A stretch of DNA of 32,043 bases from Oligoflexales bacterium (lineage in GTDB: Bacteria > Bdellovibrionota_B > Oligoflexia > Oligoflexales > Bog-1112): NCBI GenBank assembly GCA_017985985.1, contig JAGNWK010000027.1, positions 1 through 32,043 on the forward strand, in the 5' to 3' direction. The position numbers were made by a program, and so were the translations under genes. Below the pieces are notes generated by a model that saw only the letters and a list, made by a program, of their open reading frames with translations, did not search any database and had not been told where the DNA came from. Positions 1 through 32,043 of this stretch are shown here, piece by piece (position 1 is the stretch's first letter; each line of letters begins with the position of its first letter).

Positions 1-1
1 C

Positions 2-52
2 CCCCAAACTATGGCCCTTATCCTGGCTCATTTAGAGCCAGCTAAGTTTTGA
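2..52 (+). pseudogene. fliG: FliG middle-domain fragment ending in an in-frame TGA
   Basis: Frame 2 from the window edge reads PQTMALILAHLEPAKF followed by TGA at 50-52. This matches the FliG middle-domain stretch that follows the EHPQ motif (family pattern HPQTIALILxHLxPxKAAEIL). The frame continues after the stop as ETLKMLPESL, which aligns without any gap to the usual helix leading into the ARM segment. The TGA therefore replaces a single residue and does not mark the natural end of a protein. The upstream part of the gene lies outside the window. A nonsense mutation, a sequencing error or readthrough cannot be told apart here. Confidence 0.7.
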
Positions 53-64
53 GAAACTCTAAAA

Positions 65-622
65 ATGCTCCCGGAATCTCTCCATAAAGAGATCCTCCTC
101 CGAGTGGCCAACTTGGAATCGGTGGCCCCCGAACTGATCGATGAAATTGAAGATGTCTTACGTCAGGAAGTTCAGTCTATGGGGTCTATCTCCACCGACA
201 AACTCGGGGGTGTCGATGCGATCGCAGACATGCTCAATCTGATGGATAAAACGACAGAAGAAGAGCTACTGGACAACCTCGAAGAAAGAGATCCGGACCT
301 TGCTGAAGAGATCAGACAGCTCATGTTCGTGTTCGATGATCTCGTCAAATTGGACGATCGAAGTATGCAAGAGCTTGTGAAAGGTGTCCCCGTCGACAAA
401 TGGAAGGTCTCCCTTAAGTCAGCATCTGAGGGTGTAAAAGAAGCGATCTTCCGTAATATGTCTGCACGCGCTGCTGAAATGCTTAGGGAAGACATGGAGG
501 CTATGGGGGCTGTTAAACTCTCCGATGTAGAGTCTGCTCAATTCGAGATCTTGCAGATTTGCAGGAAACTAGAAGAAGAAGGGAAAATCGTCATCGCGTC
601 GAAAGAATCCCAATATGTTTAG
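65..622 (+). CDS. fliG: Flagellar motor switch protein FliG, C-terminal part
   Basis: FliG forms part of the rotor switch (C ring) and its C-terminal domain contacts the stator protein MotA to transmit torque. The 185 residues contain the end of the middle domain (LPESLHKEILLRVANLE), a linker, and the charged torque-generating domain with EEIRQLMFVFDDLVKLDDRS and a C-terminal helix ending RKLEEEGKIVI, all typical of FliG. The length is about half of a normal FliG (about 330-340 aa), because the same frame is interrupted by TGA at 50-52. ATG 65 is only the first start after that stop and has no clear ribosome binding site, so independent translation is doubtful. No other flagellar gene follows; a palindromic repeat begins 9 bases after the stop codon. 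Confidence 0.85.
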   Translation: MLPESLHKEILLRVANLESVAPELIDEIEDVLRQEVQSMGSISTDKLGGVDAIADMLNLMDKTTEEELLDNLEERDPDLAEEIRQLMFVFDDLVKLDDRSMQELVKGVPVDKWKVSLKSASEGVKEAIFRNMSARAAEMLREDMEAMGAVKLSDVESAQFEILQICRKLEEEGKIVIASKESQYV

Positions 623-630
623 AGAATTAT

Positions 631-769
631 TGACGTTATGCATGAGATCCCCTGACCGCCTAACAGCCTCGTTCCTCGGCTTTCGGCGTGGGGATGACGA
701 ACTTCCATCCTGGTCATCCCCACGCCGAAGTGAAACGAAGGCGGTCAGGGGATCTTATGCGTAAGTTCA
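631..769 (+). repeat. Palindromic repeat family A, copy 1
   Basis: A long inverted repeat. The left arm carries GATCCCCTGACCGCC and, 22 bases on, TTCGGCGTGGGGATGAC. The right arm is the reverse complement of the same blocks with a shorter internal spacer. Each arm can also fold on its own, because ATCCCC pairs with GGGGAT and CGCC with GGCG. Outer ends (TTATGCAT / TTATGCGTAA) resemble those of copy 2. It separates fliG from the next gene and includes that gene's probable start codon at 757. Confidence 0.9.
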
Positions 770-2556
770 GTTATTCAAAAACTATTCAGGCCAGGGCCTC
801 CGTCCTCACTCTTTGCTCTACCCTCTGGGTAAGTTGTATATCCGAGGGCCCGAGTGCACCTGTTTTTGTAAGAAAACCCAAAACCAATCACATCGAGACT
901 CCCCCAAGTTGCCCAGCAAACTCGATGAGATTAGCATCCGACAAGGACATGGCTCCTAACTCAGTTCCCTGGGTAGCTCTATCTCTCCAAGACAGTTCCT
1001 TCAGCGTTGGTGAACTTCCTACGAAGGGGGGTAAAACAAACCTTATTCTATCTGTAAAAGACAGCACTACACCTGGATTTTTTGCATGGAAACTCTGTGA
1101 CAATGATGGAGCTGGGGCCTGCGAACCTTGGGCAAGAGAGTATGGAACAGACTTCCCTCTGCTCCCCGTAAATTCAGGCAAAGAACTCAGCAAGCCTCGT
1201 CTTTACTTAAAACGCTGTATTTCTCGCCTTGAGCATACAGAAGAAAAAGACCGCGCTCAGGTGCAGCAGCGGTGCACCTTCCCCTCGGCAAGTGATCCTG
1301 CCGACGCTTTTGATAAACCCGAGAAATGGTGCTGTGCCGATGAGAAGTCGATAGCTCTGACTTGGGATGTGACGACCTTGGACAAGAGTCCTGAACGACT
1401 CAGCTGTGTTCAAAAAGAGAGGGGCTACAGCGATGAGTACTTCGGTCTAGCTCAGGGGCTCATCCAACAGAGTCGATCTTATTTAAGTCAATTCTCCCTT
1501 CTTAGTTTTGAACAGGCTCAAAAACATTCTTCCCTCGCCTATCTGGCCTGGAATATCTCAAGCTATGACCCGGCAGCCCTAGCTCTGATGCTCGACCTAG
1601 GTTCTGTAGAAATTGAAAATCTCTGGGCCATGGCCAAGACGGAAAGCTCGGAGGAGGGGGCAAATTCTTCCCAGCTCGTCAAGGCTGAGGGAACAAGTTT
1701 AAAACTGGCAGAGGTAAAAAATTGCCCAGAGCCGAGTGGGACCACGGGGACCACGGGGACCACGATTCCCCTGCTTCCCAGCCCAAGTCGTCCTGTGACT
1801 GTCACCCTCACAACGACCAGCACGACGAGTGCTGCCGTTATTCCTAATCCATCAGATAGCAAAGGGCTTAAGATCGCTCTCCCTGCTGTCTTTGTTCTGG
1901 GTCTTATGACAGCAACAGTAGGCACTCTTATTCTGGGGAACATTCTCCTGCATGAAATTGCTGGCTATGGACTCTCTGACGTAGTGCCCAACGGGACCAA
2001 CTTACGTTCGCAGATTGGTGCTATCGACAAATTCAGTAGAGCTCTGGCTCTTTATAATGACGGGGAAACTAAGCTAACTAAGCCCATGCTCTTGGATGCT
2101 GCGGAGGGGATGCAAAAGTTTTTCCCAGATACTTTCGACAATAGTTTTAAAGAGATGATAGAAGCCGATGCCACTCCTCCTGTTCGCACAGTGACAGAAG
2201 ACCCAGCTCCAGTAGGAGGAGGGGGGAGTCCAAAGAAAACCTTCCCAGAGTGGCAGAAAAGTGAGATTGGTAAAGCTCTCACCAATTCTGCTAACAAACC
2301 AAGATCCTTCCTTCCCACTCAGGAAGCCGTCAAAGCGAAGGAGGCTCTGACCAAAACTCCCAAGGGAGGAGGAATGGTCTCCGTCCTCGGTGGGGTTTCC
2401 GTTTTTTTGGGAGGTCTTCTCCCTATCGGCTTCGCTATTCAGTATGGTTTGAGCGATCAGGACAAGGCTAAAACCGAGAATTTTCTGACGGAAATCAGCA
2501 AAATTTGGGAACGGGTCAAAACGACGAAGCAAAAGCAACTGCAACCTTGTAATTAG
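757..2556 (+). CDS. Cys-rich two-TM putative lipoprotein, paralogue 1
   Basis: Function not recognised. ATG 757 is preferred over the upstream in-frame GTG at 688, because a signal-peptide-like stretch follows it and ends in WVSC, a possible but imperfect lipobox. The protein has about 599 residues. An exported-looking Cys-rich region carries FFAWKLC (near residue 108) and PEKWCC (near 188). A Thr/Ser/Pro linker (about 327-368) includes three 9-base repeats encoding GTT at 1739-1768. A TM segment follows (about 372-398), then a charged region and a second TM near 540-565. The C-terminal motif is WERVKTTK. The same layout and motifs occur in the next gene, so the two are tandem paralogues. The start codon and the weak AGGGG ribosome-binding-like sequence lie inside repeat A copy 1. 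Confidence 0.75.
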   Translation: MRKFSYSKTIQARASVLTLCSTLWVSCISEGPSAPVFVRKPKTNHIETPPSCPANSMRLASDKDMAPNSVPWVALSLQDSSFSVGELPTKGGKTNLILSVKDSTTPGFFAWKLCDNDGAGACEPWAREYGTDFPLLPVNSGKELSKPRLYLKRCISRLEHTEEKDRAQVQQRCTFPSASDPADAFDKPEKWCCADEKSIALTWDVTTLDKSPERLSCVQKERGYSDEYFGLAQGLIQQSRSYLSQFSLLSFEQAQKHSSLAYLAWNISSYDPAALALMLDLGSVEIENLWAMAKTESSEEGANSSQLVKAEGTSLKLAEVKNCPEPSGTTGTTGTTIPLLPSPSRPVTVTLTTTSTTSAAVIPNPSDSKGLKIALPAVFVLGLMTATVGTLILGNILLHEIAGYGLSDVVPNGTNLRSQIGAIDKFSRALALYNDGETKLTKPMLLDAAEGMQKFFPDTFDNSFKEMIEADATPPVRTVTEDPAPVGGGGSPKKTFPEWQKSEIGKALTNSANKPRSFLPTQEAVKAKEALTKTPKGGGMVSVLGGVSVFLGGLLPIGFAIQYGLSDQDKAKTENFLTEISKIWERVKTTKQKQLQPCN

Positions 2557-2558
2557 GC

Positions 2559-2635
2559 AAGGAGGGGCTTGGGGAAACTGCGCAGCTGGTTCCCCAATAA
2601 AGCGGTTCCCCAACAATGCGTTCTCCAATAAAAGA
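2559..2635. repeat. Intergenic palindrome family E (partial copy)
   Basis: Directly after the lipoprotein gene lies AAGGAGGGG, then GGGGAAACTGCGCAGCTGG with TTCCCC following, then two more GGTTCCCC-like pieces. The GGGGAAACTGCGCAGCTGG block recurs in forward or inverted form near 14848, 26570, 26610 and 29450, always between genes. The remainder of the gap to 2712 is AT-rich and holds the strong AGGAGG ribosome binding site of the next gene. Confidence 0.75.
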
Positions 2636-2712
2636 AAAAATCGTGTAAAATAGGACTAGGTTAAAATCCAATTTAAAAAAAGAGCTTAGTTCGTACCAGG
2701 AGGAGTTCGAGT

Positions 2713-5034
2713 ATGAGAGTTTTTAGGGCTAAGACAGCGGGCCTGGCGGCTCACCGTCAACAGTTGACAGGTCGTTTAAAATCGCTTCTTTCTCTGTTCC
2801 TCTTACTAGGGCTCTTTGCAAGTGGGGCCTGTAAGAAGAGCAGCAGCACACCGACAGCGAGAAGAACGACATCGACTTCTTCGAGTCTCTCCGGGTCAAA
2901 AACCTGTTCGACCGGCCTAGCTCTTTTTAGCGACGAGAACTACCGACCCGAGCCTGTAGCTAAAGCGAGTCTCAAGATCGTAAAAGAAGATCTATCTGTG
3001 CTTGTAAGGGACAGGGGCCACGAGCTCTCGACTCTGGAACTCAGTAGGCACCCCCAAAAGGACCTCGATAAACTTGGCTTCTACGCTTGGATGGCCTGTA
3101 AAAAAGGAAAGACCGATACAAAAAACTGCAGTCCTTGGAAGAAGGAATACAGAGATGCATTTGAAGCTGTAGAAGTCCCCTCTGGTAAGATCGAGATCAC
3201 CGCTAAGCTCTGCGTTCAAGATCCAAGTTACATCAAGGATGATGCGAGCTGGGCTTGTAACTCCTCTTCCAACAAGCCTGAAGAATGGTGCTGTGGAGCT
3301 AAAGACAGTTTGTGGGAAGTAAACATGCCTGACAACAAGAAGGCTGATCAGACACTTCTCACATTTTATAACAACCAAGCTCAGTGGGGAGCAGCCTACC
3401 TAGGTCTTTCGATGGAATCTCTGTCTCAGACAAGCAGAGAACTCGGTAGAATGGGATCGGACTGCAAGGGAGCGGAGGTCAAAAAAAATCCTCTGCTTAG
3501 CCTCGTCTGCAACATGACTAGCTTTGAGCCAGCAACCCTAGCTATCATCATGAAAGAAACCGTCATCGGTATTGAAATGATGAAACTTCAAGCTCAGGCA
3601 GATAAAGCTGAAGGGAAGTCTTTTGCTCTGGTTGAAGAACCCACAACGGGGTTCATGCTCGCCGACTCAGGTTGTGCAGGTTCTACCATTGGCGGAACAA
3701 GCTCAGGCAGTGGGGATAGCACTGGAGGCTGGGACGCAACAAGCAGCAGCAGCACAACAGGGGACACACCTGCACCTGCAAGCAGCTCCACAACGGGGGA
3801 TAAACCCAGCTCTACGACGGGAACCGCAAGTGCTCCGACCACAACAGGAACGGGAGTAGCTACGGGAGTTAGTCCTAGGGTTTCAACTAAAAAAGCGCCT
3901 AACACAATTGGGATCATCCTGGGTTCTATTCTCGTTCTGGGTGGTGCGCTGGGTATAGCTCATGCGGCCATGGAGGTGGGTACCGGCGCCCATATTTTTG
4001 ACCATTTGAAGGTCGGTCCCAAATTCATAAGGCCTGCATCAGGTGCTATTAGAGAGTTCATAGCTGCAAGGCATGATTTCTTTACTAAAGAAAAAGAATT
4101 AAACAAAGCTCCAGAAGCTGAGAGGGCTAGACTTCGGGAAGCCAGAGATACCGCAATGGAAAAATTAAAAGCTGCCGCTAAAGGCCTTGCCCCGCACACA
4201 GCTGGAGAAGCCGACGCCAGTGGGAACAGAGCGCCTCTTAAGGCAGAAGACATCGTCCAAGCGACTGATGATGCCGTTAAAGCCAGATTCGGGGCAGCTC
4301 CCCCAGTTGTTGCTACAGATCCTAGTCCCACAGAGGCAGAAAGGGCGAGACTTGAGGCAGAAAGGGCGAGACTTGAGGCACTTAGGGCGAACCTTGTGAC
4401 CGATCTTAGAAGGGATGAAGCAGCGATAAAGGCCCTAGATGATGCAAAAAAGAGCAGGTTAGATGCACTTGGTCGCGAGCCAACAGACGATTCAAAAGAA
4501 AGTTATGAAGCACAAAAAAGAGCTATCGAGAATGAATTTAAAGCTCTAATTCCCGAAGGTGAGGCCAAACTCTCAGAGGAGCAACGAGCTAAGGCTTTAG
4601 AGTTTGCAACAGCAGATATCAATGAAGCAATAGAGAGACTACCAAAACCTACTGCCGTTACTGCAGCCGCCCCAGCTGCAGCTGCAGGTCCAAAAGTAGC
4701 AGATTTAAAACCGTACACAGCTACAGATTTGGCCAATATGGACCTTGAAAAAACAGGAATAGGCGAACTCAAAAGCAGGGTCACGGGAGAGGGGATGGAC
4801 ATCACGACAAGACTTAAAAGTATAAGCGTGATTGGAGTTGGGGTTGCTGGGGTTCTCGCTGCAGGTGTGGGGGCCTGGGCTATATCTGGCGGTGTAGGCC
4901 TGACGGAGCAGCAACAACCCAGCGATGAATACTTAAACAGTATGGAATCGATCCATGAACGGGTGAAACAAACAAAGATGGCCGAAGAAGCCGCCCAAAG
5001 TGCTTGTCAGCTCAAGTTCCCCGGCAGCTGCTAA
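2713..5034 (+). CDS. Cys-rich two-TM putative lipoprotein, paralogue 2
   Basis: Function not recognised; clear paralogue of the gene at 757. ATG 2713 follows AGGAGGAG. The 773 aa start with a signal sequence ending LFASGAC, a plausible lipobox. Shared motifs are FYAWMAC (about residue 123) with C.PWKKEY, PEEWCC (about 190), AYLGL, and N.TSFEPATLAIIM. A Ser/Thr/Gly linker (about 323-392) precedes a TM segment (about 397-420). A highly charged, probably helical insert (about 456-643) contains the direct repeat EAERARLEAERARLEA and is absent from paralogue 1. A second TM lies at about 704-727, and the tail ends with HERVKQTK and two Cys. The layout suggests an envelope protein with an exported N-terminal domain and a long loop between two membrane passes. 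The following hairpin terminator closes the unit. Confidence 0.8.
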   Translation: MRVFRAKTAGLAAHRQQLTGRLKSLLSLFLLLGLFASGACKKSSSTPTARRTTSTSSSLSGSKTCSTGLALFSDENYRPEPVAKASLKIVKEDLSVLVRDRGHELSTLELSRHPQKDLDKLGFYAWMACKKGKTDTKNCSPWKKEYRDAFEAVEVPSGKIEITAKLCVQDPSYIKDDASWACNSSSNKPEEWCCGAKDSLWEVNMPDNKKADQTLLTFYNNQAQWGAAYLGLSMESLSQTSRELGRMGSDCKGAEVKKNPLLSLVCNMTSFEPATLAIIMKETVIGIEMMKLQAQADKAEGKSFALVEEPTTGFMLADSGCAGSTIGGTSSGSGDSTGGWDATSSSSTTGDTPAPASSSTTGDKPSSTTGTASAPTTTGTGVATGVSPRVSTKKAPNTIGIILGSILVLGGALGIAHAAMEVGTGAHIFDHLKVGPKFIRPASGAIREFIAARHDFFTKEKELNKAPEAERARLREARDTAMEKLKAAAKGLAPHTAGEADASGNRAPLKAEDIVQATDDAVKARFGAAPPVVATDPSPTEAERARLEAERARLEALRANLVTDLRRDEAAIKALDDAKKSRLDALGREPTDDSKESYEAQKRAIENEFKALIPEGEAKLSEEQRAKALEFATADINEAIERLPKPTAVTAAAPAAAAGPKVADLKPYTATDLANMDLEKTGIGELKSRVTGEGMDITTRLKSISVIGVGVAGVLAAGVGAWAISGGVGLTEQQQPSDEYLNSMESIHERVKQTKMAEEAAQSACQLKFPGSC

Positions 5035-5039
5035 CGATC

Positions 5040-5106
5040 TCCAGGGGGAGATCCTCCCTTCTTGTCGGGGGAGAGTCCTGAGGGGGAACGCCCTCTTTAG
5101 AAAAAG
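5040..5106. repeat. G/C-tract intergenic repeat (family F)
   Basis: Contains GGGGAACGCCCTCTTTAG followed by AAAAAG, which recurs almost exactly near 14824-14847; related shorter versions lie at 21311-21332 and 30194-30218. It sits between the stop codon and the terminator hairpin. Confidence 0.55.
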
Positions 5107-5144
5107 AAAAGAGGCCGAGCCATTATCGCTCCGGCCTCTTTTGC
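5107..5144 (+). terminator. Rho-independent terminator of the lipoprotein genes
   Basis: AAAAGAGGCCGAGC and GCTCCGGCCTCTTTT form a stem with a single-base bulge and a 7-base loop, ending in TTTT. It lies 73 bases after the stop codon at 5034. The A-run on the left side would also let it work on the opposite strand. Confidence 0.8.
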
Positions 5145-5159
5145 TTTAAGAAACTTAAT

Positions 5160-5308
5160 GACTGATGTTACGCATAAGAAGATCCCCCTGACCGCCTAAC
5201 GTCCTCGTTCCTCGGCCTTCGGCGTGGGGATGACCATGATCGCAGTTCGTCATCCCCACGCCGAAGTGAAACGAAGGCGGTCAGGGGATCTCATGCGTAA
5301 CATCAGTC
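5160..5308 (+). repeat. Palindromic repeat family A, copy 2 (most complete)
   Basis: Same arms and orientation as copy 1. The outermost 16 bases, GACTGATGTTACGCAT and ATGCGTAACATCAGTC, are perfect inverted repeats, so the element ends are well defined here. Internal arms are GATCCCCCTGACCGCC ... GGCGTGGGGATGAC and its complement. Confidence 0.9.
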
Positions 5309-5331
5309 AATCATCTAATTATCTGGACATA

Positions 5332-5371
5332 TATCTTAAATTACTTAATATATATTAAGTAATTTAAGATA
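5332..5371. promoter_or_regulatory. 40-bp perfect palindrome, probable toxin-antitoxin operator
   Basis: Bases 5332-5371 equal their own reverse complement, with half-site TATCTTAAATTACTTAATAT. It ends in the A of the AGGAG ribosome binding site of the toxin start at 5383. Autoregulatory operators with dyad symmetry at this position are typical of higBA-type operons, where the HTH antitoxin binds. The binding role is inferred; the symmetry is seen directly. Confidence 0.8.
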
Positions 5372-5382
5372 GGAGCCGAAGA

Positions 5383-5589
5383 GTGAGTTGGAGCTTAGAT
5401 TTTTGGAAACCCAAAGCGTCTCAAAAAAGTCCTGTACTCAAGGAGCTTGAAAAAGAAATCAAGGGCAATAGTGAAGCCCGTAAAATTTTCTTGGCACTTG
5501 TTGAAACTCTCGAGGAGCTTGGACCAAAAGAATTTGTATCGTCCAGAAATAAAGCTCTAGGGCATGGCCTCTATGAACTACGAGTATGA
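5383..5589 (+). CDS. HigB/Gp49-type toxin, N-terminal part (split by frameshift)
   Basis: GTG 5383 follows AGGAG with 7 bases spacing. The 68 residues have a helix with KEIKGNSEARKIFLALVETLEELG and end in GLYELRV, the typical middle of phage-derived Gp49/HigB RNase toxins (pattern LxELGP ... LWELRV). The expected continuation, with G-K and a strand of aromatic residues, is in the next ORF in the -1 frame, which overlaps by ATGA. I see no slippery heptamer, so a frameshift mutation or a translationally coupled split protein is more likely than programmed frameshifting. Confidence 0.7.
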   Translation: MSWSLDFWKPKASQKSPVLKELEKEIKGNSEARKIFLALVETLEELGPKEFVSSRNKALGHGLYELRV

Positions 5590-5819
5590 CCAATGGGAAG
5601 CGTTACTACTATGTGGAAACTCAGTTCAAAGCAAAGGGCCAAGAACGAAGCGACAAGGAAATAGTCATTCTACTCCTTGCTGCGGTAGGAAGCAAAAACA
5701 ATCCAAAGGAGCAGTCTCGGGATATTTTGAAGGCAAGAGAGCGACTAATGGATTTGAGCGTCGATAATATTTTAAATACTGAGTTATTGGAAATAGGGAA
5801 AAATGATGAACTCTGTTAA
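5586..5819 (+). CDS. HigB/Gp49-type toxin, C-terminal part
   Basis: The 77 residues begin TNGKRYYYVETQFKAKG and contain KEIVILLLAAVGSKNNPKEQ followed by a helix with ARERLMDL. These fit the C-terminal half of Gp49/HigB toxins (G-K-x-Y-R strand, K-x-I-x-LL strand, KTPxxEIxxAxxRLxDL helix). Joined to the upstream ORF with a -1 shift it would give one continuous toxin. The stop codon TGA at 5587-5589 of the first part overlaps this ATG. The end overlaps the antitoxin start at 5803 by 17 bases, as usual in higBA operons. Confidence 0.65.
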   Translation: MTNGKRYYYVETQFKAKGQERSDKEIVILLLAAVGSKNNPKEQSRDILKARERLMDLSVDNILNTELLEIGKNDELC

Positions 5820-6150
5820 AAATACAATAAAATCGTGGATGAGTGAGGATGAGATTATCCAAGCAGAAGAGCTTTCTAAGATGTGGATTCTTGGGGTTAA
5901 AACCCTACGCGGAAGTCTATCCCATACTCTTCATGCTGAGATGGAGGAAAAACATCTCTCCTACAACGAAGTTGCGCGAGCTCTCGGAATTAGTGAAAAT
6001 ATGGTGGCAAAAATCCTGTATGGAAAAGGCAGTGTAAACTTTGACACCATCATCCGTCTTACGAAATTAACAGGAAAAGTTCCCTATATTGCATGGAAAG
6101 ATCCGAGTGAAGTGAAGGAGAAGGATCTGCCTCTGAAAAAGAATGCCTAG
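5803..6150 (+). CDS. HigA-like XRE-family HTH antitoxin
   Basis: A 115-residue protein with a helix-turn-helix at about residues 50-95: LSYNEVARALGISENMVAKI followed by LYGKGSVNFDTIIRLTKLTG. It would bind the toxin and repress the operon, most simply through the 40-bp palindrome upstream of the toxin. ATG 5803 or ATG 5806 are both possible after AGGG. Toxin-first order matches higBA. The C-terminus is Lys-rich. The function as antitoxin is inferred from order and fold. Confidence 0.75.
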   Translation: MMNSVKNTIKSWMSEDEIIQAEELSKMWILGVKTLRGSLSHTLHAEMEEKHLSYNEVARALGISENMVAKILYGKGSVNFDTIIRLTKLTGKVPYIAWKDPSEVKEKDLPLKKNA

Positions 6151-6199
6151 ACACGTCCTCTATATTCAAATTCAAGAAGTTCTCCATGGATAAAGCGCA

Positions 6200-6520
6200 A
6201 TGTGCTTAACGCATCTGAACTTAGACAGTACTAAATTAGCCGCATTTTGTCAGCAGAATGACATAAAGAGGATGTCTTTGTTTGGATCTGTCATCTCGAA
6301 AGATTTTAAGCCTAGCAGCGATATCGATATTATCGTTGAGTTTGAAGATCAAAAAACACCTGGTTTGATCAAATTTTCTGGCATTATGCTCGACTTATTC
6401 GAACACTTTTTCAACAATCGCAAGATAGATCTTTTGACACGTAACATGCTGAAAGGAGAGCTGGGGGACATCATCCTGAAATCTTCAGAGGTGATTTATG
6501 AAAAAGCAGCTAAAGCCTGA
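6200..6520 (+). CDS. MNT-type nucleotidyltransferase (MntA-like antitoxin candidate)
   Basis: A 106-residue minimal nucleotidyltransferase. The signature GSVISKDFKPSSDIDIIVEF carries the catalytic Gly-Ser and the two Asp of the D-x-D motif, with a third acidic position in RKIDLLT. In MNT/HEPN pairs this protein adenylylates a HEPN RNase toxin and neutralises it. No HEPN gene follows; the next ORF is a MazF-like protein, so this is an orphan or an unusual pairing. The ribosome binding site upstream of ATG 6200 is weak. Confidence 0.8.
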   Translation: MCLTHLNLDSTKLAAFCQQNDIKRMSLFGSVISKDFKPSSDIDIIVEFEDQKTPGLIKFSGIMLDLFEHFFNNRKIDLLTRNMLKGELGDIILKSSEVIYEKAAKA

Positions 6521-6542
6521 GGAGAAGAAATAAAAAAAGCTC

Positions 6543-6953
6543 TTGTCCCTTGCCCCCTTCTCCCAAAAAAGAGAGAATAATCAGATCATTACTGGACTAC
6601 ATTTCAAATCTTTATATTTTTCTGATCAGGACTCATCTCGTCGGCAGAGTGATCCCCAACAACCTAAAGATCCCTCTGGCAAGACGCGCATGTACATTAT
6701 CCTTTGTCCACAGGCCCAGCTTGATGCCCAGGGGTGGCCCGTTTGTGTACCTATTGGCTCGAAATGTCGATCCCAGTTACTTGATGCTGAAATTAAGGCG
6801 GGAGAAGGGGGTGTTCAGCACACTTCCTACGTTTGGTGCAACGAACTTTTCACCATAGATCCACGCTTTTTCATCCGACGAATAGGACACCTACCTAGTC
6901 ATTGTGTTGCAGATATTAAAGATGGCATCCGTGACTTTCTAGAACTCCATTAA
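6543..6953 (+). CDS. MazF/PemK-like toxin, N-terminus atypical
   Basis: Residues from about 46 on fit the MazF/PemK endoribonuclease fold: GKTRMYIILCPQAQL, PVCVPIGSK, then EIKAGEGGVQHTSYVWCNEL and FTIDPRFFIRRIGHL, ending in a short helix with DIKDGIRDFLEL. MazF proteins cut mRNA. The usual N-terminal GDI(Y/V)W strand is not recognisable, and the start is uncertain; TTG 6543 has AGGAG only about 15 bases upstream. The protein could be N-terminally degenerate. No AbrB- or MazE-type antitoxin is adjacent. Confidence 0.65.
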   Translation: MSLAPFSQKRENNQIITGLHFKSLYFSDQDSSRRQSDPQQPKDPSGKTRMYIILCPQAQLDAQGWPVCVPIGSKCRSQLLDAEIKAGEGGVQHTSYVWCNELFTIDPRFFIRRIGHLPSHCVADIKDGIRDFLELH

Positions 6954-6974
6954 AAGTACTCATGCTCACGCACA

Positions 6975-7260
6975 AGATCACCTGACCGCCTTCGTTTCAC
7001 TTCGGCGTGGTGATGACGAAGGAGTCCAGCCCCTTTCCACTTCGTGATGCTTGCCCTCGGACTTCACTTCCGGATGACTGCCCGGGCACTTCACCGCGTG
7101 ATGACTGCCCTGGGACTTCACTTCGTGATGACTGCCCTGGGACTTCACTTCGTGATGACTGCCCTGGGACTTCACTTCACCCCACCCGAACGTCGTTCAA
7201 ACCCCCGTCATCACCACGCCGAAGGCCGAGGAACGAGGCCGTTAGGCGGTCAGGTGATCT
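6975..7260 (-). repeat. Palindromic repeat family A, copy 3 (expanded, inverted orientation)
   Basis: The short arm is at 6975-7017 and the long arm at 7207-7260, so the element is inverted relative to copies 1 and 2. The stem bases differ: GATCACC with GGTGATG replaces GATCCCC with GGGGATG, a compensated C-G to A-T change. The centre is enlarged by a 27-bp tandem repeat. Both strands are open reading frames here, but these only translate the repeats. Confidence 0.9.
7044..7178. repeat. Five tandem 27-bp units inside repeat A copy 3
   Basis: Units start at 7044, 7071, 7098, 7125 and 7152. The last two are identical over GTGATGACTGCCCTGGGACT plus TCACTTC; the third differs only at its upstream border, and the first two are diverged. 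Each unit carries GTGATGAC, a fragment of the family A arm, so the array seems to have grown from the element itself. Confidence 0.9.
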
Positions 7261-7279
7261 AAAAAGGCCCGTCCTAACT

Positions 7280-7561
7280 TTATAAAGAGAGATCTCTCCA
7301 GTCAGGATTCATGGATTCTACCAGCTTATTTTTGGCTTTTCTTGACCACTTTTTGATTGTTTTTTCCATGGAAATAGCTTCATTGATCTTTAAACCTTCC
7401 TGAAAAAATACTAATTTATTAACGTTATATTTTTGGGTGAAACCTGGATAAATTTTTTGTTTATGCTCTAGAATCCTCCTTCGTAAATTCGAAGTAACAC
7501 CAACATACAGGACCTTATTCGTCGAATTCGTCAGAATATATACATAAGCTTCGTTCTTCAT
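7280..7561 (-). CDS. GIY-YIG nuclease superfamily protein (YhbQ/UPF0213-like)
   Basis: A small single-domain protein of 93 aa. It shows the two strands of the GIY-YIG fold (YVYILTN ... LYVGVTSNL), the conserved Arg-containing helix (RRRILEHK), the catalytic-type Glu in EAISMEKTIKKW, and the usual end NPDWRDL. Such proteins are DNA-nuclease-fold proteins of uncertain cellular role, common as isolated genes and often near repeats. No good ribosome binding site precedes ATG 7561. The gene lies alone between family A copies 3 and 4, both with the A/T-type stem. Confidence 0.85.
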   Translation of the reverse strand: MKNEAYVYILTNSTNKVLYVGVTSNLRRRILEHKQKIYPGFTQKYNVNKLVFFQEGLKINEAISMEKTIKKWSRKAKNKLVESMNPDWRDLSL

Positions 7562-7607
7562 ATTGTTGGACTAAACAGAAAGAACTAATTCATCCAATGA
7601 CATTGCA

Positions 7608-7690
7608 GATCACCTGACCGCCTAACGCCTCGTTCCTCGGCCTTCGGCGTGGTGATGACTGAGGTTTGAACGGCGTTCGGGGGTGATGAC
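7608..7690 (-). repeat. Palindromic repeat family A, copy 4 (long arm only)
   Basis: 7608-7660 is the long arm with GATCACC/GGTGATG. The following GGTTTGAACGGCGTTCGGG is the counterpart of the inner end of copy 3 (7179-7206, other strand). The other arm is missing, so the copy is truncated. Sequence up to 7750 is otherwise unremarkable. Confidence 0.85.
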
Positions 7691-7750
7691 TACAAAAAAA
7701 ATCGAGCCCCTAGAGGGGCGAGTCCTTGTTAGAGTGGCAATGACGACAAT

Positions 7751-9100
7751 CTAAAACCCCTTGAGAAAGGCTTCAAAGGCCTTGCAGGCGTGGGCTAGAT
7801 CTTGGGTGCCCATGGTCTCTCGAGCGGAGTGCATACTCCACATCGGTAGGCCGACGTCGACGGCTGGACATCCGAGTTGGGCGGAGACAATGGGACCAAT
7901 TGTGCTGCCACAACCCATGTCTTGCCTCGCCACAAACTTTTGAGTTTTTACCTCGTACGTTTCACAGATCGCAGCAAAGATGGCAGCACTCTCGCCTGTG
8001 GTGGCATAGCGGTCATTGCAATTCTGCTTGATGACCAGACCTGAGTTGATCAGGGGTCTATGATTTTCGTCATGCCGATCAGGGAAAGAGGGGTGAAAGG
8101 CGTGAGCCATATCGGCAGAGACAAGAAAAGTCTTCTGCAGGGCTCTGATGAACCTGGTTCTTTCTTCCTCATATTTTTTGGACTTCTGCTGAGGATATTC
8201 TCTTTCAATACGTTCGAGACAGTGACTGAGAAAAACACTGCCGGCACCTGAGGCAGTTGTCGATCCCGTTTCTTCTGCGTCAAAGAAAGCTGCCAGAGCA
8301 AGTTTTTTCATACTTTGATTTCGAGATGCTTGAATCAGAGCGTTTTGAGCGCAGAAGACCATAGCGAGATCGTCATGTCTTGGTCCAACGATGAACTCGT
8401 CATCAAGCCCGACTACACAGTGGGGAGAAGCTGGGGCAAGACTTAGGTCAAAGCCATCCCACTCTGCCTCCTCTTCCATTTTAAAAAGCTTGGAAAGATC
8501 TGAGGGGCTCAGCAGAGTTCTGGGTTTGCACCCTAGTATTGCTGCCATCACTTGTTCGGCATTGATGGAACCTTGATTATTTTTCTCCCGGTCGAGGTGG
8601 ATAGCAAGATCAGGGATAATCGCTAGGGCTTTTTCTGAGCAGACGAGTTGTCTTTGAAGGGAGGGGAGTCCCATAGCGTCCCAGCTTGGTTTCTTTCCCT
8701 CTCCCGTGCGCAGCTGTCGATAGAGGACCCCTCCTAGCTTAAGGGGGGTGTCTAGCCATGAGCGAAGGATGAGAGAACCGTGGAGCTCTGTGAGGAGTCG
8801 CTGATACTGCCCTGGACTCTGCCAGGGGTTTAGCCTTAGACGCAGAGCGGGGCTATCTGTATGGGCACCGAGAATGGCAAATCCAGTTTCGGCAGGTGCG
8901 TGCTCTCGCACACAGAAGGCCACCAAACTCTTCTGATCCCGGTGGGTGATGTAATAGTTTTTCCCAAGCTCTAATTTCCAGACCTCTGCCAAAGATAGAG
9001 CTTCAAAACCAGCTCGAGAGAGGCGGGATTGCAGTTCTGCAACAACATGGAATGGGCTCACCGCCTGATTTTGGAACCCGATATAATCTTCTACCAACAT
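7751..9100 (-). CDS. apeB: M18 family aminopeptidase (aspartyl aminopeptidase type)
   Basis: A cytosolic zinc aminopeptidase that removes N-terminal residues, in the family usually Asp or Glu. The 449 aa match the M18 length. Motifs visible in order are GAHTDSPALRLRL (His80, Asp82), GPRHDDLAMVF, FFDAEETGS (catalytic and metal Glu pair), VSADMAHAFHP, QDMGCGSTIGPI and MWSMHSARETMG, which supplies the last metal-binding His. ATG 9100 is preceded by AAAGGAAG at good spacing. It stands alone, with the barrel-protein gene starting a separate leftward unit upstream. Confidence 0.95.
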   Translation of the reverse strand: MLVEDYIGFQNQAVSPFHVVAELQSRLSRAGFEALSLAEVWKLELGKNYYITHRDQKSLVAFCVREHAPAETGFAILGAHTDSPALRLRLNPWQSPGQYQRLLTELHGSLILRSWLDTPLKLGGVLYRQLRTGEGKKPSWDAMGLPSLQRQLVCSEKALAIIPDLAIHLDREKNNQGSINAEQVMAAILGCKPRTLLSPSDLSKLFKMEEEAEWDGFDLSLAPASPHCVVGLDDEFIVGPRHDDLAMVFCAQNALIQASRNQSMKKLALAAFFDAEETGSTTASGAGSVFLSHCLERIEREYPQQKSKKYEEERTRFIRALQKTFLVSADMAHAFHPSFPDRHDENHRPLINSGLVIKQNCNDRYATTGESAAIFAAICETYEVKTQKFVARQDMGCGSTIGPIVSAQLGCPAVDVGLPMWSMHSARETMGTQDLAHACKAFEAFLKGF

Positions 9101-9116
9101 ATCTTCCTTTCTTTTG

Positions 9117-9160
9117 TGAGGGGACGTTCCCTCCCCTCACACTCCCCTCCCCATTATTTG
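9117..9160. repeat. C-tract intergenic repeat (family G)
   Basis: GTTCCCTCCCCTCACACTCC followed by CCTCCCCAT occurs here and, inverted with one base change, at 21266-21294 upstream of the fumarylacetoacetase gene. Both copies lie immediately upstream of a leftward gene. Confidence 0.65.
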
Positions 9161-9721
9161 CTAAATACCGACTTCAACACCAATTCGGACTTGCTTTGCG
9201 TTCAGAGTGTCACTGGAAGAGTCGACATTGCTGTAGGAGTTGCTTCCAACTTCGAAGAGTGCTTTGACGAGGGGGATGATGGAATATTTGATTCCAAGTG
9301 CCAGTTCGTATCCTTCTAGTTTAGTAGAAACGACGACATCAGCTTTTGTTTTAAAATCAGCTTTTCCATCGATGAGATACCCTGCACGTCCATAAGGGGT
9401 AATAACGGGAACCATGGGGACCCAGACTTCCACTTCGAGAGCAGTTCTGGTCAAAGAGACTGATTTAGCGGATGGAAGATCTTTGAGTGAAAAATTGACC
9501 TGGGAGTAGGAAGCACCGAAGGCAACAGGGACGAGAGGAATGGGATCTAGATGGACTCCTACGCTGGGACCGTCTGCTGACAAAGACGATGTCGATCCAA
9601 ATTGTTTATCATAGGAGGAGAGGCCATAGAAGAGCTGTCCAGAGACTAGCGCCAAAGCAGGTCGAGTCATCAAAAAACTAAGCACAACAAAAGACATCCA
9701 TCGTAAGTTTCTTATTTTCAT
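9161..9721 (-). CDS. Small outer-membrane beta-barrel-like protein
   Basis: A 186-aa exported protein of unknown role. A signal peptide (FVVLSFLMTRPALA, cut about residue 25) is followed by alternating hydrophobic/polar strands such as VALEVEVWVPMVPV-like segments, YELALGIKYSIIPLVKALFE and a last strand VRIGVEVGI. This pattern fits a small 8-stranded outer-membrane barrel. ATG 9721 has GAGGAG upstream. It ends only 61 bases before the aminopeptidase start. Function cannot be assigned. Confidence 0.7.
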   Translation of the reverse strand: MKIRNLRWMSFVVLSFLMTRPALALVSGQLFYGLSSYDKQFGSTSSLSADGPSVGVHLDPIPLVPVAFGASYSQVNFSLKDLPSAKSVSLTRTALEVEVWVPMVPVITPYGRAGYLIDGKADFKTKADVVVSTKLEGYELALGIKYSIIPLVKALFEVGSNSYSNVDSSSDTLNAKQVRIGVEVGI

Positions 9722-9744
9722 AAATTCTCCTCGTCAAAATGTAA

Positions 9745-9975
9745 TCACTCGTTCCTCATCTTCAACTCTAACTGAGAGCCGGTCAAGAGAGTTTCCCAGA
9801 GCTTTTCATCGTTTTCCTTTTGGCGGAGGATTTTTGCCTCTTCTTCGTTTCTCTTTTTTTGTGCTTTATCCTGTTCTTTTTTGACCGAGTACTCTGCTTT
9901 CATTTTCTGATAGAGTTCTCGGCGATACTGCCGGGCTTTTTCCTTAAGTTCTTTCGATAAGATATCTGAATTCAT
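9745..9975 (-). CDS. Small highly charged coiled-coil protein
   Basis: 76 residues, almost entirely Lys/Glu/Arg/Gln with a heptad-like pattern (KEKARQYRRELYQKMKAEY, KKEQDKAQKKRNEEEAKIL). No cysteine and no membrane segment. Not recognised. AAGG about 8 bases before ATG 9975 is an acceptable ribosome binding site. It is separated from the barrel gene by 23 bases, so the two may be co-transcribed. Confidence 0.5.
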   Translation of the reverse strand: MNSDILSKELKEKARQYRRELYQKMKAEYSVKKEQDKAQKKRNEEEAKILRQKENDEKLWETLLTGSQLELKMRNE

Positions 9976-10004
9976 AGAAGTGCCTTGTGTCTCGGATTAT
10001 CTTT

Positions 10005-10210
10005 GTAATTCATGTTAGCAAAAGATCCCCTGACTTTACACGGAGATTGCTTCGCTTCGCTCGCAATGACGAGGTTCTGCGATTTTGTCATATATGACGA
10101 GGTTCTGCCATTTTGTCATATATGACGAGGTTCTGCCATTTTGTCATATATGACGAGGTTCTGCGATTTCGTCATTGCGAGGAGCCGTAGGCGACGAAGC
10201 AATCTCGTCT
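10005..10210. repeat. Inverted repeat family B with four 28-bp tandem units
   Basis: The outer arms GAGATTGCTTCGCTTCGCTC plus GCAATGACGA (10043-10072) and ATTGCGAGGAGCCGTAGGCG plus ACGAAGCAATCTC (10174-10206) are inverted repeats of a widely seen intergenic type. Between them are four 28-bp units starting at 10066, 10094, 10122 and 10150, each beginning ATGAC and the first three ending GTCATAT, so each can fold on itself. The left flank ATGTTAGCAAAAGATCCCCTG is the end of a family A element, so B is joined to an A end. Confidence 0.85.
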
Positions 10211-10227
10211 TTATCTGCTTAGTCGGA

Positions 10228-10371
10228 GTTCTGGGTGTTGGAAGAGGGCAGCAGATCGGGGGGTCCCATCCGGGTTGAGGTCGCGATGGGACGATGTAAT
10301 TTATGTGTTTAAATTGCGACCGAAAGAGGATGGGAGGTGCCGATCTGCTGCCCTCTTCCAACACCCAGAAC
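10228..10371. repeat. Inverted repeat family C, 32-bp perfect arms
   Basis: 10228-10259 begins GTTCTGGGTGTTGGAAGAGG and is perfectly complementary to 10340-10371. Further pairing is possible inside (CCCATCC with GGATGGG, GGTCGC with GCGACC). No protein is encoded. This is the only copy in the window. Confidence 0.9.
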
Positions 10372-10414
10372 CAAAAAACAGCTCAGCATAAAGCGCAAAA
10401 CAATCTAAAAATAC

Positions 10415-10510
10415 TAGGAACCATCCCACAAGTCGTCTAGCCGCGTTATTTTCGTCGCTGCGCTGCTCGCTCCTCAATGCCTTGCTATACGACTTGTGGG
10501 ATGGTTCCTA
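10415..10510. repeat. Inverted repeat family D, 22-bp perfect arms
   Basis: TAGGAACCATCCCACAAGTC (plus GT) at 10415-10436 is the exact reverse complement of 10489-10510. The loop holds TCGTCGCTGCGCTGCTCGCTCC, a Cys/Arg-like low-complexity piece. It ends 18 bases beyond the stop codon of the leftward gene at 10528, so it could also act as a transcription end. Confidence 0.9.
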
Positions 10511-10527
10511 AAAACAAATTCTTGAAT

Positions 10528-12063
10528 TTAAGGAGTGCTGGTGTCGAGGGTAACGAGTGGACTTTCCACACTGTAAGAGGGATAGCCTGGGATACGATCC
10601 AAAGTTTGAGAGATCACTTTAAGTTTGTATGTTTTGCCAGCTTCTAAGATGTTATTGGGAATAACAGCTGTCCGCTCTGTACCTTTAACGGGAGATGACG
10701 TATAGACTTTCGTACTTTTGCCATCAGCGTCTATTAAATAGATAGAACTCGTCCAAGTGAATGTTTGAAATTCTCCGAACGGGTTGCCTGTCATCGTGAC
10801 AACACGACTGCTAGTAGCATAGCTTGCATTGATAGTGGAGAGACTGAGATTCGGAAAAGTATAGGGAAAGTCTTGAGCCCAGCTAGTATCTCCACTGACG
10901 TAACTCAGTTCAAAAAATAAGATTTGGTTTTGGTTTGGGGATTTTTCACCATCTAGCAGAACTTTCCTAGAAAAGAGCAAATCCCCACTTGCGGCATCAC
11001 CACTGAGACCATCATCTAGCAAAGTTCTATCCCACGTTTGACTGACGACGGCTCCGGATCCATTGATGACTTCCGTCGTGGCTCCTGTCAGGAGCGAGGT
11101 GGCTCCTCTGATTTGCAGACCTGTCGGGGTAGGAATTTGAGCATTCCGACTTCTTTGGGCTGAGAAGACCATATAGCGAGAGCTCTTCCCTCCTGTTGCA
11201 GCTGGGGATTGGAGAACATACTGAACGGAAATCCACTTCATATCTCTTGAAAAATAAAGATCATTCCTTCCTTGTACAGCATCTGCAATGAGGTCACCAT
11301 TCGCATCGTCATCAAAAATATCAAGAATTCCGTCACCGTCATCATCAGGATCGAAGACATTGGCCAGTCCATCCCCATCGATATCTCCATCATCCACATT
11401 AGCGATACCATCGAGATCGGTATCGACCAGCGCCGCAAGATCAAGTTTTTTTCCATCAAGATACTCATTATCCAATTCTTGTTCTTCCATCTGTGTAAGC
11501 TCAAAGTCATCAAGCGAAGCCCCTAACAAGGAGTAGCCATCTGGAATCCCATCACTATTTGAGTCGATAGCTAAATCTTTCTCGAATTTGATTCCATCGA
11601 GAGTTTGAAAAGTGATGATAGCGCCTTTGTGGACAAGATGGGGGATCGTCGGTGACTGCAAAGTGAAATATTGACGAACGAGCGTAGTACTTGACGAGGG
11701 ATAAGAGAGAACAGCTTGCAAGGTATAGGGTGGAGAGAGCAAAGCGATAGTATAGGCTTTTTTCATAAAAGTACGAGGAAATGAAAATAATCCGGCTCTG
11801 CTGATCTCAGATGTTCGGGTTATTTGAGAACCTTTTTCAACGAGCAGAACTATCCAACCAGACAGATCAGATTGTTCCCCTGTCTGACTAGAAATAGATC
11901 CTGTTATGTTTTGACTGGCTCCTAGAGCCGATGCGTCTTCAACAGCGCTTGTAACGAGTGAGGATCCTTCATTGCTGCACTGAGACGTCAGTGCTAAGCA
12001 GAGCAAGGAGGCCATCCAAAGCCTCCTGCGAAATTCAGATAAAATGCTAACAAGAAATGGCAT
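10528..12063 (-). CDS. Surface lipoprotein with Asp-rich thrombospondin type-3-like calcium repeats
   Basis: A putative lipoprotein of about 511 aa. ATG 12063 is chosen because the signal sequence then has an Arg-rich n-region (FRRRLW), a hydrophobic core and Cys in LTSQC; Gln before Cys is unusual. The frame is open to a TTG at 12081. A run of Asp repeats lies about one third to one half into the protein: DSNSDGIPDGY, DTDLDGIAN, DGDIDGDGLAN, DPDDDGDGILD, DDDANGDLIAD. These match calcium-binding type-3 thrombospondin repeats of outer-surface proteins. The C-terminal half is rich in beta-type Ser/Thr sequence. The physiological role is unknown. Confidence 0.75.
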   Translation of the reverse strand: MPFLVSILSEFRRRLWMASLLCLALTSQCSNEGSSLVTSAVEDASALGASQNITGSISSQTGEQSDLSGWIVLLVEKGSQITRTSEISRAGLFSFPRTFMKKAYTIALLSPPYTLQAVLSYPSSSTTLVRQYFTLQSPTIPHLVHKGAIITFQTLDGIKFEKDLAIDSNSDGIPDGYSLLGASLDDFELTQMEEQELDNEYLDGKKLDLAALVDTDLDGIANVDDGDIDGDGLANVFDPDDDGDGILDIFDDDANGDLIADAVQGRNDLYFSRDMKWISVQYVLQSPAATGGKSSRYMVFSAQRSRNAQIPTPTGLQIRGATSLLTGATTEVINGSGAVVSQTWDRTLLDDGLSGDAASGDLLFSRKVLLDGEKSPNQNQILFFELSYVSGDTSWAQDFPYTFPNLSLSTINASYATSSRVVTMTGNPFGEFQTFTWTSSIYLIDADGKSTKVYTSSPVKGTERTAVIPNNILEAGKTYKLKVISQTLDRIPGYPSYSVESPLVTLDTSTP

Positions 12064-12355
12064 GATGCTTCTGCACTTCAAATATTGGAGCTATCCAAAA
12101 TCCCACCTCTAGAGAGCTTTCGGCAATTCATCGAAAAAATTGACTTTATTTTACCAAAGTCAGATGAAGGGTAGCGTCATCTGCATTTCAAAATCATCTT
12201 TTAAATCTGTCTCCAAACTACATCTTCTGTAAAAATTAAATATTTAAAGCATGTTAAACATCCCTTCAAAATACCACTTGCTCTGCTTGTAAAAAAATCT
12301 ATGATGAGCCCCGATATCGGCAACCACCTATATTTAGTTTAATTCTTAATTAGGT

Positions 12356-12436
12356 ATGAAAAAAGACACTAAATTGGTCAATATCCGTCCTTTTGTTGTG
12401 ATCAATGGTGAATCCATCGAGATCAACCGAAAGTAA
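12356..12436 (+). CDS. Possible 26-aa small protein
   Basis: ATG 12356 to TAA 12434 reads MKKDTKLVNIRPFVVINGES then IEINRK. The composition looks protein-like (basic start, hydrophobic VNIRPFVVI), but the only AGG is one base before the ATG, too close for a ribosome binding site. It may be chance or a remnant. Confidence 0.2.
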   Translation: MKKDTKLVNIRPFVVINGESIEINRK

Positions 12437-12548
12437 GACCTTAATCCGTATCGACTTAAATTCACAAACGCGTTCTCTTAGGCAGCCAGCCATAGAAGAA
12501 TAAGTGATGTGAATCAGTAGCACAGATTGAAGATGACATGCTGATGAT

Positions 12549-12597
12549 GAATGTCTTGAGAGACTTAAACTAATCTTCTTGCACTCTCAGGACATTC
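12549..12597 (+). promoter_or_regulatory. 14-bp hairpin upstream of the 12677 gene
   Basis: GAATGTCTTGAGAG and CTCTCAGGACATTC pair over 14 positions with one T-G wobble and a 21-base loop. A T-rich stretch follows (TTTACTTTGTTTTT). It could be an attenuator or terminator-like element in the leader of the lipoprotein operon, 80 bases before its start codon. Confidence 0.5.
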
Positions 12598-12676
12598 ACT
12601 TTACTTTGTTTTTCAGAAACACATACTTCAAAAGTCTTCGCAAACAGATTTCGACACTGTACCCTTTGAGGCGACG

Positions 12677-13225
12677 ATGAAAACGGACATCTCAAATTTT
12701 GCTAGAAAACTTCTCTCAGTCACTTACCTGATAGTTCTGTCATCTTGCGGAACTGTCGACAATGAAGAATCACCTCCACAACAACCTGACGGATCCCCAT
12801 TCGGTTTAGAAGCAGAGCCACCCCATATAGGTTCGGATCGCAAACGTTCATTTCCTTTGGTGCACTGTTTGGGAGAAGTCCGGAAAAAAAACAGTCACAT
12901 CATTCTCAGTGATCTCACCGCACTGGCCCGACATGAAGACGGGACTCCTGTCGAACTTCCTGGGCATTCCGATGCAGGTCCCTCTGAATCTGATGCGACA
13001 GATTATTATGTAACAAGAAGATATTCATTAGCGGAGTTGAGAGAAAAGTGTGAACGGGGCCTAAGGACTCGATTTGAGCATGCTGCAAAAGTTGAACCCG
13101 AACAATTCGGAGAGAGCTCTGAGAACTTACTTCGCGATTTTGAACCCGGATCAAGAGTTCACGCCTTCATTAAAGGATCAGACGGTAAGTCCCTCGAAAT
13201 CATCGAAGGGTTAAAAAATCCATGA
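12677..13225 (+). CDS. Small lipoprotein of unknown function
   Basis: 182 aa with a typical lipoprotein signal: basic start, hydrophobic LLSVTYLIV and lipobox VLSSC. The mature part is acidic and Pro-rich at first (SPPQQPDGSPFG), then mixed charged with no recognised domain. A single later pair of Cys (HCLGE and EKCERG) could be disulfide-bonded. GAGG precedes ATG 12677. The stop overlaps the next start by ATGA, so both are translated together and probably act together at the outer membrane. Confidence 0.7.
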   Translation: MKTDISNFARKLLSVTYLIVLSSCGTVDNEESPPQQPDGSPFGLEAEPPHIGSDRKRSFPLVHCLGEVRKKNSHIILSDLTALARHEDGTPVELPGHSDAGPSESDATDYYVTRRYSLAELREKCERGLRTRFEHAAKVEPEQFGESSENLLRDFEPGSRVHAFIKGSDGKSLEIIEGLKNP

Positions 13226-14151
13226 AAAGTCATTTCATTTCTATCGTTCTTTTTAGTTTATCCCTTCTCTTGACACCTTACTCCTATTCTCAATCTTTCC
13301 CACTCTCTTCTGAGCAGGACGGATCTCGTATACTGAGAACATGTTTAATTCGTTTTAATCACAACAGTGATATTTTTTCTAGTTACCATTTGGCCCCTTG
13401 CTTGAAGGCAAACGAAGCGGGTCAAGAGCTGCAACTCGACGAAGTTCTTATCTTTTCTTCCTCTTCTCCAAATGGTCGTAAAAGACGCAATCACGAACTG
13501 GTAGAGTTACGAGCCAAAAAAATATTGGAGATGGTTCTCTCCCAAAGCCCCCAAACTCGTATCGAAGTTAAATTGCTGGGAGCGACTTCTGAGTTAGGAA
13601 GATCTGTTCTCGTTTATGCTTTTTTTCGCAAAAAAAGCCCCACACAAGACCCAAAACCATCTTGTGAGCTTAGCTCGTCAAATTTAGCTTCTGCGATAAG
13701 CATGGCTTCTACGATGAGTGAACCTAAAGCAAAAAACTTGAATACCTATACTCTTGGCATCGGGAGGAAGCAGTTCCGACAGGGATCGAAAGTTATCTAT
13801 ACAGCCCATCATCTCGCTGTAGAAAGACCTTTCCCAGACCTTCTCCCCTCCTCTTCTCTTGTTCTAGTTTTGGCTCTTTCCTACAACTACCTGGCTCACA
13901 CTCTGTCTAAGGACCTGCATGCTATTTCTGTACACGCAAGCCTCCGCCAATCTATAGTAGACAGGCTAGATTTCGATTTCGGGACCTCAACTGGGGTTCT
14001 TACCGATCAGAATTCGAAGCAGGTAGCCATTGATATCGGGGTCGAAGCTGCCTTAAATCTGGCACTGAATAAAGACCTTCGTTTAGGCGTCCACGTCGAG
14101 CACACTCGACTCTTTACTGGGGCAAGTCTAGGTCTTAGTTTCAAGCTCTAG
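13222..14151 (+). CDS. Putative outer-membrane protein, partner of the upstream lipoprotein
   Basis: 309 aa beginning with a signal peptide (ISIVLFSLSLLLTPYSYSQS). A region near residues 85-130 (NHELVELRAKKILEMVLSQS, then RIEVKLLG) has the helix-strand look of an OmpA-type peptidoglycan-binding fold, but key residues are not clear. The last 100 residues alternate like barrel strands, ending in VEHTRLFTGASLGLSFKL, a typical aromatic/hydrophobic end strand. Four-base overlap with the lipoprotein gene. The exact role is unknown. Confidence 0.6.
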   Translation: MKSHFISIVLFSLSLLLTPYSYSQSFPLSSEQDGSRILRTCLIRFNHNSDIFSSYHLAPCLKANEAGQELQLDEVLIFSSSSPNGRKRRNHELVELRAKKILEMVLSQSPQTRIEVKLLGATSELGRSVLVYAFFRKKSPTQDPKPSCELSSSNLASAISMASTMSEPKAKNLNTYTLGIGRKQFRQGSKVIYTAHHLAVERPFPDLLPSSSLVLVLALSYNYLAHTLSKDLHAISVHASLRQSIVDRLDFDFGTSTGVLTDQNSKQVAIDIGVEAALNLALNKDLRLGVHVEHTRLFTGASLGLSFKL

Positions 14152-14262
14152 AGACTAGTCCTTGACATTTATCCTTAGTGACCCTAAACCCAGCAGGCGG
14201 GTGTGGCAGCCCTAAACGGGGCCGTCAAAGGCAGGGATAAATTCCTAACACACCAAATCTAT
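14152..14262 (+). promoter_or_regulatory. rnpB upstream region
   Basis: Contains TTGACA at 14162-14167 with TAAACC 17 bases on, a possible sigma-70-type promoter with a poor -10. Several short GC-rich inverted stretches (AGCCCTAAACGGGGC) follow. The assignment as promoter is weak. Confidence 0.25.
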
Positions 14263-14777
14263 AGCTAGCTAGAATGGGCTGTCGTGGCGCTTATGCAGTT
14301 CTGCCAGTTGGGTTCTGCCCAATTTTTAACAGAACCCTGCTAAGCGACGAGGAAAGTCCGGACTTCATCGGGCAAGGTACTGGTTAACGGCCAGGCAGAT
14401 TTTCCATGATCACCACGTCTCGCAAGAGACGGTGAAAGCAAAAAGTCTGACGGAAAGTGCAACAGAAAGTAAACCGCCAGTGTTATAGCTGGTAAGGGTG
14501 AAACGGTGAGGTAAGAGCTCACCAGTGTCCCTGGTAACAGGACAGCTTGGTAAACCCTACCTGAAGCAAGACCAAATAGGGGAGATGGATCTCGTCTCTG
14601 CATCCAAACCAGGAAACTGGGAATGAGCAGGGATAGGATCAAGTGCCGCCCAGCGCTAGGCTCCCGGGTAGGTTGCTTGAGGGGGTCAGTAATGGCCCTC
14701 CTAGATTGATGACAGCCTCTAGGGCTCTTTGCCCTAAAGACAGAATCCGGCTTATCGCTCTAGCAGCTGATTTTTTT
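14263..14777 (+). ncRNA. rnpB: RNase P RNA, bacterial class A
   Basis: The catalytic RNA that cuts the 5' leaders of pre-tRNAs. Conserved blocks in the right order are GAGGAAAGTCCGGACTTC (14350-14367), a block ending AGTAAACCGCC, GGTAAGGGTGAAACGGTGAG, GGTAACAGGACAGC, AAGACCAAATAGGGG, GGTAGGTTGCTTGAG and ACAGAATCCGGCTTATCG. The ends AGCTAGCTAGA and CTCTAGCAGCT can pair as helix P1, and TTTTTTT follows at 14771. The RNA is about 505 bases, longer than the E. coli one (377); extra length lies in the helix before the conserved GGTAGGTTGC and near the 5' end. Exact ends are estimates. Confidence 0.95.
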
Positions 14778-14799
14778 ATTAGCTTTATCCCACTGCCAC

Positions 14800-14892
14800 A
14801 TTCGTACACTCCCCTCAAAGAGGGGGGAACGCCCTCTTTAGAAAAAGGGGAACCAGCTGCGCAGTATCCCCTAAAACCCTTCCTTGCTGGAT
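14800..14892. repeat. Repeats of families F and E between rnpB and trmB
   Basis: CTCAAAGAGGGG..GAACGCCCTCTTTAGAAAAAG matches 5089-5107 (family F). It is followed by GGGGAACCAGCTGCGCAG, TATCCCC and CCTTCCTTGC, a right half of family E. They precede the trmB start by only a few bases. Confidence 0.7.
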
Positions 14893-14897
14893 AGACG

Positions 14898-15638
14898 ATG
14901 CTTCCCCAAAATCTTTTTGAACACCTCGAGTTGCCCCCTCGATATAAGCCGATCAACCCCTACGTTCAGACTTATGTAGAGAATCAAACAAAAAGGCATT
15001 TGCCAATTGTCCATGGCTCAGACTTGAAAACATTCCCAGGACTTTGGCGAGAAAAAGCCTTTTCGGAAAAAAATCGCAAAATAGACAAACTAGTCCTCGA
15101 AATTGGTTCTCATAACGGCAAGACCTTCTGCGAGATGGCTGGACAGCACCCCGACACCGGTTTTGTGGGGATGGACATCACTTTCAAGCGAATTGTTTCC
15201 ACAGCAGAAAAAGTCGCCTCTCTCAGCTTAAGTAACGCGTCTCTCATTCTCGCAGACGCTAGGGTCGTACCGCAGATCTTTCATCCAGGGGAATTAGACG
15301 GGGTCATTGCTTTCTTCCCCGACCCATGGACGAAAAAAAAGAAACAAGCCCACAAAAGACTTTTTACAGACGCCTACTGCCAAAATCTCAGCCTTCTCCT
15401 TAGAAAGACTGGGTTCTTCTGGTTTAGAACAGACTCCGAGCTCTATTACGAGGAAGTCTGCTCCTTTATGAAAGGGCTGAACTGGCCGAAAGAGCTCAGG
15501 ACGCTTGAAGAGGAGACTGTCCACAACCCCTGGGGTGATTCTCTAACCTATGAAAGTAGTTTTCATGCGAGGTTCAAAGAACAAGGTCAGAGCATATTTC
15601 AAGGTTTGTGGAGGAAAAGGGAAGGTGTAATATGGTAA
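14898..15638 (+). CDS. trmB: tRNA (guanine-N7-)-methyltransferase
   Basis: Uses S-adenosylmethionine to make 7-methylguanosine at position 46 of tRNA variable loops. The 246 aa show the SAM motif LVLEIGSHNGKT, an acidic end of strand 2 (FVGMDITFKR), ILADAR, the family signature FFPDPWTKKKKQAHKRL and the C-terminal SSFHARFKEQGQ with Y. ATG 14898 has only a weak GGA ribosome site. It begins a rightward run with the next three genes, overlapping the following ORF by 7 bases. The gene is 120 bases downstream of rnpB, another tRNA-processing gene. Confidence 0.95.
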   Translation: MLPQNLFEHLELPPRYKPINPYVQTYVENQTKRHLPIVHGSDLKTFPGLWREKAFSEKNRKIDKLVLEIGSHNGKTFCEMAGQHPDTGFVGMDITFKRIVSTAEKVASLSLSNASLILADARVVPQIFHPGELDGVIAFFPDPWTKKKKQAHKRLFTDAYCQNLSLLLRKTGFFWFRTDSELYYEEVCSFMKGLNWPKELRTLEEETVHNPWGDSLTYESSFHARFKEQGQSIFQGLWRKREGVIW

Positions 15639-15907
15639 GAGCTAACGGTGAGGCCTCTTATGTCGAGGGACTTTCCGAGCTTCTTAGAACCCATGCCGAT
15701 GCGCTGATACAGGTCGAAGAAGGTCTAAAAACAGAAAACCCAGCACAGGCTGACCTTGAAGTCAGTCCAGCGACTGTTCGGGTCGCCTCCTTAGAGTCTC
15801 TCGCCGTAGGCACTCTGAGAAGGCCCGTTTTTGTCTTCCTACCCAAAGTAGAGCCACTTGCAGAGGTCAGAGATCTGTCTCAACACAAAAGGAAAAACAA
15901 AAATTAG
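15632..15907 (+). CDS. Small hypothetical protein between trmB and ybeY
   Basis: 91 aa starting at ATG 15632, preceded by AAGGGAAGG. No recognised domain; residues 1-40 look helical (YVEGLSELLRTHADALIQVE) and the middle has a strand RRPVFVFLPKVEP. Its start overlaps trmB by 7 bases and it lies directly before ybeY. The tight packing supports a real gene. Possible role unknown. Confidence 0.5.
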   Translation: MVRANGEASYVEGLSELLRTHADALIQVEEGLKTENPAQADLEVSPATVRVASLESLAVGTLRRPVFVFLPKVEPLAEVRDLSQHKRKNKN

Positions 15908-16457
15908 TACGAATCCCCCTCTCTCACAGATAGACGTGCTATCCGCCCGTCTGTCCTCCTTCAAAATTGATAAAAAACGAGTACAAGAGTTGGCCGCGGT
16001 CATCTGCTCGCAGCTTGGACTTGGCCCTGTCTATCTGTGTATTAAATTTGTGCCCTCAAAAGAAATGACCCGTATCAATAAACAATTTAGAAATATAGAG
16101 AAGGACACAGATGTCCTTTCTTTTCCCCAGATAGACTGGCTCGCTGAAGAAAAATCGATCCGTTGTGTCGGACTCGAGCCTATGCCTAAGCTAGGAGCAG
16201 AAGGCCCTTTAGGCTGTATACTGGGTGATCTTGTTATTTCGCCAGAAAAAGCCTTTGAAAATGCCCAAACAATCGGACATGCTCTAGATAGGGAGCTTGC
16301 CTTTCTGTTGATCCATGGGATTCTCCACCTTTGTGGGCATGACCATGAAAAGCCGGAAGAAGAAAAGCGCATGCTAGAACAGCAGACTTTGCTGCTCTCT
16401 TTCTTGGAAGAATCTAGAGGCCGTCCCCTTTGGACGGACTGCCTTCAACTTAAGTAG
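15858..16457 (+). CDS. ybeY: Endoribonuclease YbeY (rRNA maturation factor)
   Basis: A metal-dependent RNase needed for 16S rRNA 3' maturation and ribosome quality control. Key motifs are KDTDVLSFPQ and the zinc site HGILHLCGHDHE with His153, His157 and His163, in the H-x3-H-x5-H family spacing. The longest frame begins at TTG 15858, overlapping the previous ORF by 50 bases, which would add an N-terminal extension. An ATT at 15903, 10 bases after AAGGA, would place the start right before the first strand and just at the end of the previous gene. I give the longest frame but consider 15903 likely. Confidence 0.92.
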   Translation: MQRSEICLNTKGKTKISTNPPLSQIDVLSARLSSFKIDKKRVQELAAVICSQLGLGPVYLCIKFVPSKEMTRINKQFRNIEKDTDVLSFPQIDWLAEEKSIRCVGLEPMPKLGAEGPLGCILGDLVISPEKAFENAQTIGHALDRELAFLLIHGILHLCGHDHEKPEEEKRMLEQQTLLLSFLEESRGRPLWTDCLQLK

Positions 16458-16469
16458 GACATGAGACGT

Positions 16470-17777
16470 ATGGACAGTTATACGGTAAGCGCAGACCCTC
16501 TCTCTCACCTCCTCGCCATCCTGCTCTGTCTTGTCATTTCTGCTTTCTTTTCCTTTTGTGAAACAGCAGTCACTTCTCTCGGCGTTCTCAAAGCGAGGCA
16601 CCTGCTCAATACAAGCAAAAAACATTCCCCCTATCTGAAAATTTGGCTCACTCATCCCGGCAGAATCCTGACAACTTTGCTGATCTTCAACAATGTCGTA
16701 AATATTTTGGCATCGGCCATCGCTACAGAGTTTGCTTATCGATACACCCAAAGTGGCGCTATCGGGATCTCAACTGGGATCATCACCATTCTCATTCTGG
16801 TCTTCGGAGAGATTCTGCCCAAATCCTTTGCAAAAGCTTATTCAGAGAAGGTCGCTCTGCCCTGCCTTCAGGCCGCCTGTTTTATGTACTACGCCAGTTA
16901 TCCTGCTGTTCGCTTTTTTTCTGATTTTGCAGAATACATTATCAAGTTGTTTTCTGGAGGAAAAAAGAGCGAACCTCTGATCACTCAAGAAGAACTAGAA
17001 TTCATGATGAAGGAGAGCAAGAAGGCAGGGGTCTTCGGTGATATCAAGAAAAACATCATAGAGGGAGCCTTTGACTTCGATGAGACGGTCGTGGGCGAAA
17101 TCATGACCCCTAGGATGGACATCACAGCTTTTGAAACAAAAGCTCCATTCCGCGAAATGATCGACAGTGTGATGAAAACGGGTTACTCACGCATTCCTGT
17201 CTACCGTCATCAGATGGATAACATCGTCGGGATGGTTCTCTTGAAGGATCTTCTGCGCTACTTGCAGGACCCATCGGAAGCAGAAAAGATCAGCGCTAAA
17301 AGCATCATGCGGGAATCCATTTTTGTCCCTGAATCCAAGACGATTATGGAAGTCTTTAAGGATCTCCAAAGAACAAAAAGCCATCTCGCTATCGTCATCG
17401 ACGAATATGGTGGAACAGCCGGTCTCGTGACCATGGAAGATATTCTCGAAGAGATTGTTGGAGAGATCCAAGATGAGTTTGACTCTGAACAAGCAAAAAT
17501 AGCTAAAGTCGATGAGCAGGTTTTTCATGCTGATGGATCTACACACGTAGAGGACTTTCTTGAATACTTTGGCTTAGAAGATGAGAAAGTCTTTCACACA
17601 GAAGAATATGAACAGGGGGACAGCAACACTTTATCGGGTTGGATCACTCGCATTCTGGGACAGATGCCCCGAGTCGGGCAGAAGCTGAAAGTCGGCCCTC
17701 TGAACATGGAAGTTCTGGAAGTAAAAAAACACCGAATCCAACTCGTCAAAGTTCAGGAAGAAAAAAACGTGTCATAG
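16470..17777 (+). CDS. CorC/HlyC (CNNM-type) transporter with CBS domains
   Basis: Membrane protein of the hemolysin-C/CNNM family, thought to export or regulate Mg2+/Co2+. It has a DUF21 domain with about four TM segments ([56 protein letters not shown]). A CBS pair follows ([10 protein letters not shown] ... [53 protein letters not shown]), then the CorC_HlyC C-terminal domain with LSGWI. ATG 16470 has AGGA ten bases upstream; ATG 16461 is too close to it. ybeY followed by corC is a common gene order. Confidence 0.93.
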
Positions 17778-17783
17778 AAAAGA

Positions 17784-17809
17784 TGGGGAGAAGACTTGAG
17801 TCTCCTCCC
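17784..17809 (+). terminator. Hairpin after the trmB-ybeY-corC run
   Basis: GGGGAGAAGACT and AGTCTCCTCCCC form a 12-position stem with one mismatch and a very small loop, 6 bases after the stop codon. A T-rich tract (CTTTCTTCTTTTTT) comes only 25 bases later, so it is an imperfect intrinsic terminator. Confidence 0.5.
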
Positions 17810-17913
17810 CCACTCTGCGACATACGCGACCCCTTTCTTCTTTTTTACCCTTTCTTCTTTTTCAGAAGCTATTTTCCCTAGCAGAATTTCGACTCTTTTT
17901 TCAGATCATTACA

Positions 17914-18354
17914 TCACTTTTGTGCTGCAAGAGCTTCCTTCTTCATAGGCACTGCAGCGGTCCGCATCGAACCCTTAAGAGCCACCAGCTCACTATCTGC
18001 TTTTTCTTTAGCATAGCCATAGACACTCTGCAGCTTCGCTGACAGCAGATCTAAGTTCCCCTTCAGAGAGTCAATTGCCTCATCAGACAATCTCCCAAAT
18101 TTCGCCTTAATCTTCCCCCTGGTTTCCGTCCAGTCGGACTTCACAGCCTCCGGCTTTGATTCTTCCTTCTTTTTGGCTTCCGTCCATTCAGACTTCACAG
18201 CTTCCGGCTTTGATTCTTCCGTCTTTTTGGCTTCCGTCCACTCAGATTTCACAGCTTCCGGCTTTGATCCTTCCGGCTTTGTTAATTCTGATTTTTTTGC
18301 CTCTGTCCATTCGGGCTTTGTTGGTTCCGACTTTTTTGTTGTTTCGTTACTCAT
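17914..18354 (-). CDS. CsbD-like stress protein with N-terminal repeats
   Basis: 146 aa starting at ATG 18354 after AAAGGGA. The C-terminal part is a CsbD-like domain: DWTETRGKIKAKFGRLSDEA followed by a helix and LLSAKLQSVYGYAKEKADSEL, with W, G-K and YGY positions as in CsbD/YjbJ proteins. These are small abundant proteins of general or osmotic stress. The N-terminal part is a Lys/Glu array with near-identical units (EWTEAKKTEESKPEAVKS; the second has K for T) and a longer first unit. Each unit starts with W-T-E like the CsbD domain itself. The array is encoded by 54-bp tandem repeats near 18140-18270. Divergent from the LysR regulator at 18555. Confidence 0.75.
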   Translation of the reverse strand: MSNETTKKSEPTKPEWTEAKKSELTKPEGSKPEAVKSEWTEAKKTEESKPEAVKSEWTEAKKKEESKPEAVKSDWTETRGKIKAKFGRLSDEAIDSLKGNLDLLSAKLQSVYGYAKEKADSELVALKGSMRTAAVPMKKEALAAQK

Positions 18355-18525
18355 AAAATCCCTTTTTCTAGAGAACCCCGGGTAGCTCTGTTTCATTCCG
18401 GGATCGCTGTTAAAGAGAACCTCTGCTTCGAGACTTAATCTTTCGTCGTTCCGAAAGATTCTCCCTTTAACTGCAACCACCGTCTGAAAATGCTCTCTTC
18501 TCCATAATAAGAAAAATATATAATA

Positions 18526-18542
18526 ACTATCTGATACATAGT
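18526..18542. promoter_or_regulatory. Dyad ACTAT-N7-ATAGT, possible LysR operator
   Basis: The interrupted palindrome lies in the 200-bp divergent region between the csbD-like gene and the LysR-type gene, 12 bases before the LysR start. Its T-N11-A geometry fits LysR regulator sites. Autoregulation and control of the csbD-like gene are inferred. Confidence 0.4.
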
Positions 18543-18554
18543 ATATCTCTATAT

Positions 18555-19502
18555 ATGTATTTTAACTTTAATCATCTCTATTACTTCTATATCACGGCAA
18601 AATCAGGCGGAACCATCGCTGCAGCAAACCATTTGAGGATCTCTCAACCTTCGCTAAGCAGTCAGCTCAAAGTTCTAGAGCAGTCCCTTGACATGAAGCT
18701 TTTCCGTAAAGTTGGTAGAAAGAATCAATTAACGGAAGCAGGTTCCATCGTTTATGGATTTTGTCGACGCATGTTTGATGTGTCTGAAGAATTAAGTGAA
18801 CTTATCTTGGAAAGAGTTCCTTCTGCAGCTCGACGAATTAACATTGGTGTATCTGATGAAGTAGAAAGATCTTTTGTCGTAGAGGTCGTCAGTCTTTTCT
18901 TAAAAAAACATGGACTCACCAAACGCCCTAAGGTCACCATGGTCTCGGGGAACCACGAACAACTTGTTGAGCGACTACGATTCCAAGAATTGGATGCCAT
19001 AGTCACTCAACTTCCTCTCACTGATCCTGAACTGAAAAGTCTTATCCGTATGGATTCTCCGGTAGCCTTAGTCTGCTCGAGAGCCTCGAGCCAAGGGAAG
19101 ATCTATTCTCAAATTCAAAAAATCAAATCAAATGCAGGAATATGCAGACTACTGGAGGGTCATGGCGAGCAATGGATTATGCCTTCTTCTAAGTTTAAAC
19201 TCCGTTCAGAAATCGACCACTTTTTTGCCACACACGACTTAAAGGGACGAATTGTATTCGAGAGTGATGTCATCGACTCCCTCGTTCGTTCTGTGATTGA
19301 CGAGATAGGATTTGCATTCCTCCCCTTACTTTTTCTAGCGAGAGAATTTCAAGAAAAATCTATTCGTATCCTCGGCCCCAAACAAGGGTTCTGGCAATAC
19401 ACAATCTGGCTTGGCTCCCACAATCAAAACTGTGATGACCCCCTCATCCAATTATTGGCTCGCTCCTTCAAAGAAGTATCTGCTCAGATACTCAGGACCT
19501 AA
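18555..19502 (+). CDS. LysR-family transcriptional regulator, NhaR-like
   Basis: 315 aa. The winged HTH at residues 3-65 reads [39 protein letters not shown] and [16 protein letters not shown]. The NHLYYF start and KLF.R.GR pattern resemble NhaR, the Na+-responsive activator, more than ordinary LysR proteins. A substrate-binding domain follows with [10 protein letters not shown] and the typical [11 protein letters not shown] helix. No Shine-Dalgarno sequence precedes ATG 18555, although the conserved N-terminus fixes the start; the mRNA may be leaderless. The ends of this gene and of the DUF1328 gene overlap tail to tail by 11 bases. Neighbours suggest control of ionic or envelope stress genes. 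Confidence 0.88.
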
Positions 19503-19653
19503 GCACATGGGCCACCAGGGAGATGATAAATAAAACCAAAAAAATAAAGAAAATGGCCCGTGCCATCTCAACGGATGCCCCCGCAATACCGGTAAATCCA
19601 CATAACCCTGCAATAATCGCAATCACAAGAAACGATATCACCCAATGTAACAT
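19492..19653 (-). CDS. DUF1328 small membrane protein (YtjA/UPF0391 type)
   Basis: 53 aa starting at ATG 19653 with CAGGGAG upstream. It has the family pattern [20 protein letters not shown], then [18 protein letters not shown] and a second hydrophobic helix LVLFIISLV. Such two-TM proteins of unknown function are commonly stress-induced and often found near csbD-like genes. It convergently overlaps the end of the LysR gene. Confidence 0.9.
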
Positions 19654-19805
19654 AACAACTCCCTGGCCTCGGGAAAAAGTCTGAGAACACCGACAGAATC
19701 TCATTTATGGGGGCATAAAAAAAAGACTAAATAGGTATGGTACACATAGCTTTTTACTATATGTGCACATACATCTATATATGCAAGGACGCAAGGAGGG
19801 GGTCC

Positions 19806-19985
19806 GATTTTGTCATTGCGAGGAGCCGCGGGCGACGAAGCCATCTTTTCTTTACACTGAGATTGCTTCGCTACGCTACGCTCGCAATGACGAGGTTCTG
19901 TCATGAATACGTAGATAAACTGGATCCTAACGCAAGCCTAACCGAATGACATTGGTGGTCAGGGGATCTCAGACGTAACATCAAC
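19806..19985. repeat. Family B inverted repeat joined to a family A end
   Basis: ATTGCGAGGAGCCGCGGGCG and ACGAAGCCATC face GAGATTGCTTCGCTACGCTA with CGCTCGCAATGACGAGG, with a shorter centre than at 10043. To the right, GGTCAGGGGATCTCAGACGT followed by AACATCA is the outer end of family A (compare 5277-5304). The small ORF across this region is only translated repeat. Confidence 0.8.
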
Positions 19986-19993
19986 CAAGATCA

Positions 19994-21250
19994 TCAACTA
20001 GCCTGAACAGTTCCCCTAAGTTCACCAAATCCGATTCGGTAATCTCCCGTCTCAGCATAGGCTCGCATGACAACCTGATCACCATCTTGCAAGAATGTTC
20101 TTGTCTCTCCATTTTTGAGGACAAGGGGTTTAGTGGCGTTCCACGCCAATTCCATCAAACTACCGTACGAGCTTGGATCATCTCCACTGATGGTACCTGA
20201 AGCAACGAGATCACCGGTCCTCATGTTACAACCTGTAACACTGTGATGAGCTAGTTGCTGCTGTATGCTCCAGTAGAGGGACTTCATATTACCGAGAGAA
20301 ATTCTTTCCGGCTGCTCTGATTTTGCTGTTTTAAGCAGGACTTCAAGCTGAAGACTATAGTGATTCTTAGACCCTTGCTGCTGTTGCAAATAGGAAAGTG
20401 GGACTGGATCCTGAACGGGACCTTCTGTTCGAAAAGGCTCTAGAGCCGCAAGTGGCACAACCCAGGGAGAGACTGAAGTGACGAAAGATTTGCTGACGAA
20501 CGGCCCCAGGGGTTGATACTCCCAACGTTGAATATCTCGGGCAGACCAGTCGTTCATCATGACAAAACCGAAGATATGATCTTCTGTTTCTTGGAGGGGA
20601 ATAGGAGAACCAAGAGCGTTGCCGGTCCCTACTAAAAAAGCCATCTCCATTTCAAAATCGAGACGCTCACAAGGGGCCAATACAGGTTGATTTTCTCCCC
20701 TTAAGATCTGCCCCTGAGGACGACGAATCGGATGCCCACTGACAACAACCGAAGAAGCTCTGCCATGGTATGCAACAGGTAAATGCTTCCAGTTGGGAAG
20801 CAAGGGGTTATTTTTATCCCTTATCATGACTCCTATATTCGTAGCATGTTGAGCTGAGGAGTAGAAGTCTGTATAGTCCCCAATCTCTGCAGGCATCTGC
20901 ATCGTCACTTCACTTTGACGTTCAAAAACTCGGGATCTCAAATCAACTTGATCCCTCAAAATAGGGTTATCTTCCCTGAGCAGTGAACTTATGCGCTCCC
21001 TGACTCGGGTCCATTCCTTCTTCCCAAGAGCCATAAAAGCATTCAAGCTGCGCTGCCCCTGAAAAACTGGTTTTAACAACTGGATCATGCCTCTTTTTTC
21101 CAACTCACTCAGATTCAAAATGAGATCACCGATAGCACAACCTATCAGGAACTCCTCTGGCTGCTTGTTTCTTGTGAAAACACCATAAGGTAGATTTTGA
21201 ATCGGGAAGTCGCTGTCTTTTGACACTGGAATGAAAGATTTATAAATCAT
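19994..21250 (-). CDS. fah: Fumarylacetoacetase
   Basis: Last enzyme of tyrosine/phenylalanine/homogentisate breakdown; splits fumarylacetoacetate into fumarate and acetoacetate. The 418 aa have the N-terminal FAH_N domain and the catalytic domain with YTDFYSSAQHATN (Asp128 metal ligand, His135 catalytic), LDFEMEMAFLVG (Glu200, Glu202), FVMMNDWSARDIQ (Asp234) and GPFVSKSF (Lys254). Residue numbers and spacing match the mammalian enzyme closely. AAGGA precedes ATG 21250. Downstream of histidine ammonia-lyase on the same strand; homogentisate dioxygenase and maleylacetoacetate isomerase are not in the window. Confidence 0.96.
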   Translation of the reverse strand: MIYKSFIPVSKDSDFPIQNLPYGVFTRNKQPEEFLIGCAIGDLILNLSELEKRGMIQLLKPVFQGQRSLNAFMALGKKEWTRVRERISSLLREDNPILRDQVDLRSRVFERQSEVTMQMPAEIGDYTDFYSSAQHATNIGVMIRDKNNPLLPNWKHLPVAYHGRASSVVVSGHPIRRPQGQILRGENQPVLAPCERLDFEMEMAFLVGTGNALGSPIPLQETEDHIFGFVMMNDWSARDIQRWEYQPLGPFVSKSFVTSVSPWVVPLAALEPFRTEGPVQDPVPLSYLQQQQGSKNHYSLQLEVLLKTAKSEQPERISLGNMKSLYWSIQQQLAHHSVTGCNMRTGDLVASGTISGDDPSSYGSLMELAWNATKPLVLKNGETRTFLQDGDQVVMRAYAETGDYRIGFGELRGTVQAS

Positions 21251-21261
21251 AGGTTTTCCTT

Positions 21262-21340
21262 ATACAAAGATGGGGAGGGGAGTGTAAGGGGAGGGAACGG
21301 ACCCTCACTAAAGAGGACGTTCCCCCCTCTTTAGAATCTC
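21262..21340. repeat. Intergenic G/C-tract repeats (families G and F)
   Basis: GATGGGGAGGGGAGTGTAAG then GGGAGGGAAC is the inverse of 9129-9157. It is followed by AGAGGACGTTCCCCCCTCTTTAG, related to family F. The block fills most of the 105-base gap between hutH and fah. Confidence 0.6.
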
Positions 21341-21355
21341 CCCCCTGTCTTAAGT

Positions 21356-22867
21356 TTATTCGTGAATAAAGACTCCAGCTCGGATTTGCTTTTCCATCAT
21401 CATCAACTCAGCAGATAAAGATCGATCTTCTTCCATAAAACTCACCTGCTCGCGCACACGTTCATAAATTTTGAGCAGAGCTGGACCTGGCTTAAGGGGT
21501 TTAAGGAAGTCAAGAGCCTGACAGGCTGTGAGCAACTCAATGGCAAGAACCTTTGCCACATTCTGCACAACCTGCGCTGCTTTTCTAGCAGCAAAAGGCC
21601 CCATACTGACATGGTCTTCTTTACCGACGTTGGTGGGGATACTGTCGACGCTAGCCGGATGGGACAGCACTTTATTTTCAGAAACAAGAGCAGCTGCCGT
21701 AACCTGAGGGATCATAAAGCCTGAGTTTAGCCCTTCTTTTTTAACCAGAAAAGTCGAAAGACCACTACTCTGGGGACTGATCATCCTGTCTATACGTCTC
21801 TCTGATAAGCTCGCAATCTCTGACACAGCGATAGCCAGAAAGTCCATGGCCATAGACACCGACTGCCCATGGAAGTTCCCGCCACTCACAACCTGACCAC
21901 CCTCAAAGACAAGAGGATTATCCGTAACACTATTCAATTCTACTTGCAGGATGGAATCGACAAAGCAAAGAGCATCGTAAGTAGCCCCATAAACCTGTGG
22001 GATACAGCGAAACGAATAGGGATCTTGAACCTTATTGCACTGGGCATGATTCTCCAGAATTTCATCTGGAGCCGAGAAATGACTGAGTATGCGTTTCGCA
22101 ACATAGCTCTGCCCACGATGGGGACGCAGGGCATGAATTCTCGGATCAAAAGGACGAATGCTTCCCTGGAAAGCGTCTATGCTGAGAGCAGAAATCGTAA
22201 GCGAGGACTCGAAAATAGTCCGAGCCTCCTCAAAAGCATGGGCCGATATCACCGTCATAAACTGTGTCCCGTTGATAAGGGACAGTCCTTCTTTGAACTC
22301 CGGCCGAAAAGGTTTAACCCCTGCTTTGCGCAGAGCCGATGCTGCACTCTCCCTCTGGCCCTTATAATAAACCTCACCCTCTCCGAGCAGGCCCATAGCC
22401 AAATGGGCCAGAGGAGCTAAATCCCCTGAAGCCCCAACACTACCCTGAATCGGGATCATGGGAAGAATGTCATGTTTTAGGAATTCAATAATCTTTTCTA
22501 TACAGTCTGGACGAACACCACTACCCCCCAGAGCAAGATTGTGGGCTTTCACCACGAGGAGTCCACGCACAGCTTCCTGAGAAAGAGGCTCCCCCATGCC
22601 ACAGGCGTGAGAACGGATCAGATTCACCTGGAGCTGCTGCAAATCTGCATCGGGGATTCGAACACTGGAAAGGAAGCCAAATCCCGTATTGATGCCATAG
22701 AGGGCCTTGTCTTCAGCCAAAAGTTTAGTCAGCATGCTGCGCTGAGCTCTTAATCTTTCCACAACATCGGCACCAAAACTAAGTTCCGGATTTGGCTCTT
22801 GCGAAAGAACCACTAGTTTTTTCGTCGTAAGCTGATCACTGCCGAGAGCAAATCCACTAGTTTTCAT
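21356..22867 (-). CDS. hutH: Histidine ammonia-lyase
   Basis: Converts histidine to urocanate and ammonia using the self-formed MIO group. The 503 aa show the MIO triad Ala146-Ser147-Gly148 in GSVGASGDLAPLAH, the HAL-type Ser-His pair at 86-87 in LIRSHACG (tyrosine ammonia-lyases have His-Leu here), VQDPYSFRCIPQV, NSVTDNPLVF, SGGNFHGQ and EDHVSM with its conserved Glu. AAGGA precedes ATG 22867. No hutU, hutI or hutG lies nearby, so the rest of the histidine pathway must be elsewhere or absent. Confidence 0.95.
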   Translation of the reverse strand: MKTSGFALGSDQLTTKKLVVLSQEPNPELSFGADVVERLRAQRSMLTKLLAEDKALYGINTGFGFLSSVRIPDADLQQLQVNLIRSHACGMGEPLSQEAVRGLLVVKAHNLALGGSGVRPDCIEKIIEFLKHDILPMIPIQGSVGASGDLAPLAHLAMGLLGEGEVYYKGQRESAASALRKAGVKPFRPEFKEGLSLINGTQFMTVISAHAFEEARTIFESSLTISALSIDAFQGSIRPFDPRIHALRPHRGQSYVAKRILSHFSAPDEILENHAQCNKVQDPYSFRCIPQVYGATYDALCFVDSILQVELNSVTDNPLVFEGGQVVSGGNFHGQSVSMAMDFLAIAVSEIASLSERRIDRMISPQSSGLSTFLVKKEGLNSGFMIPQVTAAALVSENKVLSHPASVDSIPTNVGKEDHVSMGPFAARKAAQVVQNVAKVLAIELLTACQALDFLKPLKPGPALLKIYERVREQVSFMEEDRSLSAELMMMEKQIRAGVFIHE

Positions 22868-22889
22868 AAGCGTCCTTAACGTTATTCTA

Positions 22890-22957
22890 TCTTTAGGGGA
22901 ACAAGCCGCTCACCCATTCGACAAGCTCAGGGCAAGGTTTCCCCTAACCCCTCCTTA
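22890..22957. repeat. Family E end plus CATTCGACAAGCTCAGGGC repeat
   Basis: GGTTTCCCCTAACCCCTCCTT (22937-22957) equals the right end of the family E palindrome at 26626-26646. It overlaps the 3' end of rpe and supplies its last codons and stop. The adjacent CCATTCGACAAGCTCAGGGC is a piece of a different intergenic repeat type. Confidence 0.75.
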
Positions 22958-23639
22958 CAGAGCTTACTGACAAGGCTCTTAGCTCCTGAATTTTCTTCAC
23001 CCTATCTTTTGCTGAGAAAATAGCTGTCCCACAGACAAAGCAGTCCATTCCCAGAGCAGCAAGCTTTCCGATATTTTTCTCAGAGATGCCACCATCGATA
23101 GAAAGCAAACATTGAGACAGTTGCCATTTTGTTTTCAGAGATTGAAATTCTTTGATTTTGTATTCTGTCAGAGGGAGGTAGCTCTGCCCGCCAAATCCTG
23201 GATTAACGGACATGAGAAGGAGCAGATCAATCTCGGGGAGTAGGGGCTCTATACTCGACAGGGGCGTCCCCGGATTGAGGGCAAGACCTACTTTTGCCCC
23301 CAAGTTTTTGATCGTTTGCATGGTTCTATGGGGATGGACTGAGGCTTCGGGGTGAAAAGTAAGGAGATCAGCCCCTGCCCGAACATAGTCCCCTGCCACC
23401 CGATCTGGGTTGGCCACCATAATATGGACATCAAGTGGCTTTTTAGACTCTTTTTTAAGAGCCTCCACAATAGGAAGACCAAAGCTGAGATTGGGGACGA
23501 AGTGCCCATCCATGACATCGACATGAAGCCAGTCTATAGCCCCCTCGATGTCTTTGACTTCATCCCTTATCTTTAATAAGTCACAGGCCAATAAAGAGGC
23601 TGAAAGGATAGAGGCCATCTTATGCTTCCTATTCGACAT
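22944..23639 (-). CDS. rpe: Ribulose-phosphate 3-epimerase
   Basis: Interconverts ribulose 5-phosphate and xylulose 5-phosphate in the pentose phosphate pathway. The TIM-barrel motifs are ILSASLLACD, WLHVDVMDGHFVPNLSFG, LDVHIMVANP, LTFHPEA, GLALNPGTP, LLMSVNPGFGGQ and CLLSIDGGIS. The start may be ATG 23639 or the internal ATG 23618 (MASILSASLL), which matches the family's usual N-terminus. The C-terminus, ending VRRG, is read from a family E repeat. It lies 21 bases downstream of def, probably co-transcribed; transketolase, its pathway partner, is divergently encoded next to def. Confidence 0.96.
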   Translation of the reverse strand: MSNRKHKMASILSASLLACDLLKIRDEVKDIEGAIDWLHVDVMDGHFVPNLSFGLPIVEALKKESKKPLDVHIMVANPDRVAGDYVRAGADLLTFHPEASVHPHRTMQTIKNLGAKVGLALNPGTPLSSIEPLLPEIDLLLLMSVNPGFGGQSYLPLTEYKIKEFQSLKTKWQLSQCLLSIDGGISEKNIGKLAALGMDCFVCGTAIFSAKDRVKKIQELRALSVSSVRRG

Positions 23640-23660
23640 ACGTTCGGGGAAAGCCAGAGC

Positions 23661-24278
23661 CTATTTCAGTCGCTCTCGCTTCAGCATTTTATTTTGAATG
23701 CTCTTAGCTTTCAAGCGACTCATACGCTTAAAAAAAACAATCCCGTCAATGTGGTCGATTTCATGCTGGAGACAGACAGAGAAAATCCCTTCTGCTTCGA
23801 CTTCAAACTCCACACCGCGTTCATCCATAGCCTTAACTTTTACGTAGGCGGCCCTATCGACACCCTCAAAGATCTCAGGGAAGCTGAGGCAACCTTCTAC
23901 ATAACTGATCGTTCCACGCTTCTCTAAGATCACAGGATTGATGAAAGTCATGGGCTTATCATGCCACCAACAGCGTTCTTCCATAACCCTCTGTTTTTTC
24001 CTACTGGACTTCGTCTGGCCCTCAAGGTCTTCTTCCCCATCCTCGTCACCAAGATCCTCCCCTCCTCGCTCCCTTGGGGCAGAGTACGGGATTTTCAGGA
24101 CGAGCACACGTTTGGCTATATTGATTTGATTGGCAGCTAGCCCGATAGCATCTGCGTCATTCATGGTATCATGCATATCCACGACTAATTTTTTCAAATC
24201 TTGATCAAAGACTTGAACATCCTCAGCTTTTGTCTCCAGCACTTGTGCTGGCCAGGTTATGATTTTTAAGACCGACAT
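23661..24278 (-). CDS. def: Peptide deformylase with charged insertion
   Basis: Removes the formyl group from new N-termini. The three family motifs are present: AIGLAANQI (the family G-x-G-x-A-A-x-Q with Ala in the first position), EGCLSFP with metal ligand Cys130, and QHEIDHIDG with His172, Glu173 and His176. At 205 aa it is longer than the usual 165-190. The excess is an acidic then basic insertion at residues 67-106 (RERGGEDLGDEDGEEDLEGQ, then KSSRKKQR), between the strand after motif 1 and the strand before motif 2. It is the first gene of a leftward pair with rpe. Confidence 0.95.
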   Translation of the reverse strand: MSVLKIITWPAQVLETKAEDVQVFDQDLKKLVVDMHDTMNDADAIGLAANQINIAKRVLVLKIPYSAPRERGGEDLGDEDGEEDLEGQTKSSRKKQRVMEERCWWHDKPMTFINPVILEKRGTISYVEGCLSFPEIFEGVDRAAYVKVKAMDERGVEFEVEAEGIFSVCLQHEIDHIDGIVFFKRMSRLKAKSIQNKMLKRERLK

Positions 24279-24402
24279 TTTTTATTCCTCAGCGGGAAGC
24301 TGTTTCCTCTATACTCTGACCTTTGATAGATATATCAAAAGCCCAGCGGCTCGTTAGACTTCCTGCGTCTCTCGTCTTTTTGACGCCCCGCAGGCAAATT
24401 TT

Positions 24403-24437
24403 TTGACAACTCTATTCTTCGGCAGTCGCCTTGTCAA
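24403..24437. promoter_or_regulatory. Inverted repeat TTGACAA-N21-TTGTCAA in the def/tkt divergent region
   Basis: The 7-bp arms are exact, and AAATTT occurs outside both, so the dyad is extended. It lies 25 bases before the tkt start. It could be an operator or a leader hairpin; TTGACA could also be a -35 box. The role is uncertain. Confidence 0.3.
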
Positions 24438-24461
24438 ATTTCGATTCTGATGGAGGTTCCT

Positions 24462-26516
24462 GTGTCCGAGAACAAAAAGTCCGAGAACAAAAGGTCTGAT
24501 AACAAAATGTTCGAAAAAGCAGCATCTGATAAAAATGTAGCCGACTGGCTCAGAGGTCTCGTCGTAGATGGGGTGCATAAAGCAAAATCCGGCCACCCCG
24601 GCGGAGCACTTTCAAGCATGGATCTAGCCTATATTCTCTTCTCAGAGTTTCTTTGCTTTGACCCAGACGACCCCCAGTGGCGCGGGCGTGACCGCTTCAT
24701 CCTCAGTGCGGGGCACGAATCCATGCTCCTCTATTCTCTTCTCTTTGCTCAGGGTTTTTTAAACCTGTCTGAACTCAAGAGATTCCGACAACTGCACTCA
24801 AGCACTCCCGGTCATCCTGAAAACGGGCTGACCCCTGGCGTAGAATGCACGACAGGTCCTTTGGGGCAGGGCTGTGCCATGTCTGTTGGTTTTGCCATAG
24901 CGCAGGAGCATATGGCAGCTCGTCTGGATAAGCAGCTCTTTGACCACAGAACCTGGGTTCTCCTCGGAGATGGGTGCATGCAGGAATGCGTCACTCTCGG
25001 AGCAGCCTCTTGGGCTGGACATCTCGGCCTCTCTCGACTCGTTTGGATCTATGACAAAAATGCTCAGCAGATTTCTGGGGCTATCGACCGTGCTACATCT
25101 GATGACGAAGAGAAGATCTTCAGAGGATTTTCTTGGAATGTCATCTCCATCGACGGTCATGACACAGGCGCCATCCGCGCGGCCTACACTTCGGCTTTGC
25201 ACTCCACAAAACCGACCTTGATCATCGCACGAACCATCATGGCTAAAGGAGCTGCCTCACTGGAAGGCCAGCACAAAACGCATGGTGCCCCTTTCCCCGC
25301 AGAGGAGAGACTCAAAACTAAACAAAACTGGTCTATCCCCGCCGATGAAGAGTTTTTTTGGCCGGAAGCAGCTCGCACCCAATTCCAAAGACGGTATCCT
25401 GAACTGAGGGAGAAGGTTCGCCAGTGGAAGAAGCATGAAAAAGAGCTACAGTGTCATGCTAGTTTTGCAGATAAAAATGCCCTGTATTTTGCAAGCTACG
25501 AAGAGATCTTAAAAAAACTGCAAATGTCTCATGAGGCTCCCCTATGGGACTTAAGCAAACCTTTCGCGACGAGAGAGGCCTTTGGCAAAATTTTAGAATC
25601 CTGGGCTGAAAAAATTCCTAATCTCATAGGAGGAAGCGCCGATCTTGAACCTTCCAACATGACTGAAGTTTATGCCCAACGCATGGGCGATTTTTCCTCT
25701 CGAAATCCCCAAAATCGAAACCTTTGTTTCGGCGTTCGCGAATTCCCGATGTCTGCTGCCAGTAACGGGATCGCCCTTTATGGTGGACTGATCCCCTTTG
25801 ACGCTACCTTTCTCAGCTTTTCTGATTACTCTCGACCCGCTCTGCGCTTAGGAGCCCTCCAGAAAGCTTGCGTACTGCACATCTTCACCCATGATTCCTT
25901 TTACGTGGGAGAAGACGGCCCCACCCATCAGCCAGTTGAACAATTGATGAGCCTCCGTCTTATCCCGGACCTCTACGTCTTCCGCCCCGCTGATGCTCAA
26001 GAAACAGAACTTGCCATGCAAACAGCCATCGGTCTAAAAGCGCCGAGCTGCCTCTGCTTATCTCGTCAGAAACTTCCGCACCTTCCCTACTCTCGCGAAA
26101 AAGTAAAACAGGCCTCAAAAGGTGCTTGGATTTTAACGCGAGAAGACGAACCCTGTGATATAGTGATCTTCGCTACAGGCAGTGAAGTGTCATTGGCTCT
26201 CGCTGTGGCTGTGAAGCTAGAATCTACGGCGAAAAAAGTACGTGTTGTGTCTGTCCCTTGTTGGGAACTCTTTTTTCTGCAAGATTCTACCTACCGAAAT
26301 AAAGTTTTGAGCTCCTCCTGCCCAGTAAGGATCTCTATGGAGGCAGGTTCAACCCTAGGCTGGGAGCGTTTTGTTGGCTCAGACGGCTTGATGATAGGCT
26401 TAGATCACTACGGAGCAAGCGCTCCAGCCGAAGACTTGGCTGTCGAATTTGGTTTTACTGCGGACAATCTTGTGAAAAAAATTCAAGAATTCTGTGTTTC
26501 GACAGAATCAAAATAG
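24462..26516 (+). CDS. tkt: Transketolase
   Basis: Thiamine-diphosphate enzyme moving two-carbon units in the pentose phosphate pathway. GTG 24462 is preferred over ATG 24450, because GGAGG lies five bases before it. About 684 aa. Motifs: KSGHPGGALSSMDLAY, GPLGQG, the ThDP/Mg site GDGCMQECVTLGAASWAGHL, KTHGAPFP, CFGVREFPM with the conserved Glu, THDSFYVGEDGPTHQPVEQL, and the C-terminal domain with VPCWELF. The N-terminus holds three 15-base tandem repeats giving SENKK/SENKR/SDNKM, absent in typical transketolases. Divergent from def-rpe. Confidence 0.96.
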   Translation: MSENKKSENKRSDNKMFEKAASDKNVADWLRGLVVDGVHKAKSGHPGGALSSMDLAYILFSEFLCFDPDDPQWRGRDRFILSAGHESMLLYSLLFAQGFLNLSELKRFRQLHSSTPGHPENGLTPGVECTTGPLGQGCAMSVGFAIAQEHMAARLDKQLFDHRTWVLLGDGCMQECVTLGAASWAGHLGLSRLVWIYDKNAQQISGAIDRATSDDEEKIFRGFSWNVISIDGHDTGAIRAAYTSALHSTKPTLIIARTIMAKGAASLEGQHKTHGAPFPAEERLKTKQNWSIPADEEFFWPEAARTQFQRRYPELREKVRQWKKHEKELQCHASFADKNALYFASYEEILKKLQMSHEAPLWDLSKPFATREAFGKILESWAEKIPNLIGGSADLEPSNMTEVYAQRMGDFSSRNPQNRNLCFGVREFPMSAASNGIALYGGLIPFDATFLSFSDYSRPALRLGALQKACVLHIFTHDSFYVGEDGPTHQPVEQLMSLRLIPDLYVFRPADAQETELAMQTAIGLKAPSCLCLSRQKLPHLPYSREKVKQASKGAWILTREDEPCDIVIFATGSEVSLALAVAVKLESTAKKVRVVSVPCWELFFLQDSTYRNKVLSSSCPVRISMEAGSTLGWERFVGSDGLMIGLDHYGASAPAEDLAVEFGFTADNLVKKIQEFCVSTESK

Positions 26517-26554
26517 GTAAGTTGTTGCAAGAGCGTTGCGGCAGCAAGGTTGCA

Positions 26555-26646
26555 AGGAGGGGGTTAGGGGGAAACTTCGCAGATGGTTCCCCCTGAAATT
26601 TTGTTTTGGGAGAAACCAGCTGCGCAGTTTCCCCCTAACCCCTCCT
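26555..26646. repeat. Intergenic palindrome family E, full-length copy
   Basis: AAGGAGGGGGTTAGGGGGAA then ACTTCGCAGATGGTT pairs with AACCAGCTGCGCAGTTTCCC then CCTAACCCCTCCTT over about 35 positions with two mismatches and one bulge. The short loop contains CCCCCTGAAATTTTGTTTTGGG. The two mismatches are in the left arm only. It lies between tkt and secDF. Confidence 0.9.
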
Positions 26647-26704
26647 TCGCAAGGCCGTAAAAAAGATATGTGCACCCTATCCACTTAAAAGAGGATTGTA
26701 TAAT

Positions 26705-29416
26705 ATGAAACCCATACGATGGCGGGTTGCCCTTGTCAGTTTTCTGACTTTAGCCGCTTTGTACTTGGTGGCTCCTACTATTTTCTATTTTCTTCAGCCG
26801 ACCAGTATTAGAAACAATCAGGAAGAGCTCTTTAAGAGGCTTCCTTCTTGGCTGCCTAAACAGCACGTCAAACTCGGCCTTGATCTTCAAGGCGGGGTTC
26901 AGCTTGTCCTCGGTGTCAACACCGAAGGAACTGTTGAAAACCGACTAGGTCGGAACGCCTCCGAGATCAGTTCCTGGGCCAAAGACCAGAAACTGGCTGT
27001 GAACTCGGCTTATGTGCCTAAGAACAGCAAAACCCTTGTTGTCGATTTAGCTGCTGAGCAAGATCAAGGCGTTTTCCATGAAAAACTGGCAAAAGAATTT
27101 CCGCTTCTCCACAAACTCTCCCGCGACGGGCAAAAGTTAATCTACTCCTTCAAAGAATCCGAAATCGAACGCATCAAACAAGGTGCCTTGGAACAGGCTG
27201 AACGAGTGATCCGGACCCGTATCGATCAATGGGGCGTTACCGAACCCATGGTCAACCGTCGCTCTGACGGTTCTGTCCTTGTGCAATTGCCTGGTTTTAG
27301 TAATCCACAGCAGGCCAAGGAGCTCCTCGGTCGTACAGCTCAGCTAAAGTTTAAGATCGTCGACGATGAATTCCGCGGCTTCGACGAACTGAAAGCCAAG
27401 CTCCCCCCTGGTGTCACAAGTGCGGATACAGAAGGTTCTTCCGCCTTTGCTTCAGAAAGCAAAGAGGACCTTATCGCCTTCCTGAAAGACAAAGTCCCCC
27501 AAGATAGAGAGCTGCTGTTCTCTCGCAAGCAGATTGGGGATAAGGCTAAGAACAAGTTTAAATGGACGTCCTACGTTGTACTCGCGTCTACTGATCTTAT
27601 GGGGGATGACGTCCTCGAGGCCAACCTGGTTCAAAGCACAGAACTAGACAGAAGGCCTGCAGTTTCTCTCCGCTTTACTGGTCTTGGCGGCAAGAAACTT
27701 GCTGAGTTCACTGAGAAATATGTCAAGAAGAGAATGGCCATAGTCCTTGATGACGTCGTCGAATCTGCGCCCGTTATTTCGCAGAAAATTGCCGGAGGCA
27801 CTGCGCAGATCACTCTTGGCAGTGGACGAAGCTATAATGAAGTCGTTGAAGAGGGAACTCAGCTAGCTCTTATCCTAAAATCAGGGGCTATTCCAGCGAC
27901 CATACAAGTTCTTGAAGAAAGACAGGTCGGGGCTTCCATGGGACCAGAATTGGCAAACCAAGGTCTCCTTGGAGCCTTAGTTGGTCTGCTCTGTGTTTTC
28001 ATGTTCATGCTGGTCTACTATAGAAGACCAGGTGCCTTGGCTTGTTTAGCTCTCGCCCTCAATGCCCTCTTCCTCCTTGCTATCATGGCTGTGTTCGGCT
28101 TTGCTCTTACACTTCCAGGTATCGCAGGTTTCGTCTTGACTCTGGGTATGGCTGTCGATGCGAACGTACTCATCAACGAAAGAATTCGGCAAGAACTTAG
28201 AGAGGGAAAACATCCTCGCAAAGCACTGGAAGCTGGATTTGGTAAAGTCTTTTGGACGATTATCGACTCCCACGTCACAACACTGATTGCATCTGTGGTC
28301 CTTCTTGAAACGAACAACTCCGGTCCAATCCGTGGCTTTGCTGTGACCTTGATCATCGGTCTTCTTGTATCTCTCTTCACCTCTCTGTCTTGCACAAAAC
28401 TCTTTTTCGATATCGCCCTGCGCTATGTCGATGACAAGAAAATTAAATCTTGGCTGGGCTCCGCCGCTTCCCAGACAAAGCGTACTTTGCAATTCAACTT
28501 CATGAAAACTTTGCCAACGATAAGCGTCGTTTCCATCTCTCTCGTTGTGTTTGTTCTCGGTGCAACGTTCATCAAAGGACTTAACTTCGGGGTCGACTTT
28601 GCCGGTGGGACAGAGGTGACTATCAGCTTTACCCAGGATGTTGAGCCGAAGAGCATCCGTGAGATAGCTGAGAAAAATGGCGTTAAAGATCTCAGTCTTC
28701 AAGCCTTAGAAGGGGGTAACCGACTTTTCCTTCTTCGCTATGAAGATAAAGACAGTTCTGCTGACGGTTCTCAGGCTTCCGTCCAAGCTTCGAATACCTA
28801 CGTCGCCTTTAAGAACGCTCTTCTATCTGATCTGAAAGAGCATGGACCAGAAATTCAGCAGGTAGGTTTCGTCGGTCCACAAGTCGGAAAAGAACTCAGA
28901 AACCAGGGACTGATTTCTCTGCTCTATGCCATTCTTGCTATCGTTCTCTATATCGCCTTCCGATTTGACCTGCGCTTTGCTCCAGGTGCGATTGCGAAGA
29001 TGCTTTTCGACGTGTTTGTGATTCTTGGCTTCTACGTTCTCTTCTGGCAGTCGTTCGACCTTGTTGCAGTCGCTGCATTTTTGACAGCGGTCGGGTATTC
29101 GATCAACGACACCATTGTCATTTACGATCGTATTCGTGAGAATCTACATGATCATCCGAATCGATCCCTGGTTGACAACGTCAACATATCTCTGAACGAA
29201 ACTCTGGCGAGATCGATCAACACCTCTCTGTCGACAGCCCTTTCTCTAGTCGGGATGCTTGTTTTTAGCACTGGTCAAATTTGGACTTTTGCTATGGCCA
29301 TGCTCATCGGTATCATCTCGGCTACTCTTTCATCGACTTTTGTCTCAAGTGGTTGTGTCGTTGGGGTGGAAAAATGGAAGAAAATGCAGCTTAAAAAGAA
29401 AGCTGCGCTTTCTTAA
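26705..29416 (+). CDS. secDF: Protein translocase SecDF (fused SecD and SecF)
   Basis: Membrane part of the Sec machinery that uses proton flow to pull exported proteins through. ATG 26705 follows GAGGA by 10 bases. About 903 aa in one chain. The SecD half has TM1, LGLDLQGGVQLVLGV (about 57), a large P1 head domain, and MAVDANVLINERI (about 482) with the essential Asp. The SecF half begins with a TM near 600, then GVDFAGGTEVTISF (about 629) and GYSINDTIVIYDRIREN (about 797), ending near LKKKAALS. Twelve TM segments are expected. Separate secD and secF genes are commoner in Gram-negatives. yajC is not adjacent; tkt is upstream and repeat E lies between. Confidence 0.96.
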   Translation: MKPIRWRVALVSFLTLAALYLVAPTIFYFLQPTSIRNNQEELFKRLPSWLPKQHVKLGLDLQGGVQLVLGVNTEGTVENRLGRNASEISSWAKDQKLAVNSAYVPKNSKTLVVDLAAEQDQGVFHEKLAKEFPLLHKLSRDGQKLIYSFKESEIERIKQGALEQAERVIRTRIDQWGVTEPMVNRRSDGSVLVQLPGFSNPQQAKELLGRTAQLKFKIVDDEFRGFDELKAKLPPGVTSADTEGSSAFASESKEDLIAFLKDKVPQDRELLFSRKQIGDKAKNKFKWTSYVVLASTDLMGDDVLEANLVQSTELDRRPAVSLRFTGLGGKKLAEFTEKYVKKRMAIVLDDVVESAPVISQKIAGGTAQITLGSGRSYNEVVEEGTQLALILKSGAIPATIQVLEERQVGASMGPELANQGLLGALVGLLCVFMFMLVYYRRPGALACLALALNALFLLAIMAVFGFALTLPGIAGFVLTLGMAVDANVLINERIRQELREGKHPRKALEAGFGKVFWTIIDSHVTTLIASVVLLETNNSGPIRGFAVTLIIGLLVSLFTSLSCTKLFFDIALRYVDDKKIKSWLGSAASQTKRTLQFNFMKTLPTISVVSISLVVFVLGATFIKGLNFGVDFAGGTEVTISFTQDVEPKSIREIAEKNGVKDLSLQALEGGNRLFLLRYEDKDSSADGSQASVQASNTYVAFKNALLSDLKEHGPEIQQVGFVGPQVGKELRNQGLISLLYAILAIVLYIAFRFDLRFAPGAIAKMLFDVFVILGFYVLFWQSFDLVAVAAFLTAVGYSINDTIVIYDRIRENLHDHPNRSLVDNVNISLNETLARSINTSLSTALSLVGMLVFSTGQIWTFAMAMLIGIISATLSSTFVSSGCVVGVEKWKKMQLKKKAALS

Positions 29417-29418
29417 TT

Positions 29419-29484
29419 GGGGGAACTAGCTGGTTCTTAATTGGGTGGGGAACCAGCTATGTAGTTTCCCCAAACCCTCCTTGG
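29419..29484. repeat. Intergenic palindrome family E copy after secDF
   Basis: GGGGAACTAGCTGGTT pairs with AACCAGCTATGTAGTTTCCC (a 4-base bulge), then AAACCCTCCTTGGC as at other family E right ends. It follows the secDF stop directly and may act as a transcript end; no T-run is present. Confidence 0.75.
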
Positions 29485-29526
29485 CTAAAAAGCGGAAGTA
29501 ACCCCTCGTTGCTGGAGTAGCGGAAC

Positions 29527-30186
29527 ATGTCTTTTTTAAGTGCACTTTGTGAAAATCTTGACCAGTATCATCTTCTCAAGCATCCGTTCTATCAAAGTTG
29601 GAATTCCGGAACTTTGAGCCAGGGGGTCTTACAGGTCTACGCTTCGGAGTATTATCATCACGTGGCTGCCTTTCCTCGTTACATCAGTGCCATCCACTCT
29701 CGCTGCGCTGATTTAGCTCAAAGACAAGTCCTCCTCGCTAACCTGGTAGAGGAAGAGCAAGGAGAAGAGAATCATCCTGAGCTCTGGCTCCGATTCGCAG
29801 AAGGACTGGGTTGTTCCCGTTTAGGGATTTCTGCTAGCCCACAGGTCTCTTCAACAAAAGCCCTTGTCGATGGTTATTTCGAAATGACAGGAACGAGCTA
29901 CGCTAAAGGGCTTGGAGCTTTATTTGCCTATGAACGCCAGACCCCTCAAGTTGCCCAATCTAAGATTGAGGGTTTGCGGGCTTTCTATGGCATTCATGAG
30001 GAAAGAGCTCTCCAATTTTTCCAAGTCCATAAAGAAGCTGATGAGTGGCATGCTCAGGAATGCGCAGGCCTACTCGAAGCCCTCAATCCAGCTGAACAGA
30101 AAGAAGCCCAAGAAGGTGCTATCGCTGGTGCTAAGCTTCTTTGGGGTTTCCTCGATGGAATGTGCGAAATGGAGTCTCTTACTTAG
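29527..30186 (+). CDS. CADD-type di-metal oxygenase, candidate p-aminobenzoate synthase
   Basis: 219 aa of the TenA/PqqC/heme-oxygenase-like fold. It most resembles the chlamydial CADD protein (CT610), a self-sacrificing enzyme that makes p-aminobenzoate for folate. Metal ligands Glu76, His83, His168, Asp172 and His175 are present with the spacing of CADD (81, 88, 174, 178, 181). Tyr22 (HPFYQSW) and Lys146 (AQSKIEGL) sit where CADD has the sacrificed Tyr27 and Lys152. Other conserved blocks are YYHHVAAFPRYISAIHSRC, ENHPELWLRF and ALFAYERQTP. CADD data are from memory of the family, and the activity here is inferred. Thiaminase TenA or PqqC are less likely given these residues. Monocistronic-looking. 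Confidence 0.85.
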   Translation: MSFLSALCENLDQYHLLKHPFYQSWNSGTLSQGVLQVYASEYYHHVAAFPRYISAIHSRCADLAQRQVLLANLVEEEQGEENHPELWLRFAEGLGCSRLGISASPQVSSTKALVDGYFEMTGTSYAKGLGALFAYERQTPQVAQSKIEGLRAFYGIHEERALQFFQVHKEADEWHAQECAGLLEALNPAEQKEAQEGAIAGAKLLWGFLDGMCEMESLT

Positions 30187-30193
30187 CTAGTCC

Positions 30194-30278
30194 TAAAGGG
30201 GGGAGAACCCCCTCTTTAGCGTATCCAGCGGGGGGGGGAGGGGGAGTTTAAAGAGGGGGGGAAAAACCCCTCTTTAAA
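30194..30278. terminator. Hairpins between the convergent CADD-type and secreted-protein genes
   Basis: TTTAAAGAGGGG (30247-30258) and CCCCTCTTTAAA (30267-30278) form a 12-bp perfect stem with an 8-base loop, placed between two converging genes. A smaller G/C hairpin (GGGGGGAGAACCCCCTC) lies just to its left. No strong T-run follows, so the terminator role is moderate. Confidence 0.5.
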
Positions 30279-30286
30279 AAATAGAT

Positions 30287-31096
30287 CTAGCGATTAGGTC
30301 TTTGAATTTCGATGGCGGATCCGAGTACTCTGTTGACGGAAAGGCCGTTGCTGACACGGACATGGAGAAGAGTGCTACCTTCAATCTTGAAGGCCGTTTC
30401 TGTACTCACTTTGAAGTCTTTTTGTTGATCTAAACATCGATTATCGTCAACAACCTCTGCAATGGGTTGAACGACAACAATGCCCGATTGGTCGGTAATC
30501 GTCTTAACTTCTTTCATCACCATACAGCCGCGGAACATAGATGGATAGGTGCCCTCAAGATCAATCTTAATTTTTTCAGAACCCAGCTGTTTTGCCGAGG
30601 CATTGACAACAGGAGCATAGAGGAAGTCATCTGGCGCCCTACTCGTGCTTTTCGCCACATGCAGGGTTTCTACCCTCTGACTACTGCCGTCTGATGACTT
30701 GAGAGTCACAGCGTAATCCCCTATTTCCAAGAGCCCTACTCCTACTTTAAACATAAACGGAGTGAGAACCTGGAGGCAAACCCGATCACTGTGGGTATAA
30801 TCAAAGGCCGTGGCTTCGATGGAAATGACCTTCCTAGCCTCATCGAGGGAGTATCGCGCCTGACCTGCACGATAACATGTATCGGGCAGAAAACCTGCGA
30901 GCACAAACTCAATATTGTCATTGTCATCAAATCCGTTTGGAATAAAAATGTCATTCACATAGGGATCTGCGGAAATAACTCGAGGAGCTTCTGCAAAACT
31001 TGTGCTACTAACAAGTCCAACACTCACAAGAGCTAGCCCCCATCTACGAATACCACGAAGAGTTGAGGACGCTTGCTTTTTTTCAAAACTAAACAT
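30287..31096 (-). CDS. Secreted hypothetical protein
   Basis: 269 aa beginning with a basic region and a signal peptide (GLALVSVGLVSSTSFA, then EAPR). The mature part is beta-rich with four or five Cys (PDTCYRAGQ, DRVCLQVL, RGCMVMK, DNRCLDQ) suggesting disulfides in the periplasm or outside. The end is SAIEIQRPNR. No domain recognised. AAAGGGAA precedes ATG 31096. It converges with the CADD-type gene and is divergent from the ABC-exporter gene, with a 98-bp promoter region between. Confidence 0.65.
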   Translation of the reverse strand: MFSFEKKQASSTLRGIRRWGLALVSVGLVSSTSFAEAPRVISADPYVNDIFIPNGFDDNDNIEFVLAGFLPDTCYRAGQARYSLDEARKVISIEATAFDYTHSDRVCLQVLTPFMFKVGVGLLEIGDYAVTLKSSDGSSQRVETLHVAKSTSRAPDDFLYAPVVNASAKQLGSEKIKIDLEGTYPSMFRGCMVMKEVKTITDQSGIVVVQPIAEVVDDNRCLDQQKDFKVSTETAFKIEGSTLLHVRVSNGLSVNRVLGSAIEIQRPNR

Positions 31097-31194
31097 CTGG
31101 GTTCCCTTTCTACTGTAGAATTCACGATTGATCTCTTGAACGTACCTTACTAACGTAATATTGAAAATTGTTTTGTAAAGGTGGGGCTATTTTA

Positions 31195-32043
31195 ATGATT
31201 CGCAAAAAATTTACAAAACTGCTTAGAATACTTGGAGTAAAATCTTCGCTCTGGTTTTTGGTAAGTATAGCATCAGGGCTAGTTTTTGCCGTACTCGAAG
31301 CTCAACTTGCCATGTTTATCCAAGTCTTCCTAAAAAATCTAAACCTCGGCATCGACATCTCCAACGGACCTTTCAGTTTTCTACAGATTCAAACATCAAT
31401 GCCCAAACTGATGCTGATTCTCATCATCGTAGGAGCTCTCCGTTCTCTGGCCCAGTTTCTTGTCAATCAATCGGCCTGTACAGCCTTAGAAACAATCAAT
31501 GCCAGACTGAGAGTCCTTTCTCTTTACGATCTCCTCATCAGACAGAGCCATCGGGCTGTCTCTGCCTCTGACATGCAAGTTCGCATTGGAGAGATCTTCC
31601 CCCACACAGCCCAATTTTTCTATTTTTTAGCTCAAAGTGTGCCACAATTGATCGTTGCAGCATCACTCACCTTCATGCTGTTTTTCATTTCACTCCCCTC
31701 CGCACTCGTCGCTTTATGTGGGCTCGGCCTTGTCGCTGGAGTTCTTTTCCGCTTGAATGCGTCTATTCGAAAATATACGCGCATCATTCCAGGCGAACAA
31801 AACCAACTGGTAACAGGCATCGAACGTGTCACCCGCAACTGGCTTCTGGTCCGTGTTTTCAGGACAAACAATAAAGAGTTTTACCGTCTATCCCACAATG
31901 CTTTGAACTATGCGGGACACAGCATCAAGGCTCATGCCTTCGCAAATTTAGCAGGATCCATTCCACCCCTACTTGGAATTTTTTTGCTGGTTCTTCTCAT
32001 CTATATCAATATAGAAATCCTTCACTCCAGCAGCTCCATCATC
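31195..32043 (+). CDS. ABC-exporter-like transmembrane protein (runs off the window)
   Basis: ATG 31195 follows AAAGGTGGGG; the frame stays open to the last base (283 codons). I translated it directly. It has a cytoplasmic basic start, then TM1 (SSLWFLVSIASGLVFAVLEA), TM2 (LMLILIIVGALRSLAQFLVN), the long helix with INARLRVLSLYDLLIRQS, TM3-TM4 (FFYFLAQSVPQLIVAASLTF, ALVALCGLGLVAGVLF) and TM5 (PPLLGIFLLVLLIYINI). This is the layout of an ABC exporter TM domain. The ATPase part, if present, lies beyond the edge. Substrate unknown. Confidence 0.72.
   Translation, partial: MIRKKFTKLLRILGVKSSLWFLVSIASGLVFAVLEAQLAMFIQVFLKNLNLGIDISNGPFSFLQIQTSMPKLMLILIIVGALRSLAQFLVNQSACTALETINARLRVLSLYDLLIRQSHRAVSASDMQVRIGEIFPHTAQFFYFLAQSVPQLIVAASLTFMLFFISLPSALVALCGLGLVAGVLFRLNASIRKYTRIIPGEQNQLVTGIERVTRNWLLVRVFRTNNKEFYRLSHNALNYAGHSIKAHAFANLAGSIPPLLGIFLLVLLIYINIEILHSSSSII

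Follow-up and report, generated by a model that had tools for sequence, protein, structure and literature searches.

Two adjacent genes in a 32,043-nucleotide stretch of an Oligoflexales bacterium genome (the window, by which we mean the whole stretch that was analysed) raise the question of what kind of envelope protein they encode, and whether that protein belongs to any recognised family. In this study, we conclude from profile searches and alignments that their products, W1 and W2, are members of a large, lineage-expanded and undescribed family of probable envelope lipoproteins. Both genes are intact ORFs, encoding 599 and 773 aa, respectively (Table 1); the W1 frame is open from a GTG at 688, the ATG at 757 being the more likely start. 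The two proteins are homologous (25% over 271 aa, E = 2e-14 by BLASTP), and the Cys-rich, NxS..PA-type and ERVK.TK motifs which a first-pass annotation had ascribed to both can all be read in both: FFAWKLC in W1 and FYAWMAC in W2, CEPWAREY and CSPWKKEY, KPEKWCC and KPEEWCC, NISSYDPA and NMTSFEPA (that is, N-x-[ST]-S-[FY]-[DE]-P-A), and ERVKTTK and ERVKQTK in the tail. The same annotation had called the genes tandem paralogues. The paralogy holds, but a simple tandem duplication does not, because the closest match of W1 is the C56 paralogue and that of W2 the C108 paralogue (closest relatives were judged by best matches, the paralogue tree containing W1 and W2 being poorly resolved); the two are therefore not a recent tandem pair, and the word tandem describes their position only. 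A 16-bp tandem repeat lies between them at 2588-2632.

Table 1. Coordinates of the features discussed in the text (window positions unless a locus is named).
Feature	Position	Strand	Basis or remark
FliG C-terminal part	65..622	+	PF01706, 5e-42; 74.6% identity to L067:4182-5174
W1 whole gene	757..2556	+	ORF; family profile match
W1 signal peptide, lipobox-like Cys27	codon 835-837	+	Cys after hydrophobic stretch; box WVSC deviant
W1 Cys-rich domain, probably Fn3-like beta-sandwich	925..1374	+	AF2, two-row alignment, pLDDT 47; Foldseek
W1 helical region with NISSYDPA	1390..1641	+	Alignment, AF2 secondary structure
W1 Thr/Ser/Pro-rich linker	1720..1866	+	Sequence; 9-bp tandem repeat 1738-1764
W1 hydrophobic segment 1 (TM1), residues 375-393	1879..1935	+	KD 2.1
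W1 charged loop, 149 aa	1936..2382	+	
W1 hydrophobic segment 2 (TM2), residues 543-561	2383..2439	+	KD 2.09
W1 C-terminal tail with ERVKTTK	2440..2553	+	Alignment
W2 whole gene	2713..5034	+	ORF; family profile match
W2 signal peptide, lipobox-like Cys40	codon 2830-2832	+	Box SGAC deviant
W2 Cys-rich domain, probably Fn3-like	2971..3327	+	AF2, two-row alignment, pLDDT 40; Foldseek best E = 0.011
W2 helical region with NMTSFEPA	3343..3612	+	Alignment, AF2
W2 Ser/Thr/Gly-rich linker	3676..3903	+	Sequence
W2 hydrophobic segment 1 (TM1), residues 398-416	3904..3960	+	KD 2.21
W2 charged, coiled-coil-like loop, 289 aa	3961..4827	+	
21-bp tandem duplication (EAERARL) in W2 loop, 2.3 perfect copies	4333..4380	+	Tandem Repeats Finder
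W2 hydrophobic segment 2 (TM2), residues 706-724	4828..4884	+	KD 2.1; weak on octanol scale, +0.3
W2 C-terminal tail with ERVKQTK	4885..5031	+	Alignment
Conserved lipoprotein operon including a family member, other families of the phylum	L226:4861-11048, L227:6894-11765, L229:7946-12928		

A single search with W2 already matches other paralogues in its own genome, and profile searches find 22 family loci in this 2.9-Mb assembly, 12 with profile A4 and 10 more diverged ones with profile A7. Some 22 copies of one undescribed envelope family in a genome of this size represent a large investment. Profile A7, which was made from other genera and holds zero sequences of this genome, matches W2 at 1.7e-6 and W1 at 9.9e-6; an ectodomain-only model from other genera matches W2 at 9e-7, with none of 200 window-shuffled controls scoring, and cysteines are conserved across the family ectodomains. 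With A7, members were found in all eight genomes searched of the bacterium's own taxonomic family, and phylum-wide there is a match in 12 of 58 genomes, namely those eight plus four others (three of family f13, one of f5), which have a single member each. The family is thus conserved outside its own genome. It is also an unrecognised one, as had been proposed: neither W1 nor W2 gave anything significant in Pfam, NCBIfam or PHROGs, and the family profile found no significant match among PDB sequences. Outside the phylum, tblastn found no member among plasmids and phages, nor did a peptide pattern find one in the contigs of IMG/VR and GTDB; this is a weak test because contig searches reach close relatives only.

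Most members follow a common plan. Behind a lipobox-like Cys lie a Cys-rich domain and a helical region; a low-complexity linker then leads to two hydrophobic segments that enclose a charged loop, and a short tail ends the protein. It had been suggested that W1 and W2 are exported proteins with a lipid anchor and two membrane segments, and the lipobox-like Cys and both hydrophobic segments were located in each. In the first set, 21 of 22 members have a Cys directly behind the signal hydrophobic stretch; the lipobox looks canonical in only 10 of those 21, and WVSC of W1 and SGAC of W2 are deviant. The genome contains lspA (PF01252). Export of the family, with a probable lipid anchor, is supported. 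Among the 26 sequences having both hydrophobic segments, the loop measures 64-849 aa, and for this reason the insert that W2 was said to have gained cannot be polarised, although the fresh 21-bp duplication reported within it is present. Across these sequences, 121 K/R lie on the loop side vs 71 on the other, and 49 D/E vs 102. In 24 of the 26, the net charge is more positive on the loop side, W1 and W2 being the two exceptions; the sign test on this bias gives 1e-5, a value that overstates it because the sequences share kinship. The charge bias supports a hairpin with a cytoplasmic loop for the family, W1 and W2 individually being without that support. The C47, C134, G048 and G049 copies have no strong hydrophobic segments (some other members scored as having none are contig-cut or partial sequences), and since these include the outgroup G048 and G049 copies, the hairpin is either not ancestral or not universal.

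The topology of W1 and W2 had been called unusual; that it is without precedent is not supported. Two-TM lipoproteins are known from E. coli, namely YiaM and CyoA (subunit II of cytochrome bo oxidase), which combine an N-terminal lipobox Cys with two TM helices in one protein, as the W1/W2 family appears to do, so that such a topology, though rare, is not new (PMC7139219). Neither W1 nor W2 matched the CyoA or YiaM families, including cytochrome oxidase subunit II, in Pfam or NCBIfam. Moreover, the periplasmic domain of CyoA comes after TM2, whereas the W1/W2 family has its large exported domain between the lipid and TM1, and a long loop. SseC-like type III translocators (PF04888) have a hydrophobic hairpin in common with the family, and the paralogue C105c/P0009 matched them at E 0.16, below the cut-off; unlike them, the W1/W2 family has a signal peptide and a lipobox-like Cys. 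No named family has this architecture of an exported domain and, after it, a membrane hairpin whose loop is so variable.

With regard to the fold of the exported part, AF2 models built on two-row alignments of W1 and W2 only reached pLDDT 47 for W1 and 40 for W2, and in both, helices come after a beta-rich part. Fn3 or Fn3-like domains made up most of the top Foldseek matches of the W2 model (best E = 0.011); the W1 model gave many Fn3 domains (best Fn3-type E 0.053), other folds topping and intermixing the list. These results are weak because of the low pLDDT, and they are suggestive only of an Fn3-like Cys-rich domain. Pfam Fn3 gave no sequence match at E <= 1, and the family differs from Fn3 domains of the PDB, to which the low-confidence models of both ectodomains bear a likeness, in its extra conserved cysteines and the attached helical region.

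Taken tentatively, the best explanation, to which we give somewhat less than an even chance, is that the proteins form an inner-membrane-anchored binding or scaffold family of the envelope, with an Fn3-like periplasmic domain, a membrane hairpin and a cytoplasmic loop. Each protein would be exported by Sec and then lipidated at its N-terminal Cys, leaving a disulfide-braced Fn3-like domain and the helical region in the periplasm. The two hydrophobic helices would cross the inner membrane as a hairpin, so placing the charged coiled-coil loop in the cytoplasm and the short helical tail back in the periplasm. The Fn3-like domain of this doubly anchored unit might bind a putative periplasmic partner and couple it to a putative cytoplasmic partner of the loop. 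In paralogue C105c/P0009, five RCC1 repeats (PF13540, 2.4e-19) follow segment 2, which is compatible with an exported C terminus. Against this explanation stand the missing charge bias and non-canonical lipoboxes of W1 and W2, the low AF2 confidence, and the members without strong hydrophobic segments.

It is also conceivable, if unlikely, that these are surface or secreted lipoproteins at the outer membrane or cell surface, whose segments enter a neighbouring or target membrane. Such a location would suit the Gly/Ala-rich segments, which score poorly on the octanol scale in several members, the collagen-like and P-domain neighbours of some loci, and the RCC1 fusion in paralogue C105c/P0009; W1 and W2 are without RCC1 repeats. 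Asp never occupies position +2 after the lipobox Cys (0 of 37 members), so there is no E. coli-type inner-membrane retention signal, and this also favours the surface. However, Asp at +2 is not the usual retention signal outside enterobacteria, positions +3/+4 being those that matter in P. aeruginosa (PMC6469965), and the positive-inside bias of the family argues against a surface location. Lys-Ser at +3/+4 in W2 (CKKSS) and C56 (CSKSP), which may be comparable to MexA, points the same way. The lack of Asp at +2 would equally fit a tether of both membranes, whose lipid would sit in the outer membrane and whose hairpin in the inner one, the ectodomain and low-complexity linker reaching across the periplasm; 200-400 residues, often including a long flexible linker, separate the Cys from segment 1. 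We consider this quite improbable, since the Lol system would have to release a protein that TM helices hold in place, for which no known example was found here, and since the linker is short in some members such as C56.

Our comparisons show that the paralogues have diverged through duplication, strong divergence of the loop and added domains, and that several have decayed. The L067 relative has a long extra region ahead of segment 1, and two members have loops of more than 750 aa. Among three recent paralogues, C15, C31 and C95, identity is 86-92% in the helical region and 85-94% in the tail, 72% in the ectodomain (C15 and C31 only, C95 being without one); the membrane segments share 41-60% and the loops 18-32%, and synonymous divergence too is greater in the segments and loop than in the helical region and tail. 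This pattern fits a swap of the segment-loop-segment cassette; rapid evolution of the loop with indels is the alternative, as the segments are short and the loop aligns poorly. One might imagine a modular recognition system, in which hairpin-loop cassettes are exchanged between a conserved Fn3-like ectodomain and a conserved tail; the roughly 20 paralogues of each genome would then link a surface or periplasmic cue to differing cytoplasmic partners, or discriminate between cells; to us this is a speculative and rather remote prospect.

Decay is seen as an in-frame stop in C31, a frameshift that splits C105b, and truncation of C95 and C47 near repeats; some of the broken copies may be assembly errors, the contigs being draft. 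The copy at L066:2570-3289, whose ectodomain shares 86% identity with the C54 copy across 87 aa and gives way to a long short-period repeat, is also apparently broken. A dispersed palindromic repeat is present in dozens of full or partial copies in the genome, many of them near members. The broken copies on C31, C105, C95 and C47 and the repeats close to members are what would be expected of a weakly constrained, mostly redundant family grown by repeats and duplication and having little present function. Nevertheless, the dN/dS between recent paralogues of 0.06-0.32 in the ectodomain, helical region and tail, together with the presence of members in every genome searched of the taxonomic family, makes that reading improbable. 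Copies of the palindromic repeat at 625-775 and 5157-5307 flank W1 and W2, and the proposed W1 start codon lies inside the first.

As to genomic context, the family is testable and well bounded, and it leads to a conserved lipoprotein operon in outgroups. In G048 and G049 (f13) and G012 (f5), the member lies within a co-oriented run of predicted lipoproteins, several of whose genes overlap by a few bases; in f13, a class-3 lipase and a protein with an AgmX/PglI C-terminal domain come after the run. The copy on C134 of the bacterium's own genome retains the upstream partner of the outgroup operon and has lspA downstream. This outgroup synteny suggests that the ancestral form was probably one subunit of an operon-encoded lipoprotein complex.

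A fliG gene precedes the window pair, and likewise member L067 in genome G004. We do not take this as functional evidence, because in G007 the gene next to fliG is an unrelated lipoprotein and chance alone, by our own rough estimate, would give about 0.1 shared neighbours. The fliG frame before position 65 seems open to the contig start except for a TGA at 50-52, and FliG is full-length in relatives; the TGA may stem from misassembly at the contig edge or mark a pseudogene. Elsewhere, a P-domain protein at L064:2330-4804 and at L021:2230-2976 (84.7% identical between the loci) precedes the family member in both places and looks by eye like a metalloprotease with an HEWGH motif. At L009:2846-5725, a predicted lipoprotein with collagen repeats (PF01391) is divergently oriented to paralogue C105a. 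In the window itself, an HTH protein, a Pol-beta nucleotidyltransferase and a PemK/MazF-like protein, possibly a toxin-antitoxin set, follow one another at 5803-6953.
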